In this document: in pieces, positions 1-64,000 of the stretch | Layout of the letters: each line of letters begins with the position of its first letter | How positions within the stretch are numbered: position 1 is the stretch's first letter | Assembly: GCA_026002995.1 (NCBI GenBank) | Contig: BPGK01000001.1 | Coordinates: 2,170,001 to 2,234,000 of the forward strand | Direction of reading: 5' to 3' | DNA length: 64,000 nt | Source of the DNA: Gaiellaceae bacterium | GTDB lineage: Bacteria; Actinomycetota; Thermoleophilia; Gaiellales; Gaiellaceae | Made by a program: the position numbers and the translations under genes | Notes under the pieces: model-generated | The model's input: the letters and a program-made list of their open reading frames with translations, nothing else | Databases searched by the model: none | Told to the model about the DNA's origin: nothing

Positions 1-540
1 CGCGACCTTCCCCCGGACGTAGAGGCGCGCCTCGTAGATCGAGTCGCCGAGCGCATCGCCCGCGTCCCCGCACACGACGAGGCAGCCCTTCTGGGCCATG
101 AACGCGCTCATGTGGCCGACGTCGCCACCGACGACGATGTCGATGCCCTTCATCGAGATCCCGCACCGCGACGACGCGTTCCCGCGCACGACGAGGAGCC
201 CTCCGCGGCCGGTGGCGCCCGCCGACTGACTGACGTTTCCGTCCACCTCGACGCGGCCGGACATGAGGTTCTCCGCGATCCCGGTCGACGCGTTGCCGTG
301 CACGCGCACCGTCGCGCGCTTGTTCATGCCGGCGCAGTAGTACCCGACGTGCCCTTCGATCTCGACCTCGAGGTCGGCGTCGAGCCCGCAGGCGAGGGCG
401 TGCGCGCCGTTCGGGTTGAGAATCCGCCAGAGGCGTGGACCGGGAGTCCGGGCGAGGTCGTGGAGACGCTGGTTCAGCTCGCGGACGGAGGTCGTCGCGA
501 GGTCGACGACCTCCACCGCCTCGCTTGTCGCCACTGCCAT
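1..540 (-). CDS. glxC: GXGXG (glutamate synthase domain 3) subunit, GlxC-like, partial
   Basis: The 180 codons visible form the N-terminal part of a stand-alone GXGXG beta-helix domain, the third domain of large-subunit glutamate synthase. Repeats such as SGRVEVDGNVSQSAGA and GGLLVVRGNASSRCGISM, and a run ending VVGGDVGHMSAFMAQKG, show the stacked glycine-rich turns. The ATG at 540 overlaps the glxB stop as TGATG, so the two are translationally coupled. In known clusters this subunit joins a class II glutaminase and an FMN synthase subunit (GlxD, presumably just beyond the edge), either as glutamate synthase-like GlxBCD or as N-methylglutamate synthase MgsABC. The gene runs off the left edge. 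Confidence 0.85.
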   Translation of the reverse strand, partial: MAVATSEAVEVVDLATTSVRELNQRLHDLARTPGPRLWRILNPNGAHALACGLDADLEVEIEGHVGYYCAGMNKRATVRVHGNASTGIAENLMSGRVEVDGNVSQSAGATGRGGLLVVRGNASSRCGISMKGIDIVVGGDVGHMSAFMAQKGCLVVCGDAGDALGDSIYEARLYVRGKVA

Positions 541-1451
541 CAGACGGCCACCCCCGCACGCTCCCACACGTAGACGACTGCGGGCTCCGGCTCCCACGCG
601 CGCGCCTCGGCCGCTCCCGGGAGCACGGCGATCGAGCGCCACTCGGACGCCATCGCCACCCACTCGTCGGTCTCGGCGAGCACCGCGGGCTTGCACGCGA
701 TCGGGTCGCGCAGGACGGCGAAGCCGTCGGCCGTGCCCACGGCGAAGGTGTAGAAGCCGTCGAGGTCTTCGAGGCAGCCTTCGAGCGCCTGCTCGAGCGT
801 CGCCCCTTCACGAAGCCGCCACGCGAGGTAGCCGGCGGCGACCTCGGTGTCGTTCTCGGTCTGGAACTCGATCCCCTCGCGACGCAGGTACTCACGCAGC
901 CGGTTGTGGTTCGAGAGCGAGCCGTTGTGGACGAGGCAGAGGTCGAGGCCGGTCGAGAACGGGTGCGAGCCCTCGGTCGTCACCTTGCTCTCGGTCGCCA
1001 TGCGCGTGTGGCCGAGCGCGTGCGTCCCGTGGAGGTCTCGGAGCCGGAACGAGTCGACGAACTCCTCGGGCGATCCGACCTCCTTGTAGATCTCGATCAC
1101 GCGGCCCGCGCTCATGACGCGGAGGTCGGGGCGCTGCTCGCGAACCCACGCCTCGGCCGCGTCCGCCTCGGCGTCGACGACGAGCACGGCGTGGCTCGCC
1201 CGCAGCTCCCGGACGTCACAGCCACCGAAAGCTTCGCGCAGCCCGTCCTCGACGGCGCCCCAGTGCTCGTGCGGGTCGGGCGAGTAGAGCGTCAGCTTGC
1301 TCGACCCGGCGGGGACGGGATCGCGGTAGACGGCGACGCCCGCCGAGTCGGGCCCGCGACTCGACATCTGGACGAGCATCGCCGCGAGGTGCTCGCCGAG
1401 GCGCTCCTCGATCCGCGGCGCCTTCGCGAAGAGTCCGACGATTCCACACAT
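540..1451 (-). CDS. glxB: Class II glutamine amidotransferase, GlxB/MgsA-like
   Basis: This 303-residue protein begins MCGIVGLFAK, so Cys2 becomes the N-terminal nucleophile of an Ntn glutaminase once Met is removed. LVHNGSLSNHNRLREYL (about residues 177-193) and an END motif are the usual glutamine-binding segments. It releases ammonia from glutamine for the partner synthase subunits encoded downstream. The start is fixed by the obligatory Met-Cys. On the minus strand a GATACT box lies exactly 6 nt before the ATG, so a leaderless internal promoter is possible in addition to read-through from glnT. Confidence 0.88.
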   Translation of the reverse strand: MCGIVGLFAKAPRIEERLGEHLAAMLVQMSSRGPDSAGVAVYRDPVPAGSSKLTLYSPDPHEHWGAVEDGLREAFGGCDVRELRASHAVLVVDAEADAAEAWVREQRPDLRVMSAGRVIEIYKEVGSPEEFVDSFRLRDLHGTHALGHTRMATESKVTTEGSHPFSTGLDLCLVHNGSLSNHNRLREYLRREGIEFQTENDTEVAAGYLAWRLREGATLEQALEGCLEDLDGFYTFAVGTADGFAVLRDPIACKPAVLAETDEWVAMASEWRSIAVLPGAAEARAWEPEPAVVYVWERAGVAV

Positions 1452-1531
1452 ATGTTCAGTATCTCCATATCCCGGTCGCCAATGGCGACGCTTTCCTGAT
1501 CCCCTCTATGGAGCTTTCCTCCATATAGCCA
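1452..1531 (-). promoter_or_regulatory. glnT-glxB intergenic region with three CTCCATA boxes
   Basis: The 80-bp gap is AT-rich for this genome. CTCCATAT occurs at 1463-1470 and again at 1519-1526. An inverted copy at 1507-1513 pairs with 1519-1525 (TATGGAG/CTCCATA, 5-nt spacer). A second inverted repeat, GTCGCC-AAT-GGCGAC, lies between them. A GATACT -10-like box sits 6 nt before the glxB ATG. I infer regulator binding sites and/or an internal promoter; no protein can be assigned from sequence alone. Confidence 0.45.
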
Positions 1532-2905
1532 TCAGAACCGGGTCAAGTACTCGCGGATCTCCCACGGCGTCACCTGCTCGTGGTAGCGGAACCACTCGTC
1601 GCGCTTCACGCGCACGTAGTAGTCGAGGTAGTCCTCGTCGCGGCCACGCCCCAGCGCCTCGCGTAGGACGTCGTCGCGCTCCGCTTCCTCGAGGGCATCG
1701 AGGAGGTTCGCAGGCAGCGACTGGAGGCCCCGCGCACGGAGCTCCTCGTACCCGAAGGAGTAGAGGTTTTCGGCATTCGGCTCGCCGGCGTCGAGCCCAC
1801 GTTCGATGCCGTCGAGCCCGGCGGCGAGGACCGCGGCGGCGGCGAGGTACGGGTTGCAGGAGCCGTCGACCGTGCGATCCTCGACCCGACCCGGCCCGGG
1901 GATGCGGAGCATCTGCGTCCGGTTGTTGTAGCCGTACGAGATCCAGACCGGCGACCACGTCGCCCCGCTCGAGGTCGTCCCCGGCTTCAGCCGCTTGTAC
2001 GAGTTGACGGTCGGCGCCGTCAGCGCGCTCGTCGCGCGCGCGTGCGCCTTGAGACCGCCGATGAAGTGGTAGGCCGTCTCGGAGAGGCCGAGCCCCCGTG
2101 GGTCGGACTCGTCGAGGAAGAGGTTCGTGTCTCCGTTCCAGAGCGAGAGGTGGAAGTGGCAGCCGTTGCCGGTCAGGTGCGTGAACGGCTTCGGCATGAA
2201 GGTCGCGATCATCCCGTTCTGCTCCGCGAGCGTGTGCACCATGTAGCGGAAGAAGATCGCCCGGTCGCACGAGACGAGCGCGTCGTCGTAGGTGAAGTTC
2301 TGCTCGAACTGGCCGTTCGCGTCCTCGTGGTCGTTCGCGTAGTTCCCCCAGCCGAGCTCGTTGCAGTAGCGCGAGACCGTCGTCAAGAAGTCGTAGCGAC
2401 GCGTGAGCCCGGCCATGTCGTAGCACGGCTTGTCGAGCGTGTCGTACGGGTCGGCGATCTCGATGGAGCCGTCCTCGCGCTGCACAACGAGGAAGTACTC
2501 GAGCTCGAGCCCCATCTTCAGCTCGAAGCCCTTCTCGCGGGCGCGCGCGAGCACGCGGCGCAGGATCGTGCGCGGGCAGTACGGCCACTCCTCGCCCTCG
2601 ACGGTAACGTCGCAGGCGAAGCGCGCGAGGTTCCGCTGCCAGGGAACCGGCGTGTAGCTCGAGAGATCGGGGATCGCCGCGATGTCCGGATCGCTCGGCT
2701 TTTGGCCGATCTCCCCCGCCGCGAAGCCCGCAAACCCGGCTCCCTCGGCAAGGAGCGCGTCGAACGCTGCGCGCGAGCCGACCGGGACGAGCTTGGCGCT
2801 CGGCCGCGCGTACATGTCGACGAACTGAGCGAAGACGAATTCGACGCCGCGCTCTTGCATGTCCTTCCACACGGAGTCGGCGGCGACGACGGCAGCTCCA
2901 GCCAT
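1532..2905 (-). CDS. glnT: Glutamine synthetase-like ligase (GlnT type III / GmaS-like)
   Basis: The 457-residue protein has the glutamine synthetase fold: the metal-binding MGLELEYFL segment, GNGCHFHLSLWNGD with the ATP/glutamate-binding histidine, and the C-terminal arginine segment NNRTQMLRIPGPGRVEDRTVDG. ATG 2905 follows AGGAGA by 7 nt and is preferred to the upstream in-frame ATG at 2980. Members of this branch ligate ammonia or methylamine to glutamate (GlnT, or gamma-glutamylmethylamide synthetase GmaS), and the Glx/Mgs subunits downstream fit either use. I cannot separate the two substrates from sequence. The gene lies directly downstream of the GAF/PucR regulator, on the same strand. 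Confidence 0.85.
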   Translation of the reverse strand: MAGAAVVAADSVWKDMQERGVEFVFAQFVDMYARPSAKLVPVGSRAAFDALLAEGAGFAGFAAGEIGQKPSDPDIAAIPDLSSYTPVPWQRNLARFACDVTVEGEEWPYCPRTILRRVLARAREKGFELKMGLELEYFLVVQREDGSIEIADPYDTLDKPCYDMAGLTRRYDFLTTVSRYCNELGWGNYANDHEDANGQFEQNFTYDDALVSCDRAIFFRYMVHTLAEQNGMIATFMPKPFTHLTGNGCHFHLSLWNGDTNLFLDESDPRGLGLSETAYHFIGGLKAHARATSALTAPTVNSYKRLKPGTTSSGATWSPVWISYGYNNRTQMLRIPGPGRVEDRTVDGSCNPYLAAAAVLAAGLDGIERGLDAGEPNAENLYSFGYEELRARGLQSLPANLLDALEEAERDDVLREALGRGRDEDYLDYYVRVKRDEWFRYHEQVTPWEIREYLTRF

Positions 2906-3008
2906 TGGCACTCTCCTTGGGACGTGGGGAGTACAGCCTCCCATCCGCGCCGTCGCCGACGGAAGGTGCGCACCCTCCACACCTGCGCGCCTGACTATGT
3001 GTGCCCGG
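2906..3008 (-). promoter_or_regulatory. Upstream region of glnT with two perfect palindromes
   Basis: The 103-bp gap between the regulator stop and glnT contains CCGTCG-C-CGACGG at 2950-2962 and GGTGCGCACC at 2965-2974, both perfect palindromes. They lie about 45-70 bp upstream of the glnT start, where an operator for the neighbouring PucR-type activator could sit. The assignment is inference. Confidence 0.35.
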
Positions 3009-4670
3009 TCACGGTGCGCCGGCGCTCGCGACGCCCACGAGCGCGCGCTGAAGCTTCACCATCTTCACCGCGATCTCGATCATCAGCCAGTCGTCGCGAC
3101 GGAGGTCGAGCCCGGAGAGCTCGCCGATGCGCCGCAGCCGTTGACGCAGCGTGTTCGGATGGACGTAGAGAGCCTCCGAGGTAGCGCTGATCGAGCCGTG
3201 GCGCACGAGGAACTCCTCGAGCGTCGCGACGAGCTGCGAGCCGCGCTGCGCATCGTAGTCGGCGAGCTTCGAGACCGCGTCCACCGTCGCGTCGCGGATC
3301 CCTCCGTCGAGAGCGATCCGCAGGAGGTACTTGTACGCACCGAGCTCCTCGAAGGCGAGCACGGTCGGCTCGCCTCGCAGCACCGCACTGCCGAGGAGCG
3401 CCTGCTGCGCCTCGACGAAGCCGTCGGCGAACGCCGCCTCCCCCTGGCACACGCTGGAGACACCGATCGAGATCGGCTCCCCCAGATCGGCATGGATGCG
3501 ACGGAGTCGCTCGAGGCAGGCGTCGGCGTTCGGCCGCGTGAGGCGAACGAGGGCGCGCAGCGAGTCCTCGCGGTGATCGAAGAGCGATCCCGGAGCGGCC
3601 AGGCGCAGCGCGCGCTCGAGCGACTCGCTCGCCGGCTCGGCGATGAGGACGACGTGCGGCTGGGCGAGATCGCAGCCGAGGCGAGCCGCTCGACCCTCGA
3701 GGCTACCGCGGCCTCGGCCGCCCGCCAGCTCCTCGAAGAAGTCCTTGATCAGGTTCCTCTCGGTGAGCTGCTCGATCACCTGCACCTTCTTGATCCCGAC
3801 CGCCACCTGGCTCGCGACGGCGCGACCGAGCTCGACGCGTGCGCTCCCCTGGGCGATGAGGAGCCCAACGAGCTCCCCGTTGGCGACGAGCGGTACCGCC
3901 AGGCGGGTGCTCCTGCCGCCACGCGCGAGCTCGGGCCCGAGCTCGGCGAGCCCGAGCGACGGACGCGCGCTCCCGGGCTCGGGGTCGCTCGCGCGGCGGA
4001 CGAGCTCCTCGCTCGCGCGCTCGAGCAGGTAGACGTGGCAGGAGCGAGCGGCGAGGAGCGTGCGCGCCCGTTGCGCCACCGTCTGCAGGAGCTCCTCGAG
4101 CGTCTCCGCGCGGGCGATCTCCTCCGCGAGCTCGGCGAGCTGCTCGAGCTCGCGAACGCGGAGCCGGGCGTCCTCGTACATGCGAGCGTTCTCGATGGCT
4201 CCCGCGACGAGCGAGGACGAGGTCACGAGGAAGTCCACCTCGTCGTCGGTGAACTCGCGCGGCGCCTCGGTGTGGGCGGTGATCGCACCGATCGGCTCGC
4301 CCGAGCGCCCGACGATCGGCATCGCGAGCAACGACTGGTAGCGCTCCTCTTCGAGCTCTGGCACGTACTTGACCCTCGGGTCGGCGAGCGCGTTATCGCG
4401 GATGAAGGCGGGCTCGCCGTGCTCGATCGCCCACCACGCGAGGCTCTCCCCGCGCTCGAAGACGATACGTCCAGTCTGCTTCTCGTACGGCGGGGAGGCG
4501 GCGCGCATGACGAGCTTGTCGTCCTCGAGCAGGTAGACGAAACACCCGTGGACGCCGCTCGCCTCGGACATCAGGCGAACAACGGCGCGCAGCACCTCCC
4601 CGAGCTCGAGGGACGAGTGGACCGTGGAGACGATCTCGTGGAGAGCCTTCTGGCTCGTTTGCAGGGACAT
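3009..4670 (-). CDS. GAF-GAF-PucR (CdaR-family) transcriptional regulator
   Basis: The 553-residue protein has two GAF sensor domains (about residues 15-160 and 180-300), a diguanylate-cyclase-like CdaR middle region, and a C-terminal PucR helix-turn-helix (about 485-545, with the segment YVHPNTLRQRLRRIGEL). PucR/CdaR proteins are usually activators of purine, sugar-acid or nitrogen catabolism that sense small molecules. ATG 4670 was chosen because the GAF domain begins within 20 residues and the upstream extension is low-complexity. Its position just upstream of glnT-glxB-glxC suggests it controls that operon. The ligand cannot be inferred. Confidence 0.8.
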   Translation of the reverse strand: MSLQTSQKALHEIVSTVHSSLELGEVLRAVVRLMSEASGVHGCFVYLLEDDKLVMRAASPPYEKQTGRIVFERGESLAWWAIEHGEPAFIRDNALADPRVKYVPELEEERYQSLLAMPIVGRSGEPIGAITAHTEAPREFTDDEVDFLVTSSSLVAGAIENARMYEDARLRVRELEQLAELAEEIARAETLEELLQTVAQRARTLLAARSCHVYLLERASEELVRRASDPEPGSARPSLGLAELGPELARGGRSTRLAVPLVANGELVGLLIAQGSARVELGRAVASQVAVGIKKVQVIEQLTERNLIKDFFEELAGGRGRGSLEGRAARLGCDLAQPHVVLIAEPASESLERALRLAAPGSLFDHREDSLRALVRLTRPNADACLERLRRIHADLGEPISIGVSSVCQGEAAFADGFVEAQQALLGSAVLRGEPTVLAFEELGAYKYLLRIALDGGIRDATVDAVSKLADYDAQRGSQLVATLEEFLVRHGSISATSEALYVHPNTLRQRLRRIGELSGLDLRRDDWLMIEIAVKMVKLQRALVGVASAGAP

Positions 4671-4743
4671 CGTCCGCTGATCGTACGTCGTCCGCAAGCA
4701 ACGCGTCCACCCGCGCCGACCCGATCGGCGCGGAGAAGGCTCG

Positions 4744-5901
4744 TCAGTGCGCCACGACCGCGCCGCGGTGGCGCTCGTACGCTCCGGTCTCGACGATCTC
4801 GACGATCTGCTCCACCGCGAAGCGGAGCTCGTCGTCGGTCGTGAAGAAGTGCGGGCCGAGGCGGATTCCCGCTCCGGGCCGGTAGTCGCCGAGGACGCCA
4901 CGCGCCTCGAGCTCCACGTAGACGGCAGCGCCCTCCGGCACCGCGAGGACGACGGCGCCGCCGCGTCGCTCCGGCAGGCGCGGGCTGACGACGTCGAAGC
5001 CGGCCGCGTCGGCGAGTTCGAGGAGGAGCGCCGTCTGTGCGAGCGACCGTGCGCGGATGCGCTCGACGCCGACCTCCTCGATCAGGTCGTAGCCGGCCGT
5101 GGCCGCGAGGTGCACCGCGGGGCTCGGCGTGCCGGTGAGGAAGCGGGCGATCCCGGGAGCGCGCTCGAGCTCCTCCTCGAAGGCGAACGGCCGGGCGTGC
5201 GCCTGCCAACCAGTGAGAGTCGGCTCGAGGCGCTCGATCAGATCGGGGCGGACGTAGAGCCAGCCGTTGCCCGGACCGCCGCAGAGCCACTTCACGGAGC
5301 CCCCGACGGCGAAGTCGACCTCGAGCGCGGTGACGTCGAGCGGGACGATGCCCGCCGACTGGTAGCAGTCGAGGATCACGGCGGCGCCGACCTCGTGCGC
5401 CCGGCGGACGATCGGCGCCACATCCTGGACGAGCGACTCCTTGAAACGGACGTGGCTGATCGGGACGAGCAGCGTTCGCTCGTCGAGCCGCTCGACGATC
5501 TCCTCCTCGTCCTCACAGACGACGACCTCGAGGTCGGGCTGCGCCTGGTACAGGTAGCGCACCGACGGGAAGTTGGCGCGCTCGTAGACGACGCGGTTCC
5601 GCCTCGGATCGACCGGCCGAAAGCAGGAGAGAACGACCGCCTCGGCAAGCGAGACGTTCTGGCACATGACCGTCGAGCCGGGAAGGGCTCCGACGATGCG
5701 ACCGATCTGGTCTCCGACCGTCCACGGCGTCGCCCACCAGCCCTCCGCCCAGGCGCGGATCCCCCGCTCCGCCCACATCTTCGCGTACTCCGAGAGCAGC
5801 TCGGGAGCGCGCCGTGGCATGGGGCCGAGCGTGTGACTCGCGAGGTACGTCGTCCGCTCGAGGATCGGGAACTCGGCCCGGTAGTCGAGGAGGTCGCCCA
5901 T
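4744..5901 (-). CDS. Kynureninase-like PLP enzyme (aminotransferase class V fold)
   Basis: The 385-residue protein has the type I PLP fold. Its cofactor lysine is in GGSVKWLCGGPGNGWLYVRP, which matches the kynureninase signature (SHKWLCGGPG type), and VILDCYQSAGIVPLD supplies the PLP-stacking aspartate. Kynureninases cleave L-kynurenine to anthranilate and alanine, but many relatives have other roles. No other kynurenine gene is adjacent; an arylformamidase-like hydrolase lies far away at 57370. Its ATG is only 33 bp from the divergent carboxypeptidase start, so the two promoters must be very compact. Confidence 0.75.
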   Translation of the reverse strand: MGDLLDYRAEFPILERTTYLASHTLGPMPRRAPELLSEYAKMWAERGIRAWAEGWWATPWTVGDQIGRIVGALPGSTVMCQNVSLAEAVVLSCFRPVDPRRNRVVYERANFPSVRYLYQAQPDLEVVVCEDEEEIVERLDERTLLVPISHVRFKESLVQDVAPIVRRAHEVGAAVILDCYQSAGIVPLDVTALEVDFAVGGSVKWLCGGPGNGWLYVRPDLIERLEPTLTGWQAHARPFAFEEELERAPGIARFLTGTPSPAVHLAATAGYDLIEEVGVERIRARSLAQTALLLELADAAGFDVVSPRLPERRGGAVVLAVPEGAAVYVELEARGVLGDYRPGAGIRLGPHFFTTDDELRFAVEQIVEIVETGAYERHRGAVVAH

Positions 5902-5934
5902 GGGCGGAGGGTAATCGAGTAGCGTCCGCGGCCA

Positions 5935-7596
5935 ATGCGCGTCCGCTTCGATCGCTTCTACACCTACTCGGAGCTCACGGAGCTCCTGTCGGGCTGGGCC
6001 GAGGAGTTCCCGACGCTGCTCTTCGTGTCCTCCATCGGCCTTTCGTACGAGGGGCGCGAGATCCCGATCGCCACGCTGACGAACGCCGAGACCGGACTGC
6101 CCGAGGAGAAGCCGGCTGTCTTCGTCCACGCCCAGGTCCACGCGATGGAGTTCACGGGCACCACCGCCGCGCTCCACCTGCTCGACCACCTCCTCCACTC
6201 CGGCGACCCTCGCGTCCGCCTGGCACGGGACACCCGGACGTTCTACGTCGTCCCCCGCGTGAACCCCGACGGCGCCGAGGCAGGGCTCGCAGACGGCCGG
6301 TTTCGGCGCTCGAGCGTCCGCCCGTACCCACGCGAGGAGCCCCAGGACGGCCTCCACCGCGCGGACATCGACGGAGACGGTCGGGTGCTCTTCATGCGCC
6401 TACGTGACCCGAACGGCCCGTGGAAGCTCCACCCCGAGGACGCGCGACTGCTCGTTCCGCGTGCCCCCGACGACCTCGAGGGCGACTTCTACCGCGTGTT
6501 CCCCGAGGGGACGATCCGCAACTGGGACGGCGTCACCGTCCCGATCGCACCCGCGCTCGAGGGCCTCGACCTCAATCGGAACTGGCCCTTCGACTGGGCG
6601 CCCGAGGCAGAGCAACACGGCGCGGGCCCGTACCCCACCTCGGAGCCCGAAGTCCGCGCGCTCGTGCAGGCGATCGTCGACCGACCGAACATCGGCACGT
6701 ACGTCGGGTACCACACGTTTTCGGGCGTCCACCTGCGACCCTACTCGGGACGCTCCGACGAGAGTTTCCCGAACCACGACCTCCGCGCCTACGAGCTCAT
6801 GGGCAGGGAGGCGACGAAGATCACGGGCTACCCCGCGATCTCCATCTTCCACGACTTCAAGTACGACCCGAAGCTCGTGATCCGCGGCGGCGACGTGGAC
6901 TGGGTCTACGACATCCTCGGCGCCTTCGCCTGGGTGACCGAGTTCTGGAGCCCGCAGCGGCAGGCGGGTCTCGAGGGCTACCACGCCATCGAGTGGCTCC
7001 GGGAGCACTCCCCCGAGGACGAGCTCGCCGTGCTCCGGCTCGCCGACGAGCTCGGCGAGGGCTACGTCGACTGGTACCCGTTCGAGCACCCACAGCTCGG
7101 CGCGGTCGAGCTCGGTGGCTGGGATCTCGTCCGTTTCTGGTTCAACCCTCCGCCGTCGCGACTCGAGGAGGAGGTGCGGCCACACGCCGACCTCGCCGTC
7201 TTCTTCGCGCTCTGCTCGCCGTTGCTCCAGATCACGTCCTGCGAGTCGGAGCAGATCGGCGACGACGTCCACCGGGTCCGCGTCGTGCTCGAGAACGCGG
7301 GCTGGCTGCCGACGAACGTGACCCAGAAGGCGCTCGAGCGCGACGCGGTGCGACCGATCGAGGTCTCGCTCGAGCTCCCGGAGGCCGCTCGCGTCGTCAC
7401 CGGCAAGGAGCACGAGGAGGCCGGCCAGCTCCAGGGAAGAGTCGAGGATCGGCAGGTGACCTGGTGGGGAGTCGACCACTCGACGAAGAACCGCACGAAG
7501 GTCGAATGGGTCGTGGCGGCGCCGCCGGGAACGCGGATCGGAGCCGTCGCTCGGCACGAGCGCGCGGGCACCGCACGCGCCGAGCTCACCGTCTGA
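5935..7596 (+). CDS. M14-family zinc carboxypeptidase
   Basis: The 553-residue protein carries the M14 zinc site: His69 and Glu72 in HAQVHAMEFTG, the third ligand His260 in YVGYHTFSG, the substrate-binding NRN of DLNRNW (214-216), and the general base Glu336 in AWVTEFW. The family removes C-terminal residues from peptides or trims cell-wall-type peptides. There is no signal peptide, so the enzyme is probably cytoplasmic. The C-terminal 100 residues form a beta-rich extension. A TAGCGT box lies 9 nt before the ATG, consistent with a very short or absent leader. It is divergent from the kynureninase-like gene. Confidence 0.85.
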   Translation: MRVRFDRFYTYSELTELLSGWAEEFPTLLFVSSIGLSYEGREIPIATLTNAETGLPEEKPAVFVHAQVHAMEFTGTTAALHLLDHLLHSGDPRVRLARDTRTFYVVPRVNPDGAEAGLADGRFRRSSVRPYPREEPQDGLHRADIDGDGRVLFMRLRDPNGPWKLHPEDARLLVPRAPDDLEGDFYRVFPEGTIRNWDGVTVPIAPALEGLDLNRNWPFDWAPEAEQHGAGPYPTSEPEVRALVQAIVDRPNIGTYVGYHTFSGVHLRPYSGRSDESFPNHDLRAYELMGREATKITGYPAISIFHDFKYDPKLVIRGGDVDWVYDILGAFAWVTEFWSPQRQAGLEGYHAIEWLREHSPEDELAVLRLADELGEGYVDWYPFEHPQLGAVELGGWDLVRFWFNPPPSRLEEEVRPHADLAVFFALCSPLLQITSCESEQIGDDVHRVRVVLENAGWLPTNVTQKALERDAVRPIEVSLELPEAARVVTGKEHEEAGQLQGRVEDRQVTWWGVDHSTKNRTKVEWVVAAPPGTRIGAVARHERAGTARAELTV

Positions 7597-7641
7597 CCTC
7601 CCTCCGACCGGGCGGGCGGCTCGCGCCGCGAGGGCGCGATC

Positions 7642-7655
7642 TACTGTTCGCCGGG
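7642..7655 (+). promoter_or_regulatory. Leaderless-type -10 box
   Basis: TACTGT at 7642-7647 is followed by 8 nt and then the ATG of the alcohol dehydrogenase. No Shine-Dalgarno sequence lies between, which is the pattern of actinobacterial leaderless transcripts. Confidence 0.4.
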
Positions 7656-8630
7656 ATGCGCGCCGTCGTCCTCGACCGAGCAGGCACACCGCTTCGGCTC
7701 AGCGAGCTCCCGAGCCCCGAGCCCGGACCCGGACAAGCGCTCCTGCGCGTGCGGGCCTGCGGCGTGTGTCGCACCGACCTCCACGTGCTCGACGGAGAGC
7801 TCGCCGATCCGAAGCTCCCGCTCGTCCTCGGGCACCAGATCGTCGGTGAGGTGCTCGTGAGCGCCGGCCGCTTCGAGCCGGGCTCTCGGGTCGGAGTGCC
7901 GTGGCTCGGATGGACGTGCGGGGAGTGCCGCTACTGCCGCGCCGGGCAGGAGAACCTGTGCGATCGCGCCCGCTTCACGGGCTACCACCTCGACGGCGGC
8001 TACGCCGAGCTGGCGGTCGCCGACGAGCGCTACTGCTTCCCCATCCCGGAGGGCTATCCCGACGAGCAGGCGGCGCCGCTCCTCTGCGCCGGGCTCATCG
8101 GGTACCGCTCGCTGCGCTTCGCCGGGGAGGCGGAGCGGCTCGGCCTGTACGGGTTCGGCGCCTCCGCACACATCGTCTGTCAGGTCGCGGTCGCTCAGGG
8201 CCGGCAGGTCTACGCCGGCACGCGCGCCGATGACAACGAGGCGCAGGCCTTCGCGCGCTCCCTCGGCGCCGTGTGGGCCGGCGACGCCCTCGCCGGCCCG
8301 CCCGAGGAGCTCGACGCGGTGATCGTGTTCGCGCCTGCCGGCGAGCTCGTCCCCGCAGCGCTCGGCCGGCTCCGCAAGGGCGGCGTCGTCGTCTGCGCGG
8401 GGATCCACATGAGCGACATCCCCGCCTTCCCCTACGAGCTCCTCTGGGGCGAGCGGGTCGTCCGCTCGGTCGCGAACCTCACGCGCGCCGACGGGGAGGA
8501 GTTTCTCGCGCTCGCGCCGACCGTGCCGATCCGCACCGAGGTCGAGACGTTCCCGCTCGACGACGCGAACCGAGCGCTCGAGCGGCTGCGCCACGGCGAG
8601 CTCCGCGGGGCCGCCGTGCTCGTGCCCTGA
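7656..8630 (+). CDS. Zinc-dependent alcohol dehydrogenase (MDR family)
   Basis: The 324-residue medium-chain dehydrogenase has the catalytic zinc ligands (ACGVCRTDLHVL and LVLGHQIVGEV) and the four-cysteine structural zinc lobe CGECRYCRAGQENLC. The nucleotide-binding loop reads YGFGASAHIV instead of the usual GxGGxG, as in the AdhA/AdhP-like single-domain group. It would oxidise alcohols or reduce aldehydes with NAD(P); the substrate is unknown. Its stop abuts the stop of the convergent CDF gene with one base between them. Confidence 0.82.
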   Translation: MRAVVLDRAGTPLRLSELPSPEPGPGQALLRVRACGVCRTDLHVLDGELADPKLPLVLGHQIVGEVLVSAGRFEPGSRVGVPWLGWTCGECRYCRAGQENLCDRARFTGYHLDGGYAELAVADERYCFPIPEGYPDEQAAPLLCAGLIGYRSLRFAGEAERLGLYGFGASAHIVCQVAVAQGRQVYAGTRADDNEAQAFARSLGAVWAGDALAGPPEELDAVIVFAPAGELVPAALGRLRKGGVVVCAGIHMSDIPAFPYELLWGERVVRSVANLTRADGEEFLALAPTVPIRTEVETFPLDDANRALERLRHGELRGAAVLVP

Positions 8631-8631
8631 G

Positions 8632-9279
8632 TCAGCAACAGTCGGCGCAGCCCTCGCCGCGCCAGGTCTGGATCCCTTCGCGCAGGGCGACCCCCGCGAC
8701 CACGAGCGCTGCGACCGGATCGAGCCACCAGAGCCCGACGAGCGCGTTCCCGAGCAGGCCGATGAGGACGGCGCCGGCAAGGTACGCACAGAGCAGGTTC
8801 TGCGTGCCCTCGCCGCGCGTGGCCGTCGAGCCGAGCGTGTCGGCGAGTCGCCGCTTCGCGACTCCCAGAGCAGGCATCCCGATCAGGCTCGTCGTCACGA
8901 GCGCGATCCCGAGCCAGCTCGTCTCCGCCTGCTCGGCGGTAACGAGCTTGTGGAGCGCCTCGGCAGCCACGTACGGTACGAGGACGAAGAACTGGATCGC
9001 GACGAGCTTCTGCGCGCGTCGCTCGGCGAGATCGGAGTGAAGCCTCGAGCCGGTGAAGCGCCAGACGATGACGAGGCTCGCAACACCCTCGATCGCCGAG
9101 TCGAGCCCGAACGCGACGAGCGCGATGGAGCCGGCGAGAACACCTGCGACGATCGCGACAGCGCCTTCGATCGCCATCCAGGCGAGCGAGACCCAGGAGA
9201 GCAGCCTGGCCCGTCGAGCAGCCCGGTGCCACCGCTCGCCGCGCCCAGCCGGCGCGAGCGCGATATCGCTGCCGTCCAC
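8632..9279 (-). CDS. Short cation-diffusion-facilitator-like transporter
   Basis: The 215-residue integral membrane protein has about six hydrophobic segments and a CDF-type motif (VAFGLDSAIEG) with the metal-binding aspartate in TM2. The cytosolic C-terminal CDF domain is missing, and the protein instead ends CADCC, a possible metal-binding tail. It is the last gene of a minus-strand metal operon, 9 bp after the larger CDF gene. It likely exports a divalent metal; which one is unclear. Confidence 0.72.
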   Translation of the reverse strand: MDGSDIALAPAGRGERWHRAARRARLLSWVSLAWMAIEGAVAIVAGVLAGSIALVAFGLDSAIEGVASLVIVWRFTGSRLHSDLAERRAQKLVAIQFFVLVPYVAAEALHKLVTAEQAETSWLGIALVTTSLIGMPALGVAKRRLADTLGSTATRGEGTQNLLCAYLAGAVLIGLLGNALVGLWWLDPVAALVVAGVALREGIQTWRGEGCADCC

Positions 9280-9288
9280 GGAGAGAGC

Positions 9289-10185
9289 TTAGAAGCGGCT
9301 GAGCTCCACGAGCTCGCCCTCGCTCCCCGCGTGGTCGACCTGGAGCGTCGTGTGCTCGATCGCGAACTCTTCCCGCAGGATCCGCTCCAGCTCCCGCCGT
9401 CGCTGGTGGCAGTCTTCGCCACGGCCGACGAGCACGTGCGCCGACAGAGCCGGAAATCCCGACGTGATCGTCCAGATGTGGAGATCGTGCACCTCGACGA
9501 CCCCCGGAGCACGAGCCAGTCGCTCGCCGACGGCCATCGCGTCGATTCCCCGTGGCGTCGCCTCGAGCAGGATCGAGGTCGAGTCACGGAGGATCGTCCA
9601 CGAGCTCGCGAGGATGAGGAGGCCGACGAAGCCGGCGACGACGGCGTCCGCCTCGGCTCGACCCGTGACGAGAATGACGACGGCGGCAGCGAGCACGCCG
9701 AGCGACCCGAGGAGGTCGGCCACGACGTGCCGAAATGCCGCCTCGACGTTGAGGCCGGACGACCGCGAGCGGTGGAGGATCGCGCCTGCGGTCACGTTCA
9801 CGGCGACCCCGACGAGCGCGATCGCGAGCATCCAGCCGCCGAGCACCTCAGGCGGGTCGCCGAGCCTCTGGATCGCCTCGTAGAAGATCCAGGCCGCGGC
9901 GGCGACGAGCACGACCCCGTTCGCGAGCGCTGCGAGCACCTCGGTTCGCTTGTAGCCGTACGACCGCTCGGGCGTCGGGGGCTTCCCCGCGAGCCAGACC
10001 GCGACGAGGGCGAGCCCCAGGGAGACGTTGTCCGAGAGCATGTGTACCGCATCGGCGAGCAAGGCGAGGCTGTCGGCGTAGAGCGCTCCCACGACCTCCA
10101 CGACCGTGAAGGCGACCGTGAGCGCGAGGGCGAGGGCGAGGGCTCTCCGACTCGCGGCGCGGACGTCGTGCTCGTGACCGTGCAC
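9289..10185 (-). CDS. CDF cation efflux protein, CzcD/ZitB type
   Basis: The 298-residue protein has a His-containing N terminus (MHGHEHD), six transmembrane segments, the zinc-site motif LLADAVHMLSDNV (HxxxD type) and a second HVVADLLGS motif. A C-terminal cytosolic domain follows (VEVHDLHIWTITSG, typical of CzcD/ZitB). The family exports Zn, Cd or Co in exchange for protons. It sits between the CopC-CopD fusion and a second short CDF gene, with 9-bp gaps, so the genes are probably cotranscribed. Confidence 0.88.
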   Translation of the reverse strand: MHGHEHDVRAASRRALALALALTVAFTVVEVVGALYADSLALLADAVHMLSDNVSLGLALVAVWLAGKPPTPERSYGYKRTEVLAALANGVVLVAAAAWIFYEAIQRLGDPPEVLGGWMLAIALVGVAVNVTAGAILHRSRSSGLNVEAAFRHVVADLLGSLGVLAAAVVILVTGRAEADAVVAGFVGLLILASSWTILRDSTSILLEATPRGIDAMAVGERLARAPGVVEVHDLHIWTITSGFPALSAHVLVGRGEDCHQRRRELERILREEFAIEHTTLQVDHAGSEGELVELSRF

Positions 10186-10194
10186 GACGGCGTT

Positions 10195-11502
10195 CTACCG
10201 TGCCGCGGTCGCCGTGACGTCCCCTGCGCGCTCGGGAGGAGGGGGCGAGGCGTTCGTCAGCGCCGCAGCGACGAGCAGCACGGCGAGCGCCACCGCGGCC
10301 TCACCGGCCAGCGACGGACGCGCGCGCACCGGCCGCCCCGCCTCGAGCCGCGGCCGCACGACGACGTGGTGCACGGCGCCCCAACCGAGCGCGACGGCGA
10401 CGACCGCGAGCTTGACGAGGAGCACGCGACCGTACCCGGTCGTCCAGAGCTCGCTCGGCGCGGCCAGGCGCTCGAGCGCGAGGTAGACGCCGCCGACGAC
10501 GAGCACCCCAACGAGCGCAACCGCGAGCCGGGAGAAGCCGACGAACGCCCTCCTGCGCAGCGCCGGCGCTGTCGGCCAGACGACGAGCGCGAGCGCCGCG
10601 ACGCCTCCAACCCAGACCGAGGCGGCGACGAGGTGCAGCCAGTCGACGAGGGCCGTGAGCCAACTCGAGCCTGGCTCCGTCGCCTGGTGCCCGGAGAGCG
10701 ACAGGCCGGCGACGAGACCAACCGAGAGCGCGAGCGCTCCGAGGCGCGGCGCATCGAGCTCGAGCACCCAGGCGAGGAGGAGCAGGCCGAAGACGACGCC
10801 GAATCCGACGGTCAGGAAGAGGAACGCGATGCCGAAGCGCGTCTTCTCGGCGAACGGCTGGAGATCGCCGTACAGGAGGTCTCCGAAGGGAAGCTGGAGA
10901 GCGTTCGAGGCGCGGAGGACGAAGCCGAGGATCCCGGCGTTGATCGCCGCGAGCGCGGCGCCCGTGGTCACGAGGTGCACGCGCCGCTCGAGCGCTGCGG
11001 GAACGGGCCCGCGCAGGACGACGAGCCGCAGGGTCAGGGGCCCGATCAGGAGCGCGATGGCGGCGAAGAGGGCCCAGCGAGCGAGGTCGTCCCGCCACGT
11101 CGCTCCACGCGCCCCGACCGCGTCGGTCGGCGGCGGCGGCACGACGCCGATGCCGAAGGTGTACACCCCGGACGGCGAGTGCCCGTCTCCGCTCGTCACC
11201 CGCCAGCGAACGGTGTAGGCGATGCCACTCCTCAGCCCACTCACGGGGGCCACGACGACGCGTCCGCCCTCCTCGACCCGCGCCGGCCCCGCGAGCGACG
11301 AACCGTCGGGCGCGAGCACCTGGATCGCGCCTGCGGCGACGACGACGGGCTGGCTGAAGCGGAGGCGCACCTCGCTCGGAGCGGCGTCGACGGAGGACTG
11401 CGTGGCGGGGCTCGCGCCCTTCAGGACGGCGTGCGCGGACGCGGTGGCCGGCGCAACGAGAGCCGCTGCCGCGGCGAGGACGAGCGCGCCGCGAGCCCTC
11501 AC
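10195..11502 (-). CDS. CopC-CopD fusion copper protein
   Basis: The 435-residue protein starts with a signal peptide ending ATASA and an N-terminal histidine (HAVLKGASPA) that becomes the copper ligand of a CopC beta-barrel (about residues 24-120, with GDGHSPSG). Eight or so membrane segments of a CopD domain follow, including VDWLHLVAASVWVGG. Such fusions bind periplasmic copper and move it into the cell or to cuproenzymes. The GTG at 11502 is preceded by GGGAGG and overlaps the upstream stop as GTGA. Confidence 0.85.
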   Translation of the reverse strand: MRARGALVLAAAAALVAPATASAHAVLKGASPATQSSVDAAPSEVRLRFSQPVVVAAGAIQVLAPDGSSLAGPARVEEGGRVVVAPVSGLRSGIAYTVRWRVTSGDGHSPSGVYTFGIGVVPPPPTDAVGARGATWRDDLARWALFAAIALLIGPLTLRLVVLRGPVPAALERRVHLVTTGAALAAINAGILGFVLRASNALQLPFGDLLYGDLQPFAEKTRFGIAFLFLTVGFGVVFGLLLLAWVLELDAPRLGALALSVGLVAGLSLSGHQATEPGSSWLTALVDWLHLVAASVWVGGVAALALVVWPTAPALRRRAFVGFSRLAVALVGVLVVGGVYLALERLAAPSELWTTGYGRVLLVKLAVVAVALGWGAVHHVVVRPRLEAGRPVRARPSLAGEAAVALAVLLVAAALTNASPPPPERAGDVTATAAR

Positions 11503-12074
11503 GGCGGCCCTCCCTCTCCGAAGCGGCCGAAGATCGGCGCGACGTCGCGATCCGCGAATAGGAGTACCGCGAGGACGACGAACGTCAGCGCGAAGCCGGC
11601 GCTCCACACGGCCCTCCGCGGCTGGAGCGCCCGTCCGAGCGGGAAGAGCGCGGCGACGACGAGCGTCCATCCGATCACGTGGTGGAGGAACGCGGAGCGC
11701 GAGTAGAGCCACGGGTTCGACTCGTGGACGAGGAAGGCGACGCCCGAGAAGAAGAGAGCGGCGGCCGCGACGAGCGACCAGCGCGGGCTCGTCAGCTTCC
11801 CGCGGGCGAGCGCGAGCTGCACGGCGCCCGCGATCATCGCCGCCTCCGCCCACAGCGCGTGGGCGAGGAGGTGGATAGTCGAGAAAGTCGAGAACGCGGT
11901 GACGACCCAGAGCAGCGTCCCGCCCGCGAGCGCGAGAGAGGGCCACAAGGAGGCGCGCCAGACCCGCTTCCGGAAGATGTCGTCGCCCACGATCACCTCC
12001 GAGAGGAGCAGCAGACCGACAAAGAGCGCGACCGCGCCCGCAAGCCAGTGCGCGACTTCAGGCGGCGGGATCAC
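11499..12074 (-). CDS. Multipass membrane protein of unknown function in copper operon
   Basis: The 191-residue protein has about six hydrophobic segments with several membrane-proximal histidines (HWLAG, HLLAHALW, VHESNPW, FLHHVIGW) that could ligate haem or copper. I do not recognise the family. It overlaps the CopC-CopD gene by 4 bp and the upstream small membrane gene by 17 bp, so it is very likely part of the same metal-handling unit. Confidence 0.7.
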   Translation of the reverse strand: MIPPPEVAHWLAGAVALFVGLLLLSEVIVGDDIFRKRVWRASLWPSLALAGGTLLWVVTAFSTFSTIHLLAHALWAEAAMIAGAVQLALARGKLTSPRWSLVAAAALFFSGVAFLVHESNPWLYSRSAFLHHVIGWTLVVAALFPLGRALQPRRAVWSAGFALTFVVLAVLLFADRDVAPIFGRFGEGGPP

Positions 12075-12369
12075 GGTCTGGCTCCCGGAGGTCGCGGACG
12101 AGCCCCGGCGCCACGAGCACGACGTAGAGAACGCCGACCGCGATCACGAGCAGGGGGCCCTGGACGAGGACGTGGTAGACGCTCCTCTCGGCAGCATGCG
12201 CGAGCGAGATCCGGTACGGCTGCGCCACCGCCCAGACGATGCCCGCGAGGATCGTGAGCGGTCCGAGCATCTGGATCGCGAGCACGCGAAGCTCTCTCCG
12301 GGCTGTCTCCCCGCCTCGCCGCAGCGCTCCCCGCGAGACCTCGCTTCCGATCTCTGAACCCGTGGACAT
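12058..12369 (-). CDS. Small two-TM membrane protein, first gene of the copper operon
   Basis: The 103-residue protein has a charged N-terminal 35 residues followed by two hydrophobic helices (LGPLTILAGIVWAVAQ and LLVIAVGVLYVVLVAPG). No family is recognised. ATG 12369 was chosen because the upstream in-frame extension is arginine-rich noise that overlaps the divergent gene. It heads the minus-strand operon and is divergent from the P460-like gene, with about 80 bp between the starts. Confidence 0.6.
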   Translation of the reverse strand: MSTGSEIGSEVSRGALRRGGETARRELRVLAIQMLGPLTILAGIVWAVAQPYRISLAHAAERSVYHVLVQGPLLVIAVGVLYVVLVAPGLVRDLREPDRDPAA

Positions 12370-12448
12370 CGCGAACGAAGAAGTCTCGCCCTCCCGGTCG
12401 CCGCGCGCAAGCCGATGCGAGTTGCCGAACCTCCCGCTCTCGGGCACG

Positions 12449-12895
12449 ATGCGTGGCATGCGCGCGAGGATCGTCGCCGTCGTCTGCCTCGCGGCAGTCG
12501 CGCTGTCAGCGGTCGCCGTCGTGACCGCGACCGCGAAGACCCGGCGCGACGGCCTGCCCGCCTACGTGACGGGCTGGGAGCGCTGGCCGAAGATCAACCG
12601 CAAGCCGTTCTCCACCCCCGGTCCCCACTCGGGAGTGAAGAACGTCTACGCGAGCAAGCAGAAGAGGGGCGCGACGTATCCGAACGGCACGGTGATCGTG
12701 AAGACGATCATCAAGCCGGGAACACGCTTCGTCGGACAGTTCGCGGTCATGCGCAAAGTCAACGGACGCTGGCAGTACATCGAGTGGGAACGGCCGAGCC
12801 CGCGTGCCCGCTACGCGCTCCTTGCGAAGGGGCAGCTGTGTCAGAGCTGCCATATGCAGGCGCGCGCGAACGACTACGTCTTCACGAAGCGCTGA
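12449..12895 (+). CDS. Cytochrome P460-like exported haem protein
   Basis: The 148-residue protein has a signal peptide or N-terminal anchor (VCLAAVALSAVAVVTATA) and a c-type haem motif at its C terminus, LCQSCHMQARANDYVFTK, where CxxCH is followed by the DYVF segment typical of cytochrome P460. P460 proteins oxidise hydroxylamine or related small nitrogen species, but many relatives are uncharacterised. ATG 12449 and ATG 12458 (MRARIV) are both possible starts; there is no clear ribosome site. The neighbouring copper operon on the other strand may share its promoter region. Confidence 0.75.
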   Translation: MRGMRARIVAVVCLAAVALSAVAVVTATAKTRRDGLPAYVTGWERWPKINRKPFSTPGPHSGVKNVYASKQKRGATYPNGTVIVKTIIKPGTRFVGQFAVMRKVNGRWQYIEWERPSPRARYALLAKGQLCQSCHMQARANDYVFTKR

Positions 12896-12898
12896 GCA

Positions 12899-12934
12899 CG
12901 AGGTGCGGGAGCCACGTCTGGATCCCGCACCTCG
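12899..12934. terminator. Perfect 12-bp hairpin between convergent genes
   Basis: CGAGGTGCGGGA at 12899-12910 and its exact complement at 12923-12934 enclose a 12-nt loop. It starts 4 nt after the P460 stop and lies 15 bp from the stop of the small convergent gene, so it can serve as a bidirectional terminator. There is no T-run. Confidence 0.6.
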
Positions 12935-12949
12935 CTGACGACGTCGAGG

Positions 12950-13108
12950 CTAGGCGCCCGAGGACCGCATCCGGTATCCGCGGAAGATCAGGCCCAGTCC
13001 GACCAGGATCGCGACGATGCCGACGATGACGCCGATCGTCGTGTTCCAGAAGAGCACGACGAGGATGCCGAGCACGAGCGCCACGATCCCGATGAGGAGA
13101 TTGGTCAT
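12950..13108 (-). CDS. Small hydrophobic protein, 52 residues
   Basis: A 52-residue protein with two closely spaced hydrophobic helices separated by FWNTTIG and ending RGYRMRSSGA. Low-complexity Ile/Val/Leu/Gly membrane proteins like this are common in actinobacteria and have no assigned function. It lies 33 bp downstream of kbl and may be cotranscribed, unless the hairpin between them stops transcription. Confidence 0.6.
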   Translation of the reverse strand: MTNLLIGIVALVLGILVVLFWNTTIGVIVGIVAILVGLGLIFRGYRMRSSGA

Positions 13109-13110
13109 GG

Positions 13111-13137
13111 GAACGCGTTCTCCCGCGAAGCGAGAAC
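13111..13137 (-). terminator. Hairpin between kbl and the small membrane gene
   Basis: GTTCTC at 13117-13122 pairs with GAGAAC at 13132-13137 around CCGCGAAGC, and GAACGCGTTC at 13111-13120 is itself a palindrome. It could be an attenuator or terminator after kbl. There is no T-run. Confidence 0.3.
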
Positions 13138-13141
13138 TCCT

Positions 13142-14347
13142 TCACTCGTGGCTCTCGGCACCATGTCGGTGCGATCGTCGAACGCGCCTGAACGCCTCGA
13201 TCGCGCGCTCGAGGTGCTCGTCCTCGAGCGCCGCCGACATCTGCACGCGGATGCGAGCGGTGCCCTCCGGGACGACCGGGTAGCCGAAGCCGGTGACGAA
13301 CACGCCCTCGTCGAGGAGCCGCTGCGAGAGGGCGATCGCCTCGGCTGTCTCCCCGACGATGATCGGGATGATGGCGGCCTCGCCCTCGAGCGGCGCGTAG
13401 CCGGTCTCCGCGAGCAGCGCCCGGAATCGCCGCGTGTTCTCGTGCAGCTTCGCGAGCAGATCCGGCCGGGCGAGCATGACCTCGATCGCGGCGAGCGCGC
13501 TGCACGCGACCGTCGGCGGCAGCGCGTTCGAGAAGAGCTGCGGTCGCGAGCGCTGGGCGAGCAGGTCGCAGACGGCCGCGGACGACGCCACGTACCCGCC
13601 GGCGGCGCCCCCGAGCGCCTTGCCGAGCGTCCCCGTGATCACGTCCACCTCGCCGAGCAGCCCGAAGTGCTCGACTGTCCCGCGGCCGGTCTCACCGAGG
13701 ACGCCCACGCCGTGCGAGTCGTCCACGATCACGACCGCGTCGTGCTTGCGAGCCAGCTCGACGATGTCGGGGAGCTTCGCGAGATCGCCCTCCATCGAGA
13801 ACACGCCGTCCGTGACGATCAACTTGCGGGCGGTGCGCGGAGCCGCTGCCAGCCCGTCGCGGAGGGCCGCCATGTCGGAGTGCGGGTAGATCACCTTGCT
13901 CGCGGGACGCGCGAGCCGCACCGCGTCGATGATGCTCGCGTGGTTCAGCTCGTCGGTCAGGATCACGGTCTCCGCGTCGGTGAGCGTCGGGATGACGGCC
14001 TCGTTCGCGTTCCAGCAGGACACGTAGGTGAGCGCCGCGTCGGTTCCCGAGAGCTCCGCGAGCGCGCGCTCGAGCTCGAGGTGGGGCGCGAAGGTACCGC
14101 AGATGAAGCGGACGGAGGCCGTCCCGGCGCCGTAGCGCTCGAGACCCTCGATCCCGGCACGAACGACATCCGGATGCGCGGCGAGCCCGAGGTAGTTGTT
14201 CGAGGAGAGGACGATGACCTCGCCCCGCCCCGTCATCTGCACGACCGGGCCCTGGGGCGACTCGAGCGTGAGGAAGTGCTTGTACGTGCGCGCCTCGCGG
14301 AGCGCGTCGAGCTCCGCAGTGACCTGCTCGACGAGTCGTTCGTTCAC
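13142..14347 (-). CDS. kbl: 2-amino-3-ketobutyrate CoA ligase (glycine C-acetyltransferase)
   Basis: The 401-residue protein of the alpha-oxoamine synthase family has the expected motifs: NNYLGLAAHPDV, YGAGTASVRFICGT, the cofactor aspartate in VIVDDSHGVGVLG, and the PLP lysine in ITGTLGKALGGAAGGY. It converts 2-amino-3-ketobutyrate and CoA into glycine and acetyl-CoA, the second step of threonine breakdown. The GTG start overlaps the tdh stop (GTGA), which matches the functional pairing. Confidence 0.93.
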   Translation of the reverse strand: MNERLVEQVTAELDALREARTYKHFLTLESPQGPVVQMTGRGEVIVLSSNNYLGLAAHPDVVRAGIEGLERYGAGTASVRFICGTFAPHLELERALAELSGTDAALTYVSCWNANEAVIPTLTDAETVILTDELNHASIIDAVRLARPASKVIYPHSDMAALRDGLAAAPRTARKLIVTDGVFSMEGDLAKLPDIVELARKHDAVVIVDDSHGVGVLGETGRGTVEHFGLLGEVDVITGTLGKALGGAAGGYVASSAAVCDLLAQRSRPQLFSNALPPTVACSALAAIEVMLARPDLLAKLHENTRRFRALLAETGYAPLEGEAAIIPIIVGETAEAIALSQRLLDEGVFVTGFGYPVVPEGTARIRVQMSAALEDEHLERAIEAFRRVRRSHRHGAESHE

Positions 14348-15393
14348 GCGGACGCTCCGCTCGGACGCAGAACGATCTTGCACGCCTCCCCCGACTCGAG
14401 CAGATCGAAGGCCTCGTCGAAGCGCTCGAGCGGGAGCTCCGCGCTGATCAGCGGGCGCAGGTCGACGACCCCGTGCTCGAGCAACCAGCGCGTCGTGTAC
14501 CAGGTCTCCCAGATCGCTCTGCCGTTCACCGCGGTCACCGTCAGGTTCTTGAAGATGAGCGACTCGGCAACGTCGATCGTCGCAGGGCGAGCCGGGATGC
14601 CGAAGAGGACGACGTTTCCACCGTGACGGGCGATCGCGAAAGCGTCCTGGATGGCCTGGAGCGCTCCGGACATCTCGAAGACGACCCCGAGCCCGACGCC
14701 CTCGTTCCGCTCGACGAACCAGCCGCGGACGTCGTCGACGGCGGCGAAGTCCACGACGTCGTCGGCGCCGAGCCTCCGGGCGAGCTCGAGGCGGAAGGGA
14801 ACATGATCGGAGGCGAGCAGTCGGCCGGCACCGAACGCCCGTGCGATGGCGATCGTGAACAGCCCGACTGGGCCGCAGCCGAGCACCGCGACCGCGCGCC
14901 CCGCGAGGTTCTGCGTCGAGGTGGCGAAGACGGCGTTCCCGAACGGCTCTTGGAGGCAGGCGATCTCGGGCGGCAGCTTCGCACGGTCGTTCTGCCAGGC
15001 GACCGAGGCCGGGATCGAGACGTAGTCCGCGAAGCCGCCGTCCCGGTCGACGCCGAGGATCCGCGTCTGCTCGCACATGTGCGCCTTGCCGGTACGACAG
15101 TGGAAGCAGACCCCGCACGTGACGTGGCTCTCCGCGGAGACGTAGTCCCCCTCGCCGATGCTCGTCACGCCGGAGCCGAGCGCGACGACCGTGCCGCAGA
15201 GCTCATGGCCCAACGTCAGCGGCGGCGTGACCCGCTCGGCCGACCACTCGTCCCAGCGGCGGATGTGGAGGTCGGTGCCGCAGATCGACGCCGCCTCGAC
15301 CCGGACGAGCACCTCACCCGGCCCCGGCGCGGGTACCGGCACCTCCTCGAGGACGAGGCCGGGCTCCGCTCTGCGCTTGCGGATCGCGCGCAT
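14344..15393 (-). CDS. tdh: L-threonine 3-dehydrogenase
   Basis: The 349-residue zinc dehydrogenase has catalytic-zinc motifs (SICGTDLHIRRWDEW, LTLGHELCGTV), a structural zinc lobe (CGVCFHCRTGKAHMC) and a Rossmann loop, VLGCGPVGLF. The sequence ARLxxxEPFGNAVF-like segment (CLQEPFGNAVFATS) and GIPARPATID near the C terminus are typical of Tdh. It makes 2-amino-3-ketobutyrate, which the overlapping kbl product consumes. GGAG precedes ATG 15393 by 4 nt. Confidence 0.93.
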   Translation of the reverse strand: MRAIRKRRAEPGLVLEEVPVPAPGPGEVLVRVEAASICGTDLHIRRWDEWSAERVTPPLTLGHELCGTVVALGSGVTSIGEGDYVSAESHVTCGVCFHCRTGKAHMCEQTRILGVDRDGGFADYVSIPASVAWQNDRAKLPPEIACLQEPFGNAVFATSTQNLAGRAVAVLGCGPVGLFTIAIARAFGAGRLLASDHVPFRLELARRLGADDVVDFAAVDDVRGWFVERNEGVGLGVVFEMSGALQAIQDAFAIARHGGNVVLFGIPARPATIDVAESLIFKNLTVTAVNGRAIWETWYTTRWLLEHGVVDLRPLISAELPLERFDEAFDLLESGEACKIVLRPSGASA

Positions 15394-15513
15394 CGTCTCC
15401 ACGTGGGGACTCTGCCACGGCGCGCGCCCGGGCGCGGAGGACGCGCGCTGCCGTTCGGCTTTCCACGGATGCGCCGAGTCACGGGGGTGGCGACGATGCG
15501 GACGATGCGCTCG

Positions 15514-16965
15514 ATGGAACGGCTGACGCCACCGCCCTGGAAGGCGAAGGTCGTCGAGCCGATCGAGCTCCGCTCGCCGGCCGAGCGGCGCATCGCGATC
15601 GGCAACGCGGGCTTCAACACCTTCCTCCTCCGCTCCGAAGACGTCTTCGTCGACCTCCTCACGGACAGCGGCACCTCCGCCCTCTCGCAGGAGCAGCGGG
15701 CGGCGATGGAGCTCGGGGACGAGGCCTACGCCGGCTCGCGCAGCTTCTTCCGCCTCGAGCAGGCCGTGCGCGAGGTCTTCGGCTACCGGTACGTCATCCC
15801 GGCGCACCAGGGTCGCGGGGCAGAGCACCTGCTCGCGCGCGCGCTCGTCGGGCCCGGGTCGAAGGTGCCCTCGAACCTCTACTTCACGACCTCGCGCGAG
15901 CACGTCGAGCTCGCGGGCGGCGTCTGGGAGGACGTCGCAGTCGACGAGGCCCGCGAGCCCGCCTCGCCCTTCCCGTTCAAGGGGAACATCGATCTCGCCA
16001 GGCTCGAGGAGGCCCTCGCCCGCGCGGCGCCCGGAGAGATCGCGTACGTGCGCCAGGAGGCGTGCCTGAACATGGCCGGCGGGCAGCCGTTCTCGATCGA
16101 GAACCTCGCCGCCGTGCGGGAGCTGACGCGCCGGCACGCCGTGCCGTTCATCCTCGACGCGACCCGGATCTCCGAGAACGCGCTCTTCGTAAAGGAGTGC
16201 GAGCCCGGCTACGCCGAGCGCTCGCTTCCCGAGCTGATCCGGATGATCGCCGACCACGCCGACGGGGCGATCTTCTCCTCGAAGAAGGATCACTTCGTGC
16301 CGATCGGCGGGCTCGTCGCGGTGAACGACGTCGAGCTGGCTCGGAAGCTCCGCGAGCAGGTCGTCGTGTACGAGGGCTTCCCGCACTACGGCGGGATGGC
16401 GGGACACGACATGGAGGCGCTCGCACAGGGCATCCGCGAGTCCACCGACGAGCGGATCGTCAGCGCCTACGTCGCGCAGGCGCGTTACCTCGGCGGGGTG
16501 CTCGAGGAGGCGGGCGTTCCCATCGTCCTCCCCATCGGCGCGCACGCCGTGTTCGTCGACGCGAGGCGCTTCCTCCCCCAGCTCCGGCTCGAGGAGTTCC
16601 CGGCGCAGACGCTCGCCGCCGCCTTCTACCTCGCGGGCGGCGTGCGCTCGATGGAGCGCGGCATCGTCTCGGGCCAGCACGGCTCCGAGCCCTACGACGG
16701 GCTCGAGCTCGTCCGGCTCACGCTCCCGCGCCGCGTCTACACGCAGGAGCATCTGACGTGGGTCGCCGACGTGGTGATCCACGTCCTCAGGCACGCCGAC
16801 GAGATCCCGGGTCTGCGCATGACGTACGAGCCCGAGCACCTACGGTTCTTCCAGGCCCGCTTCGCGCCGCTCGCGCGGTTCCCCGAGCTCGCGATCGAGG
16901 GAGAGCCGGCAACCCGGGGCGCTCAGAAGACGGTGACCGGCGTTCCGATCTCGACGAAGCGGTAG
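15514..16965 (+). CDS. tnaA: Tryptophanase / beta-eliminating lyase
   Basis: The 483-residue protein aligns with TnaA from residue 1: VDLLTDSGTSALSQEQ, GDEAYAGSRSFF, IPAHQGRGAEH, the PLP lysine in FSSKKDHFVPIGGL, and YEGFPHYGGMAGHDMEALA. The family cleaves tryptophan to indole, pyruvate and ammonia, or acts on tyrosine or cysteine. ATG 15514 gives the best alignment to TnaA; in-frame ATGs at 15496 and 15505 are alternatives. The last 15 codons overlap the convergent L,D-transpeptidase gene by 43 bp and look like read-out past the usual TnaA end. Confidence 0.88.
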   Translation: MERLTPPPWKAKVVEPIELRSPAERRIAIGNAGFNTFLLRSEDVFVDLLTDSGTSALSQEQRAAMELGDEAYAGSRSFFRLEQAVREVFGYRYVIPAHQGRGAEHLLARALVGPGSKVPSNLYFTTSREHVELAGGVWEDVAVDEAREPASPFPFKGNIDLARLEEALARAAPGEIAYVRQEACLNMAGGQPFSIENLAAVRELTRRHAVPFILDATRISENALFVKECEPGYAERSLPELIRMIADHADGAIFSSKKDHFVPIGGLVAVNDVELARKLREQVVVYEGFPHYGGMAGHDMEALAQGIRESTDERIVSAYVAQARYLGGVLEEAGVPIVLPIGAHAVFVDARRFLPQLRLEEFPAQTLAAAFYLAGGVRSMERGIVSGQHGSEPYDGLELVRLTLPRRVYTQEHLTWVADVVIHVLRHADEIPGLRMTYEPEHLRFFQARFAPLARFPELAIEGEPATRGAQKTVTGVPISTKR

Positions 16966-18005
16966 ATCCGCTCCGCCTCGCCGGCAGGGAGCCGCACGCA
17001 GCCGTGCGACGCGGGGTACGGCGGGACGACCGGGTACTCGTGCATCGCGATCCCGCCGCGGAAGTACGCCGCATAGGGCATCCAGACCTGGAAGGGCACC
17101 GACCACGACATGCGCTCCTTGCGGTACACGCGGAAGGTTCCCGCGGGTGTCGCGCCGCCCGCTCCCGTCGACGTGTGCACGGCTCGAACCACCGTTCCGT
17201 CCTCGACCACGAGCAGGACGCCGCGATCCCGGTGGATCTCGATCCGCCTCCCCGAGCCCCCGTGCGAGCGGGGCTTCGGCCTCGTCGCCTTGAAGAGCTC
17301 GACCTGCGTCCGCCCGGTGACCGTTCCGGTCTTCGCGAGCCCCTCCCACCCCTGGAACGCCAGCAACGCCTGCGACGTGCGGTAGTCGAGCGAGCCGGTC
17401 ACGTCGGAGCGATCGAGGAAGCCGATCGTCCAGAGGCGGAGCTGGAGCCCGCGCACGCTGTAGGGGTAGCCGCCCTCGCCCTCCTGGAGCCGAGGCATCC
17501 CCGGGCGCGAGCCGAGGCGGAGCGTCGTGACGAGGCGCCCGTCCACCGCGATCGCCGCATGGGTCTGGGCCGTGCCGAGCCAGCGGAGGGTCGCGCCGAT
17601 CTGAGCGAGGCGGCGCTCGAGCGTCGTGCCGGAGGCAGGCGCGACGAGAGCCTGTGAGACGCGAACGAGGAAGACGTCCCCCTGAACGCGGACGAACCGC
17701 GGGCGGAGACCGGGCACGAGCGCCGTGCGGAGCCCACGTTTGCGCTCCGCGAGCGTCGGCCCCTTCGCGAGCTCGCGAAGCGCGTGCAGCGCGGGCTGCG
17801 CGCCGCGGGGGAGCTCGCGCTCCACGCGGACGAGGCGGCCGTAGCGGAGGAGGGCGATCTCGACGGTGCGCGGCTGCGTGACCGCGGCCTGCGGCGCGCG
17901 CACAGCCGCGGCGGTGGCCTCGGCGCGCGGCGTGCCCGCCGGCTGGAGATCGACGGCGAGCGTTCCCGCCGCCGCGAGGACGAGCGTCACGAGCAGGATG
18001 CGCAT
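16923..18005 (-). CDS. L,D-transpeptidase with peptidoglycan-binding domain
   Basis: The 360-residue exported protein has an N-terminal signal segment, a GerM-like (GerMN) domain (about residues 45-165), a PG_binding_1 repeat (about 185-240) and a YkuD catalytic domain (about 255-360) with the active site SHGCVRL preceded by AMHEYP. It makes or edits 3-3 peptidoglycan crosslinks. The last residues lie inside the convergent tnaA coding region. It is complete at both ends. Confidence 0.9.
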   Translation of the reverse strand: MRILLVTLVLAAAGTLAVDLQPAGTPRAEATAAAVRAPQAAVTQPRTVEIALLRYGRLVRVERELPRGAQPALHALRELAKGPTLAERKRGLRTALVPGLRPRFVRVQGDVFLVRVSQALVAPASGTTLERRLAQIGATLRWLGTAQTHAAIAVDGRLVTTLRLGSRPGMPRLQEGEGGYPYSVRGLQLRLWTIGFLDRSDVTGSLDYRTSQALLAFQGWEGLAKTGTVTGRTQVELFKATRPKPRSHGGSGRRIEIHRDRGVLLVVEDGTVVRAVHTSTGAGGATPAGTFRVYRKERMSWSVPFQVWMPYAAYFRGGIAMHEYPVVPPYPASHGCVRLPAGEAERIYRFVEIGTPVTVF

Positions 18006-18080
18006 CTCAGGCTGCTGTCCTTCGCTACGGAATCGAAGAAGCCTCTTGACCTCTTCGTACCAACGGAGGGTGTCGGGAAC

Positions 18081-18491
18081 TCAGACGAGCAACACGAGCG
18101 CGATCGCCCCGCGCGCGCTCCACGCGCCGGTACGCAGCCAGCTCGTCCGGACGAGCCGCCGATGCGCCGCCTCGTTCCAACCGCGCTCGAGAACGCGGTG
18201 GCACGGCACCTGCAGGAGGAAGGTCGACGTCCAGACGACCGCCACGAGCAGCGCCCCGAGCGCGGTGAGCGCGCTCGGCTCGGCGACGAGGAGCCCTGCG
18301 GCGCACACAGCCTCCACGCCCATGAGCGGAGCGACCACCCAGGTCGTGCGCCGCGCGTGCTCGCGCTCGTAGGCTGCGAAGGCGTCTCCCGGGACGCGCG
18401 CGAAGAGCGGGTAGTGCACAACCTGCACGAACCACGCGAGACCGACGAGCACGAGCGTCGCGACCGTCTGCACGACGAGGAGGCCGATCAT
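18081..18491 (-). CDS. Four-TM membrane protein (DUF1772-like)
   Basis: The 136-residue protein has four hydrophobic helices with a conserved-looking VQVVHYPLF after TM1 and HARRTTWVVAPLM. The pattern is seen in small membrane proteins of the anthrone-oxygenase/DUF1772 kind, but I am not certain of the family. Its ATG overlaps the FAD oxidoreductase stop (ATGA), so it is the third gene of that operon. Confidence 0.6.
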   Translation of the reverse strand: MIGLLVVQTVATLVLVGLAWFVQVVHYPLFARVPGDAFAAYEREHARRTTWVVAPLMGVEAVCAAGLLVAEPSALTALGALLVAVVWTSTFLLQVPCHRVLERGWNEAAHRRLVRTSWLRTGAWSARGAIALVLLV

Positions 18492-19660
18492 CTCAGGTCG
18501 GAGAGAACCGCCTCGGCCGCGCGACGCCCGGACGCGAGCGCACCGTTGAGCGACGGGTGCGTGCGGTGGTCGCCACAGGCGTAGAGTCCGCGCTCGACCC
18601 TGGGCTCATCGTCGAACGACCATCCGAGGGGGTACGCGGGAAGCGCCTTCGGGATCGCGTACGAGCGCAGGTGTCGCCAGCTCCGGACGACAGGCCCGAA
18701 CCATCCCTCGAGCTGGTGGAGCACGGCCTCCAGGTCGGGCTCGCACGCTCCGAGCACGCTCGCCGACACAAGCGCGCGACCCCGAGGGCCATAGCTCGGG
18801 GAGACCTCGGTGAGGGTCGCGAGGTTGTTCACCGGACCCGACCCCTCTCCGTCGAGGACGAGCCAGGCGCCCGCGATCGGCGGCGCAGGCGCGTCGAAGT
18901 AGAGGCAGGTGACGCCGTTCCAGCGGATGTGACGATCGTCGAGGAGGCCCGCAGCGGCGACGACGACCGCATCCGCGGCGAGCGTCTCGCCGTCCTCGAG
19001 GATGACGGCACCGTCCCCCACCCTGGACACGGCCGTCCCCGTCCGCACGTCCAGCCCCTCGGCGAGCTGCTCGGCGATCGCTCCCATGCCGCGAGAGGGC
19101 AGCGCGGCCGGGCCCGAGGCGAACGCGTCCAACACGAAGCGCAGGAAGCGGCTCGACGTCGCAAGCTCGGCCTCGAGGGTGATCCCGCGCAGGAACGGCG
19201 TGAAGAAGCCGTCGCGGAGCGACCCGGAGACGCCCGCCTCGCAGAGCGCATCGAGGGTCGTCGTCTCGCGGCCCTCGAGGCTCAGGAGGCGTCTGACCGC
19301 GAGGAGATCGCGCGGTCGCACGACCCCAGACGTAAACGAGCGGACTCCCCTGAGCGGCGACCGGCGAGGGTCGACGATACGGTGGAAGCGGCCCTGGAAG
19401 CGCACGATCGCCCCGCGCTCGAACTGCCGCAGCTCGAGCTGCTCGTAGCGGAGCGCAGACCGCGCCTCCGGATACGCGGTCGGAAGCACCTGGAACCCGC
19501 GGTCGAGCCGGAAGCCGTCCACCTCGTCGGTGCGGACGCGTCCGCCGACGCCGTCCGCTGCCTCGAAAACGACGACCTCGAGCCCGTTCCGCGAGAGCGT
19601 GCGCGCGCAGACGAGGCCCGCGACCCCCGCTCCGACGACGATCGCGTCCGCCCCCCTCAT
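18488..19660 (-). CDS. FAD-dependent amine-oxidase/phytoene-desaturase-like oxidoreductase
   Basis: The 390-residue flavoprotein has an N-terminal dinucleotide-binding motif (VVGAGVAGLVCARTL), a second FAD motif (GVGGRVRTDEVDGFRLDRGF) and the C-terminal FAD segment YACGDHRTHPSLNGALASGR. It resembles protoporphyrinogen oxidase/phytoene dehydrogenase-type enzymes; the substrate is unknown. It overlaps the SDR gene upstream and the membrane gene downstream by 4 bp each. Confidence 0.82.
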   Translation of the reverse strand: MRGADAIVVGAGVAGLVCARTLSRNGLEVVVFEAADGVGGRVRTDEVDGFRLDRGFQVLPTAYPEARSALRYEQLELRQFERGAIVRFQGRFHRIVDPRRSPLRGVRSFTSGVVRPRDLLAVRRLLSLEGRETTTLDALCEAGVSGSLRDGFFTPFLRGITLEAELATSSRFLRFVLDAFASGPAALPSRGMGAIAEQLAEGLDVRTGTAVSRVGDGAVILEDGETLAADAVVVAAAGLLDDRHIRWNGVTCLYFDAPAPPIAGAWLVLDGEGSGPVNNLATLTEVSPSYGPRGRALVSASVLGACEPDLEAVLHQLEGWFGPVVRSWRHLRSYAIPKALPAYPLGWSFDDEPRVERGLYACGDHRTHPSLNGALASGRRAAEAVLSDLR

Positions 19661-20394
19661 CCCCGTGCCCTCGCAGTCGCGATCCCGCCGTCCACGCCGA
19701 GCACCTGGCCCGACACCCAGCTCTGCTCCGGGTCGAGGAGCCAGGCGATGGCCGAAGCCACGTCCTCTGGCTCTCCGAGCCGGCCGAGGGGATGCATCGC
19801 GCGTGCCGCCTCGCCGCTCGGCCCGCTCCAGATCCGCTCGTTGCCGGGGCTACGGACAAGCCCGGGGGCGACTGCATTGACGCGGATCCCACGTGGAGCG
19901 TAGGTCGCGGCCGCCGAGTACGTCAGTCCGACGACCCCTGCCTTCGCCGCGGCGATCGCGTCGTGGTTCGCAAACCCGGTTCGCGCAGCCGCGGAGGCGA
20001 CGAGGACGATCGAGCCTCCCTCACGCAGGATCTTGACGGCTGCCCGGACGACGTTGAACGCAGTCGTCAGGTTGGCGGCGATCGTCTCGTCCCAGTCAGC
20101 GTCGCTCGTCGCGTGCGCAGGCTTGAGAAGGAACGATCCCGCGCAGTTCACGACGCCGTCGAGGCGGCCGTGCGTCTCGATCGCCGTCTCGAGCAGCCGC
20201 GAGAGGTCCTCGAGCCGGGTCGCGTCCGCCGCGAGGCCGAGAGCCCCGAGCTCCGCTGCGAGCGCCTGCGCCCGCTCCGCGTCTCTGCTCGCGAGAACGA
20301 CCCGTGCTCCTCCAGCGGCCAGACGCCGGGCGAGAGCCGAGCCGATGCCGCCGCTACCGCCGACGATGGCATAAACGGGCGCCCCTGCCTGCAT
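19657..20394 (-). CDS. SDR-family oxidoreductase lacking the canonical tyrosine
   Basis: The 245-residue short-chain dehydrogenase has a normal cofactor motif (GGSGGIGSALA), NCAGS, the catalytic serine region (VASAAARTG) and the lysine (AAAKAGV). The YxxxK tyrosine is replaced: the residue four before the lysine is Ile in NHDAIAAAK, with a His three residues earlier. A branch of SDRs with NHxAIxAAK is known to me from general families, so this may be functional with different chemistry. The start sits 6 nt after a TATATT box. Confidence 0.8.
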   Translation of the reverse strand: MQAGAPVYAIVGGSGGIGSALARRLAAGGARVVLASRDAERAQALAAELGALGLAADATRLEDLSRLLETAIETHGRLDGVVNCAGSFLLKPAHATSDADWDETIAANLTTAFNVVRAAVKILREGGSIVLVASAAARTGFANHDAIAAAKAGVVGLTYSAAATYAPRGIRVNAVAPGLVRSPGNERIWSGPSGEAARAMHPLGRLGEPEDVASAIAWLLDPEQSWVSGQVLGVDGGIATARARG

Positions 20395-20419
20395 GGGAAG
20401 AATATAGACACTCTCTATA
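20395..20419 (-). promoter_or_regulatory. Leaderless promoter with overlapping palindromic operator
   Basis: On the minus strand TATATT (20406-20401) lies exactly 6 nt before the SDR ATG. The perfect inverted repeat TATAGA-N5-TCTATA at 20403-20419 overlaps that -10 box. Binding of a repressor there would block transcription of the three-gene operon. No regulator gene is adjacent. Confidence 0.55.
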
Positions 20420-20493
20420 CATAAGATCTACAAAGGTCGAGGTCGGGTACACGGTCGGTGAGGCTCGAGGGCGGCAGGACCCCTCGGCCCCGC

Positions 20494-22416
20494 TCACGCC
20501 GACTCGAGCGCGATCTCCGCGGGCAGCTCCGACGGTGGCCCTGACTCGAGCTCGACGCGCGCCCGCGCGTCGAAGTAGACGTACGCGGTGACGAGCCCGA
20601 CAAACGGCAGCGCGACCGCGTAGACGACGCCTGCGACGACGTTGAGAAAGGCGAGCGGGACGTCCGCGACGAAGATGAGGAGCGCGCCGAGGAGCGGCCC
20701 GCTCACGAGCGCCACGGCGGCACTGAGGCCGACGAGCGACCCCGTCCGGAACCACCGAGTAGCGACGAGGCGACCGCTCCGTCGGAGCGCGGCGAGCCCT
20801 CCTCTGCCCTCGACCACCGCGACCGGGGCGAGCAGGCACCAGCGGACGGCGAGAACGATGGCGACCGGTAGGAGAACCGGGATCGAGCTGAGCACGACCC
20901 AGACGAGCACGAACAGCGCGATGCCTCGCAGGAGCGCCGGGATCCGGCTACGGACGCGCCGATACGCGGCCTGCGGCCGGAGCGAACGACCGGCGTCGAG
21001 CTCGAGGAGCGCGACGCTCGTCGCCGCCTGGACGATGGCGAGCCCGAAGAGCGCGAGCGCCGTCCCGACGAGAACCGCGAGGAAGGCAGAGCCGCCCGCG
21101 GACTCCCCCGTGGAGACGATCCCGACGACGTGCAGGCCTTCGAGTGCCACCCACTGGAGAAGGGTGCCGAGGAGGACGATGGGGATCGCGAGCAGCCCGA
21201 TCCCGAGGAGCGTTCCCGGAGCCTTGACGTACATCCGCGCGGACGCGGCCAGGATCTGGCCCCAGGAGCGCCGACGAGCCAGGCGGAAGGGAGCCGACGG
21301 CGTCCAGGTCGCTTTGACGACGACGACGCCGACGAGAGCGGTCACGATCGCAAGGGCCGAGAGGACGAGGGTCGGGCTGCGCAGGAGGAGGATCAGGGCG
21401 CGCGATCCGCGCGCCACGCCCTCGCAGAAGAGGTCGGTAGCGCCCGTTCCCAAGAGCCCCCCGGTGGGGACTGCGTAGCTCACGTCGCGCCAGCTCTCCG
21501 ACCACGTGATCGGCTTCGTCCACTGGCTTTTCATGTTCGGCCCCGTCGGGCCGTTGAAGAACGCCCGTTGCAGCTCGCCCCAGCGCCCTTCGAACGAAAG
21601 CCAGGGGAACATCTCGCGCGCAGCGACGGGGTCCGAGGGAATCGTCTTCACGGCCGGACGCAGCTCACGGTGGGGGCCGCGCGTGTCGTCACAGCCGACG
21701 CCTGCTTCGGCCGAGCTCCCGAGGTAGAGCGCCTCCGTGAACTTGTTCGCGTGCGAGCCGGCGCCCGGGTAGACGACCGGGTGCGTGTCGTCGACGATCG
21801 TCAGCTTCGCGTCGCCCCACGTCGCTCGCTCGGCCCCTTCGTGGGAGGAGTACCCCACCTCGATCGGCGTCCGCGCGAGCGCCTCCCGCGCATCCGAGGC
21901 AGCGAAGAGGAGCTGGACCATCTCCCAGTCGCCCTCGTGCGTGTTGTTGAAGTCGTTGAAGGCGTAGAAGAGCCAGTACTGGAGCGCGAGCGTGCCCGGG
22001 TGTCCCGGCTCTCCGACCACGTGCGCGTAGACGGTCGGCTCGCTCCCCGCCGCGACCCGCTTCGACCAGCGCTCGAAGTCACAGCCGGGGTCGAGTGGAT
22101 CGCCCGGGAAGTCGAGGTGGTACTCGAATCGGTTGCGCAGGTCGTCCGCCTGCGGCCCGATCTTTACGAGGTCAGTGCGGTTCCAGGGGCCGCGGAGCGC
22201 GACCGTGGGCTCGCTCGCGAGGAGGACCTCGACGTCGAGCGGGTCGTACGGCTCGCCCGGCCCGCACGCCTCCTCCTGCTCGACGAGGCGCACGACCGGA
22301 GCGAAGCGCTCGGCGAGCGTCTGCTCGTCCTCGTACGACGCGGCCGCCGCAGGGGCCACGACGAGCGCGGCGGCGGCGAGCGCCGCTGCGGCGGCGATCC
22401 GTCCCATCGCACGCAT
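20494..22416 (-). CDS. Vps62-domain membrane protein
   Basis: The 640-residue protein has a signal peptide (LAAAALVVAPAAAASY) and an extracellular Vps62/DUF946-like domain (about residues 30-330) with LQYWLFYAFNDFNNTHEGDW and GAGSHANKF. About eight transmembrane helices follow in a DUF975/glycerophosphodiester-phosphodiesterase-type membrane module (about 350-620). I infer a surface protein of unknown role. ATG 22416 is chosen at the signal peptide; ATG 22452 is an alternative with 12 extra residues. Confidence 0.7.
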   Translation of the reverse strand: MRAMGRIAAAAALAAAALVVAPAAAASYEDEQTLAERFAPVVRLVEQEEACGPGEPYDPLDVEVLLASEPTVALRGPWNRTDLVKIGPQADDLRNRFEYHLDFPGDPLDPGCDFERWSKRVAAGSEPTVYAHVVGEPGHPGTLALQYWLFYAFNDFNNTHEGDWEMVQLLFAASDAREALARTPIEVGYSSHEGAERATWGDAKLTIVDDTHPVVYPGAGSHANKFTEALYLGSSAEAGVGCDDTRGPHRELRPAVKTIPSDPVAAREMFPWLSFEGRWGELQRAFFNGPTGPNMKSQWTKPITWSESWRDVSYAVPTGGLLGTGATDLFCEGVARGSRALILLLRSPTLVLSALAIVTALVGVVVVKATWTPSAPFRLARRRSWGQILAASARMYVKAPGTLLGIGLLAIPIVLLGTLLQWVALEGLHVVGIVSTGESAGGSAFLAVLVGTALALFGLAIVQAATSVALLELDAGRSLRPQAAYRRVRSRIPALLRGIALFVLVWVVLSSIPVLLPVAIVLAVRWCLLAPVAVVEGRGGLAALRRSGRLVATRWFRTGSLVGLSAAVALVSGPLLGALLIFVADVPLAFLNVVAGVVYAVALPFVGLVTAYVYFDARARVELESGPPSELPAEIALESA

Positions 22417-22514
22417 TCTCGACTCACGCACGGACAAGGCGACGTCGAACATGCGCTCAGAAGAACCACCCGAGTGGGACGACGAGCACGGCCGATCCCT
22501 GCCCCGGCATTCCC

Positions 22515-22850
22515 GGCCACGATCAGGACGTCGACGCGGAGGCGTGGCTGTAGGGGAGGAGGTGGAGGCGCCCTCGGGCGCGGGGATCTCGCCCAGCACG
22601 ACGGGCGCGGTCTCGGGAAGCTCGAGCGGATCGAGGATCGTCACGCCTGCGTCCCGGAAGAGCTCGACCACGGTCTCGTCGGCCTCGAGCAGGCACGGCC
22701 GCGGCTCCTCGGGTGCCCGAGCGCGGAGATCGACGGAATGGACACGAGCCGCGCGAGGTCGCCCTTCAGCTCTGGGAGCAGCGCGCGCTGCTCGTCACGG
22801 CCTTGCGGGCTGTTTCCTGCGCGGACACGCGCACCTCCGGGTCGCAGACG
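22515..22850 (-). pseudogene. Decayed N-terminal fragment of an M20 dipeptidase
   Basis: Three reading frames each carry part of an M20 peptidase N terminus. [19 protein letters not shown] is in one frame, [20 protein letters not shown] followed by [12 protein letters not shown] in a second, and LLPYSHA in a third, corresponding to the usual LLYSHYDV. The rest of the enzyme, including the metal ligands, is absent. Frame breaks lie near 22712 and 22570. The fragment ends just upstream of the Vps62 gene. It could instead be an assembly lesion, but the missing remainder argues for decay. Confidence 0.6.
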
Positions 22851-22907
22851 GCGGACGACGAGCGCGCGCATCATCTCGAATCGGGAGGGAACTCGCAAGG
22901 AGGTAGC

Positions 22908-23381
22908 GTGTGCGCAGGCAAACGAGAGGAGACCCCAGATTGCCGGGGGCGAGTCGAACGAGCCCGAAGAAGAAGAAGGGGTGGTCTCACCGCGGAGGAG
23001 CGTGCCGCGCTGCGCGAGCGTGCGCGCGAGGCGAAGGACCCGAGTTCCGTGCAGGGCGAGAGCACGGTCCTCGCGAAGATCGCCGAGCTCCCGGAGCCCG
23101 ACCGATCCTTGGCCGAGCGGATCCACGCGCTCGTGCGGGCGACCGCGCCCGAGCTCGAGCCGAGGACGTGGTACGGGATGCCCGCCTACGCGAAGGGCGG
23201 CAAGGTGCTCTGCTACTTCCAGAGCGCGGCGAAGTTCAAAACGCGCTACGCCACTTTCGGCTTCACCGACCAGGCGCGTCTCGACCGCGGGGCGCTCTGG
23301 CCGGTCGCGTTCGCGCTGAAGGAGCTCGGCCCCGCCGAGGAGGCGAAGCTCGCCGCACTCGTGAAGCGCGCGGCCCGCTGA
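22908..23381 (+). CDS. DUF1801 (YdhG-like) protein, possible 5' frameshift
   Basis: The domain is clear from [17 protein letters not shown] through [20 protein letters not shown] to [14 protein letters not shown], about 120 residues, an iron-chaperone-like fold of unknown function. GTG 22908 follows AAGGAGG by 4 nt and gives 157 residues with an arginine-rich head. A second frame offers a more typical head (SPKKKKG from a TTG at 22938), which would join the domain after a one-base shift at the AAGAAGAAGAAGG run. Either the short basic linker is real or an indel is present. Confidence 0.7.
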
Positions 23382-23390
23382 GGCCACGGC

Positions 23391-23402
23391 TACAGTCGGC
23401 GC
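23391..23402 (+). promoter_or_regulatory. Leaderless -10 box of the MNT gene
   Basis: TACAGT at 23391-23396 stands 6 nt before ATG 23403 with no ribosome site between them, the same geometry as several other promoters in this window. Confidence 0.45.
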
Positions 23403-23774
23403 ATGGCGACCTTGCTCGACACCTCGCTCACCGAGGTCGAGCGCCGGGTGCTGGAACGGGTCGTCGCGCTGCTCGAAGCGGCGTACGGCGACGACCTGCG
23501 CTCGGTGTGGCTCTTCGGCTCCCGCGCTCGGGGTGAGGAGCCGGCCCCGGACTCGGACGTCGATCTCCTCGTCGTCGTCCGCGACGCGACGCTCGACGAC
23601 CACTTCCGGATCGGCCGCCTCGTCGACGAAGCGGCCGAGGCCGAAGGCGCCAACCCGGCGTTCTTCTCGATCCACGTGTACACCCCAGCGCGCATCGAGG
23701 AGCGACGCGCGATCAGATCGTTCTTCATGGAGGAGGTCGACCGCGACAAGGTCGTCCTCGCGGGCGAGCCGTGA
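23403..23774 (+). CDS. MNT-type nucleotidyltransferase antitoxin
   Basis: The 123-residue protein has the minimal nucleotidyltransferase signature GSRARG followed by DSDVDLLVVV (about residues 41-60), which supplies the metal-binding aspartates. MNT proteins neutralise HEPN partners by adding AMP residues. The HEPN gene starts 37 bp downstream, so this is a MNT-HEPN toxin-antitoxin pair with the antitoxin first. Confidence 0.85.
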   Translation: MATLLDTSLTEVERRVLERVVALLEAAYGDDLRSVWLFGSRARGEEPAPDSDVDLLVVVRDATLDDHFRIGRLVDEAAEAEGANPAFFSIHVYTPARIEERRAIRSFFMEEVDRDKVVLAGEP

Positions 23775-23811
23775 CTCACCCAGGCGGCACCTTCGCCCCG
23801 GGAGCCTCGCG

Positions 23812-24186
23812 GTGAGCCCGCGCTCGGAGGAACTCCTCGCAGGGGCGCGCGACCGCCTCGGCGCCGCCCGCGTCGCGCTCTCCGCAGGCTTCCCCTCGAA
23901 CGCCGCCAGCGCCGCCTACTACGCGATGCTGTACGCAGCGCGCGCCGCTCTCAGCGAGGAGGGGCGAAATGCGAAGACGCACTCGGGCACCTGGGGCCTC
24001 TTCCACGAGACGTTCGTCGCGACGGGCCGGTTCGACTCCGAGCTCTACGCAGCCGCGCAACGCACCCGCGACCTCCGCGAGGCGAGCGACTACGAGGCCG
24101 TGATCGTGCCGCACGCGGACGCCGAGCGGATCGTCGAGCTCGCCGAGCGGTTCGTCTCGGCGGTTGTCGAGTCGACGACGCGCTGA
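23812..24186 (+). CDS. HEPN-domain RNase toxin
   Basis: The 124-residue helical protein has the HEPN Rx4H motif as RNAKTH in GRNAKTHSGTWGLF, and SAAYYAMLYAARAAL typical of the family. HEPN toxins cleave RNA as dimers. GTG 23812 follows GGGAG by 8 nt. It is paired with the MNT gene upstream. Confidence 0.85.
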   Translation: MSPRSEELLAGARDRLGAARVALSAGFPSNAASAAYYAMLYAARAALSEEGRNAKTHSGTWGLFHETFVATGRFDSELYAAAQRTRDLREASDYEAVIVPHADAERIVELAERFVSAVVESTTR

Positions 24187-24220
24187 CCGCGGATCGGGCA
24201 GCGCCTGCACGCTCGACGAG

Positions 24221-24293
24221 AGCCGACGCCCGGACTCGAACCGGGGACCCCTTCATTACGAGTGAAGTGCTCTACCAGCTGAGCTACGTCGGC
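24221..24293 (-). tRNA. tRNA-Thr (anticodon CGT)
   Basis: The minus strand folds as a 73-nt cloverleaf. The acceptor stem is GCCGACG/CGTCGGC, with a D arm containing AGCTCAGCTGGTAGAGC, an anticodon stem CTTCA/TGAAG around CTCGTAA, and a T arm with GGTTCGAGTCC. The anticodon CGT reads ACG threonine codons. CCA is not encoded. Confidence 0.95.
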
Positions 24294-24733
24294 GGGGCCG
24301 GATGGCCGGACCCAGTGTAGTCGGTCAGCGGAACTCGGCTACTCCCAGGGCGAGCCGACGAAGCGGCGGGGCGCGTTCCGGGGCCCGCCGTCGCGAAGGG
24401 GAGGTCGCGCCCGACGACATCGCCCTCCTCACGGCCCATAGCGCCGGGCGGAGCGCCCTGTGGCGGGTCGACGCGCTCGGCGGCGTCCGCCTGACCGACG
24501 ACCCCTGGGAGCGAAATCGGATCCTGCGCTGCCCAGTCTCCCGCGCCAGGGCCTCGAGATGTCGCCGAGCGCTCGGTCACGCGGCCCGATCGCCGCGCGG
24601 AACTCGTCGACGACCCTCCGGACACGTCTCCAAGAGACACGTCTCCAAGAGCGGATTGCGTGCGCCGCGCGGCACCCGCACGATCGCTGCATGTGGGAGA
24701 GGCGCGCCCCCTCGCGCGCGCGGTCGCGGTTGA
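24294..24733. other. Gene-poor stretch with a 15-bp tandem repeat
   Basis: No convincing gene is seen in these 440 bp. A 15-bp unit, GACACGTCTCCAAGA, occurs twice in tandem at 24621-24650. An open plus-strand frame contains PDDIALLTA, faintly like the end of a PP2C phosphatase, but nothing else supports coding. It may be the decayed tail of a gene between the tRNA and the CAP gene. Confidence 0.4.
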
Positions 24734-25474
24734 TCAGTCGCCGAACTGCTGCACCCAGATGGCCCCGTCTCGCACGCGCTCGACGTCAGCGCCCCTGTGC
24801 AGCGCGATGCCGTTCACCTTCCACTCCGGTCGGAAGAGGTTCTCGCGGTGGCCGTCGGAGTTCAGCCATCGGTCGAGAGCCACGCGAGGCGCGACGAGCG
24901 GCCCTTCGGCCATGTACAGGTTCTCCCCGAAAGCACCTCGATGCCCGTAGCGTCGCGCGGTCTCGTCGACCGGTCGGCCACAGGCTTCGTGCTCGAATCG
25001 TCCACAGCGAACGATGTCCGATGCCTTCGCCGCGGCCGAGAGGGTCAGGACGCGCGAGAGCTCGAGCGGACGAAGCCCCTGACGCTGCCGCGCGGCGTTG
25101 GCGAGACAGAGCATGACCTGGACCTGCACCGCAACCGGAGCCGAGGCATCCTCGCCCCGCGGGCAGGTCGCCTCGTCGGCGAGCCAGGCTTGCCACGGGT
25201 CGTTTCGCGCATAGAGCGGCGTCGAGCCGACGGTCACGCCCGGCCCTCCCGGAATCACCTCGATGCGCAACCCACCCCGGGTTGCACTCGAGCTCACGAG
25301 GCCCTCGAGCCCGAATGGCAGCTCGAAGCCGAGCCGATCGCGCACCGCCGGGCTGACCAGGAGAAGGAGCGCTCCCGCGATCAGGAGGACAGCGGTCAGC
25401 TCGCGCCGTGAGAGCAGACGCGACTTCGCCCCGCGCTTCTCGGCCCGATACCAGTCTCGGCTCTCGACTCCCAT
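24734..25474 (-). CDS. Membrane-anchored CAP (SCP/PR1-like) domain protein
   Basis: The 246-residue protein has an N-terminal anchor (LTAVLLIAGALLLLVSPA, about residues 27-44) and a C-terminal CAP domain (about 115-246) with LCLANAARQRQGLRPL, GRFEHEACG and AFGENLYMAEG, followed by WLNSDGHRENLF. CAP proteins of the YkwD kind are extracellular; their function in bacteria is mostly unknown. The domain lies outside the membrane given the anchor orientation. Confidence 0.85.
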   Translation of the reverse strand: MGVESRDWYRAEKRGAKSRLLSRRELTAVLLIAGALLLLVSPAVRDRLGFELPFGLEGLVSSSATRGGLRIEVIPGGPGVTVGSTPLYARNDPWQAWLADEATCPRGEDASAPVAVQVQVMLCLANAARQRQGLRPLELSRVLTLSAAAKASDIVRCGRFEHEACGRPVDETARRYGHRGAFGENLYMAEGPLVAPRVALDRWLNSDGHRENLFRPEWKVNGIALHRGADVERVRDGAIWVQQFGD

Positions 25475-25518
25475 CGCGCCCCGCTCTCATCGGCGCGGAC
25501 GCACCCTGGGCTGAGTCG

Positions 25519-26153
25519 TCAGGACCAGATCGCGACGCGGAGACCATCGACGACCTCGGGCTCGTCCGGGAACGAGCCGGCGGTCCCGAGCGCGATCCGG
25601 TGCGCGCTCCAGGCGGCGGCGGCAGCGTCGAGCACGTCGTCGATCGGGCAGGTAGCGGCCTCGCCGAGGTCGCCGAGCTCGATCCCGTGCCGGCGCAGGA
25701 GCTCGAGCCGCTCGAAGACGCCACCTGCCGACTTCTTGCGATAGCGCAGCGGAGCAGCGCCGTTCATCGCCCGGAACGACACTTCGGGATGCACCTCGTA
25801 GAGCCGAGGATCCGAGCTCGCGAGCGCAGTCACGTGCAGGATGCGCGGCCCGAGCGCGTGCGCCTGGGCCGAGAGCCCGAGCCCCGGCCCGAAGTCCGCC
25901 TCGAGCTGCTCGCGCGTCGGCGTCGTGAACACCGTGCTCGCGGCGCCCTTCAGGTATGCGCGAGCCGCCGCGTCCGCCTTCCGAGGCCCGAAGCCGATCG
26001 GGACGTCGACGGCGATCACGTCGGCTCCGATGCAGCTCGTCGAAGCTTCGTCTCGAGCGGAAGCACGTGCGCCCGCTCGAACCGACCGTCGAGGAGCTCG
26101 ATCCCGACCCAGCCCTTCCTCCACCCGTCGATCCCGACGACGCGCACGCTCAC
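25519..26153 (-). CDS. DUF429 protein, frameshifted near its N terminus
   Basis: GTG 26153 overlaps the upstream AAA-protease stop (GTGA) and begins VSVRVVGIDGWRKGWVGIEL, the DUF429 start with its metal-site aspartate. The downstream frame carries ADVIAVDVPIGFG and the family body to SFPDEPEVVDGLRVAIW. Between about 26040 and 26075 the frame changes, and a third frame there reads SFDELH, as expected for the family, so two compensating indels are likely. It could be an assembly error or a decayed gene. Function unknown; DUF429 has an RNase-H-like fold. Confidence 0.65.
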
Positions 26154-27650
26154 GTGACACCGAGCATCTCGCCGGTGTCGGACGGATCGAGACCCACCAG
26201 GCTCGCCGCAGCGAGCCCGCAGATCGCCTCCTCCAGCTCGCGCCCGTCGAGGGTCTCGCGCTCGACCAGCAGCCGACCGAGCTCGAGCAGCGTCTCGCCC
26301 CCGACCTCCGCGAGGTACGCCCGCACGTCGGAGGCCGCCTCGGCGAGCAGCGCCGCCGCGTCCGCGTCCACCTGCGCGAGCAGCCACTCGGAAACCGCGG
26401 GCAGCGAGCGCGAGGGGCCGCCGCTGCCGCCGAGGGCGTGCGGCTCGAAGATGAGCCCGCTCTTCCCGACGCCGTAGCTCACGAGGTCGGAGGCGACGCG
26501 GGTGGCGGCGAAGACGTCGCTCTGGGCGCCTCCGCCCTGCCCGAGCCCGGCCTCGACCTCGGCCAGCATGCCGGCGAGCCCGATCCGCAGGCGCGCGAGG
26601 CCCTCCGCGATCGTCTCCGGGCCGTCGCTGCCCTCGCCGGTCGAGGTGACCCCGAGGAAGCTCGCCCCCTGCCGGCAGGAGACGAGGCGCACGGGGATGC
26701 CGTGCCGGAGCGCGAGGAGCGCGTGCCCGATCTCATGCACCGCCGTGCGCAGGAGGGACTTCTCGGAGCGGCGCGGGTAGGCGCGGGCGCCGAAGACGTC
26801 GTCGAGCGCCGCCCGGCGCAGGTCGCCCTCGGTGAGCGCAGGCTCGGCATCCTCGTCGATCGAGCGGCGCACGGCCTCGCGCCAGGCCTGGCCGGCGATC
26901 TCCTCGAGCGCCGAGGCGGGCGCCGCGGGGTCGAGGAGCGAGGCGATCCGCAGGTAGTCGATCCCCTGCTCGCGCTCGTAGTGAGAGGCGTAGTGGGCGA
27001 GGAGGAGCGCCTTTCCTTCGCGGTCGGGCGCCTGGAAGGGGATCGTGATCCCGATCCGGCCGCGGCGGCGAAGCGCGGGCGGAAGCGCGTTCGGCTCGTT
27101 CGTGCAGGCGAGGAGGAGGACGCCCTCTGCCTTGCCCGAGACCCCGTCGAGCTCGGCGATGAGCTGCGAGCAGACGTCGGTCGCCCGGCAACCCCAGGGC
27201 CCGGAAGCCGAGCAGACGGCGTCGATCTCGTCCCAGAAGAGGACGACCGGGCGGCCCTGCTCGCGCCGCGCCTCGCGCGCCAGGCGGAAGAGCGCGCTCA
27301 CGTCCTCGGGCTCGAGCGAGCGATCCTGGGCCGGGAAGGCGCGCACGTCGACGAAGAGCGCGTCCGAGGCGGTCGCGAGGTAGCGCGCGGCGAGCGTCTT
27401 GCCCGTGCCGGGCGGCCCGGTCAGGAGGACGCCCGGCTCGAGGCGCGAGCCGGCCTCCGCGTAGCGGTCGGCGTGGACGAGGACGTGCAGGACGTCGTCC
27501 ACGCGCTCGAGCACCTCCTCGACCCCGACGATGTCGGCGCGGTAGGCGGGCGCGTAGGGCGAGCCCTCGCGGAAGAGCGCGCGGCGGCGCTCCTCGAGCG
27601 AGTCGGTCCGAGCGGTTCGGGGTGCGGGGTCGGATCTCGAGCTGGGTCAA
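26150..27650 (-). CDS. Cytosolic FtsH-like AAA ATPase-M41 peptidase (frameshift near N terminus)
   Basis: The protein of about 500 residues has an AAA module (Walker A GPPGTGKT, Walker B VLFWDEIDA, second-region RRRGRIGITIPF) fused to an M41-type zinc peptidase domain with AVHEIGHALLAL. It lacks the N-terminal membrane helices of FtsH. A TTG at 27650 preceded by GAGAGGAG gives TQLEIRPRTPNRSD, while the AAA frame upstream reads DSLEERRRALFREGSPYAP. The two join with a one-base shift near 27605. Without the shift the only start in the AAA frame is GTG 27514. It is coupled to the DUF429 gene. Confidence 0.75.
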
Positions 27651-27955
27651 GCGGTCTCCTCTCGGCCGGGGCGGGGCTGTCGAGGTGGTCGCGAGAGGGC
27701 CGCTTGGAGCCGGAGCCGCTTGCCCGGCCGACGCCGAGCCGCATCGTTCCCCGTGCCGGGGCCTCTCGTCTTGCCACCTTGGCGGCTTCCGCCAGGTTGG
27801 CGGGCGCTTCGGGCGAGCTCCCTAGCGCCGCTCTGGATGCTGTGTCAGTAGGAAGTCAGCCAAACGATGGACGCTTCTTACGCGCGACCTTCTCTCCAAA
27901 CAACCGCTCTCACACGAAACGGAGCCTGGGCGCCGCGTACGAAACCGCGGCGCCC
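27651..27955 (-). promoter_or_regulatory. 305-bp intergenic region with candidate promoter and hairpin
   Basis: No gene is seen. On the minus strand TTGTTT (27903-27898), a 17-nt spacer and TAAGAA (27880-27875) form a candidate promoter for the AAA-protease gene, giving a leader of about 220 nt. Within that leader an imperfect 12-bp stem (CCACCTTGGCGG against CCGCCAGGTTGG, 27774-27803) could be regulatory. Confidence 0.35.
27928..27955 (-). terminator. Perfect 10-bp hairpin after the nuclease gene
   Basis: GGGCGCCGCG at 27928-27937 and CGCGGCGCCC at 27946-27955 are exact complements with an 8-nt loop. The stem begins at the base after the stop codon of the minus-strand nuclease gene, which closes the McrBC-side operon. 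Confidence 0.6.
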
Positions 27956-28309
27956 TTACGTGAGCTCGTGGACGACACTCTCGGCAGTGACCTCGTACAC
28001 CGAGATCCGCAGCAACTCACGCGTTCGCCTCGGCACACGAAGCGCAGCGTCGCGCGCGCGGGTCGGCACGACCACTGCGAAGCGATACGACTCGTTCTCG
28101 GCGATCGGCATGCGCCGCAGGATCTGTCCGTACATCGTGTCGACGTCGGTACCGATCGCCTGCGTCTCGCCTTTCGCCTCCACGAACATCGTCACGCCGT
28201 CTCGGCGTGCAACGACGTCGCAGAAGCCGACCTCCTGCTCGACCGACCACCCCTCGGCCTCGAGCCAGGCGACGAACGCGCGGATCACCCGCGCTTCGTC
28301 ACCCCTCAT
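27956..28309 (-). CDS. Small PD-(D/E)XK nuclease-like protein
   Basis: The 117-residue protein shows a restriction-endonuclease-like core: an N-terminal helix (VIRAFVAWLEAEGW), then GFCDVVARRDG and MFVEAKGETQ, which place Asp, Glu and Lys as in D-x(n)-ExK sites. It is likely a nuclease of the VRR-NUC/Mrr-like type. ATG 28309 is coupled to the upstream gene (ATGA) and ends the operon that begins at mcrB. Confidence 0.65.
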   Translation of the reverse strand: MRGDEARVIRAFVAWLEAEGWSVEQEVGFCDVVARRDGVTMFVEAKGETQAIGTDVDTMYGQILRRMPIAENESYRFAVVVPTRARDAALRVPRRTRELLRISVYEVTAESVVHELT

Positions 28310-29495
28310 GGAGCCGCCTCGGGCTCGCCCACGCCTGCCGTTCCCGGCTGAGCGCTCCGCGCCGTCCCGAGTAACCACTCCATCGCGTCATAGAACTTCG
28401 TCAGCTCGGACTCTGCTCTGAGGAGTCGAGCAGGAAACGCCGGACGCTTTGTGATCGCGGCCTCAGCAATCTCGACTCCTTCGATGCGGTTGATCCGGAG
28501 GCGCAGCTCCTCTCGCACCGCGGGCTCATCGAAGGGTGGAGTGCGAAGGATCCAGATGAAGGGGATCTCGATGGAGCCTGCTGTGAACAACCCGAAGGTT
28601 CAGAACCCGCCTCCGTCGAGATCAAGGACCGGAAAGACCGATCCCTCGACCCTTCCCTTTCCCCACGACAGACGAAGAGAGTGCCGCCGTGACCACGCGA
28701 GGACCTCGCGCATGACGTCGACGTCCTCGCTCTCGCACACCTCTCGGACGCGAGCGAAGAACGACTCCCCGTCCCACCGCCGCCGCTCGCGCGTCACCGA
28801 CTTCGCCTGGCGAGTGGCGGCGGTTTGCCCCAGGACTCTCGAGACGAGCGTGGTCTGTACGCCACCTACGTACTGCTTGACCTCCAGCGCGACAACGTCG
28901 ACCGAGGGCATGGTGCGGTTCAGGAACTCGACGACCCGCTCGAGCTCCGACGGGATCAGATCGGCGACGAAGACGAGCCGCATCCGCCCTGCCTGTAGGT
29001 TCGTTCGCACGGTCGTCCAGAACTGCTGTTCGTCCTCATCGCTGGAGAGGACCTCGGCCAGGACGTCCTCGGGTGAGACCCCGCGCCCCGCACAGGTCTG
29101 CTCGAACGCGAGCTGGAGGCGCTCGACCGGCCAGTAGGCAAGCGCATTCGCCGCGTAGTCGAGCATCTGCCCCACGACGGCGCGGCGGATCCGAGAGTCC
29201 GTGCTCCGCTTCACCTCGACCAGCGTGGGGACGCCGTCTTGGTCGAGGAAGAGGTGGTGTCGAGGAAGAGGTGGTCGATCCACCAGCGCTCGTTGCCCTC
29301 GGCCTCGGTGCCGACGCCGGCCTCGCGCTTCACGAGGATCCAGCGCCGAGGACGATCCTCGGAGGACTCGTCGCCGGCGAGCAGGTTCGGGTAGCGCTCG
29401 AGGAGCTCCTGCAGGACGGCCTCGGAGTCGTAGGGCTGCTCGCGCATCTCGACGAGCTCGCCGTCCTCGCCCGCGAGGAAGATGCCGGGGCTCAT
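28306..29495 (-). pseudogene. PD-(D/E)XK nuclease-superfamily gene broken by a duplication and a TGA
   Basis: The intact form would have 390 residues. MSPGIFLAGEDGELVEMR opens it, PRRWILVKREAGV and WWIDHLFLD follow, then QDGVPTLVEVKRSTDSRIRR holds the ExK active site. A 17-bp tandem duplication at 29242-29275 shifts the frame exactly between LFLD and QDGV; removing one copy restores it. Further down, an in-frame TGA (28600-28602) sits between LDLDGGGF and TFGLFTAGSIEIPF, where CGA would be natural. As written the gene cannot be translated in full. Overlaps with the EVE gene and the small nuclease (ATGA both sides) mark the original limits. Confidence 0.7.
29242..29275. repeat. 17-bp tandem duplication
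   Basis: GTCGAGGAAGAGGTGGT occurs twice in direct succession (29242-29258 and 29259-29275). It lies inside the broken nuclease gene and changes the frame by 17 bp. Confidence 0.9.
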
Positions 29496-29986
29496 CGCGC
29501 GACCCCGTCGTACGTGTGGATCGCGTCCGAGTAGCGGACGGCATGCGCGCCGAGCTCACGCTCGACGAGCGCGGCGTCTCGAGCGTCGAGCGAGACGAGG
29601 GCTCGCCGCATCCGCACGCTCCAGGCCGTGGGGTCGGGGAACGTTCGCTTCAGCCGCGGCACGAGCGGCGCGAGCTCCAAGCCGTGGCGCAGGGGTGCGA
29701 GCGACTCGATCTCGAGCTCGACGACGTACGGGAACTCACGGTCGCCGAACGACGGTGGTCTGCGCGCACGCTTCGCGGGCGCTTTGACGACTGCGCGCCC
29801 GATCACCCGGCCGCGATCCCGAGTCGGGTTCCGGAAGCAGCCGCGCGTCGTATACAGGAAGAGCACGTCACCGGCCTCGAGCGCCAGCGCGTCGCGCGCG
29901 CGGTGCTCGCCGAAGGCGGTACGCTGCTCGCGCAGGATCCAGGCGAGCGGCTCGCGATCGGCGATCGGCAGCAGGTAGGCGCTCAC
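29492..29986 (-). CDS. EVE-domain protein
   Basis: The 164-residue protein has a PUA-like EVE fold: SAYLLPIADREPLAWIL at the start, GDVLFLYTTRGCFRNPTRDRG, and YVVELEIESLAPLRHG. EVE domains bind modified bases and are common partners of McrBC-type restriction enzymes. The GTG start overlaps the mcrC stop (GTGA). A role in recognising modified DNA for the neighbouring McrBC is inferred. Confidence 0.75.
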   Translation of the reverse strand: MSAYLLPIADREPLAWILREQRTAFGEHRARDALALEAGDVLFLYTTRGCFRNPTRDRGRVIGRAVVKAPAKRARRPPSFGDREFPYVVELEIESLAPLRHGLELAPLVPRLKRTFPDPTAWSVRMRRALVSLDARDAALVERELGAHAVRYSDAIHTYDGVAR

Positions 29987-31176
29987 GCGGCCGCCGCCTT
30001 CACCGGCCGCGCGCCGGTGGCCACATGAACCGCCAGCGCGCGAACCTGGTCGAGCAGCACATCCGGCTCTTGCTCGACGTCGAGGGTGACCACCTCGATC
30101 CGCTGCCCGCCGTTGCGGATGACATGGGTCCGCGGCTCGGCACCGCTGTCCTTCGCGTAGACCAGGTATCCACGATCGAGCCCGTACGCGACGCAGTAGG
30201 CGAGCATCTGATAGGCGTCGCCGTGGCGGAGCAGCCCGTCGTCGATCGCCTTGTACTTGGCGTCGAGAAGGGCGAGGCAGCGAGTCCCGTCCCACCACCC
30301 GATGTCGGGCTTGAGGCGCAGGCGCGAGCCGGTGTCGAGCGACTGCTCACCCACCTGCGGCCGGACTGTGCCACCGTAGCGCCGCATCGATTCCGTGAAG
30401 GCGGCGGTGACGAAGTCTTCGAAAACCTTGTTCATGTCGAACACGAACGTGGTCGCCTCGACCTCGCCCGTCTCCTGCGAGATGGAGAGGTTCCGCAGCA
30501 CGAGCTCCGCCAGCACGAGAGCGGGGCGGTAATGCTCGTTGAGACGCGTGCGGTCGGGAGCCCGGACTCCGCGCCAGTCGCGCAGCAGCTGGACGTTCTC
30601 GAGCCGGCTGCGCACGTGTAGGAGACGGCGGCGGGCGGAAGGGGCCACGCGAGGCAGGCGGAGGAGCAGAGACGCCGCGGTCAGCAGCATCCTGTTCTCG
30701 AGAACGTCCGGCGTGTAGTCGCTGTAGGCGATCTCCAAAGGGATCGGCAAGCCCGCCCCGCGACCGATCTGGTCGGCGAATCGAATGCGCCCGCGCAACG
30801 TGTCTGCGCGCTCCTCGCGCCGCCGGTATCCGCGGAGCGGCCCTCGCTCGAGTGCCCGGTTCGCGTGCCAGACGAAGGCGCTGGCGATGGCTGCCACCTC
30901 GTCGCGCTCCCGTTCGACCGGCGCGACGACGTCCCTCCAGCCCGTGTGGTCCGCGGCATAGGCGAGGAGAAACATCAACCGCGGAACCTCGAGCCGCGGC
31001 CGGATCCTGAGCTCCCACCCGTCGCCGATGAGGATGCCGACGCGCGAATCCGCTCGCACACGCCAGCGCCCAGCTCCCTCCGGCGTCACCTGGACGACGC
31101 GTCGAGCGGCGAGATCGGCGGCTTGGTCGCTGTCGAGCTCGACGACCGCCTCTTCCCAGGCGCGAACCGTGGTTAC
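29983..31176 (-). CDS. mcrC: McrC-family subunit of modification-dependent restriction enzyme
   Basis: The protein of about 397 residues has the McrC N-terminal beta domain (VGILIGDGWELRIRPRLEV) and the C-terminal PD-(D/E)XK nuclease with LKPDIGWWDG and ALLDAKYKAI. The N terminus VTTVRAWEEAVVELDSD aligns with McrC and starts at 31176 with GTA, 7 nt after a perfect AGGAGG. No ATG, GTG or TTG occurs in frame until GTG 31089, which would remove 29 residues. A GTG there would also recreate the usual GTGA overlap with mcrB, so a G-to-A change in the start codon is likely. Confidence 0.82.
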   Translation of the reverse strand, partial: VTTVRAWEEAVVELDSDQAADLAARRVVQVTPEGAGRWRVRADSRVGILIGDGWELRIRPRLEVPRLMFLLAYAADHTGWRDVVAPVERERDEVAAIASAFVWHANRALERGPLRGYRRREERADTLRGRIRFADQIGRGAGLPIPLEIAYSDYTPDVLENRMLLTAASLLLRLPRVAPSARRRLLHVRSRLENVQLLRDWRGVRAPDRTRLNEHYRPALVLAELVLRNLSISQETGEVEATTFVFDMNKVFEDFVTAAFTESMRRYGGTVRPQVGEQSLDTGSRLRLKPDIGWWDGTRCLALLDAKYKAIDDGLLRHGDAYQMLAYCVAYGLDRGYLVYAKDSGAEPRTHVIRNGGQRIEVVTLDVEQEPDVLLDQVRALAVHVATGARPVKAAAA

Positions 31177-34100
31177 CCGTCCCCCTCCTCCCCATCCGCC
31201 TCGCCGTCATCGACCACCGGCGCAGGCTGGAGCGCTTGCCGAAGCGCGTCGAGCCCGAACTCCTTCGCCACGTCGCGGCCCGTGCCGTACAGGTGCTCTT
31301 CCAACACCGGGAGGATGGCGTGCTTCCACACACGCTCGAGGTCCGGCGACCGCCCGTCGTTCGTCATCAGATACGACGGTCCAATGGCGATCTCGTCACG
31401 CGCAATCCGCTCGTTGAGCGCATCGAGCAACCGTGCCGGCTCGTCGTCGAGCCGATGCTCCTTGAGCCACTCGCGGAGCACGCTCTTCACCGGCTCCTCC
31501 GTCGGCGCGAACTCGATGAAGTAGAACCGTCGACGCAGCGCCGCGTCGACGAGCGCGATCGAGCGGTCAGCCGTGTTCATCGTCCCGATCAGGAAGAGGT
31601 TCTCCGGCAGGAAGAAGGGCTCCTCGGGCGAGTACTGCAGCTGCACGCTCTCCTTGCGGTACTCGAGCAAGTAGAGAAGCTCCCCGAACACCTTGGCTGT
31701 ATCGCCCCGGTTGATCTCGTCGACGATGAGGACGGCCGGCCTCTCCGGCTCCTCCAGCGCAGCGTCGACCGCCTGGCGAAGCGGGCCGCGTTTCAGCTCG
31801 TAGGCAACGGAGTCGCCGGCGCTCACGGGCCGATAGCCCTCGAAGAAATCCTCGTAGGAGAACGACGGGTGGAACTGCACGATGCTCGTCCAACCGCCCT
31901 CCGCCGTGAGGTGCCGCGCGAGTTCGCGCGCGACGTACGTCTTCCCCGTCCCGGGAGGTCCGAAGAAGACGACTTGTCCCTTTTCCTCGAGTAGGTCAAG
32001 GATCTCCTGGAGCCACTCTCTCGGCAGGAAGAGCCGCTTTGCGAGGTCATCGGTGGCCGGCCGTACGAGCACCTGTGGCGGCGGCCCAGCTCCATCCTCG
32101 ACGAGGCCGGCCAACGCAGCAACCGAACGCACATCCTCCTTCAGGTCGGTAACGGTGAGCAGGGTGCGCAGTCGTGAGAACAACGTCGGGTACTCCGTCT
32201 GCACCTCCGTACGGCTCGCGGGATCGCCGGCGTTCAGCCACTCAACCTTGCGCCGCCTCGAAGCGCCCGGCAGCCCGGTCGAGTCGAAGAACGGATCGCT
32301 CGCCACGCGCCCGATGAACAACCGATCTCCGTCGGCCGTCAGAACGAGGTGGCCAGGCTTGATCCGATTGAGGAATCGGTTGAGGTTGCCGGTGGCCGCG
32401 CGCCATGCGCCGGGCGGGTCCTCGGGATACGCCTCCCGCACTCGGTCGTAGATCTCCACTCTGGACGGCGGCGGATCGAGGTCACCGAGTTCGTGCCAGC
32501 CGATGGCGACGTAGCCATGGTCGAACCACTCGTTGAAGCCGTTCGCCTCCTTGCCGCGAACGAGCCACGCCTTCTCCGGAAGCTCTTCGGCGGCCTCGAC
32601 CTGCGGCTTCACCGGCGTGGGCGGAGGGTCCGGCTCTCCGTCGCGAAACCGCGTGAACGCCGCCTTGTCATCGTCGCTCCACTCGTCCAGCGGGTCGCGC
32701 CTGACGAGCATCCACATGATGCCCTGCGCGTCGAGACGGTCGGGGACGCGGACGCCCCGGGCAAACAGCCGCACGCGCAGCTCGTCCAGCGTGTTCAGGA
32801 AGTCGCCGTACGCGTTGTCGGCGGCGCTTCCGCTGAAGTGCTCCGCGACGGCAGCGGCTTGGTCTTGATCGAGCTGCCATCGCTCGTCCCTCTCTTCGGC
32901 CCTACGCGGGAACTCTGCGCGCAGGAAGTCACGGATTCGCTTCGCGTCAGTCTCGAGCAGGGCCGCGAGCTCGCCCGGCGTGTATGAGCCTGCACCGAGT
33001 TCGGCCAGGCCCCGGCGGTCGCGTGCACCGACGAGCTTGTGGAACTTCGCTACGACGCGTTCGCAGTACGGTGGGAACTGCCGGATGTCCTGGCCGCCGA
33101 GCAGCGCTGCGGCGAGGGCGAGTCCCGCAGCTGGTCCGGGCAGGACATCCCGCGGCACAAGCTCGATCGCCTGTGACATGTCGCCACGGGCCGGATCGGC
33201 ACCCCACACGAACTGCATGAAGGCCTTCGCGTCGTCCGGATGCTCGTCGCACCACTGCACGAAGCGCGGCATCTCGTAGACGGGATGGAGCAGGTTGTTC
33301 GGCGGGTTCTCGAGCGCACGATCGAGCAGATCGCGCCAGTCGCCGCGGTCCTGCTCGACCGCTTCCCGCAACGCTTGCATCCGCCGCCCGACCTCCGGCT
33401 TGTAGTCCGGATCGCCCTCCTCCGGCCGGAACACGGACGATTCGTAGAAGCGCTTCGCCCACTCGACCGTTTCCGGCCAACGCCCCGCCTCCCGGGATCG
33501 CCACACCGATGCGAACCACGGCGCGTAGAGGTTGAGCGGCCGGCCGAGCATCGACTCGACGAGCTCGCGTACCTCCAGAAGCGCGCGATCGTCGTTCTCG
33601 GCCGTCGCGACTGAGGAGTGGGACGCGAACGCCTTCCTGATCCTAGACTTGTCGTCGGGCGACAGCGCGTACTCGAACGTATCGGGGAATACGAGATGCA
33701 GGAGCGCCTCGCGCTGCATCAACGCCGGCAGCCCCAGCTCATCGACGATGAACCGCCTGAACTCCCACGCGTCACCGAGCAAGCGCTCCCGGTCCGCGTC
33801 GCCGAGGCCCACCCACGCCTGCGCGAAGGCGGCGAAGCACTTCACCTGCCTGTCGCGCCGCGTCAGGGCTGCGCCGTAGTTCGCAACTCCGCCTTCGAGC
33901 GCGTCGACGAGGTCGGCGGGAAGCGCGAATGGCTCTCGCCTCCAGCTCAGGGTCTGGTCGACGAGCGCTCGCTTCGCGGGGAGGCCCATGTTGTGGATCG
34001 GAAGAACGTGGACGTACAGGAGCTCGGCCGTGAAGGTAAGGGCTTCGTCCGAAAGGCCCTGCAGCTCGTCGTGGAGCTTCGTGACGAAGTCCTGCGGACG

Positions 34101-34262
34101 CGCGTCGTCGAAGACCATCCGCTCGACGGCCTCGTCGACGACAGCCTTGCTCCAGAGGGGTTCCGACGCTCCGAACAACGAGCCCTGCCGGCGAAGGCAA
34201 GTGCCGACCCAGGACGATGCGACCTCGTAGAGCCGGTCAGACGCCCACGGTGCGCGTGCCAC
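31173..34262 (-). CDS. mcrB: McrB-family GTPase/ATPase with large N-terminal region
   Basis: The 1029-residue protein has a C-terminal AAA domain with Walker A FFGPPGTGKTY (about residues 765-775), Walker B AVLIVDEINRGDTAKVFGE (about 842) and the sensor LIGTMNTADRSI, the McrB signature. Near residues 560-690, WLVRGKEANGFNEWFDHGYV begins an EVE-like/McrB-NTD substrate-recognition module. The first 500 residues are a helical region I do not recognise. McrB assembles as a nucleotide-driven ring that activates McrC to cut modified DNA. The GTG start follows AAGGGGG. Confidence 0.85.
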   Translation of the reverse strand: MARAPWASDRLYEVASSWVGTCLRRQGSLFGASEPLWSKAVVDEAVERMVFDDARPQDFVTKLHDELQGLSDEALTFTAELLYVHVLPIHNMGLPAKRALVDQTLSWRREPFALPADLVDALEGGVANYGAALTRRDRQVKCFAAFAQAWVGLGDADRERLLGDAWEFRRFIVDELGLPALMQREALLHLVFPDTFEYALSPDDKSRIRKAFASHSSVATAENDDRALLEVRELVESMLGRPLNLYAPWFASVWRSREAGRWPETVEWAKRFYESSVFRPEEGDPDYKPEVGRRMQALREAVEQDRGDWRDLLDRALENPPNNLLHPVYEMPRFVQWCDEHPDDAKAFMQFVWGADPARGDMSQAIELVPRDVLPGPAAGLALAAALLGGQDIRQFPPYCERVVAKFHKLVGARDRRGLAELGAGSYTPGELAALLETDAKRIRDFLRAEFPRRAEERDERWQLDQDQAAAVAEHFSGSAADNAYGDFLNTLDELRVRLFARGVRVPDRLDAQGIMWMLVRRDPLDEWSDDDKAAFTRFRDGEPDPPPTPVKPQVEAAEELPEKAWLVRGKEANGFNEWFDHGYVAIGWHELGDLDPPPSRVEIYDRVREAYPEDPPGAWRAATGNLNRFLNRIKPGHLVLTADGDRLFIGRVASDPFFDSTGLPGASRRRKVEWLNAGDPASRTEVQTEYPTLFSRLRTLLTVTDLKEDVRSVAALAGLVEDGAGPPPQVLVRPATDDLAKRLFLPREWLQEILDLLEEKGQVVFFGPPGTGKTYVARELARHLTAEGGWTSIVQFHPSFSYEDFFEGYRPVSAGDSVAYELKRGPLRQAVDAALEEPERPAVLIVDEINRGDTAKVFGELLYLLEYRKESVQLQYSPEEPFFLPENLFLIGTMNTADRSIALVDAALRRRFYFIEFAPTEEPVKSVLREWLKEHRLDDEPARLLDALNERIARDEIAIGPSYLMTNDGRSPDLERVWKHAILPVLEEHLYGTGRDVAKEFGLDALRQALQPAPVVDDGEADGEEGDG

Positions 34263-34416
34263 AGGAGACCCCCTTTCCGATCTTCATGCGGACACCCGTG
34301 GCCGTGAGCGGATCCTGTGGCCGCTGGTCCCACACGTACGGGCGCTGGTAGAGCGGAACGACGTAGCGGACGTCGAGGCCGAAGAGCTGCGTGACGGTAC
34401 GGGTCTCAGGCTTCAA
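34237..34416 (-). pseudogene. DUF262 (GmrSD-type) N-terminal remnant
   Basis: A 59-codon frame from TTG 34416 reads KPETRTVTQLFGLDVRYVV then PLYQRPYVWDQRPQ, the unmistakable start of a DUF262/GmrS nuclease, and then loses similarity at about 34325 and stops at 34237. A full protein would need several hundred residues. It appears to be the stub left by a deletion that placed mcrB next to the coiled-coil gene. It overlaps the mcrB start by 26 bp. Confidence 0.7.
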
Positions 34417-34426
34417 TGCTCCACTC

Positions 34427-35584
34427 CTACTCTCCGCCCTCGTCGAGCTGCTTTTGCTGACGGCGAAGCAGAAGGCTCACGGGCGAAGGGCCGGGTTCGT
34501 CCGCGGGAGTCTCTGGGCTGATCGCTCGACCGAAGGTACGCCGCGTCATAATCACTCGTTCTTCCTCTTTCTGGGCTGGATCGAGCGGCTCGATGAAGGG
34601 CGCGAACGCGGTCAGCTCGAGCTGGAGCGCTCGCGCTCTCTCCTCGCGGTGCCTGTGCCGTCCTGACTGACTGGCCGTGTAGGTAGCGAGCCCGCCGAGG
34701 ACAGCAGACACCGCCAGCTTGGCGACGAGCGCCTCCGCCTCCTGATCGCCCACAAACACCGCGTACAGGCCAACTGCCACGGCTCCGAGCGCAAGCGCGA
34801 TCGTCAGCAACCGCATCCTGTCTGCGGCAGCTCGCTGTTGCGCGACTTCCTCTCCGAAGCGTTCAGCGGTACCGGCAAGTCCAATAGCGCCCACAAGTGC
34901 CGAACTCTCCTGCTCCATTCGGCGGATCTGAGCGACGTGCGACTCGACTTCCTCTCGCGCTTCTGCCTGTAGCTGGCTCAGTGCGTCGCGCAAGGACTGA
35001 AGCTCGCCATGATACTCCGTCGTTCGAGCTTCCTGTGCCGCCGCGAACTCACCGCTGTGCCGCTGAAGCATCGTGTCGAGTTCCGTACGGTTGGCGGTCA
35101 GGGACGTCTCGAGCTCGGTGATCCGCTGTTGAATCGCATCAGCCTGCGCGTTTGCTTCGTCAAACTTCTTGTCAATCTCGGCATGTCGCCGAGCAAGCGC
35201 CTCGAGTCGCTCGCGCGCGTTGCGCTCGAAGGTGGCCGCCGCGTCACGGAGTGACTGCTCGAGATCGCGTCCCCGCGCGACCGGAAGTCGGAGGGTCGCG
35301 TCGATGACACGAGTCGCGTAAGCATCGGCGCTCTGAGCCGCAGCTTGCGGATCGGCACTGATCGTCGAAGCTGCAGCCTCGATCTCGTTGATCGCAGTGT
35401 CCGAGATGAGCAGAGGGTCGCTAGTCGCAACCATCAGTTGCGCGTACGACAGAACATGGCCCAGGTGATCGCGACCGTCCGCCGCGACCTCGTCAAGCGA
35501 GTCCCCGCTCAGCCCATCGAGCGCCTCTCGCGCTCCAGCGATCGCAACTCGAAGACGCTCTCGGCGTTCTTCTCTGTCGCTCAT
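34427..35584 (-). CDS. Coiled-coil membrane protein of unknown function
   Basis: The 385-residue protein has long heptad-rich helices (about residues 95-235, rich in Ala, Glu, Arg, Gln), then two transmembrane helices (LTIALALGAVAVGLYAVFV and LVAKLAVSAVLGGLATY, about 265-310) and a soluble tail. There is no recognised family. The layout recalls membrane-anchored sensor or effector proteins in defence islands, but that is inference. ATG 35584 was chosen because upstream codons are GC-noise. Confidence 0.6.
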   Translation of the reverse strand: MSDREERRERLRVAIAGAREALDGLSGDSLDEVAADGRDHLGHVLSYAQLMVATSDPLLISDTAINEIEAAASTISADPQAAAQSADAYATRVIDATLRLPVARGRDLEQSLRDAAATFERNARERLEALARRHAEIDKKFDEANAQADAIQQRITELETSLTANRTELDTMLQRHSGEFAAAQEARTTEYHGELQSLRDALSQLQAEAREEVESHVAQIRRMEQESSALVGAIGLAGTAERFGEEVAQQRAAADRMRLLTIALALGAVAVGLYAVFVGDQEAEALVAKLAVSAVLGGLATYTASQSGRHRHREERARALQLELTAFAPFIEPLDPAQKEEERVIMTRRTFGRAISPETPADEPGPSPVSLLLRRQQKQLDEGGE

Positions 35585-35723
35585 GACGCTGTTACGTCGG
35601 CGCGGGGCGGGTGGGCGGCGCGGGGGTCGGCGGGCGGGGGGTCGAGGCGGGTCTGGTGCGGGCGGGCGACAGCGCGGACGCCAACCACATTCCCGGACAC
35701 TTCGCTGCCGCCGAAAGACGACC
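35585..35723 (+). promoter_or_regulatory. G-tract-rich intergenic region (potential G-quadruplex)
   Basis: From about 35597 to 35672 the plus strand carries at least nine runs of three or more G with short loops (for example GGGGCGGGTGGGCGGC). This is a G-quadruplex-type motif in the 139-bp gap upstream of the coiled-coil gene. Its effect on transcription is unknown. Confidence 0.4.
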
Positions 35724-36017
35724 TCACGAGCCTCTCTCCTTGATCTGCACGGATCGCGGCTCCACGTGCCTCGCACCGATGACGCGAACCGTCGTCCGGC
35801 CCGAGCTGTCCGGCTCGTAGAGAAGCGTAATCGTGGCCCCGCCGAGTGCGTGCTCGTCACAGAGAAACGCATCGGCATCCGGCGCCCAGAGCGCCGCAGT
35901 CTTCCCCTTCCCGTGCGCAGTCGGCTGGTCGTGCCACACGCGGCAGCGGACACCAAGCTTGTTCCGGCCCTCGCGCGGACACCCCGGAATCACGCACTGC
36001 CGATGGTCCGGACTCAT
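35724..36017 (-). CDS. Small Cys/His-rich (putative zinc) protein
   Basis: The 97-residue protein has Cys8 and Cys13 (QCVIPGCPREG), Cys25 and His29 (VRCRVWHD), and Cys53 and His56 (LCDEHAL), spaced like a zinc-binding fold. No family is recognised. Its ATG overlaps the upstream gene (ATGA), so it is the last gene of the NYN-methyltransferase-helicase operon. Confidence 0.6.
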   Translation of the reverse strand: MSPDHRQCVIPGCPREGRNKLGVRCRVWHDQPTAHGKGKTAALWAPDADAFLCDEHALGGATITLLYEPDSSGRTTVRVIGARHVEPRSVQIKERGS

Positions 36018-36742
36018 GCGACCCCGCCAAGGTGCGGCTCGATGACGCGCCAGATTCCCGCTTCGCGCTCAGGCCTTGGGACGAGTGCCTGCCGGTTGAC
36101 GCGGTATGAGGGCTTAAACCCCGCTCCCGCGACGACGTCCGCGACCGGGATGCGGACCGAGCGGACGTCGCTGAGAAGGATCAGCCATCGGAACTCCGGC
36201 GAGCCCCAAAGCTCGTTGGTCGCTGCGTCGCTGCACCCCTTGCCGATCACCCGCGCTGCGCACTCGAAGTACTGCCCGGTCGAGAAGAGCGCAAGCGTTC
36301 CTTCGAAGATCCTGTCCCAGGTCGTCGGCGCTCGGCCGCGCGACCCGGCGAGCCCCGAGTCGCGAAGGCCCCACGCGGCCAGTTCTCCGTGAGCCCGTTC
36401 CCGAATCTCAGCCGCCTGGCTCGGAAGCCAAGCATCGAGGCGTCCGAGCTCGACTCCGCTCTGCACCGTCTTTCGTAAGTGGCGCGCCGCCTCCTCGCCC
36501 ACCGCGGGGAGGAAGAGGAACGACGGCGGGCGCGGCGCCCGAAGCGACACGGGAGCGAAGACATCGGTTCCGGCGAGCGCCGCGATCTCTCGGTCGACCT
36601 CGGCGACGAGTCGCTCTACCTCGTGGAGACGATCGAGCAGCGCCCCGGCCCGTGCGATCGTCTTCCCGTCGCGCCGCGCCTGGGCCGCATCGATCAACTC
36701 GTCGATGCGGCGGCGAGTCGCCTCGAGCCACTCGCTGCTCAT
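36014..36742 (-). CDS. Unknown protein of the methyltransferase-helicase operon
   Basis: The 242-residue protein has a helical, charged N-terminal 70 residues (possible coiled coil) and a mixed C-terminal part with FSTGQYFECAARVIGKGC and RIPVADVVAGAG. I do not recognise it. It is coupled by ATGA overlaps to the helicase upstream and to the Cys/His-rich gene downstream, so it belongs to the same functional unit. Confidence 0.6.
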   Translation of the reverse strand: MSSEWLEATRRRIDELIDAAQARRDGKTIARAGALLDRLHEVERLVAEVDREIAALAGTDVFAPVSLRAPRPPSFLFLPAVGEEAARHLRKTVQSGVELGRLDAWLPSQAAEIRERAHGELAAWGLRDSGLAGSRGRAPTTWDRIFEGTLALFSTGQYFECAARVIGKGCSDAATNELWGSPEFRWLILLSDVRSVRIPVADVVAGAGFKPSYRVNRQALVPRPEREAGIWRVIEPHLGGVA

Positions 36743-39700
36743 CTGGCCTCGTCGCCCACGCTCTGCGAGCGCTCCCTCGGGGTGATGCACATCCAGCAGA
36801 CGACGCGCAGGTCCCCCACCTCGATCTCGGGCAGGTCGGGGATCGGCGCAGGTTTCTCGAGACCGAGGTCGTCGGCGAGCGCCTTGATGCGCGCGATCCG
36901 CTCGCTCGCCCCCAGGCCCTCCTCCCGCAGGATCGCCCGGAACTGCCGCAGGTACCGCTCCGCGTACGGAGCCCGCAGGCGCTCGCAGAGCTCGTCGGCC
37001 TCGGCCCCCGTCATCCCCTCCGGAAGCGGGCCCGCTCGCACGAGCTCGACCGCCCGCAGCATCGCGCGCGGCACCTCCGGACGCACGTTGGCGGGGTCGG
37101 CGCGGAAGTTCCAGTCGGCGACGATCCGCTCCGAGGCGATCTCCCAGGCAGCCACCGCCCGCTCGAGCGCCCAGTCGTCGAGCACGCGCGGCTCCCCGGC
37201 TCCCCCCGGCGGCCGCGCAAGCTCGAGCGCGAGCAAGGTCGCACTCTCGCCGTTCCCGAGCCCGACGCGATCTCCCTGCACGGCGCAGAGCCGCGCGACC
37301 GGGTCGTCTGCGACCCGATAGCAGAAGACGAACGTCTCGACGCCCACCGCCCCCGCGAAGCCGCTCCCGGCTCCGTAGGGCAGCGCCTCGATCCGCTCGC
37401 GCGCACCCTCCTGCAGCGCTTGGCGGAGCTCCTGCCGCAGCTCCTCGCCGGACACGATGCCTCCGTGTGGGCTTCCCTCCAGGAAGAGCGTGGGGTCGCC
37501 GCGCCGCAGCCGCTCGATCTCCTCGCGCCGCTCGGCGAAGACGGTGTCCTCGGTGCGCGACCCGGGGAGGATCTCCGCCGCCACCCCGATCGAGGCCGCC
37601 GCCTGCGAGATCTTGCGATGCAGCCGCTCCTCGAGCCCGAGCAGCTCGTCGAGCACCCGGTCCGGGAAGAAGCAGCGCAGGTAGACGTCCGACCACTGCG
37701 ACCCGATGCGGTCGATCCGCCCGTGGCGCTGCACGAGCCGCATCGGATTCCAGGGGAGGTCGTAGTTGACGATGTGCCGCGCCTGCTGGAGGTTGACGCC
37801 CTCGCTCAGGACGTCGGTGGTCACGAGCAGGTCGTAGAGGTCGGGCGTCCCCTCGGGCGCCTCGCTCGAGACCGGCGCGAAGCCCTGCACCACCGAGCCC
37901 TTCTCGCCGCGGCTCCCTGAGATCGCCGCCACGCGGCCGTGATAGGCGGCCAGTCTCGGGTTGCGCTCGACTTCCCGCTCGATCCCCTCCAGGATCCAGT
38001 CGACGGTGTCGCTGTAGTAGCTGAAGACGAGCACCTTGCGGCCGTCGCGCACCTTCTGCTCGCCGACGAGCTCCGCTTCGGCCTCGGCTGCGATCGCCTC
38101 GAGCTCCGCCACGAGCGCGCGCAGCTTGGGGTCGGAGTCGACATCGAGCGCGTCCGCCTCGGCCGCGAACGCGAGCAGGAGGTCGCGGTCCGCCTCCACG
38201 TCCCGCCGCAGCCGGGCGACGTCGAACTCGCCGGCGGGCTCGAGGTCGGCCTCGAGCTCGGTGAGCAGCTCCTCGGCCTCGTCGGAGTCGGCCGCGGCCC
38301 AGGCGCCGAGGCTGTCACCCGTCGCGACGTAGCCGCGCCCGAGCAGGTCGAGGAACGCGTCGTGGGAGGCGGCCATCTTGCGGCAGGTGGCCGCAAACGC
38401 GCGCGCCGAGCTCTCGAAGCGCTTGAGCAGGCCCGAGCGGACGAGCCCTGTGTGCAGGATCTCGTACTGCTCCGCCGGCCTGCCGAGGCGGTAGCGCGAG
38501 GGCGAGTAGCGGGCCATCGTCAGCTCGCCGGACTGCGGGTCGAGCGGGTCGTCGACCTCGAGCGCCGCCGCGAAGCGCTCGAGGAAGCCGGGCAGCGCGC
38601 CCTCGAGGTCGTAGTCGACCCGGACGCGGTGGGGTCGGGAACTCGACCGGCACCTCGGTCCCGTCGCGCGAGCTCGACCCGGTCGTCGGCGTACCAGCGT
38701 GCGTACGAACGGCCGGGTTCTCCGCACGGCGACCGCGTCGAGGACGTCGAAGAGGTGGTCGGGCGAGAGGTCGCCCGGGTCGCGCCGCTGCGCCTCGTGG
38801 AAGTGCGCCCGCAGGGACGGGATCCCCTGGCTGCAGGAAGGCCGCGTCGTCCTTGACGAAGTAGGAGAGAAGCGCGTAGCAGGTCCCAGAGCGAGTTGTT
38901 GACCGGCGTCGCCGTCAGCAGGACGAGCTTCTTCGGCGGCGTCCGCCGGCGAGCAGGCGGCGAAGCGCCTCCGCGCGCTGCGTGGCGGGGTTGCGCGCGT
39001 TGTGCGCCTCGTCGACGACGACGAGCGCGTACTCGCGGATGTCCCAGTCGAGCGTCGTCCGACCCCGGCTCGGCCTTGGGGTTGATCCGGGAGTCGGCCA
39101 CGAGCTCGTCGTAGGAGCGCGTCTCGACCCGCATGTCGAAGCGGGCGAGGAACTTCCGCCACGGCCCGTCGCGCAGCGCCGCCGGCGCGACCACGAGCAC
39201 GCGCTGCCGGTTCTCGAAGTACGCGCGCCGGATCAGCTCGCCGGCGATGAACGTCTTGCCGAGCCCGACCTCGTCGGCGATCGAGCACGCCGTTTCGCTC
39301 GTCGAGGATGCGGGTCGCGCGCAGCAGGCCGTGCTCCTGGAAGCGGGTGAGGCGGATCTCCCGCGTGCGCGCGGCTCGGCCTCCGCGCCGAAGCTCGTCG
39401 CCGTACAGCTCCCAGAGCATGCGCAGGAAGACGTCGTAGGGCGGCGTGCGGGAGGAAGCGCGGCTCGTACAGCGCCGCGAGGTCGAACGGCTCGGCCTCG
39501 TCCCACCAGCGCTCGAACCAGTCCGCGACCCGCTCGACGACGCACGGCTGGAACTGGCCGAGCGCGAGCTCGAGGTTGCGCGCGAGGCCCGCGCCGGTGA
39601 GGTTGGCGCTGCCCGCGACGACCCCGTCGAGGCCCGGTCTCGACGAGGATCGCCTTCGCGTGCAGGAAGTGGTCACGCAGCCGGCGCACCTCGACCCGGC

Positions 39701-40103
39701 CGCTGCGCAGCCACTCGACGAGCGCGCGCGTCGCCCGGTCGGCCTCGATGCGTGAAGCCGAGCGCGTCACGCGCCTCGACGAGCCGGCGAAGTGGCTCGC
39801 GAGCGCCTCCTCCCGCGCCCGCCGCGCCGCCGCCTGCGGCGTCTCGCCGTCGCGCAGACGACGCCGGCGCTCGGGCTCCTGCGGCTCGGCACCGACGAGT
39901 AGCCGTACGCGGCCCGCCCGCGCGAGCTGCTCGCGGAGCTGCGTGAAGCCGCCGACGTCGAAGTAGGCGGTCGCGACCGCGAGCGCGTACGGCTCGCGGA
40001 GCTGCCCGTCGAGGCCGTCGAGGTAGCGGCGCAGCGCCTCGGCGATCGTCTCCCCGTCGCCGTTCAGGAGCACCTCGGAGCGGAAGCCCGCCCGGACGCT
40101 CAT
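36739..40103 (-). CDS. PLD-nuclease-SNF2 helicase fusion, many frameshifts in the 5' half
   Basis: Stitched across frames the protein has about 1,100 residues. The N-terminal phospholipase-D-type nuclease has HFLHAKAILVET then VVAGSANLTGAG (HxK and GSxN). The SNF2-type helicase follows with EVGLGKTFIAGEL, VVVDEAHNARN, LLTATPVNNSLWDL and, intact in one frame from about 38635 to the stop, VTTDVLSEGVNLQQA and VQRHGRIDRIGS. The start MSVRAGFRSEVLLNGDG at 40103 overlaps the methyltransferase stop. At least ten single-base insertions lie between 38637 and 39650. The family resembles DISARM DrmD-like and related restriction helicases, here fused to a nuclease. Confidence 0.75.
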
Positions 40104-43100
40104 CACGGCCACCGCCAGCGACGTCAGGCAGGCGAAGTGCGCGAGCACCCGCTCGCAGCCGCGGCCCGTAGTCCCAGCTTGGATGGAACGTCTCGAAGAC
40201 GTGGCGCAGCTGCCGTCTCGTCGAGGCCGTACAGGTGCGCGACGCAGGCGTCGAGCTCGGCGATCAGCTCCTCCTTCTCCTCGCCGAGGTCACGCTCGCG
40301 ACGGGCACGCCGACGCGCGCCGCCCAGTCGGCGTAGCGCTCGTCCACGCGGCGCAGCCGCCCGGCGATCTCCTCCACCCGCCGCCGGCAGCGGGTGGTCG
40401 CGGCCCGGGTCCGGGTTCGGGAACGAGTTGAAGAGGAAGAAGTTGACGTGCGTCTCGACGACGCAGCGGGCGTACCAGTCGAGCGGGAGCGAGCAGAGCA
40501 GGCCGAGCAGGAAGGCCTCGTCGCGCTCGTCGCCGCGTGCCGGAAGAGGAGATACGGCGCCTGGTTGACGAGCACGACGTTCGGCGGCACGAGGCGGCGA
40601 TCACCGTGCGCTGGTTGGTCCGGTTCGTGACGTCGCGGAAGGCGATCCGCGGGCGCAGGCAGGGCAGCGTCGAGGGATCGTCGTGCCAGGCGGCCGGCAT
40701 CTCCGAGAAGGCCGAGTTCGACTCCGCGAGCCGCCTCGCCGCCGCTCGACTCCTCGGACGACGACGCCGGATCCAGGCCCAGGCGTAGCGCTCACCCGTA
40801 TCGGGTTCCCAGATGTTGAACGACGAGCCCTTGTACACCGGCCAAGCCTGTCGCCCGCGATCGCTCGCGGCTCAGGTCGAGAAGCTGCTTGTCGTTGGTC
40901 GCGTGGAGCTCCGCTGAACGGGTCGCCCGCTCCAAGCCTGTGCTCATCACGCTCCGATCGAGGGGTGCGAGCGAAGCTGCAGGAAGACGTCCACGCGACT
41001 CGGCGCTCGGGAGGAGCGGGAACGACGCCGACTCCGTCCAGGCGAGAAGGCCGTCGACGGGCAGGCCGTCGGTGTCCGCAGTCCTTGCCCGCGGCGTACT
41101 CGGCGAGGCGCGGAACGGCCCGCGCACGGGGATCGTCCCGACCCCGCCTCCCGGCCGCGGAGGACGAGCCGCAACGGTGTACGCGGGCTCGGCGTCGTCG
41201 AACACCCAGCCCCCGGTGTTGAGCAAGCGTCGTGACGTCGGCGAAGCCGCCCTCGGCGAGCACCGCCTGGCGCCACTCGCTCGAGCCCTTCGCCGAGAGC
41301 GCTGAGCGGGGGAGGACGACGCCGGCCGCGCCGCCGTCGCGGGCGAGCCGCCAGAACCGCCAGGCGAACGCCTTGTAGAGGTCGGGGTCCCCCGTGCCCA
41401 TGCCGGGAAGGGCCCGAGGAGAGTACCTGCGGAGTGCGCTCTGCGTCCGCCGAGCGCTTGCTCGTACTCGGCACGAGATCGGGGCGTCGACTGCGCAGCC
41501 GCTCGATCTCCCGCCGCTGATCGCTCCTGCGGCAGCGCTTCGAGGCCGGGGAAGCGGAGCGCCCAGAAGCCGAGCTCCTCGACAGTCGCTCTCCTCCCAG
41601 GGCGGGTTGCCGAGCAGGCAGTCGAAGCCCGGCCGCTCGCGCAGGAACACCTCCGGGAAGGCGACCGGGAAGTGGAGCGCCTGCAGCTCGCGGGCGAGCG
41701 CGGCCGCGCGCGCCGCGTCTGCGTGCGCGGCGAGCTCCTCCTCGGTGACGCTGCCCGGCAATGTCGCTTCGCCCAGCCGGTGCGCGACGACGAGATCGAG
41801 CGCCGTCCGGAGCGGCGCGAGCTCCTGCTCGGCCGCGGCGGCGGCGGCCCGCGCCTCGTCGACGTCGGCGGAGGTCGCGTCGGCGATCGTCGCGAGCCGG
41901 CGCAGGTGCGGCTCCGCGCGGCCGAGGAACGCGAGCAGCGGGTCGCGCAGCACGGAGAGCTGCTCGTCGTGCGTGGGGTCGAGCGCCTCGATCGCTTCCT
42001 CGATCGTCGCGACGCCCGTGAGGCTGTTCCCCTGCACGAGGTTGCGGTCGAGGAACGAGAGCGGCAGGCCGGGGACGAAGGTGTGGATCCAGAGCGCGAG
42101 GCGGGCGAGCTCGACCGCGATCAGGTTGAGGTCGACCCCGTAGATGCAGCGTCTGGCGACGAGGCGGCGGAGCAGGCTCGAGCTCTCGATCTCGACGCCT
42201 GCGAGCGGGCCGAGCGCCGTCCGGGCGGCGGCCCGCAGCGCCTCGAGCTCGCGCTCGACCCCGGGAACACGGTGCTCGGCGAGGAAGCCCGAGAAGCGGG
42301 CCTCGATGCGGTCGACGGCGGCGACGAGGAAGTGCCCCGAGCCCATCGCGAGGTCCGCGCAGCGGAAGTCGAAGAACGCCTCGGCCGCCTTGGCCTCCTC
42401 GCCCGCCTCGAGCAGAGCCGAGATCCGCTCGAGGTGCGCCTCGAGCGCAGGCGCGAGCGCGCGGTCGAGCAGGTGCTCGACCGCGAACGGCTTCGTGAAG
42501 TAGGAGCCTGTCGCCTTGCGCGCGCCCGAGCGGTCGTGGAAGTAGACCTCGCCGGCACGCACGACCGGCTCCTCGCCCGGCTTGGCAGGGACGTAGGTCC
42601 CCTTCTTGTCGAGTGCGAGATCGATCGGCGCGAGCGAGAGCTCGGACTCGAGCAGGCCTTCGTAGATCGTCCCGAACTCGCGCACGGACAGGCTGCGGAA
42701 GTCGACCGGGCCCGGCGCGCCCTCGCGCGTGAGGTCGACGAGCAACGCCGCGAGCGCCGGGCCGATCTCGGCGTTGGTCAGCTCCAGGCCGTCGATCGCA
42801 GCTCCGGCCCGGCTGAGCGCAGGATCCGAGGAGAAGAGGCTGCCGCCGTAACGCGGCACCCCCCACTCGCGGTGACCGAGCTCGATCGCGCGGAAGAGCG
42901 CCCGCACGCGTCCCCAGAGGTCCCGCTGGGCGGGGTCGAAGTCGAGCTCGCCCGCGCGCCGGCGCTCGGCCAGCTCGACGGCGAGCCGCTTGAGGGAGTT
43001 CTCGCGGTAGAGCTCGTTCGCCTCGTAGGGAAGGAGGCCGCGGTCCTCCCCGTAGGCGACGAAGAGCAGCCGGAAGAGGATCACGAGCGTCTGCTCGTAG

Positions 43101-44152
43101 GCGTCGCCGAGGTCATGCTCGGTCGGCTCGTGCGTGCCCGCGGCGTGGCGCGCGACCGCCGTCGCGAGGGCGGGGACGGCGTCGAAGTAGACCCGGTCGC
43201 GCAAGCGCGCCCCGAGGTCGGCGGCGAAGCGGCCGGAGGACTCGAGCAGCTCCTCGAGCGTCCCTCCCTCGTCGAGCGCGCGCGGCGAGAAGACGAGGTC
43301 GAGGTAGCCGGCGCGGTCCGTCGGCAGGAGCGCGAGGTCGAGCCCGAAGCTCGTCAGCGCGCGCCCGCGCCGGCCGACGCCGACGTCTGGCTTGACCGAG
43401 TAGAGACGGATCTGCCGCCCGCGGGTGAGGACGACCCAGGCGAGACCACGCCGCTCGGCGACCGCGAGCGCGTGCGAGACGGGGCTCTGCCCGCCGAAGC
43501 GGGGCTCGCCGCGGTCGAAGTCCTCCCGCTCGTCCAGGAAGACGGCGAGCGCGCGGCGGCGCTCGTTCACGAGCAGCTCGACCGAAAGCGCGTCCGCGGA
43601 CTCGGTGCGGAAGCCAAGCGCGGCGACGAGGTCGCGGCCGGAGCGGCCGAGCAGCGGCCGGGCGCGCTCGCACGCCTCCGCCCAGTCCGGCCGCGTCGGT
43701 ACTCCCTCCATGAGGTCGTGGAGCGCGAGCAGCCCGTCGTTGCGGACGCCCGGAAGGGCCTGTTCCGCCTCATCGAGGCTCTCGAGGAGCAGCCGCAGAG
43801 CGGCGTGGCCGTCGGGCTCGTCGAGAACGGCGGCGGCGAGGCGCGCGGCATGCTCGGGCTCGAGCTCCCGGATCGGCGGCTGCTCGCCGACCGGCCCGCA
43901 GGTGACGGCTTTGCTCGAGCCGCCGTCCGGATACGTGACGACGAGCAGAACCGGCTGGCTTCCGTCCGAGCGGGTGCGCCAGAGGTCGCGCACCGCCTGC
44001 GCGCGGGGACGGGCGGCCGCGCGCGCGAGCGCGACCTCGGCGCGGAAGGAGTCGCCCCGCCCGCGCCACCAGCACTCGGGCGTCAGCCCCCACGGCGGCG
44101 CCTCGACGCGCCACGTTCGCGGCTCGCGCTCGGGAAGGAAGTCCTCAGGCAT
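40103..44152 (-). CDS. Eco57I/type IIG-like adenine methyltransferase, frameshifted in the 3' third
   Basis: About 1,350 residues when frames are joined. The intact 44152-41590 part has an N-terminal restriction-like region and an N6-adenine methyltransferase core. The SAM motif is FDFRCADLAMGSGHFLVAAV, followed by RRCIYGVDLNLIAVELARL and the catalytic LLGNPPWEE. Downstream, MGTGDPDLYKAFAWRFWRL, LNTGGWVFDDAEP, SAELHATNDKQLLDL and YKGSSFNIWEPDTGERYAW lie in successive frames. These are the target-recognition region of this enzyme class (DrmMI/PglX-like size). It overlaps the helicase as TGATG and follows the NYN gene by 15 bp. Confidence 0.78.
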
Positions 44153-44167
44153 GGGATCGACTTCGGC

Positions 44168-44773
44168 TCATCGAGTCATCAGGCCCATGACGGAGTCGAG
44201 CTCGATCGAGGCCCACGAGGTTCGCTTGAGCTCGAACCCGTGATTTGCCCAAGTTGCGTTGATCACCTTGCGACCGCGGGACTGAATCCAGTCCACCGCC
44301 GGCACGTGATCGGCATCACTCGACAGGAGAATCGCTACGTCGTATGCATCCTCGCCCGCGAGTGAGAGGAGATCCGTGACGATCGCCGTATCGACCCCCT
44401 TCTCCGGCGCCCACGTAAAGAGAGCGCCACAGTGCTGGCAGTTCTCGTTGTCGTTGTCACAAGACGAACAGTGCACCTTCCGTCCTTTCGACCTCCGCTC
44501 GCGAACCTTCACGCGGAAGCTCGGCTGGCGGTCAAGGAACGTCTCGAGCCACTGACGCAGCTTGCCCTCACTCGCTGGGTTGACGGAGGCGTAGACCAGC
44601 GTCTCCTCGAGGGAGAGAACCTCGGTGGTGCCAGCAACCTCGAGCTTCTTGCGCGCCTCATCGAGCAGTACGCGTGGAACAGCAGGCCAATCGAGCTTCG
44701 CGCCACCCGACCGCTGATTCCAGTTGAGCTGGAAGTTCCAGAAGTCGATGAAGACGCGCGTTCTGTAAGCCAT
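44168..44773 (-). CDS. NYN/LabA-type endonuclease with inserted zinc ribbon
   Basis: The 201-residue protein has a PIN-like NYN fold: Asp10 in VFIDFWNFQ, GVDTAIVTDLL (Asp128, Asp134) and LSSDADHVPAVDWIQ (Asp153, Asp155). Residues 102-115 form CSSC-x6-CQHC, a zinc ribbon inserted before the catalytic aspartates. NYN proteins usually cleave RNA. It is the first gene of the operon leading into the methyltransferase and helicase, from a good promoter inside the end of the ImmA/IrrE gene. Confidence 0.82.
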   Translation of the reverse strand: MAYRTRVFIDFWNFQLNWNQRSGGAKLDWPAVPRVLLDEARKKLEVAGTTEVLSLEETLVYASVNPASEGKLRQWLETFLDRQPSFRVKVRERRSKGRKVHCSSCDNDNENCQHCGALFTWAPEKGVDTAIVTDLLSLAGEDAYDVAILLSSDADHVPAVDWIQSRGRKVINATWANHGFELKRTSWASIELDSVMGLMTR

Positions 44774-44811
44774 CCCGGCCCCCTACGCTCGTATCGTCCC
44801 TAAACGCAATA

Positions 44812-44835
44812 CGGGGAACGCTCTCGCGTTCCCCG
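44812..44835 (-). terminator. Perfect 10-bp stem-loop in the NYN leader
   Basis: CGGGGAACGC (44812-44821) and GCGTTCCCCG (44826-44835) pair exactly around a TCTC tetraloop. It lies between the candidate promoter and the NYN start, so it may be a terminator for upstream transcription or an attenuator of the defence operon. Confidence 0.5.
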
Positions 44836-44888
44836 GGGACAACATACGCCCAGGCTCAAAAGCCCGAGCGGGGATGTAATGGCAGCTA

Positions 44889-44916
44889 AGGATAGCGCAG
44901 ATCATCCGCTTGTCAA
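44889..44916 (-). promoter_or_regulatory. Sigma-70-type promoter for the NYN-methyltransferase operon
   Basis: On the minus strand TTGACA (44916-44911), a 16-nt spacer and TATCCT (44894-44889) match the consensus well. The -35 box overlaps the corrected stop of the ImmA/IrrE gene. The leader to ATG 44773 would be about 110 nt. Confidence 0.6.
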
Positions 44917-45498
44917 CGCGCCTCAGGAGGGTCGGACAGACCGAAGGCGTACAGCCGCCACTGCATCGCCGTCGGGGAGACGTCGAAGCGGCGGGCGCAG
45001 GCGGCGACCGCCTCGGCGGGCGTCGTGGCTCTGGGCCACGAGCTCCGCCCACGCCTCCCGCACAGCCGGCTCCGGCATGAGGAGCTCGGCGGCGAAGACG
45101 TTCGCCTCGCGCTCGAGCGCGCGGTCGGTCGCCTCGGTCAGGTCGACCGGGCGGCAGTAGGAGGGCGCGGGCGAGGCCGCGCGGCCCTCGAGGCAGTGGC
45201 AGACCCAGTGGCCGATCTCGTGCGCGATCGTGAAGCGGAAGCGGCGAAGCGGTGGCGCGTCGCGGCCGAACGCCTTCTCGCGCGCGTTCAGGACGATCCG
45301 CCGCTCGGCGGGCAGGAGCATGCCCGAGCAGGCAAGGTCCCAGGCCTCCTCCACGCGCAGGCCGAGCAGGTCCTCCGCGATCGCCTCGACCGGCACCGGC
45401 AGCTCGGGACCGCCGAAGGTGGCGAGGTAGCGCTCGCGGACGGCGTGCGCGCGCGGCTCCTCGTACTTCCGGTCCGAAGCAGCCGCTTCCGACGTCAT
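44913..45498 (-). CDS. ImmA/IrrE-family metallopeptidase, frameshifted near its C terminus
   Basis: The protein has the ImmA/IrrE zinc motif FTIAHEIGHWVCH and the downstream glutamate region REANVFAAELLMPEPAVREA. After AELVAQSHD the frame ends in arginine-rich noise at 44923, while the other frame continues AEAVAACARRFDVSPTAMQ and WRLYAFGL, the expected family ending, and stops at 44913; a one-base indel near 45025 is implied. ATG 45498 is preferred. These peptidases cleave regulators to derepress genes. It follows an XRE-like regulator gene, its probable substrate. Confidence 0.78.
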
Positions 45499-45579
45499 CA
45501 CGGCAGACGTCAACCTACTGGACTCGTCTCGAGATGTCACCTCCACCCGAGGCGGAGTCAGCCCGCCCGAGCCGAACTC

Positions 45580-45993
45580 TTACGGCGGTCGGCCCCTCCG
45601 TGGCGGGCGCAGGCATACGAGTAGCTCGCCCTCTCTGCCGGCCCAGAGGGCGTCGAGCGGCCAGGCGGCGGGCCGCTCCCCCGAGTGGGAGAACGGCATC
45701 GCCGAAACCGCACGAGCTGACGCACGACCTCGGAAGCGGCGGAGGCCCATCCTCACCCGCATCGCGAGCATGGGCGGCGCCTTGCGCTCCTCGAGGGCGA
45801 GCTCGGCGAAGGTGGCGAGCGTCTCCGCCGACGGCGGCTGCGCGGGGACGGAGGCGAGGTAGCCGTCGATGAGCGTCACCAGTGCGTCGCGCTCGTCGCC
45901 GGCGCGCTCGAGGTAGTCGCGCACGTCGGGGTGCTCGCCGCGCGCGTAACGGGCGGCGAAGTCCTCGAACAGGAGCTCGGCCTCGGGTCTCAC
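45580..45993 (-). CDS. XRE-like regulator with RGExPDVRxYLERAG motif (copy 1, degraded C terminus)
   Basis: The N-terminal 90 residues (FAARYARGEHPDVRDYLERA, then a helical LASVPAQPPSAETLATFAEL) match the regulator at 47430-48011 closely. Beyond about residue 100 the frames are mixed, and the helix-turn-helix part seen in copy 2 is not recoverable in one frame. GTG 45993 follows AGGAG by 9 nt and lies 11 bp after a sigma-factor stub. The ImmA/IrrE gene comes next. Function is inferred from that neighbourhood. Confidence 0.6.
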   Translation of the reverse strand: MRPEAELLFEDFAARYARGEHPDVRDYLERAGDERDALVTLIDGYLASVPAQPPSAETLATFAELALEERKAPPMLAMRVRMGLRRFRGRASARAVSAMPFSHSGERPAAWPLDALWAGREGELLVCLRPPRRGRPP

Positions 45994-46004
45994 GCGTACA
46001 GCTC

Positions 46005-46103
46005 CTACAGGCGGGCGCAGGCGCGGTGCAGCGCCTGATCGACGGCGTTTCGCTTCATCCCGAGCTCGGCGGTGATCTCCTCGATCTCCTTGCGAGGGGC
46101 CAT
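46005..46103 (-). pseudogene. Sigma factor region 4 stub (copy 1)
   Basis: A 32-codon frame reads KEIEEITAELGMKRNAVDQA and ends RACARL. It corresponds to region 4 of the sigma factor at 48008-48544 (EIPEIAERIGRKPNAVHQIH). Everything upstream is missing and replaced by two small plus-strand genes. Confidence 0.65.
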
Positions 46104-46139
46104 CTTGCGTGCGTCGCGACGAGGAGGCACTCTGGCCGA

Positions 46140-46295
46140 GTGGACGAGGAGCAGGGGATCTACCGCGGCGAGGTGCTCGTGATGCTCGGCGCGCTCGCAG
46201 ACATCCGCGTGGCAGTCGACCGCATTCTCCGCTACATAGAAGGGGAAGACGATGAAGAAGAGGAGACGGAAGAAGATCTCCCTCCTGACGCCTGA
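46140..46295 (+). CDS. Small acidic protein, 51 residues
   Basis: GTG 46140 gives MDEEQGIYRGEVLVMLGALA then DIRVAVDRILRYIEGEDDEE, a helix followed by a poly-acidic tail. There is no known family. It overlaps the next small gene by 44 bp in another frame, and the same purine-rich DNA encodes the acidic tail here and a basic head there. Confidence 0.5.
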   Translation: MDEEQGIYRGEVLVMLGALADIRVAVDRILRYIEGEDDEEEETEEDLPPDA

Positions 46296-46407
46296 GGAGC
46301 GTGCCGGATTCGAGGAGCGGCTCGAAGCGCTGCTTCGCGCCTACGAGCGGGCCAAGATCGAGATCGAGACCGGCAAGCGCCCGCCGCCGGAGCCGTACAC
46401 CTCCTGA
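46252..46407 (+). CDS. Small basic-headed protein, 51 residues
   Basis: ATG 46252, after an AAGGGGAAG ribosome site, gives MKKRRRKKISLLTPEERAGF and a helical body ending PPPEPYTS. There is no known family. It overlaps the acidic gene, and its stop is 2 bp from the convergent HD-type pseudogene. Confidence 0.5.
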   Translation: MKKRRRKKISLLTPEERAGFEERLEALLRAYERAKIEIETGKRPPPEPYTS

Positions 46408-46409
46408 AG

Positions 46410-46850
46410 TCAGATCAGCGCGGCGCGCGAAAGCCAGGTCGAGAAGAGGTCGAGGTCGGGCTCGATCCCGACGCGCGGCAGGTGCAGGCGGTCGGCGTCC
46501 CAGCAGGCGCCGATCGTGGGGTCGGCGCTCGTCAGCCCGTCGGAGTGGAGCTCGATCGCGTCGCGCAGAAGCGCGAGCCGCTCGGGCCCGACGCGGAGGA
46601 CGCCGGTCTCGGCGAGCTGACGCGCGTAGGCGGCTCCGCGCGGCCCGTGCCCGGGGTCGTAGTGCTCGTTCTCGCGGCGGCTGTCGTCGAGGAGCCCGAA
46701 CCGGAAGACGAGCGCGCGGTCGCGGCCGGGAAGCCCGTCGGCGAGCGAGAGCCCCGTGGCGGCGGCGCAGCGCCAGTGCTCCTCGCCGTGCCGGGCGGAG
46801 TCGCGCGAGCGAGCAGGGCTCCGTGCCCGAGCTCGTGCGACGCGCGCTCT
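46410..46850 (-). pseudogene. HD-superfamily protein lacking the HD histidine, 5' end unclear
   Basis: A single frame carries RHGEEHWRCAAATGLSLADG, VFRFGLLDDSRRENEHYDPG, HGPRGAAYARQLAE and TIGACWDADRLHLPRVGIEP, the pattern of small HD hydrolases. The usual HD doublet (LLHDSRREN) reads DD here. No start codon is found in frame before the domain, so the 5' end is missing or frameshifted. Probably inactive. Confidence 0.55.
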
Positions 46851-46903
46851 CGTGCCTGGGTCGACCGTCTCCGACCTCGGCCTTACGCCGACACGACGGC
46901 GTC

Positions 46904-47122
46904 CTACGCGACGCTGAGCGTGAGCGTCTCACGCGTCGCGCCGGCGCTGATGCTCGCTCGCTCCTCGGAGGTGAGAGATCGAAGCCACTCGTCGAGGGCA
47001 TCGCGTACGAGCTCGCGCGCCTCCTCGAGCGTGGGGGCGCACGTGATCACGCCCGGGAGCTCTTCCACCGTCGCGCGCACCCAACCTTCCTCGTCCGGCT
47101 CGAAGAGAACGTGCAGCTCCAT
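46904..47122 (-). CDS. HicB-like antitoxin
   Basis: The 72-residue protein has the partial RNase-H-like HicB core: VLFEPDEEGWVRATVEELPG then TLEEARELVRDALDEWL. ATG 47122 was chosen, and 47155 is possible. The matching HicA-like gene is on the opposite strand 47 bp away, an unusual divergent layout. Confidence 0.75.
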   Translation of the reverse strand: MELHVLFEPDEEGWVRATVEELPGVITCAPTLEEARELVRDALDEWLRSLTSEERASISAGATRETLTLSVA

Positions 47123-47169
47123 CGCCCTCACAGGGTACTGGCCCGCATGGCGCACGCGATACTCCGCCC

Positions 47170-47362
47170 GTGACCGCGCTTCGCGAGCTCGAGCGGCATC
47201 TACGCGAGCACGGCTGCGAACGCGTACGGCGCGGCGCGAAGCATGACGTCTGGCGGAGTCCAGGAGCGGAGCGCCCTGTCACGGTGCCACGCCATCGCGA
47301 GATCCCGTTCGGGACGGCGCGCGATCTGCGGTCAGCTCGGGGTGCTCGACCCGCCCCGCTGA
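47170..47362 (+). pseudogene. HicA-like toxin with a one-base frameshift
   Basis: GTG 47170 begins VTALRELERHLREHGCERVR and continues to TVPRHREIPFGTAR, a HicA double-stranded-RNA-binding-like toxin with its catalytic-type histidine. The family ending AICGQLGVLDPPR lies in the next frame, stopping at 47362; the break falls in a GCGCGCG run near 47320. One base removed or added would restore 63-64 residues. Confidence 0.7.
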
Positions 47363-47429
47363 CCCACCGCACTCTCGCCGCAGGGGCGGCCTCGGGCAGG
47401 GTGCGAGCAGAGCACATCCAGCTCTTCCG

Positions 47430-48011
47430 TCAGTCCGCGCCCGTAAACAGCCTATCCACCTCGTCCGGCGGCTCTTCGGGCGCGGCGGGAGCGGCCGCGG
47501 CGGCGGGCGGCGGCGGCGCGGTGACGGCGTCCGCGTCGGCTCGCCGGAACGCCGCCTCGGCGGCGAGCGGCGCCGGCCGGACGCCCGCGAGCGCGCGCAC
47601 GTCCGCGTGCAGGAGCTCGCCGAGCGCGTCCCAGACGGAGCGGTCGACCGGCTCGGGGTCGAGGAGGCCGCCCTCGAGCCGGTGGTAGTAGGAGGCGACC
47701 TTCGCCTCCTTCGCAGGATCGAGCCCGAGCGCGCGCACGAGCGCCCCGACCACCGCCTGGCGCGTGAGCCTGCGGCGCAGGCGGAGGACGAGGACGGGCG
47801 GCTGGCGCTCGAGGCTCGCGTGCAGGAGCACGAGCTCCTCCTCGGTCGGCTGCCGCGCCGGGGCGGCTTCCAGGAAGCGGTCGATGAGGCGGCCGAGGGC
47901 CTCCCGCTCGGCGCCCGCGCGCTCGAGGTACGCGCGCACGTCGGGCGCCTCCCCGCGCACGTAGGCGAGCGCGAACTCGTCGAACAGGCGCTCCACGGAG
48001 GGCTCGGTCAC
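47430..48011 (-). CDS. XRE-like regulator with RGExPDVRxYLERAG motif (copy 2)
   Basis: The 193-residue protein has an N-terminal helical module (LALAYVRGEAPDVRAYLERA-type segment, residues about 5-75), a likely helix-turn-helix/XRE-like region (VVGALVRALGLDPAKEAKV, then EGGLLDPEPVDRSVWDALG, about 95-145), and an Ala/Pro-rich tail. I know no named family. The GTG start overlaps the sigma factor stop (GTGA). I infer a factor that controls or sequesters that sigma factor. Confidence 0.65.
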   Translation of the reverse strand: MTEPSVERLFDEFALAYVRGEAPDVRAYLERAGAEREALGRLIDRFLEAAPARQPTEEELVLLHASLERQPPVLVLRLRRRLTRQAVVGALVRALGLDPAKEAKVASYYHRLEGGLLDPEPVDRSVWDALGELLHADVRALAGVRPAPLAAEAAFRRADADAVTAPPPPAAAAAPAAPEEPPDEVDRLFTGAD

Positions 48012-48544
48012 GTCGCCTCCCTGCGCAGCTTCGTGAGCGCGCGGTGGTGGATCTGGTGCACGGCGTTCGGCTTGCGGCCGATCCGCTCCGCGATCTCCGG
48101 GATCTCGAGCCGCTCCTGGTAGCGCAGGCGGAGCACGAGCTGCTCGAGCTCGGTCAGGGCCGCGAGCAGGGCCTCGAAGGCGGAGTCGTCCTCGAGCCCG
48201 GAGGAGGCGTCCGAGGCGGCTCGCTCGAGCCACTCGTCGAGGCCGACCTCCGCGACGCGCCCGGGGGAGAAGTGCTCCTTGATCTTCCACGTGGTCACCT
48301 GGTGCACGACCACGCGGAAGGGGACGCGGTAGCGGCGGCCGCGCGCGAGCTCGGAGAGGAGGCGGATGGCGACCTCGCCGGCGACCGCGATCGCCTCGTC
48401 CTCGCGCCGCAGGCGCGCGCGGCAGCGGTCGAGGATGACGCCGTAGTAGCTCTCGACGAGCCCCTTGTGGTCGCCTTCCTCGAGCCGCCTGCGATCGTCG
48501 GCGTCTCGCGCATCGTGCATCGAGGAGACAGTCGTCTCGGCCAC
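48008..48544 (-). CDS. ECF-like RNA polymerase sigma factor
   Basis: The 178-residue protein has a sigma-70 region 2-like N-terminal half (LVESYYGVILDRCRARLRRE) and a region 4 helix-turn-helix (LRLRYQERLEIPEIAERIG, then RKPNAVHQIHHRALTKLRRE). GTG 48544 stands 6 nt after a TAAGAT box, so it is probably leaderless. It is cotranscribed with the RGExPDVR regulator and is duplicated as a stub at 46005-46103. Confidence 0.75.
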   Translation of the reverse strand: MAETTVSSMHDARDADDRRRLEEGDHKGLVESYYGVILDRCRARLRREDEAIAVAGEVAIRLLSELARGRRYRVPFRVVVHQVTTWKIKEHFSPGRVAEVGLDEWLERAASDASSGLEDDSAFEALLAALTELEQLVLRLRYQERLEIPEIAERIGRKPNAVHQIHHRALTKLRREAT

Positions 48545-48550
48545 GGCCCG

Positions 48551-48556
48551 ATCTTA
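48551..48556 (-). promoter_or_regulatory. Leaderless -10 box of the sigma factor gene
   Basis: TAAGAT on the minus strand lies 6 nt before GTG 48544, the geometry seen for other leaderless genes here. Confidence 0.45.
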
Positions 48557-48586
48557 CGACGCCCGTGGGGCCAGCTTGCCGAGCGC

Positions 48587-49080
48587 GTGGACGGCGTCGT
48601 CTGCCGCTTCGCCTACATGCTGCTCGCGGATCCCGCCCGCGCCCTCGCCGAGACGCGCCGCGTGCTGCGCCCGGGCGGGCGGCTCGCGCTCGCCGTCTGG
48701 ACGCGAGGCGGAGCACAAACCCCTGGGTGGCCATCTCCGGGCGGCTGTTCCTCGCGCGCGGATACGTCCCGGCGCCCGAGCCCGGCGCGCCCGGCATGTT
48801 CGCGCTCGCGAGCGAGGAGCGGGTGCGGGCGCTCCAGGCGGCGGCCGGCTTCGACCGCGGCCGCTGCGAGGACGTGCCGGTGCTCTTCGTCTACCGAGAC
48901 GTGGACGAGTACGTCGCCCGCTCCAGGGAGACGGGCGGCCTCTTCCGGAGGGTCTTCGACGGTCTCTCCGCGGAGGAGCGCGCGTCGCTGACGGCGGAAC
49001 TGGCGGCCGCCTTCGATCCCTTCGCCGCCGGTGGCCGCATCGAGCTCCCGGGCCTCGCGCTCTGCGCGGTCGCGAGCTGA
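48587..49080 (+). pseudogene. SAM methyltransferase, truncated and frameshifted
   Basis: The first frame reads VDGVVCRFAYMLLADPARAL then RRVLRPGGRLALAVWT, the second half of a type 11 methyltransferase domain. The C-terminal half (NPWVAISGRLFLARGYVPAP to GRIELPGLALCAVAS) is in another frame. The SAM-binding N terminus is missing. The break is near 48710. Confidence 0.6.
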
Positions 49081-49184
49081 GCGCAGCCTCCCGCTCGAGG
49101 ACGAGCGCCTGCGCGCATGGCTCGGCAAGCGGGGGAGCGAGCAGCTCACGCCCGCCGAGCTGCTCGACCGGCTCGGCGAGCCGG
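49081..49184 (+). other. Possible coding remnant between convergent genes
   Basis: One plus-strand frame reads LEDERLRAWLGKRGSEQLTP then AELLDRLGEP, which looks like the end of a real protein, but it has no start and no recognisable family. Nothing else is seen in this gap. Confidence 0.3.
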
Positions 49185-49580
49185 CTACGGGCGCAGCTCG
49201 ACGAAGCCGGCGGCGGCGAAGTCGCCGTCGAAGGCGAGCGCCTCCCGGATCCGCAGCCTGCGCATGAGCGCGAAGCTCGTCGCGTCCACGAAGGAGTACG
49301 GCCGCTCGTCGTGCCGCCGCAACCACTCCCATGCCTCGGCCTCGACATCGCCGTCCACGCGCTCGACGACCACGGGGGCGGCGCGCAGGCTGTCCACCCA
49401 GCGGATCGCTCGTCGGTGGCCCGCGCGCCTCGCCAGGAGTGTCCACGTCTCGCCGAGAACGAGGTTCGAGGTCACGACCCGTTCACCGGGGAGGCGCGCG
49501 GCGAGCTCCATCGCCTCCGCGTGCCGCCGGTCGCGGGCTATCGCTCGGGCGTACCAGAACGACGTGTCAGCGAAGGCCAC
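49185..49580 (-). CDS. PIN-domain (VapC-like) ribonuclease toxin
   Basis: The 131-residue protein has the PIN acidic residues: Asp in FADTSFWYA near the start, Glu in SNLVLGETWTLLA, and Asp in YSFVDATSFALM and AFDGDF. GTG 49580 follows GGAGGAG closely and lies inside the antitoxin gene, giving a 43-bp overlap. It is an RNase toxin paired with the upstream ribbon-helix-helix protein. Confidence 0.85.
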   Translation of the reverse strand: MAFADTSFWYARAIARDRRHAEAMELAARLPGERVVTSNLVLGETWTLLARRAGHRRAIRWVDSLRAAPVVVERVDGDVEAEAWEWLRRHDERPYSFVDATSFALMRRLRIREALAFDGDFAAAGFVELRP

Positions 49581-49810
49581 GCCTCCTCCGAGATCGGGCC
49601 GTACAGGAACTCGTCGATGTCCTCGACCGGCTCGACGTCGTCGAAGACGGGTAGTTGAGTCAGGCAGTTGTCGAACGGCTCGGACAGCTCCCGCTGCAGG
49701 GCCTCGCGAACGAGCGCGCTCTTGGACATGCCGCGCGCCGCCGCCTCCTGCTCGAGACGGTCGTCGAGCTCGGGGTCGATCACGACCTGGATCCGTCGCA
49801 TCCGCGCCAT
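49538..49810 (-). CDS. Ribbon-helix-helix antitoxin
   Basis: The 90-residue protein starts RIQVVIDPELDDRLEQEAAA then RGMSKSALVREALQREL, a clear RHH DNA-binding module (residues 5-45). The C-terminal half (FDDVEPVEDIDEFLYGPI) would block the PIN toxin. The ATG directly abuts a perfect palindrome, so autorepression is very likely. Confidence 0.85.
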   Translation of the reverse strand: MARMRRIQVVIDPELDDRLEQEAAARGMSKSALVREALQRELSEPFDNCLTQLPVFDDVEPVEDIDEFLYGPISEEAWPSLTRRSGTPER

Positions 49811-49842
49811 GGTTACACACTAGCATGCAAGAGTGTGTAACC
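49811..49842 (-). promoter_or_regulatory. Palindromic operator-promoter of the RHH/PIN pair
   Basis: GGTTACACACT (49811-49821) and AGTGTGTAACC (49832-49842) are exact complements around a 10-nt spacer containing GCATGC. On the minus strand TAGTGT (49822-49817) lies 6 nt before the antitoxin ATG, so the operator covers the -10 region of a leaderless promoter. Confidence 0.7.
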
Positions 49843-49903
49843 CACCGTGCCGTAAGGGCGACGCCGTCACCGCGCGACTCCCGGGAAACGAAAGGAGTCG
49901 CTC

Positions 49904-50839
49904 ATGCTCGAGACGCTGATCCAGCTCGGCGAGCCCGTGGAGCACCGCGGGATCCTCGTCTGCCCCCTCTTCCCCCGCCGCGACCCGGTCGCGAGCTACC
50001 TCACCCTCGACGAGGCGCTCGCGGGCGGCCTCGCCGTCCGCGAGGTGGACGAGGCCGGCAGCGTGCCCGAGCTGGTCGTCGAGAACCCGCTCGCCGAGCG
50101 CGTCCTCCTCTACGACGGAGAAGAGCTCGTGGGAGCGAAGCAGAACCGGATCCTGAACGTGTCCGTGCTCGTGGAGGCGCGCTCGACGCTTCGGGTCCCC
50201 GTCTCCTGCGTCGAGCAGGGGCGCTGGCGACAGGAGAGCGAGCGCTTCGCGGCGGCGCCGCACATCTCCCACGCCGAGCTCCGCCGGCGCAAGGCCGAGA
50301 CGCTGGCCGCGCAACCGCTCGCCCGCGGGCTCGCCCAGGGCGAGATCTGGGACGCCGTGCGCGAGAAGGCGGTGCGCATGTCCGTGCACTCGGCGACCGG
50401 GGCCAGCATCGACCTCTACCGCCGCTACGAGCGCGACCTGCGCGCGCTCGAGGACGCCTTCCCGGCGCAGCGCGGCCAGTGCGGCGCCGTGCTCGGCCTG
50501 GGCCCCGAGCTCTGCCTCGACCTCGTCTCCCGCCCCGACGCCTTCTGCCGCCTGTGGCCGAAGCTCCGCGCCGGCTACCTGCTCGACGCGCTCGAGCGCC
50601 TCGACGGCGAGCCGACCCCCGCCGCGGAGGTGGAGGCCTTCCTGGGCGAGCTCGGCGGCGCGCTCCGCTCGCGACGGCCCTCGGTCGGCCTCGGCGAGGA
50701 CGTGCGCCTGCGCGGCGAGCGGGTGGTCGGCTCCGGCCTCGAGCTGGAGGGTGAGCTGATCCAGCTCTCCGCCTTCCGGAGCAACGACGCCGGCCGCCGG
50801 GCCTTCGGACGGATCGCCAGACCGAGCGCTCGGCGCTGA
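49904..50839 (+). CDS. ARPP-1 domain protein
   Basis: The 311-residue protein matches the ARPP-1 family (formerly DUF6569): GEPVEHRGILVCPLFPR, TLDEALAGGLAVREVDEAG, VPELVVENPLAERVLLYDGE and ELVGAKQNRILNVSVLVEA. The family often occurs in predicted conflict systems, but its activity is unknown. AAAGGAG precedes ATG 49904. It marks the edge of the defence island before the Liv operon. Confidence 0.75.
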   Translation: MLETLIQLGEPVEHRGILVCPLFPRRDPVASYLTLDEALAGGLAVREVDEAGSVPELVVENPLAERVLLYDGEELVGAKQNRILNVSVLVEARSTLRVPVSCVEQGRWRQESERFAAAPHISHAELRRRKAETLAAQPLARGLAQGEIWDAVREKAVRMSVHSATGASIDLYRRYERDLRALEDAFPAQRGQCGAVLGLGPELCLDLVSRPDAFCRLWPKLRAGYLLDALERLDGEPTPAAEVEAFLGELGGALRSRRPSVGLGEDVRLRGERVVGSGLELEGELIQLSAFRSNDAGRRAFGRIARPSARR

Positions 50840-50906
50840 GCGCGCGGGCGCCGAGGAGACCGCCGGGCTCGGGCGCCGTCGGGCCCGCGCCGGGGGCCCT
50901 TGTCCC

Positions 50907-50943
50907 TTGACACGAGGAGAGCGGCAACGTTGAATCGGGTGAC
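50907..50943 (+). promoter_or_regulatory. Promoter of livHMGF
   Basis: TTGACA (50907-50912), a 17-nt spacer and TTGAAT (50930-50935) precede ATG 50944 by 8 nt. Transcription would begin at or next to the start codon. Confidence 0.6.
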
Positions 50944-51963
50944 ATGTCAGATCCGGCGCTCCTCGACGCCGGCGCGCGGCCGGGACGGCTCGCAGCCACG
51001 ACGGCCGGCCTCCGCCGCCGGCCCCTGCTCGGCTTCGCGCTCGGGGCGGTCGCGATCGCCCTGCTCTTGGGCGCGCTCGAGGGCTGGCGCGAGCTGGGGC
51101 AGGCGACGATCAACGGCATCGTCGCGGGCAACTACTTCGCGCTGGGGGCGGTGGGGCTGACCCTGATCTTCGGGGTGCTCCGGCTGGTCAACTTCGCGCA
51201 CGGGGAGTTCCTCACCTTCGGCGCCTACATGCTCGTGGCGGGAAACGCGCTCGGCCTTCCGCTTCTCGCCTCCGCCGTCTTCGGAGTGCTCGCCACCGCC
51301 GCGCTCGGGCTGCTGCTCGAGGTCGGACTCTGGCGTCCCGTCCGCCGGAAGCGGGTCGGCGAGCTGCAGCTCCTCCTGCTCGCGCTCGGTCTCGCCTTCT
51401 TCATGCGGAACGCGATCGCCTTCGTCGCCGGTCCCGAGGACCGGCGCGCGGGCGCGAACGTAACCGCCGGCGTGCACGTCGGCGACCTCCGCATCGGCCG
51501 GACCGAGCTGATCGTGACCCTGGTCGGGATCTGCGCGATCGTCGCCGTCGCGGTCGTCTTGCGCTCGACCTCGCTTGGCCGCCAGACGCGGGCGCTCGCG
51601 GACAGCATCCAGCTCGCCGAGACGACGGGCATCGACACCGACCGCATCGTCCTGATCACATGGGCGACGAGTGGCGGCCTCGCGGGACTCGCCGGGATCC
51701 TGTACGCGCTCCCGGCCGGAACCGTCCAGCCCAACCTGGGCTTCGGGCTGATCCTCAGCATCTTCGCCGCGGTGGTCGTCGGCGGGATCGGGAACGCCTA
51801 CGGAGCGCTGGCCGGAGGCCTGCTGATCGGGCTCGCCCAGGAGTGGTCGACCCTCGTCATCGACCCGGCGATGAAGGTCGCCGTCGGCTTCGCCGTGCTG
51901 ATCGCGACGCTGCTCGTGCGGCCCCAGGGTCTCTTCGGCCGGGCCCGGGGAGTCGAGGGATGA
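50944..51963 (+). CDS. livH: Branched-chain amino-acid-type ABC permease LivH
   Basis: The 339-residue permease has about eight membrane helices and the family signatures NFAHGEFLTFGAYM and GRQTRALADSIQLAETTGID (the cytoplasmic loop that docks the ATPase). It moves branched-chain amino acids, or amides or urea in related systems, across the membrane. The stop overlaps livM (ATGA). Confidence 0.92.
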   Translation: MSDPALLDAGARPGRLAATTAGLRRRPLLGFALGAVAIALLLGALEGWRELGQATINGIVAGNYFALGAVGLTLIFGVLRLVNFAHGEFLTFGAYMLVAGNALGLPLLASAVFGVLATAALGLLLEVGLWRPVRRKRVGELQLLLLALGLAFFMRNAIAFVAGPEDRRAGANVTAGVHVGDLRIGRTELIVTLVGICAIVAVAVVLRSTSLGRQTRALADSIQLAETTGIDTDRIVLITWATSGGLAGLAGILYALPAGTVQPNLGFGLILSIFAAVVVGGIGNAYGALAGGLLIGLAQEWSTLVIDPAMKVAVGFAVLIATLLVRPQGLFGRARGVEG

Positions 51964-52934
51964 TCCAGCTCGGCCTCCTCGGGCTCACGGTCGAGTTCCT
52001 CTGGAACGTGGACTTCTGGATCAACGTCGGCGTCCTGGCGACGACCTACGGCGTCTTCGCGCTCGGGATCCAGCTCAACGTGGGGACGACCGGGATCTTC
52101 AACTTCGGGCAGGCCGGCTTCATGGCGGTCGGCTCGTACGGGATGGGCATCCTCGTCGTCAAGGCGGACGCGTCCTTCTGGCTCGCGCTCGTCCTCGGCA
52201 TCCTGATCGCAATCGCGGCCGCGCTCCTGGTCGGGTTACCCTCGCTGCGGCTGCGCGCCGACTACTTCGCGATCTCGACGCTCGCCTTCAGCGAGATCGT
52301 GCGCTACGTCGCCGACAACTGGGACGGCCTGACGGGCGGGAACCTCGGCCTGTTCGGATACACCGACAGCTGGACGGCGGCCTCCGCCCGGATCGACGCG
52401 CTGCTGGAGCGAGTCGGCGTCGCGCCGCGCTTCCTGTTGCCCCTCCTTCTCGTCAACGTCTCCATCCTGCTGGCATCGACCCTGCTCGTCCTGCTGCTCG
52501 TCCGCTCGCCCTGGGGCCGCGTCCTGCGTGCCATCCGCGAGGACGAGGACGCGGCCCGCTCGCTGGGGAAGAACACCTTCGCCTACAAGCTCCAGTCGCT
52601 CTCCTTGGCCTCGTCGCTCGCCGCGGTTGCCGGCTACATGCTGGCGATCAACATCTCCATCCTCTCCCCAGCCAACTTCGAACCGGTCCTGACCGCCTAC
52701 GGCTACGTGATCGTCATCCTAGGGGGCCTGGGCAGCTACGCGGGCGTCGTCGTCGGGTCGCTGCTGCTCATCTTCGTGCTGGAGGCGACGCGGTACCTGG
52801 AGCTGCCCCTCTCGGACGCGCGCATCGCCGCGCTCCGGTTCATGATCGTCGGCGCCGTCCTGATGGCGCTCGTCGTCTTCCGGCCCCAGGGACTCTTCGG
52901 CCGCCGGGAGGAGCTGACCCTCCGTGCCCGCTGA
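51960..52934 (+). CDS. livM: ABC permease LivM
   Basis: The 324-residue permease carries IQLNVGTTGIFNFGQAGFMA, LRLRADYFAISTLAFSEIVR and the coupling loop RVLRAIREDEDAARSLGKN, all typical of LivM. It overlaps livH at its start and livG at its end (11 bp), so it belongs to a single transcript. Confidence 0.92.
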   Translation: MIQLGLLGLTVEFLWNVDFWINVGVLATTYGVFALGIQLNVGTTGIFNFGQAGFMAVGSYGMGILVVKADASFWLALVLGILIAIAAALLVGLPSLRLRADYFAISTLAFSEIVRYVADNWDGLTGGNLGLFGYTDSWTAASARIDALLERVGVAPRFLLPLLLVNVSILLASTLLVLLLVRSPWGRVLRAIREDEDAARSLGKNTFAYKLQSLSLASSLAAVAGYMLAINISILSPANFEPVLTAYGYVIVILGGLGSYAGVVVGSLLLIFVLEATRYLELPLSDARIAALRFMIVGAVLMALVVFRPQGLFGRREELTLRAR

Positions 52935-53727
52935 GTCCGCCTCCCAGAGCGCGCTGCTCTCGGTGCGCGGCGTGACGAAGCGCTTCGCCGGAGTGGTCGC
53001 AGTCGACGGCGCGAGCTTCGACGTCGCCCCCCGCTCCCTCACGGCGCTGATCGGCCCGAACGGAGCCGGGAAGTCGACCCTGTTCAACGTCGTCACCGGC
53101 TTCACCAGGGGCGATGCGGGCGACGTCCGCCTCGACGGCGAGCCCATCTACGGGCGAAGCCCCCATGCGATCGCACGCCGCGGGCTCGTCCGTACCTTCC
53201 AGCTCACGAAGGCGCTCGCGGTGATGAGCGTCCTCGACAACATGCTGCTGGCGGCTCCCGGGAACCCGGGCGAGCGGCTCGGCCTCGCCCTGCTCCGTCC
53301 CATCTGGCGCCGGGCCGAGCGCGCCGCGCGCGAGCGCGCGCTCGAGCTGCTGGACGTATTCGGGCTCTCCGCCCACGCCGGCGACTACGCCGGCACGCTC
53401 TCGGGCGGGCAGCGCAAGCTGCTCGAGCTCGCCCGGGCCCTCATGCTGGAGCCGCGCATCCTGCTCCTCGACGAGCCCCTGGCCGGCGTCAACCGCACGC
53501 TGGCCCGGTCGCTGCTCGAGCACATCGAGGCCCTGCGCGCGGAGCGCGGCCTGACCATCCTGCTCGTGGAGCACGACATGGACGTGGTCATGCGCCACTC
53601 CGACACCGTCGTCGTGATGGCGGAGGGAAAGGTGATCACGAGCGGCAGACCGGCCGACGTGCAGCGCGATCCCCGGGTCGTCGAGGCCTACCTCGGGGCC
53701 GGCGCCTCCTCGGAGAGGCGCCCATGA
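52924..53727 (+). CDS. livG: ABC ATPase LivG
   Basis: The 267-residue ATPase has Walker A GPNGAGKST, signature LSGGQRKLLELARAL, Walker B ILLLDEPLAG and VEHDMDVVM, with the C-terminal VEAYLGAG ending of LivG. GTG 52924 starts within livM. The stop overlaps livF. Confidence 0.93.
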   Translation: MPAESASQSALLSVRGVTKRFAGVVAVDGASFDVAPRSLTALIGPNGAGKSTLFNVVTGFTRGDAGDVRLDGEPIYGRSPHAIARRGLVRTFQLTKALAVMSVLDNMLLAAPGNPGERLGLALLRPIWRRAERAARERALELLDVFGLSAHAGDYAGTLSGGQRKLLELARALMLEPRILLLDEPLAGVNRTLARSLLEHIEALRAERGLTILLVEHDMDVVMRHSDTVVVMAEGKVITSGRPADVQRDPRVVEAYLGAGASSERRP

Positions 53728-54467
53728 TGGGCGGCGACGTGCTCGCGGTCGAGGGGATCGAGGCGGGCTACTTCCCCGACGTCCCCATCCTGAACGGCGT
53801 CCACCTGCGGATCGCGGCCGGGGAGATGGTCACGATCGTGGGCCCGAACGGGGCCGGCAAGTCGACGCTGGTCAAGGTGGTGATCGGGCTGCTGCCGCCC
53901 TGGGCGGGGACGGTTAGCCTGCGCGGGGAGGACGTCACGGGGCGCAAGCCGCACGCGATCGTCGCGCGCGGCGTCGGCTACGTGGCCCAGCGGGAGAACG
54001 TCTTCCCGTCGCTGTCGGTCGAGGAGAACCTGCTCCTGGGAGGGCTCCCCTCCCGCACCCGGACCACGGGCGGCCGGCTGGAGGAGCTGTACGAGCTCTT
54101 CCCGCGCCTGCGCGAGCGGCGGCGCACCGCCGCCGGCGGCCTCTCCGGCGGCGAACGCCAGATGCTCGCGCTCGCTCGCGCGCTCATGGCGAGCCCCGAC
54201 GTGCTGCTCCTGGACGAGCCCTCCGCGGGCCTCTCCCCGGTCGCCGTCGATCTCATGTTCGAGCAGATCGCGCTGGTCAACGCGCGCGGCATCGCGATCC
54301 TCATGGTCGAGCAGAACGCGCGCCGGGCGCTCGCCATCTCCCACCGAGGCTACGTCCTGGACGCGGGCCAGAACCGCTTCGAGGGCCCGGGGCCGGAGCT
54401 GCTCCGCGACCCGAAGGTGGTCGAGCTGTACCTGGGCGGCCAGCCGGCGGGCGCGAGCAGCTCCTGA
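53724..54467 (+). CDS. livF: ABC ATPase LivF
   Basis: The 247-residue ATPase has Walker A GPNGAGKST, signature LSGGERQMLALARAL, Walker B VLLLDEPSAGLSP and the LivF ending KVVELYLGG. The binding protein is encoded separately 0.5 kb further on. Its stop lies 3 bp from the stop of a convergent gene. Confidence 0.93.
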   Translation: MMGGDVLAVEGIEAGYFPDVPILNGVHLRIAAGEMVTIVGPNGAGKSTLVKVVIGLLPPWAGTVSLRGEDVTGRKPHAIVARGVGYVAQRENVFPSLSVEENLLLGGLPSRTRTTGGRLEELYELFPRLRERRRTAAGGLSGGERQMLALARALMASPDVLLLDEPSAGLSPVAVDLMFEQIALVNARGIAILMVEQNARRALAISHRGYVLDAGQNRFEGPGPELLRDPKVVELYLGGQPAGASSS

Positions 54468-54470
54468 GCG

Positions 54471-54824
54471 TCAGCGCTCGAGCACGAACAGCCGGCGCCC
54501 GATCCGAGCCTCGAGGCGCAGGAAGCGCGAGAGGTCGGAGGAGCGCAGGCGATGGACGAGGCGCACGACGGCGGCTAGGTCGTCCACGTCGTAGAGAAGG
54601 AAGATCGTGTAGGGCAGCGGCGCCGGCTGACCGGTCAGGAAGAGATCGTCGTCGAAGGACGCGAGCAGGCGGGCGCCCTCGGCCTCCATCCCCCCGAGTA
54701 GGCCGGCGAAGTCGTCCAGCGCGGACTCTCGCTCCTCCTGGGGAGCCGCGAACCAGCCCTCGGTCGCGGCCACCAGGATGAGGACGCGGTAGGGGGAATC
54801 GAGCTCCGGCGGTGCGTACTCCAC
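54471..54824 (-). CDS. Darcynin-like small protein
   Basis: The 117-residue protein (YRVLILVAATEGWFAAPQEE near the start and LVHRLRSSDLSRFLRLEARI near the end) has the layout of the darcynin family, small ferredoxin-like proteins of unknown function. The match is moderate. It sits on the opposite strand between livF and livK, so it may influence or interrupt transport regulation; no direct evidence. Confidence 0.5.
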   Translation of the reverse strand: MEYAPPELDSPYRVLILVAATEGWFAAPQEERESALDDFAGLLGGMEAEGARLLASFDDDLFLTGQPAPLPYTIFLLYDVDDLAAVVRLVHRLRSSDLSRFLRLEARIGRRLFVLER

Positions 54825-54857
54825 GGCCGTGCGAGCCTATCAGGCTAGTGCGAAACA

Positions 54858-54886
54858 TTGAAATCACCTTCAAGATCTTGTAGCTT
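54858..54886 (+). promoter_or_regulatory. Promoter of livK
   Basis: TTGAAA (54858-54863), a 17-nt spacer and TAGCTT (54881-54886) lie in an AT-rich patch. The leader to ATG 54992 would be about 100 nt with AGGAGG at its end. Confidence 0.6.
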
Positions 54887-54991
54887 CGAGAGGAACGTGA
54901 TCCGGCTCCCGACTTATCCGAGAGGAGGCCCGCTCGGTTCCGCTTGAGCAGCCCAGGCGGCCGGGCGCACATCCGCGACAGGAGGAACAGC

Positions 54992-56254
54992 ATGCGCAGG
55001 AACCTGGTGAAGGGGGCTGCGGTCGCAGCTTTCGTCACGCTTCTCGCCGCCGTCGCCGGCTCCACGAGCGCCAGCGGAGCCCAGCAGGCGGGCTTCACGC
55101 TCCGCATCGGGGTCGTGGTTCCGTTCACGGGCGCCTCGGCGGTGTTCGGCCCGGCGTACGCGAAGGCCGCCGGCCTCGCCGTCCAGCAGGCGAACAAGGC
55201 CCTCAAGCAGGCGGGCATCCGCGACGTCAAGCTCCAGATCGAGTACGCGGACGACGGCACTACCCCCGAGGGCGGCGTCAACGCCGCGCGGAAGCTCATC
55301 TCAAAGGGGGCGAATTGCATCCTCGGCGCGCTCACCTCGGCCAGCTCGATCGCGATCGCGCAGGCAGCGACGGTGCCGGCCCGCGTGCCGCAGATCGGCC
55401 CCAACAACTCCAGCCCGGCCCTGACGACCCTCGCCGACAACGGCTACTACTTCCGGCTCATGCCGTCGGACGTCCTCCAGGCGCCCATCCTGGCGCGCGT
55501 GATCCGAGACGAGCTCGGCGCCGGGAAGACGGTCTCGCTGGCCGGGCGCAACGACGCTTTCGGCACCGGCCTGCTGCCGCTGCTGAAGACCCGGCTGGAG
55601 CGGCTTGGTATGAACGTGAGGGGCCCGCTCCTGTACGACCCGACCGCGGCCAGCTACAACTCCGAGGCCGACGAGATCGTCAAGGGCAACCCGGACGCGT
55701 ACGTCGTCCTCGACTTTCCGGCCAACTACGCGAAGGTCGCGGCGGCGCTCCTGCGGACGGGCCGCTTCAGCGGCGACAAGCTCTTCGTCGCCGGAGGCTG
55801 GCCGGCGACCATCCCGTCTTTCATCCCAGCGCAAGCGCTCGAGGGCGCGCGCGGCACCTCCGCCGGCTCGCTCACGGGCACGAAGGCAGCCGAAGCATTC
55901 CACCAGCTGTACACGACCACGCCCGGGACGAAGGACCGCCAGACGCTCGAGCTGAACAACTTCGACGGCGCGATGATCTGCATCCTGGCGGCGCTGGCCG
56001 CGAACTCGGGCAAGGGGTCCGAGATCGTGAAGCAGATCCCGCGGGTGTCGACGGCTCCCGGCAAGGTGTTTACCTTCCTCAACCTCGTGAATGGGATCAA
56101 GTGGATCCGCGAGGGCAGGGACGTCAACTACGAGGGCGTCGGCGGGCCGGCGGGCTTCGACCGGAACGGCGACCTGAAAGCGGCCGTCTACAACGTGTTC
56201 ACGTACAAGGACGGCAAGCAGCAGGTGCTCCGCCAGATCCGCGTGAAGAAGTGA
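54992..56254 (+). CDS. livK: Periplasmic amino-acid/amide-binding protein LivK
   Basis: The 420-residue protein has a signal peptide (VAAFVTLLAAVAGSTSASGA) and a type I periplasmic-binding fold with RIGVVVPFTGASAVFGPAYA, VNAARKLISKGANCILGALT and NNSSPALTTLADNGYYFRLM. It delivers the substrate to LivHMGF. ATG 54992 follows AGGAGG by 6 nt. The substrate could be branched-chain amino acids, amides or urea. Confidence 0.9.
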   Translation: MRRNLVKGAAVAAFVTLLAAVAGSTSASGAQQAGFTLRIGVVVPFTGASAVFGPAYAKAAGLAVQQANKALKQAGIRDVKLQIEYADDGTTPEGGVNAARKLISKGANCILGALTSASSIAIAQAATVPARVPQIGPNNSSPALTTLADNGYYFRLMPSDVLQAPILARVIRDELGAGKTVSLAGRNDAFGTGLLPLLKTRLERLGMNVRGPLLYDPTAASYNSEADEIVKGNPDAYVVLDFPANYAKVAAALLRTGRFSGDKLFVAGGWPATIPSFIPAQALEGARGTSAGSLTGTKAAEAFHQLYTTTPGTKDRQTLELNNFDGAMICILAALAANSGKGSEIVKQIPRVSTAPGKVFTFLNLVNGIKWIREGRDVNYEGVGGPAGFDRNGDLKAAVYNVFTYKDGKQQVLRQIRVKK

Positions 56255-56316
56255 CGTAGAGTCGGGCAAACCGCGCCGGGGGGCTCCCGCGCCCCCCGGC
56301 TCCCGGCCGTTGTCCC

Positions 56317-56760
56317 GTGACCAGCAGCGACCTCGTCCATTGCGCCGCCACGCTCTCGGCCGCCCCGGCCGAGCTCGCGTTCGCCTATCTCGCCGACCCG
56401 TCGCAGCTCGGCTCCTGGGCGCTCGGCTGTTGGGGTGCGAAGCCGGGTGCCGGAGGGCTCGTGATCGGTCGGTCGCTCTACGACGGAGCCCCAGCGGTCG
56501 TCCGGGTGGTGCCGGATCCGGACCGGCTGACGGTCGACTTCGAGGTCGGGGACGACCCCTCGCGCCTCGCCCGGCGGATCATGGCCCGCGTCGTTCCCGG
56601 GGGCGAGGTCGGTTCCGGCCCCGGACACAGCCTGGTCCTCCTCCTCGCCTGGCGTCCCGCAGGGATGGACGACGAACGCTGGCACCGCCTCGTGTCGTCC
56701 CACGAGGTGGAGATACTCCTGCTGCGATGCCGGATCGAGTCGAAGGCCGCAGGGCGATGA
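56317..56760 (+). CDS. SRPBCC (START-like) family protein
   Basis: The 147-residue protein begins with a START-like strand-helix pattern (ATLSAAPAELAFAYLADPSQ, LGSWALGCWG) found in SRPBCC ligand-binding proteins. The ligand is unknown. The GTG start was chosen because it precedes the fold, and the stop overlaps the XRE-cupin gene (ATGA). It is probably cotranscribed with livK. Confidence 0.6.
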   Translation: MTSSDLVHCAATLSAAPAELAFAYLADPSQLGSWALGCWGAKPGAGGLVIGRSLYDGAPAVVRVVPDPDRLTVDFEVGDDPSRLARRIMARVVPGGEVGSGPGHSLVLLLAWRPAGMDDERWHRLVSSHEVEILLLRCRIESKAAGR

Positions 56761-57362
56761 GCGTCGGCGGCAGCCGGCGGCGCGGCGCGGGCAAGCAAGG
56801 GCCGGGCGGTCCCGCGGCACCGAACGACCTCGGCGGGAAGCTGCGCGAGCTGCGAACCTCCCGCCGACTCTCGCTGAGCGAGGTCTCCGCCGGGACCGGG
56901 ATCTCGGCGTCCTTCCTCTCGATGGTCGAGAAGGGGCAGAGCGACATCACCGTCACCCGGCTGATGAAGCTCGTCCACTGGTTCGGCGTCAGCATCGCCG
57001 ACCTCGTCCAACAGCCGAGCGCATCCAAGGTCCAGGTCGTCCGCGCCGGCGAGCGGAGGTCGGTGCGCCTGCTCGACGAGGGGATCTCGATCCAGATGCT
57101 GACCCCGGACGGGCGGCACCGGATGATGCCGGTCATCAACGTGTACGAGCCCGGGGGCGCGATGGCCGATGCAGCGCAACACGAGGGCGAGGAGTTCGTC
57201 TACGTGCTCGCGGGGAGGATCGAGCTCGTGGTCGACGGCGAGTCGGTCGTGCTCGGGCCGGGCGACAGCGCCTACTACCGGGCCGACGTGCCGCACTCCT
57301 TCCGCAACGCCGGACGCGGCGAGGCGCGCTTCGTCGGGGTGACGACCCCGCCCAACCTCTGA
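56757..57362 (+). CDS. XRE-cupin transcriptional regulator
   Basis: The 201-residue protein has an N-terminal helix-turn-helix (LRELRTSRRLSLSEVSAGTG, SFLSMVEKGQSDITVTRLMK, about residues 25-80) and a C-terminal cupin (about 125-198) with HEGEEFVYVLAGRIEL and DVPHSFRNAG. Such proteins sense small metabolites and often control amino-acid or amine catabolism. Coupled to the SRPBCC gene and followed 7 bp later by a hydrolase, it likely regulates this transport and degradation unit. Confidence 0.85.
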   Translation: MSVGGSRRRGAGKQGPGGPAAPNDLGGKLRELRTSRRLSLSEVSAGTGISASFLSMVEKGQSDITVTRLMKLVHWFGVSIADLVQQPSASKVQVVRAGERRSVRLLDEGISIQMLTPDGRHRMMPVINVYEPGGAMADAAQHEGEEFVYVLAGRIELVVDGESVVLGPGDSAYYRADVPHSFRNAGRGEARFVGVTTPPNL

Positions 57363-57369
57363 GGACGCC

Positions 57370-58119
57370 GTGCGCCGGCCGCCGCCCGCACCCGTCGTCC
57401 GCTACGGCGGCCACCCGGACCAGCTCGCGATCCTCCACCTTCCGGCGGCCGACCCGCCGTTCGCGGCCGTCGCCCTGCTCCACGGCGGGTTCTGGCGCGA
57501 CCGCTGGGACCGCACGCTGATGACCCCGCTCGCGCACGACCTCGTGTCGCGCGGGCTCGCAGCCTGGAACGTCGAGTACCGCCGCGCCGGCCAGGAGGGC
57601 GGAGGCTGGCCGGGCACGCTGGCGGACGTCGGGGCGGCGCTCGAGCGGCTGGCCGCGGCGCCCGAGGTCGATCCGTCGCGCATCGTCGCGGTCGGCCACT
57701 CGGCCGGCGGGCAGCTCGCCCTCTGGGCGGCCGCGCAGCGCACGCAGCTCCGGCTCGCCGGGGTCGTCGCGCTCGCGGCCCTCTGCGACCTCGAGCGGGC
57801 GCGGGAGCTGGACGCGGCGGCGGTGGAGGCCTTCCTCGGGGGCCCGCCGGAGACGGTGCCGGAGCGGTACGCGGAGGCCTCGCCGCGCTCGCTCCTGCCC
57901 CTGGGCGTGCCGCAGGTGCTCGTCCACGGCGCGCTAGACGAGATCGTCCCGGCGCGGCTGAGCGAGGAGTACGCGGAGGCGGCACGCGCGGCCGGCGACG
58001 AGGTCGAGCTCGTCGTCGTGGCAGGCGCCGACCACTTCGACGTCATCGACCCCGGGCACGAGGCCTGGCGGGTCGCCGTCGAGCGGATCGAGCGCCTCCT
58101 CGCCCGCGACGCGGGGTGA
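57370..58119 (+). CDS. Alpha/beta hydrolase, arylformamidase-like
   Basis: The 249-residue hydrolase has the oxyanion motif LLHGGFWRDRWDR (HGGxW as in kynurenine formamidase), the nucleophile elbow VGHSAGGQLAL, the acid in HGALDEIVP and the His in GADHFDVID. The substrate is unknown; formamide, ester or amide hydrolysis is plausible. It closes the livK-regulator group. Confidence 0.8.
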   Translation: MRRPPPAPVVRYGGHPDQLAILHLPAADPPFAAVALLHGGFWRDRWDRTLMTPLAHDLVSRGLAAWNVEYRRAGQEGGGWPGTLADVGAALERLAAAPEVDPSRIVAVGHSAGGQLALWAAAQRTQLRLAGVVALAALCDLERARELDAAAVEAFLGGPPETVPERYAEASPRSLLPLGVPQVLVHGALDEIVPARLSEEYAEAARAAGDEVELVVVAGADHFDVIDPGHEAWRVAVERIERLLARDAG

Positions 58120-58130
58120 GCAGGAAGCGC

Positions 58131-59228
58131 TTAGAAGACGGTCCGCGCGGACGCCGGCAGGCCGGCGCGGAGCTCGCGCCCGAGGCGGACGAAGAGCGCC
58201 TCGAGCGCGAGCGGGGTGTTGAGGTTGAACTCCTCGAGCGCTCGCCAGGTCTCGCGCACCGCCTCCGCGGCGACGACGGCGGCCTCGGCCGAAACGCGAG
58301 CCGCGTCCTCCCGGAGCGCCTCCAGACGATCGGCGTGGACGGCGACCGTCTCCGCTCCCGCGGAGACGACGACGAGGTCGCGGTACCAGGCCTCGAGCCC
58401 TTCCAGGGTCGCGAGCAGCTCCTCCCGCTCCGCTCCGCGCTGCGCCCGGCGCAGGCGCAGCTCGGCCTCGCGTGCCGGGAGGTCGAGCGCCTCGACCGCG
58501 GCCGCCTCCCGCTCGCGTGCCTCGCGGCCCCGCTCGCTCGCTCCCGAAAGCAGCGTCGCCGCGGCGGCGCCGGGGTCGAACTCGGGCTCAAGGTACGTCG
58601 CGCGGGCGATCGCGACGAGCGCGTCGCGCCGGGCCACGGCCTCTGGATCGAGCAGCCGCCTGGCACGGTCGAGGCGACCCGCAGCCGCCCGGGCGAGAGC
58701 CCGCACCTCGTCCTCCCCGCGATCGGGCGCCTCTGCCGCGATCCACGCGCGAACCGCCGGCTCGGAGAGGCGGCGGAAGGGAACGAGCTGGCAGCGCGAG
58801 ACGATCGTCGGAGGAAGCGCTCCGAGCTCGCTCGCGACGAGGACGACGACGGCATAGGCGGGCGGCTCCTCGAGGTCCTTGAGCAGCGCGTCCGCCGCGT
58901 CCTCGTTCAAGCGGTCGGCGGCGAGCACGAGGTAGACTCGCCGCTCGCCCTCGAAGGGTCGCAGGTGCAGGTCGTGCCGGAGCGCGCGGATGTCGTCGAT
59001 CCGGATCATCTCCCCGAGGGGCTCGAGCACGTAGAGATCCGGGTGCGCGCGCGCGAGCACGCGTCGTTCGTCGCCGAGGAGCACGGCTGCGAACGCAAAG
59101 GCCGCCGTCGTCTTCCCGACGCCGGGCGGACCGTGGAAGAGGTATGCGTGCGCGGGCCCCTCGGCGAGCGCCGCCTGGAGCAGCCGCTTCGCCTCGGGCT
59201 GCTCAGGAACGGACGCGAAGGGTTCCAT
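58131..59228 (-). CDS. holB: DNA polymerase III delta-prime subunit
   Basis: The 365-residue AAA protein has Walker A FHGPPGVGKTTAAF, the pseudo-Walker B region RVYLVLAADRLNEDAADALL and the SRC motif TIVSRCQLVPF. Delta-prime opens and loads the sliding clamp. The N-terminal zinc-binding cysteines of many delta-primes are absent. It overlaps tmk by 26 bp, the common actinobacterial tmk-holB order. Confidence 0.9.
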   Translation of the reverse strand: MEPFASVPEQPEAKRLLQAALAEGPAHAYLFHGPPGVGKTTAAFAFAAVLLGDERRVLARAHPDLYVLEPLGEMIRIDDIRALRHDLHLRPFEGERRVYLVLAADRLNEDAADALLKDLEEPPAYAVVVLVASELGALPPTIVSRCQLVPFRRLSEPAVRAWIAAEAPDRGEDEVRALARAAAGRLDRARRLLDPEAVARRDALVAIARATYLEPEFDPGAAAATLLSGASERGREAREREAAAVEALDLPAREAELRLRRAQRGAEREELLATLEGLEAWYRDLVVVSAGAETVAVHADRLEALREDAARVSAEAAVVAAEAVRETWRALEEFNLNTPLALEALFVRLGRELRAGLPASARTVF

Positions 59229-59799
59229 ACACCTCCTCGGCCAGCCTCTCCGCTGGGAGCGACGCGTCGAGGCAGACGATCCGCTCGGGGAAGCGGGCAG
59301 CCAGCTCGCGGTAGGCCGCGTCGGCGCGAGCGCGGAAGCGGTCGTCCTCGCGCTCGAGTCGGTCGTGCTCGCCGGGCAGGCGGGTGCGGGCCTCGGCCGG
59401 ATCGAGCAGGAGCAGGAAGGTTCGGTCCGGGAGCAGCCCGCCGACGGCGGCGAGGTTCAGCTCGAGCACGGTGTCGAGCCCGAGCCCGCGGCCGCCCCCC
59501 TGGTACGCGGCCGAGGAGTCGAGGTACCGGTCGCAGACCACCCACGCTCCGCGCTCGAGGGCAGGCCGGATGACCTCGTCCACATGCTGCGCGCGCGAGG
59601 CCGCGTACAGCAGGGCCTCGGCCCAGGGCACGACGTGGCCCCCGTGCAGGAGGAGGTCGCGGATCCGCTCGCCGAGCTCGGTGCCTCCGGGCTCGCGGGT
59701 CGCCACCACCTCGCGTCCTTCGGCCTCGAGCCGCGCCGTCAGGAGCTGCGCCTGCGTCGTCTTGCCCGATCCGTCGAGCCCCTCGAACGTCACGAACAC
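59203..59799 (-). CDS. tmk: Thymidylate kinase
   Basis: The 198-residue kinase has the P-loop FEGLDGSGKTTQAQ, the TREPGGTELGERIRDLLL lid-proximal motif and the DRYLDSSAAYQGGGRGLG thymidylate-binding DRY motif. It makes dTDP from dTMP. GTG 59799 lies 6 nt after a TAGGAT box. Confidence 0.95.
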   Translation of the reverse strand: MFVTFEGLDGSGKTTQAQLLTARLEAEGREVVATREPGGTELGERIRDLLLHGGHVVPWAEALLYAASRAQHVDEVIRPALERGAWVVCDRYLDSSAAYQGGGRGLGLDTVLELNLAAVGGLLPDRTFLLLLDPAEARTRLPGEHDRLEREDDRFRARADAAYRELAARFPERIVCLDASLPAERLAEEVYGTLRVRS

Positions 59800-59803
59800 G
59801 ACG

Positions 59804-59841
59804 CCATCCTACGGCCGCGGCCTCGAACGTCCGTAGGATGG
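59804..59841. promoter_or_regulatory. Mirror-image divergent leaderless promoters of tmk and the epimerase
   Basis: CCATCCTACGG (59804-59814) and CCGTAGGATGG (59831-59841) are perfect complements around 16 nt. Each arm contains TAGGAT placed exactly 6 nt before a GTG start, one for tmk on the minus strand and one for the epimerase on the plus strand. Confidence 0.65.
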
Positions 59842-59845
59842 GAGC

Positions 59846-60751
59846 GTGCGCGTCGTCGTCACCGGAGGGGCCGGGTTCATCGGCTCGCACGTCGTCGATG
59901 CCCTCCTCGCGCGCGGCGACGAGGTGTGGGTCGTCGACTCGCTCGCGACCGGCAAGCGCGAGAACGTCGCTCCGGGGGCGCGGCTCGAGGTACGTGACGT
60001 CCGCGACCCGCTCGACGACCTCTTCGCCGAGGCTCGCCCGGAGGTGGTCTTCCATCTCGCCGCCCAGGCCGACGTGCGCGTGTCGGTGGAGAAGCCGCTC
60101 GAGGACGCCGACGTGAACGTCCTCGGCACGGTTCGCGTGCTCGAGGCGGCGCGCGCGCACGACGCGCAGGTGATCTTCAGCTCGACCGGCGGAGCGATCT
60201 ACGGCGAGTGCGCAGGGCCCGCGCCCGAGACCGCTCGGCTCGAGCCGATCTCCCCGTACGGGACCGCGAAGCTCGCCGCCGAGGAGTACCTGCGGACGTA
60301 CAACCGCCTACACGGGACGCGTCACGTCTCGCTGCGCTACGGAAACGTCTACGGCCCGCGCCAGGATCCGCACGGCGAGGCCGGCGTGGTGGCGATCTTC
60401 CTCGGCGCCCTCGCACGCGGCGACCGGGCGCGGATCTTCGGCGACGGCCTCCAGACCCGGGACTACGTCTACGTGGGAGACGTCGCGCGCGCGACGCTCG
60501 CCGCGGTCGGGCACGAGGGCGGGGTCTTCAACGTCGGCACAGGCAGAGAGACCTCGGTCGTCGAGCTGTACGAGCTGTGTCGGACGGTCGCGGGGTCGGA
60601 GCAAGAGGCCGAATATGCGGCCGCTCGGCTCGGGGAGCTCCGTCGGAGCGTCCTCGACCCGACACTCGCCGCTCAGGAGTTGAGCTTCCGGGCGATGGTC
60701 GAGCTCGAGGACGGCCTGCGCGCAACCTGGGACTCGCTCCGGGAGGAGTAG
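59846..60751 (+). CDS. NAD-dependent sugar-nucleotide epimerase (UDP-glucose 4-epimerase-like)
   Basis: The 301-residue extended SDR has TGGAGFIGSHVVDALL, HLAAQADVRVSV, the Ser (FSSTGGAIYGE) and the YxxxK pair SPYGTAKLAAEEYL, followed by LRYGNVYGPRQDPHGEAGVV. It probably epimerises or oxidises UDP- or dTDP-sugars for envelope glycans. Divergent from tmk. Confidence 0.88.
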   Translation: MRVVVTGGAGFIGSHVVDALLARGDEVWVVDSLATGKRENVAPGARLEVRDVRDPLDDLFAEARPEVVFHLAAQADVRVSVEKPLEDADVNVLGTVRVLEAARAHDAQVIFSSTGGAIYGECAGPAPETARLEPISPYGTAKLAAEEYLRTYNRLHGTRHVSLRYGNVYGPRQDPHGEAGVVAIFLGALARGDRARIFGDGLQTRDYVYVGDVARATLAAVGHEGGVFNVGTGRETSVVELYELCRTVAGSEQEAEYAAARLGELRRSVLDPTLAAQELSFRAMVELEDGLRATWDSLREE

Positions 60752-60778
60752 CCGCCCCGCGGGCGAACTCCATCGCCC

Positions 60779-61306
60779 GTGGACCACCCGCTCCTCGCTC
60801 GAGAAGCCGCCATCCGGCCCTGGCGCACCGCCGCCGCAGTCGCGGCAGCCGTCGCGCTGCTCGAGCTCCTGCTCCTGCTCGCGATCGGCGGGGGAGCGCT
60901 CGTCGACTCGCTCGCCGGACGGATCCAGCTCGCTGCCCGCGAGACCGTCGCCGGCACGCCAGCGCCGCGGGCCGAGAAGGCGCCCACCGCCGCAAGGCCG
61001 GCGAAGCCCGTCGTCGCCACGCGCCCGCGCGCGAAGACGGTCGTCCTCGTGCTGAACGGGAACGGGCGCACCGGCGCCGCCTCGGCGGCCGCGGAGCGCG
61101 TCCGGGCGCGCGGCTACCGCATCGGCGGCGTCGGCAACGCGAGCCGCACCGACTACGCGCGCAGCCTCGTGATGTACCGCCCCGGGTTCGCCGGCGAGGG
61201 TGAGCGTCTGGCACGCGACCTCGCGGTGAAGGCCGTCGGGCCGCTCGACGGAATGCGCCCATCGGCGCTCGGGCGCGCCCACGTCGTCCTCATCCTCGGC
61301 CGGTAG
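60779..61306 (+). CDS. Membrane-anchored LytR C-terminal domain protein
   Basis: The 175-residue protein has one transmembrane helix (AVAAAVALLELLLLLAIGGG, residues about 20-40), a Pro/Ala-rich linker and a LytR_C domain (about 86-175) with VLNGNGRTGAASAAAERV and MYRPGFAGEGERLA. LytR_C domains bind cell-wall polymers or help attach glycopolymers. It lies 27 bp after the epimerase and could share its transcript. Confidence 0.8.
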   Translation: MDHPLLAREAAIRPWRTAAAVAAAVALLELLLLLAIGGGALVDSLAGRIQLAARETVAGTPAPRAEKAPTAARPAKPVVATRPRAKTVVLVLNGNGRTGAASAAAERVRARGYRIGGVGNASRTDYARSLVMYRPGFAGEGERLARDLAVKAVGPLDGMRPSALGRAHVVLILGR

Positions 61307-61323
61307 CGAAGCTCGGCCCGAGG

Positions 61324-63273
61324 CTACTCGCACGCCCCCGCATTGACCGCGTCGCGGGCGACGTCGAGTGGCCCACCGGGGTACCACTGGCGCCCTGCCG
61401 GATCGAGGGTGTAGGCCTCGTTGAGGAAGCGGTAGGCCGCGCACAGCCGCTCGAGCACCTCGAGCTCGAAGATCCCGAGCGCGTACCACGCCTCCGGATT
61501 GCGCGGCTGGAGCTCGACCGCGTCGAGGTAGCGGCGCTCGGCCGCAGCGAGCGCGCCGCGAGCCTCCTCGACCCGCGCGAGCGCGACGAGCGGCTCGATC
61601 GAGAGCGGGTTCCACCGCTTCGCCCTGCGCGCCTCGCTCTCCGCGCGCTCGAGATCGGCCTGCACGAGGGCGCGGGTCGAGCCGCGAACCGCCCGCTCGG
61701 CGAGCCACGGCGAGGCGAGCGAGACGAGCGCGGCCGAGGTGACGAGCACCGTACCCGCGAGGAGCAGCGGGCGCCGCCGGAGCTCGACTCGGCCCCGCCC
61801 GGCGGCCGCGAGCGCCCCCAGCGCGGCGAGCGTCGGCCCGGTCACCGCGAGGAAGTCCCAGTCGAGGTCGACCAGTGAGTGGATCCCGTAGGCGAGAGGG
61901 AGCGCCGCGATCGCACCCGCGGCCGCCCGCTCGGCTCCCGCGAGTCGCCGCAGCGCGCACCTCGAGGTCGCGACCCCTGCGCCGACGAGTAACCACCAGA
62001 GCGCGAAGCCGACGACACCGCCGTCGGCGAGCTGCTGTAGCGGGACGCTGTGGGGCTGCGCGACCGTCCTCGCGTCCTCGCGGTAGCGCTTGCGCGCGAG
62101 CTCGAACGTGCCCGCCCCCGCGCCGACCGGCGAGTGCTCCCGGAAGACCTGCCACGCCTCGCTCCACCAGCAGAGCCGACTGTTGAGGTCGATCGTCCCG
62201 AGGCGCGAGGGGTCGTTCGCAACCTCGGCGCAAGTGCGATCCGAGGAGACGGCGGAGACGGTCGCGAGGCCGAGCACCCCGACCGCTCCGAGCGCGAGGA
62301 GCGCTCCGCCTGCCGCGAGGGCACGGTTGATCCACCCCCGCGCCCGCTCGTCGAGCACCGGTCGGGACACGAGCAAGACGAGGGCCACCACGACGAGAGC
62401 GCCGAGCAAGGTGAGCGCTCCGAGAAGCGCCCCGTCCCCCTCGCGACTCGCCGCGTCGAGCCCGTCCTCGACGAGCGCCGGCCTCGTGAACGCCCAGGCC
62501 GAGACGAGCGCGGCAGGCGTCGCCGACGCGACCAGGAGGAGCGCGCTCTCCGCGCGCCGCTCGGCGAGAGCGAGAGCGAGCGCGAGCACCGCGAGGCCCG
62601 CGAGGACGCCGACGCGGGAGAGCGAGAGCGCAAGGGCGAGCGTGGCGACGTAGACGAGGAGCGCACCCCCCACACGGAGCCCACGAGCCGTGCCCGACGT
62701 GCCCACCCAGAGCCCGAGCGCCAACGCGGCGTCGGCGAGCAGGGCGAGCGCGTTCCAGTAGTCGACCGGCTCGTTGAGCCGGGCTACCGGACCGTCGTCG
62801 GCGAGCCCCGGAAACACCTTCGTGACGAGCGCCCACGCGAGCGCGGCCCCGATGACCGCCGTCAGGAGCGAGGCGGCGAGTCGAGCCGCGAACCGTCCCG
62901 CCGCAGCGGCGAGGACGAGACCGAGGCCGAGGAAGGCCGCGAACGCGAGCGCCTTGTTGAACGCGTCCCAGCTCCGATCCGGCGCGATCGACCAGGCGAC
63001 GGTCGCACCCGTCCAGGCGACGAGTCCGACGAGGGCCGCAACGAGGAGCGCCCCGGAGCGCCCGAGCCGAGGCGCAGGAGCACGCCCGATCCCGATCGCG
63101 ACGAGCGCAGCCGCGAGGACGCCGAGGGCGAGCGCGCCGACGGGGAAGGTGCCGCGCGAGCCGGATCCGCCGCCCGCGAAGACCGCGACCACGAGCGCGA
63201 GGCCGACGAGCGCCGCGAGGAGACGAGCCCAGGCGCCGAGCGTCCCGGCGGACGGCTCCTGCGCCCGATCCAT
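61324..63273 (-). CDS. O-antigen ligase/polymerase-like membrane protein with TPR tail
   Basis: The 649-residue protein has 12 or so membrane helices and the Wzy_C/O-antigen ligase loop with SVGVG-like FREHSPVGAGAGTFELA and AQPHSVPLQQLADGG, then a tetratricopeptide-like tail (ALARVEEARGALAAAERRYL to NPEAWYALGIFELEVLE). Family members join or polymerise lipid-linked glycans. ATG 63273 follows a TAGCGT box by 8 nt. Confidence 0.8.
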   Translation of the reverse strand: MDRAQEPSAGTLGAWARLLAALVGLALVVAVFAGGGSGSRGTFPVGALALGVLAAALVAIGIGRAPAPRLGRSGALLVAALVGLVAWTGATVAWSIAPDRSWDAFNKALAFAAFLGLGLVLAAAAGRFAARLAASLLTAVIGAALAWALVTKVFPGLADDGPVARLNEPVDYWNALALLADAALALGLWVGTSGTARGLRVGGALLVYVATLALALSLSRVGVLAGLAVLALALALAERRAESALLLVASATPAALVSAWAFTRPALVEDGLDAASREGDGALLGALTLLGALVVVALVLLVSRPVLDERARGWINRALAAGGALLALGAVGVLGLATVSAVSSDRTCAEVANDPSRLGTIDLNSRLCWWSEAWQVFREHSPVGAGAGTFELARKRYREDARTVAQPHSVPLQQLADGGVVGFALWWLLVGAGVATSRCALRRLAGAERAAAGAIAALPLAYGIHSLVDLDWDFLAVTGPTLAALGALAAAGRGRVELRRRPLLLAGTVLVTSAALVSLASPWLAERAVRGSTRALVQADLERAESEARRAKRWNPLSIEPLVALARVEEARGALAAAERRYLDAVELQPRNPEAWYALGIFELEVLERLCAAYRFLNEAYTLDPAGRQWYPGGPLDVARDAVNAGACE

Positions 63274-63281
63274 GGCGCGCC

Positions 63282-63287
63282 ACGCTA
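63282..63287 (-). promoter_or_regulatory. Leaderless -10 box of the O-antigen-ligase-like gene
   Basis: TAGCGT on the minus strand ends 8 nt before ATG 63273, with no ribosome site between. Confidence 0.4.
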
Positions 63288-63418
63288 GCATCGGCGCCGG
63301 TGGGACCCTCGCTCGAGAGGGATCGCACGAGTTCCGTCTAACAGATCGTTTACCCTCCCCACACCTGCGGATCACGTCCGGGCCGCAGACTCCGGACGCC
63401 GATTCCGCCCGAGCCCTC

Positions 63419-64000
63419 GTGACAGCCGCGCGACATACTCCTGCCAGCGCCCTCGGTGCCCTCCTCGTGTTCCTCGCGGGCGTGCTCGCGGCGCTCGCGC
63501 TCGCCGGCCCGGCGGACGCCGCGAGCACATGCGGGCAGAAGGTGCTCGCCGACTGGTTCGACAACGGACGGGTCGACCGCCTCTACCCGCTCCACTGCTA
63601 CGAGGACGCCATCGACCTCATTCCGGAGGACCTCCTCCCCTACGCGGACGCCGAGGAGGTCATCTCCCGCGCGCTCGCGCAGGCGCTGAAGAACGAGCTC
63701 GCCCCCGGCGGCTGCGACCCATCCCCGGACGGCTCGAAGGACGACTGCAAGCCGGGAGCGACCGGGTCCGGCGGCACGAAGCCGGGGACGAAGCCCGGCG
63801 GGACGACGACGGACACCACGGGCGACGACCCGACGGGCTCGGAAGCCGTGCCGGAGGTCGACACGTCGGCAGCGACCTCGATCCCGGTTCCGCTCCTCGT
63901 CCTGGGCGGGATGTCGGTTGCGCTCCTCGCCGCCGGAGGGCTCGGTTATGCGTCGCGCAGGCGCCAGGCCGGCGACTCCGACAGCTACGACGGCGACCCG
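63419..64000 (+). CDS. Secreted or cell-surface protein with C-terminal anchor, partial
   Basis: GTG 63419 gives a signal peptide (ALGALLVFLAGVLAALALAG, cut after ADAA), a short cysteine-containing domain (STCGQKVLADWFDNGRVDRL, HCYEDAIDLIPEDLLPYADA), a Gly/Thr/Lys linker and a transmembrane helix (IPVPLLVLGGMSVALLAAGG) followed by RRRQ. Layout and linker fit a surface protein held by its C-terminal helix. No known family. It runs off the right edge and is divergent from the polymerase gene. Confidence 0.65.
   Translation, partial: MTAARHTPASALGALLVFLAGVLAALALAGPADAASTCGQKVLADWFDNGRVDRLYPLHCYEDAIDLIPEDLLPYADAEEVISRALAQALKNELAPGGCDPSPDGSKDDCKPGATGSGGTKPGTKPGGTTTDTTGDDPTGSEAVPEVDTSAATSIPVPLLVLGGMSVALLAAGGLGYASRRRQAGDSDSYDGDP

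Follow-up and report, generated by a model that had tools for sequence, protein, structure and literature searches.

Peptidases of the M78 family, as in IrrE-DdrO and CapP-CapH, relieve repression through the cleavage of an HTH repressor. ImmR-ImmA of ICEBs1, a mobile-element repressor system without a sigma factor, likewise consists of an HTH protein and an ImmA peptidase. PprI was found to cleave DdrO between Leu108 and Arg109 (PMC4374696). ssDNA activates both CapP and PprI, and the M78 peptidases characterised so far act by inhibitor removal (PMC10904395). The ARG-centred ADP-ribose antiviral systems that contain ARPP proteins have WYL, Nudix, HIRAN and deacetylase genes as neighbours and no sigma factor (PMC9503650). 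The locus described here has a protein of predicted HTH-like fold and an ImmA peptidase, as does ImmR-ImmA of ICEBs1, but only here is a sigma factor found with them. A literature search returned no description of a sigma/IrrE system of such composition, and a 2022 review of sigma control lists no mechanism of the kind proposed below (PMC8999054).

The window, a stretch of 64,000 nucleotides from a Gaiellaceae bacterium (contig BPGK01000001.1), contains a proposed three-gene switch made up of a sigma factor (SIG), a partner protein (REG) and an ImmA/IrrE peptidase (ImmA), in the form of one intact sigma-REG pair (copy 2) and one decayed copy (copy 1; 46103-44913, minus strand). All of the genes named in a preliminary description of this DNA were found where it placed them. 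Its "duplicated cassette" stands insofar as a second set of genes exists, but this set amounts to decay products beside a single intact SIG-REG pair, and no ImmA adjoins copy 2. The features are as follows.

48008-48520, minus strand: SIG, ECF-type sigma factor, 170 aa (above the NCBIfam sigma70-ECF cut-off; Sigma70_r4; start by ATG position)
47430-48011, minus strand: REG2, proposed soluble anti-sigma factor (structure prediction and conservation)
46005-46103, minus strand: SIG remnant in copy 1, a region 4 stub of 32 aa
45580-45993, minus strand: REG1 remnant, N-terminal half only
44913-45498, minus strand: ImmA/IrrE (M78) peptidase of copy 1, HEIGH motif intact (Pfam PF06114)
48530-48558, minus strand: promoter-like element of SIG, CGTAAG-N19-GACT
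45556-45584, minus strand: copy of CGTAAG-N19-GACT ahead of ImmA copy 1
49851-49879, plus strand: promoter-like element of ARPP-1
49874-49901, plus strand: inverted repeat GCGACTCC-N12-GGAGTCGC, from the -10 block of ARPP-1 to its ribosome-binding site
49904-50839, plus strand: ARPP-1 (PF20208, by Pfam profile; 311 aa), a gene predicted to belong to the SIG regulon

SIG overlaps REG2 by 4 bp and scored 50.0 bits against the NCBIfam sigma70-ECF profile (TIGR02937; cut-off 42.9 bits) over residues 28-176, which places it among ECF sigma factors. Of the Pfam profiles, Sigma70_r4 was matched and region 2 alone was not. The gene had been proposed to start at GTG 48544; as this position falls within the gene's own promoter, ATG 48520 is probably the start. 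This ATG lies 38 nt from the beginning of the -35 block, a spacing that is the same in five other genomes, and the predicted start would be leaderless, directly after the promoter-like element. The kinship of the two regulators noticed earlier was confirmed (50% identity over 84 aa, E 5e-20), as was the assignment of the peptidase to ImmA/IrrE, with 48 bits against a Pfam M78 cut-off of 22. The HExxH motif is present in 79/79 ImmA homologues. capP was the best PADLOC model for all six ImmA proteins tested (E 1e-21 to 1e-27, where PADLOC has no curated cut-off), and by these scores ImmA is closest to CapP.

Copy 1 is made up of the sigma stub, a truncated REG1 and an ImmA frameshifted close to its end. 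REG1 is cut after approximately residue 86, so the XRE-like half and the C-terminal motif are gone. In ImmA, a 1-bp insertion near 45021-45030, 3' of the catalytic core, shifts the last ~34 aa. A third, decayed copy was found outside the window at genome position ~1,392,500, where the first ~13 codons of SIG are fused to the XRE half of REG; the ImmA that follows has 93% identity to that of the window over the longest aligned segment and carries a separate frameshift of its own. Since both ImmA copies found are damaged, the switch may be crippled in this genome despite its intact SIG-REG pair, or the ImmA frameshifts may be sequencing errors. The broken state of copy 1 and of the 1.39 Mb copy could suggest mere debris in a chance neighbourhood. 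This reading is refuted by the intact copy 2 and by the recurrence of the gene order in ~90 loci.

REG was found in 102 of the 399 Thermoleophilia genomes sampled (about a quarter) and in 45 of 128 genera. A single-sequence REG search of genome contigs found nothing; a broad REG alignment proved too diverse for patterns, and a closer one yielded 11 named loci. Neighbours were tabulated for 90 full-length REG loci. SIG was detected by HMM directly upstream in 85 of them; a divergent sigma gene can be read in four of the other five, and a sigma tail at a contig edge in the last. ImmA follows within 3 kb downstream in 84/90, and four of the six exceptions lie at contig ends. In Gaiellales, every SIG-subfamily match of at least 90 bits adjoins REG (22/22), and in two distant loci the operon continues into SbcD/SbcC-like genes. 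The counter-case raised in the preliminary description, a regulator without recurrent sigma or ImmA neighbours, was searched for and not encountered; the association is almost invariant.

A two-block element resembling -35 and -10 boxes, CGTAAG-N18/19-GACT, precedes both SIG and ARPP-1 and has no palindrome. It was detected upstream of 18/20 ARPP-1 and 48/73 SIG genes, compared with 0/93 REG genes, 2/81 ImmA genes and 2.0% of random windows. Among separately fetched ARPP-1 genes, many of them on contigs other than that of SIG, 12/14 have the element by pattern and two have clear variants (14/14). In 13/13 genomes, SIG and ARPP-1 have the same -35 variant, GTAAG or GTCAG, and ARPP-1 co-occurs with REG (Fisher p 3e-12). 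The genome of the window holds eight sites of the element and none of the reversed pattern; the corresponding counts are 45 and 24 in 11 genomes with REG, and 26 and 61 in 15 genomes without it. Because both genes carry the element upstream, ARPP-1 on other contigs included, SIG very probably drives its own gene and ARPP-1. A part of the CGTAAG sites beyond these two genes will be due to chance, as may be the sites at genome positions 503,052, 2,197,854 (window 27854) and 2,405,814, which precede no convincing gene start.

The ARPP-1 of the window belongs to PF20208 by profile (280 bits, cut-off 27) and is suspected to be an antiviral enzyme or immunity gene. Its structure model was weak (pLDDT 67) and was left unused, and Foldseek gave no significant match for it. 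The cassette was previously noted to lie directly upstream of a defence operon promoter, but no copy of the element stands in front of the NYN and type IIG restriction genes, so their control by the switch is unsupported; the supported target is ARPP-1. The possibility of an immunity switch of a prophage, ICE or toxin-antitoxin element was considered, given that toxin-antitoxin genes adjoin the cassette in the window and that mobile elements often carry pairs of the ImmA/ImmR type. It is very improbable: phage, plasmid and viral-contig collections held no REG relative at the sensitivity of single-sequence and pattern searches, and the regulon tie to ARPP-1 spans whole families.

Structure prediction divides REG into an N-terminal helical domain (1-67), an XRE-like domain (67-148), a disordered linker and a conserved C-terminal helix with DEVDRLF (183-189), in support of the XRE-like region previously noticed in REG2. 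Many XRE domains can be superposed on residues 67-148, with Z of only 5-7 and rmsd mostly of 2-4 A, and HTH_31 was matched in 4/10 members (best E 4e-4). REG has no Pfam or NCBIfam family name and no anti-sigma domain match; Foldseek gave no significant match and PDB sequence searches only weak, uninformative ones. Anti-sigma domains, when divergent, often escape profile detection. Arg157 is kept in 86/88 REG sequences within an otherwise variable linker and follows a hydrophobic position ([FYLM]-x-Arg157). REG is acidic, with a median net charge of -12, and the equivalent of the recognition helix has a median of -1.5.

XRE-like folds are usually DNA-binding and M78 partners are usually HTH repressors. 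REG could therefore be a repressor like DdrO or CapH acting on the SIG operon and perhaps ARPP-1, with SIG amplifying the response once ImmA has cleaved it. The fold, the HTH_31 matches and the paired inverted repeat of ARPP-1 leaders, which could be a repressor operator, agree with this. We regard it as rather unlikely, because REG and its recognition-helix equivalent are acidic, the repeat is missing from SIG promoters, with no common operator seen, and REG is never apart from a sigma gene, a link that repression alone would not call for. Together with the non-palindromic element, the negative charge argues for an anti-sigma rather than a DNA-binding role.

The best explanation, and the one towards which we lean, is that SIG-REG-ImmA is a cytoplasmic switch in which REG acts as a soluble anti-sigma factor that ImmA cleaves after DNA damage or infection. 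As the sequence data support, SIG would recognise CGTAAG-N18/19-GAC(T/G) and transcribe its own operon, ARPP-1 and lineage-specific repair or defence genes. REG, an XRE-like protein produced from the same mRNA with a start-stop overlap, would keep SIG inactive. ssDNA from DNA damage or phage attack would most likely be the trigger that switches on the CapP-like ImmA, which would then cut the REG linker at or beside the near-invariant [FYLM]-x-Arg157 and free SIG. A cut at this place is proposed because Arg157 is conserved in a variable linker and PprI cuts DdrO at Leu108-Arg109. Several observations count against the anti-sigma model: REG has an XRE-like fold, by matches of Z 5-7 only, and no counterpart among the anti-sigma families, the element is rare ahead of ImmA (2/81), ImmA is convergent and not in the operon in 23 loci, and the ARPP-1 repeat could be an operator. 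Alternatively, REG might assist SIG, either as a positive partner or as its chaperone, and cleavage by ImmA would end the response. Its conservation and operon structure would suit any obligate partner; the idea is nonetheless improbable, as a feed-forward loop would not normally lack a brake and known M78 peptidases work by inhibitor removal (PMC10904395).

CapH-CapP, which controls CBASS and other immune operons, similarly has a CapP-like M78 peptidase adjoining a partner of HTH fold (a predicted fold in REG) and a link to defence genes. Here, in contrast, a third gene encodes a dedicated sigma factor, the acidic REG is tied to SIG, and targets are marked by a -35/-10 element rather than by an operator before one adjacent operon. 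PprI/IrrE-DdrO of Deinococcus is alike in its M78 protease with an XRE-fold partner (cleavable in DdrO; both fold and cleavage are predicted in REG), in its small dispersed regulon with a common promoter motif, and in the Leu-Arg cut of DdrO, which resembles the conserved hydrophobic-x-Arg of REG. However, DdrO is a repressor that binds the promoter motif, whereas the common motif here resembles a sigma promoter, and ImmA, at ~190 aa, is too short to hold the GAF domain of PprI. Known pairs of a sigma factor and a soluble partner share co-transcription and autoregulation, but no Zn/ASD domain was detected in REG and a cytoplasmic M78 protease would replace redox change or partner switching. 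As in the ARG-centred systems, an ARPP-1 protein would be under inducible control.

That this is a new class of sigma control, in which a CapP/IrrE-type protease cuts a soluble XRE-fold anti-sigma factor upon damage or infection and releases an ARPP-1-centred immunity and repair regulon, is in our judgement evenly balanced. Where a protease of the M78 type is linked to a sigma factor, as here, local derepression would become activation across the genome via one promoter code, and the promoter element lets the regulon be read from sequence. ARPP-1, an enzyme so far only predicted, would thereby be placed under a stress switch. For Thermoleophilia, a large and little-studied actinobacterial class, this points to a possible immune or damage regulon and, if true, to a positively acting damage response distinct from SOS.

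The regulator gene REG, which overlaps the ECF-type sigma factor gene SIG, was counted by a profile search of 399 Thermoleophilia genomes and found in 102 of them, in 45 of the 128 genera of the class. In a sample of the phylum, 14 of 396 genomes were REG-positive, all but one of these within the class. The related records that carry names belong to Gaiellaceae, Miltoncostaeaceae, Thermoleophilaceae, and unnamed Thermoleophilia. More than 90 REG loci were scanned with profiles of SIG, REG, ImmA (an ImmA/IrrE peptidase), and ARPP-1 (a suspected antiviral enzyme). SIG lies immediately upstream on the same strand in 85 of the 90 full-length loci; the other five, read by eye, have a divergent sigma gene (four) or break off at a contig edge, leaving a sigma-like tail (one). 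ImmA was found at most 3 kb downstream of REG in 84/90 (61 on the same strand, 23 convergent), and four of the six loci without it in that interval end at a contig edge. Moreover, when the order was searched with the SIG profile, all 22 matches of at least 90 bits adjoined REG, those below 90 bits being generic sigma factors or partial or contig-edge copies of SIG. Because REG is almost always beside SIG, ImmA is usually nearby, and the top SIG matches all adjoin REG, the three genes are one system. The preliminary description had linked this regulator to sigma factors and ImmA/IrrE genes; profile search and tabulation of neighbors bear out a recurrent association and exclude its absence.

The source genome is a single contig of 2.6 Mb, of which the window covers 2,170,001-2,234,000.

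Features of the module and its neighbors in the window
48520-48008 (-): SIG
48011-47430 (-): REG, overlapping SIG by 4 bp
second copy, about 1.3 kb downstream of the SIG-REG pair, sigma part: stub of 32 aa
second copy, REG part: cut off after about residue 86
second copy, 44913-45498 (-), ImmA/IrrE peptidase: HEIGH motif intact, 1-bp insertion behind the catalytic core
49904-50839 (+): ARPP-1 (PF20208)
46904-47345: HicB-like antitoxin (-) and HicA toxin (+), divergent and not one operon; HicA looks frameshifted close to its end
49185-49810 (-): toxin (PIN-domain) and antitoxin (RHH) pair located between SIG and ARPP-1
36739-44773 (-): NYN protein (HEC-09-like), type IIG restriction-methylase/DrmMI-like gene, and PLD-SNF2 (DrmD-like) helicase; the reading frames are broken at several points, reflecting either a decayed defense island or indel errors

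Of the duplicated sigma/regulator/peptidase cassette described earlier, the SIG-REG pair and a second copy are thus present, the latter in decayed form. At 1.39 Mb, a third copy has retained the promoter and roughly 13 initial SIG codons; a deletion joins the SIG start to the XRE half of REG, and ImmA follows. This ImmA is 93% identical to that of the window in the longest aligned segment and has its own frameshift. Since the single-base indels of the two damaged ImmA copies are at different places, the cause is either decay of both genes or indel errors in the assembly.

The regions upstream of SIG and its frequent neighbor ARPP-1 share CGTAAG and GACT blocks 18-19 nt apart. With a slightly relaxed pattern, this element was found upstream of 18/20 ARPP-1 and 48/73 SIG genes, compared with 0/93 REG genes, 2/81 ImmA genes, and 2.0% of random windows. 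Exact matches number four in the window (0.13 expected) and eight in the whole genome (none for the reversed pattern). Within one family, 11 REG-positive genomes had 45 matches vs. 24 reversed, and 15 REG-negative genomes 26 vs. 61. Checked sites led into a gene start in 16/23 cases in REG-positive genomes vs. 2/17 in REG-negative ones; as the motif was drawn from SIG and ARPP-1, the positive-genome figure without those two is 6/10. As an independent test, 14 ARPP-1 loci were fetched separately, many with the gene on a different contig from SIG: 12 fit the pattern and two were clear variants (CATAAG as first block, or GGCT replacing GACT). Lineage variants of the first block (GTAAG/GTCAG) agree between SIG and ARPP-1 in 13/13 genomes. 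The shared element is not palindromic and has -35/-10 spacing. In six genomes SIG begins at a constant distance of 38 nt from the first block, suggesting a leaderless transcript; on this ground the start previously placed at 48544 was moved to 48520. From this sequence evidence, SIG very probably transcribes both itself and ARPP-1. A further exact copy (27854-27882, -) is followed, after about 340 nt, by an AAA+ ATPase reading frame, with no clear start codon near the element.

REG has no family name in databases. Its AlphaFold2 model (pLDDT 83) comprises N-terminal helices, a compact helical domain (67-148), a disordered stretch (149-169), and a well-placed C-terminal helix. The XRE-like region noticed previously in REG corresponds to residues 67-148 of this predicted model, which moderately match XRE/lambda-repressor domains, including those of SaPI2 Stl, SinR, 434 Cro, and ClgR (Z 5-7, rmsd mostly 2-4 Å). 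This fold, together with an inverted repeat in the ARPP-1 leader, keeps alive the main rival explanation, that REG is a DNA-binding repressor. The repeat overlaps the -10 block or sits just downstream (window 49874-49901; sampled loci L061 and L231-L240). Its sequence varies by lineage, with pairing kept in many lineages (GCGACTCC/GGAGTCGC, GTGACTCC/GGAGTCAC, CTCGTG/CACGAG), and it could act as an operator or form a hairpin in the 5' mRNA. Across 88 REG homologues the median net charge is -12, the N-domain is acidic in all 88, and the median charge is -1.5 for the segment equivalent to the recognition helix. Arg157, present in 86/88 within a linker that otherwise varies and usually preceded by a hydrophobic position, is a likely protease site; a C-terminal DE[VI]DxLF (loose pattern, 78/88) may serve in docking or packing.

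HExxH was found in 79/79 ImmA homologues. In a related case, PprI cleaves DdrO between Leu108 and Arg109 (PMC4374696). The most economical model is that REG holds SIG until ssDNA activates ImmA to cleave the REG linker; the SIG released would boost its own operon and switch on ARPP-1 and further genes. Operon structure, obligate partnership, shared promoter, and protease motif are supported at the sequence level; that REG binds SIG, that it is cleaved, where the cut falls, and what the signal is are inferences. Of the three mechanisms that a 2022 review of non-canonical ECF sigma factors gives for soluble anti-sigma factors, none includes a dedicated protease (PMC8999054). IrrE appears in a 2020 review of regulated proteolysis in connection with a one-component repressor (PMC7593790), and no sigma factor is named in the ARPP paper (PMC9503650). 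The preliminary description knew of no system of such composition, and none was found in the open-access literature. We therefore rate this as a known protease type and known sigma logic in an undescribed combination.

In a second subtype, found at two distant loci (L027:6924-13022 and L142), an additional gene separates SIG from REG. An SbcD-like gene continues the operon in both, one of which is outside the class; an SbcC-like gene follows in L027, and the fetched L142 DNA stops before that point. Among other candidate regulon genes, a Cys-rich protein of no known family has the element upstream in three genomes, the sampled locus below and genomes G004 and G111.

L157:4787-5464 (genome 1,414,786): Cys-rich protein, 225 aa, with SIG element and leaderless start

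A distant fourth homologue has a close variant of the element upstream. Other genes have the element in one genome each, for example those for a PLD-HerA protein, HsdM, a Cas3g helicase, and an AddB-like nuclease, and some of these may match by chance. The share of repair and defense genes among those preceded by the element is nonetheless notable.

Follow-up and report, generated by a model that had tools for sequence, protein, structure and literature searches.

To our knowledge, it is rare outside viruses for an out-of-phase overlap to be demonstrably selected in both reading frames. Translationally coupled bacterial genes typically overlap by a few nucleotides, and in type II toxin-antitoxin operons the antitoxin gene usually comes first. 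In mammals, the GNAS gene yields XLalphas and ALEX, products of overlapping frames of one transcript that reportedly bind to one another in vitro (excerpt of PMC2671723). The genetic code is described as tending to give negative tracts a positive charge when they are read in another frame, with frameshifted repeats being read as Arg-rich (excerpt of PMC12871928).

The locus described here lies in a window of 64,000 nucleotides (the whole stretch of DNA analysed, G000:C1:2170001-2234000) from a single-contig Gaiellaceae genome of 2.62 Mb. It contains two genes on the same strand, designated A and B; B is read in the +1 frame relative to A. The original prediction had been of two overlapping 51-residue genes whose acidic tail and basic head are spelled by one purine tract, and both the sequence and its translations match this. 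The pair is real, a repeatedly conserved two-gene unit, and the observation is stronger than when first stated. The features of the locus are as follows.

46005-46130, minus strand: sigma-70-type gene reduced to its region 4.2 end (Sigma70_r4_2, E 1e-4); divergent neighbour of A, outside the pair
46105-46110, plus strand: -35 element TTGCGT, within the conserved block GGCCATCTTGCG (46098-46109)
46128-46133, plus strand: -10 element CACTCT, separated by 17 nt from the -35 element and lying exactly 6 nt before the GTG of A; predicted leaderless mRNA
46140-46295, plus strand: gene A, GTG start, 51 aa, VDEEQGIYRGEVLVMLGALADIRVAVDRILRYIEGEDDEEEETEEDLPPDA; amphipathic helix (model residues 9-33), then acidic disordered tail
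46240-46248, plus strand: purine stretch AAGGGGAAG within A, a weak Shine-Dalgarno sequence for B with a match of only 4 nt in the window copy
46252-46295, plus strand: dual-coding overlap of 44 nt, Asp/Glu in A and Lys/Arg in B
46252-46407, plus strand: gene B, ATG start, 51 aa, MKKRRRKKISLLTPEERAGFEERLEALLRAYERAKIEIETGKRPPPEPYTS; basic head, then long helix (model residues 14-40)

The frame of A is open upstream as far as 45882 among the ORFs of the window. Because there is no upstream stop near the GTG, the start of A was placed by its homologues and by the position of the promoter. AlphaFold2 models (built from five rows, a small alignment depth; single helices hold no fold information) consisted of a helix at residues 9-33 and a low-confidence tail for A (mean pLDDT 77.9), and of helices at residues 3-10 and 14-40 with a basic head for B (mean pLDDT 75.9).

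The search of small-protein families proposed beforehand was run for both genes and no known family was found. Only isolated weak matches, and no family for A or B, came from Pfam, NCBIfam, PHROGs, PADLOC (A only) and PDB sequences. The PADLOC search, performed for A only, returned one weak match in one of 35 members of A, which does not qualify the gene as anti-phage. In NCBIfam, B scored 15.6 bits against Avs1c, for which the cut-off is 70, and one of the 36 B members matched. No description of the pair was found by full-text search of the literature. Judged by these libraries, in which neither has an entry, A and B appear to be new protein families.

The distribution of the unit was assessed with searches of increasing breadth. 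With the A protein of the window as query, 22 of 61 genomes gave matches at E ≤ 1, with G003 as the best relative (5e-14). A 14-row profile of A matched 44 of the 103 genomes of the window's family at E ≤ 0.01, and B matched 42 of the 103. As only 16 of the 35 good-quality family genomes have a match to this A profile, the absence of A is real in many genomes. A 35-row profile gave matches in 44 of 129 genomes of the order, 35 of 299 of the class and 2 of 296 of the phylum, and in these three sets no A match outside the window's family was found among the matches listed.

Of the 59 match rows obtained with the 14-row profile, 52 were examined for B, and a +1-frame B ORF starting within the tail of A was found in 49. 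In the remaining three (L121, L130 and L139) the acidic-tail frame and B are both kept and the front of A is in a different frame. Five of the other seven rows were read separately (L262-L266); G084:C10 is covered only via its +1-frame B match and G088:C27 (E 0.0045) was left out of the check. In a deduplicated HMM scan of the loci all 63 distinct A copies carry B, 60 in the +1 frame and three with A frame-shifted; a B profile match was obtained in 58 (55 in +1, three in other frames through frameshift) and B was read by eye in five. The overlap measures 11 to 80 nt as scored, with a mode of 29 nt (15 copies); an extra upstream ATG accounts for the longest of these, and with the start placed beside the Lys/Arg head the range narrows to 11-59 nt. 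Conservation of the overlap had been proposed beforehand as the check, with conservation of neither frame as the refuting outcome, and both frames were found to be conserved. These results establish the restriction of the unit to one family, its conservation and its anatomy.

Upstream of A, a consensus of TTGCGC, 17 nt, CACNNT, 6 nt and the start codon was recognised. A promoter score of at least 10 was reached in 27 of 51 A copies, compared to 14 of 765 displaced controls, in a test that is partly circular since the consensus came from the same loci. The other 24 copies, about half, scored below 10 and have no strong promoter. In its strict form the promoter occurs at 13 A starts and at no other site in 466 kb, and conservation extends to columns outside the score (C at -39 in 24 of 26 copies, C at -36 in 20 of 26); the subfamily of G003 and G008 is without the CTTGCG box. 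A general housekeeping promoter was rejected as an explanation, given that the 11-mer GCCATCTTGCG shows no genome-wide enrichment over its reversed control and that the strict form is located only at A starts.

A Shine-Dalgarno match of at least 5 nt precedes B in 36 of 48 copies and A in 2 of 48, and in most relatives the core before B is GGAGG or similar. The 27 copies with a strong promoter, the window copy included, have it at the spacing typical of a leaderless gene, in which 6-7 nt separate the -10 element from the start codon and a Shine-Dalgarno sequence is absent. As read from these signals, A would be leaderless and B Shine-Dalgarno-led on one mRNA. Among 49 sequences downstream of B, a T-run terminator was possible in one case, and Rfam gave no match at 45900-46600. 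In two related copies, L111 and L125, a tRNA-like sequence (tRNA-Ser by eye) directly follows B.

Both reading frames were analysed for selection. Over 42 non-independent pairs, which share members, pS was 0.51 and pN 0.22 in the A-only parts, where the first, second and third codon positions differed 349, 290 and 648 times; the B-only parts gave a pS of 0.63 and a pN of 0.29, with 427, 429 and 816 differences. In ten hand-picked pairs the differences by codon position were 75:53:142 in the A-only parts (1051 nt), 70:80:167 in the B-only parts (1109 nt) and 9:13:23, counted in the frame of A, in the overlap (281 nt). The freest site of the overlap is the wobble position of A, which is the second position of B (GAA/GAG in the former being Lys/Arg in the latter), and the most constrained is the wobble position of B, the G of GAN at the first position of A, with 9 of the 45 differences. 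Both frames are thus conserved and selected inside as well as outside the overlap, which makes A and B a same-strand overlapping protein-coding pair. In the pS/pN, codon and Shine-Dalgarno tests B was assumed to begin at whichever ATG came last while still overlapping A by 20 nt or more, a rule that probably picks the wrong start in a few copies (e.g. L131 and L133). The promoter and codon tests exclude L143, for which the scan reached no start of A.

The codon choice in the overlap is unusual. The arginines of B are encoded by AGR and CGN in a ratio of 51:21 inside the overlap and of 30:377 outside (p 1e-30, 48 cassettes). In the frame of A, 283 of 409 residues in the overlap are Asp or Glu, against 165 ± 6.5 when the codons of B are redrawn from ordinary usage. 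The glutamates of A are GAA rather than GAG inside the overlap (140:61, versus 66:155 outside), so that B receives lysine rather than arginine. The opposite charge as such is automatic, because GAR codons read in +1 give ARG and poly-Glu must therefore spell Lys/Arg; with the codons of A redrawn, 215 ± 4 Lys/Arg are expected in the frame of B and 207 are observed. Unlike the opposite charge, the preference for Lys in B does not follow automatically from the code. Selection acts on the shared tract in both frames: A stays acidic, and B stays basic and prefers Lys.

The two genes differ in their turnover. A is broken with B intact in about nine copies, by an in-frame stop or frameshift in L112, L121, L130 and L139 and by loss or decay in L248, L250, L251, L255 and L260, whereas B is broken with A intact in none of 63. 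Two fragments of B without A were also found (L253 and L256). The asymmetry suggests that B carries the function that is retained, sequencing errors in the metagenome-assembled genomes being a caveat. From the copies without intact A, some of which such errors may account for, B does not seem to depend strictly on A. In L121 (G010:C50), A and B form one fused ORF of 85 aa through a one-base slip before the tail. This was not accepted as a fusion gene; the acidic tail persists in another frame, and the slip may be natural or an assembly error.

We favour the following reading, with a probability of roughly 55%: the unit is a lineage-specific cassette, confined to one family of the class Thermoleophilia, of two co-translated small helical proteins that most likely bind each other and of which B is the essential partner. 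One promoter would give a leaderless mRNA on which A starts at or next to the 5' end. B would start within the acidic tail of A, its ribosome-binding site also being spelled by the Leu-Glu-Asp-Asp codons of A, and the anatomy suggests that it is made together with A by translational coupling. The helix and acidic tail of A and the basic head and helix of B could then form a putative complex through helix pairing and the complementary charged segments, in which A may shield or tune B, the partner that must be kept. We infer leaderless transcription, translational coupling, complex formation and B as the primary effector. The opposite charge lends no support to binding, because it is forced by the code. 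A more tentative idea, to which we give less credence than to its opposite, is that the code itself makes matched partners: one purine tract would specify a negative tail and a positive head, whose charges would automatically remain matched through changes in tract length and through mutations from GAA to GAG or back.

The same retention of B, seen in the roughly nine copies lacking an intact A and never reversed, would also be expected if A were mainly an upstream coding region delivering ribosomes to B, the sole product that matters, and the position of the Shine-Dalgarno sequence of B within A fits such a regulatory leader. We consider this unlikely, however, as the helix part of A is under purifying selection at the amino-acid level and the acidity of the tail is kept through rare AGR codons in B up to the stop of A, none of which a mere leader needs.

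The neighbourhood of the unit bears on a second alternative, a toxin-antitoxin module in the usual overlapping tandem order, with one harmful protein and a neutralising partner. Across 41 neighbourhoods no constant partner gene or operon was found, the commonest neighbour cluster being present in six, which look like orthologous places adjoining an RNA methyltransferase gene. At one place in the genus, in G003 and G008, the unit lies between genes that are RNA-methyltransferase-like and membrane-protein-like as read from their sequence. The same place is without the unit in G010 and G006, where the flanking genes are about 27 nt and about 149 nt apart, respectively; from this presence and absence, the whole unit comes and goes. 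No convincing inverted or direct repeats of mobile-element ends were found flanking three copies. A small, patchy (44 of 103 genomes) and autonomous cassette of overlapping tandem genes, with variable neighbours and present or absent at one site, would suit a toxin-antitoxin module, and if A were the toxin, its loss in some copies would make sense, as would the finding that B is never lost by itself. Against this, neither Pfam nor NCBIfam linked A or B to a family of toxins or antitoxins, the two have no DNA-binding domain, no relatives of A were found in collections of phages, plasmids and viral contigs, and the dispensable gene comes first here, the usual place of the antitoxin. This alternative is accordingly judged improbable.

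Selection at the level of the nucleic acid has a slim chance of explaining the overlap. The purine tract would serve to bind ribosomes or to keep the mRNA weakly structured where B starts, the acidic tail being a by-product; the tract does come after the Shine-Dalgarno sequence, and GAA instead of GAG lowers the GC content near the start of B. This is already disfavoured by a control at equal distance from the start: codons 6-14 of B have AGR and CGN in a ratio of 17:13 where they lie inside the overlap and of 3:31 where they lie outside it. The bias ends at the stop of A and is not a general start-of-gene effect. The third position of B is, in addition, the most constrained site of the overlap. 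Chance ORFs, although long spurious ORFs are common in this GC-rich DNA, are ruled out for practical purposes by the conservation of both frames, the codon-position bias, the promoter and the Shine-Dalgarno sequence; it is the conservation and codon choice, not the charges, that exclude chance.

The original prediction also placed the pair where the first of two sigma gene copies had been lost. A sigma gene with a small gene downstream does occur twice in the window (47430-48544 and 45580-46130), only the region-4 end remains of copy 1, and the promoter of A sits on the broken edge of this remnant. In the sister genome G003, however, the homologue of the pair (L177 3798-4094) directly adjoins a block (L177 3510-3805) that is 79% identical to the N-terminal half of the intact sigma gene of the window (48008-48544). 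The pair was thus probably a divergent neighbour of a sigma gene in the genus and not its replacement, a claim that finds no support as it was worded. The sigma neighbour is not general, this cluster being present only in the window and L177 among the 41 neighbourhoods.

Several other genes were seen around the locus. Just downstream, at 46904-47340, a HicB-like gene (UPF0150) on the minus strand and a HicA-toxin-like gene on the plus strand (ORF 47170-47688) are arranged divergently. A CopG-type ribbon-helix-helix gene (49538-49810) and a PIN-domain gene (ORF 49185-49826), both on the minus strand, were read as a VapBC/FitAB-like toxin-antitoxin pair. At 40601-44773, an Eco57I-type restriction-modification methylase ORF, whose C-terminal part looks frame-shifted, adjoins an NYN-domain gene, and a Peptidase_M78 (ImmA/IrrE-type) gene is next, at 44923-45546.

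With dozens of diverged natural copies in one family, the rules of dual coding become readable from the alignment, the glutamate wobble of one protein being the Lys/Arg choice of its partner. The unit also yields two protein families and a sharp predicted leaderless promoter for a poorly studied lineage.

Upon comparison with described systems, A and B resemble type II toxin-antitoxin operons in being small, tandem, overlapping, patchy and autonomous, but differ in having no family match or recognisable DNA-binding or toxin domain, and in that the first gene is lost and not the second. As in translationally coupled operon genes of bacteria, B has its start and Shine-Dalgarno sequence within A on the same strand; unlike typical coupled genes, the two overlap by 11-59 nt, with coding selection in both frames and complementary charge. 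While the frameshifted Arg-rich repeats represent a tendency of mutated repeats, both frames are conserved genes here. The likeness to XLalphas and ALEX lies in two proteins from overlapping frames of one, here predicted, transcript; those are eukaryotic and large, whereas A and B are tiny and bacterial, share a short overlap of tail and head and form a multi-copy lineage-specific family. If the products bind, the pair would be a bacterial counterpart of XLalphas/ALEX in which the overlap keeps the partners electrostatically matched by a simple mechanism.
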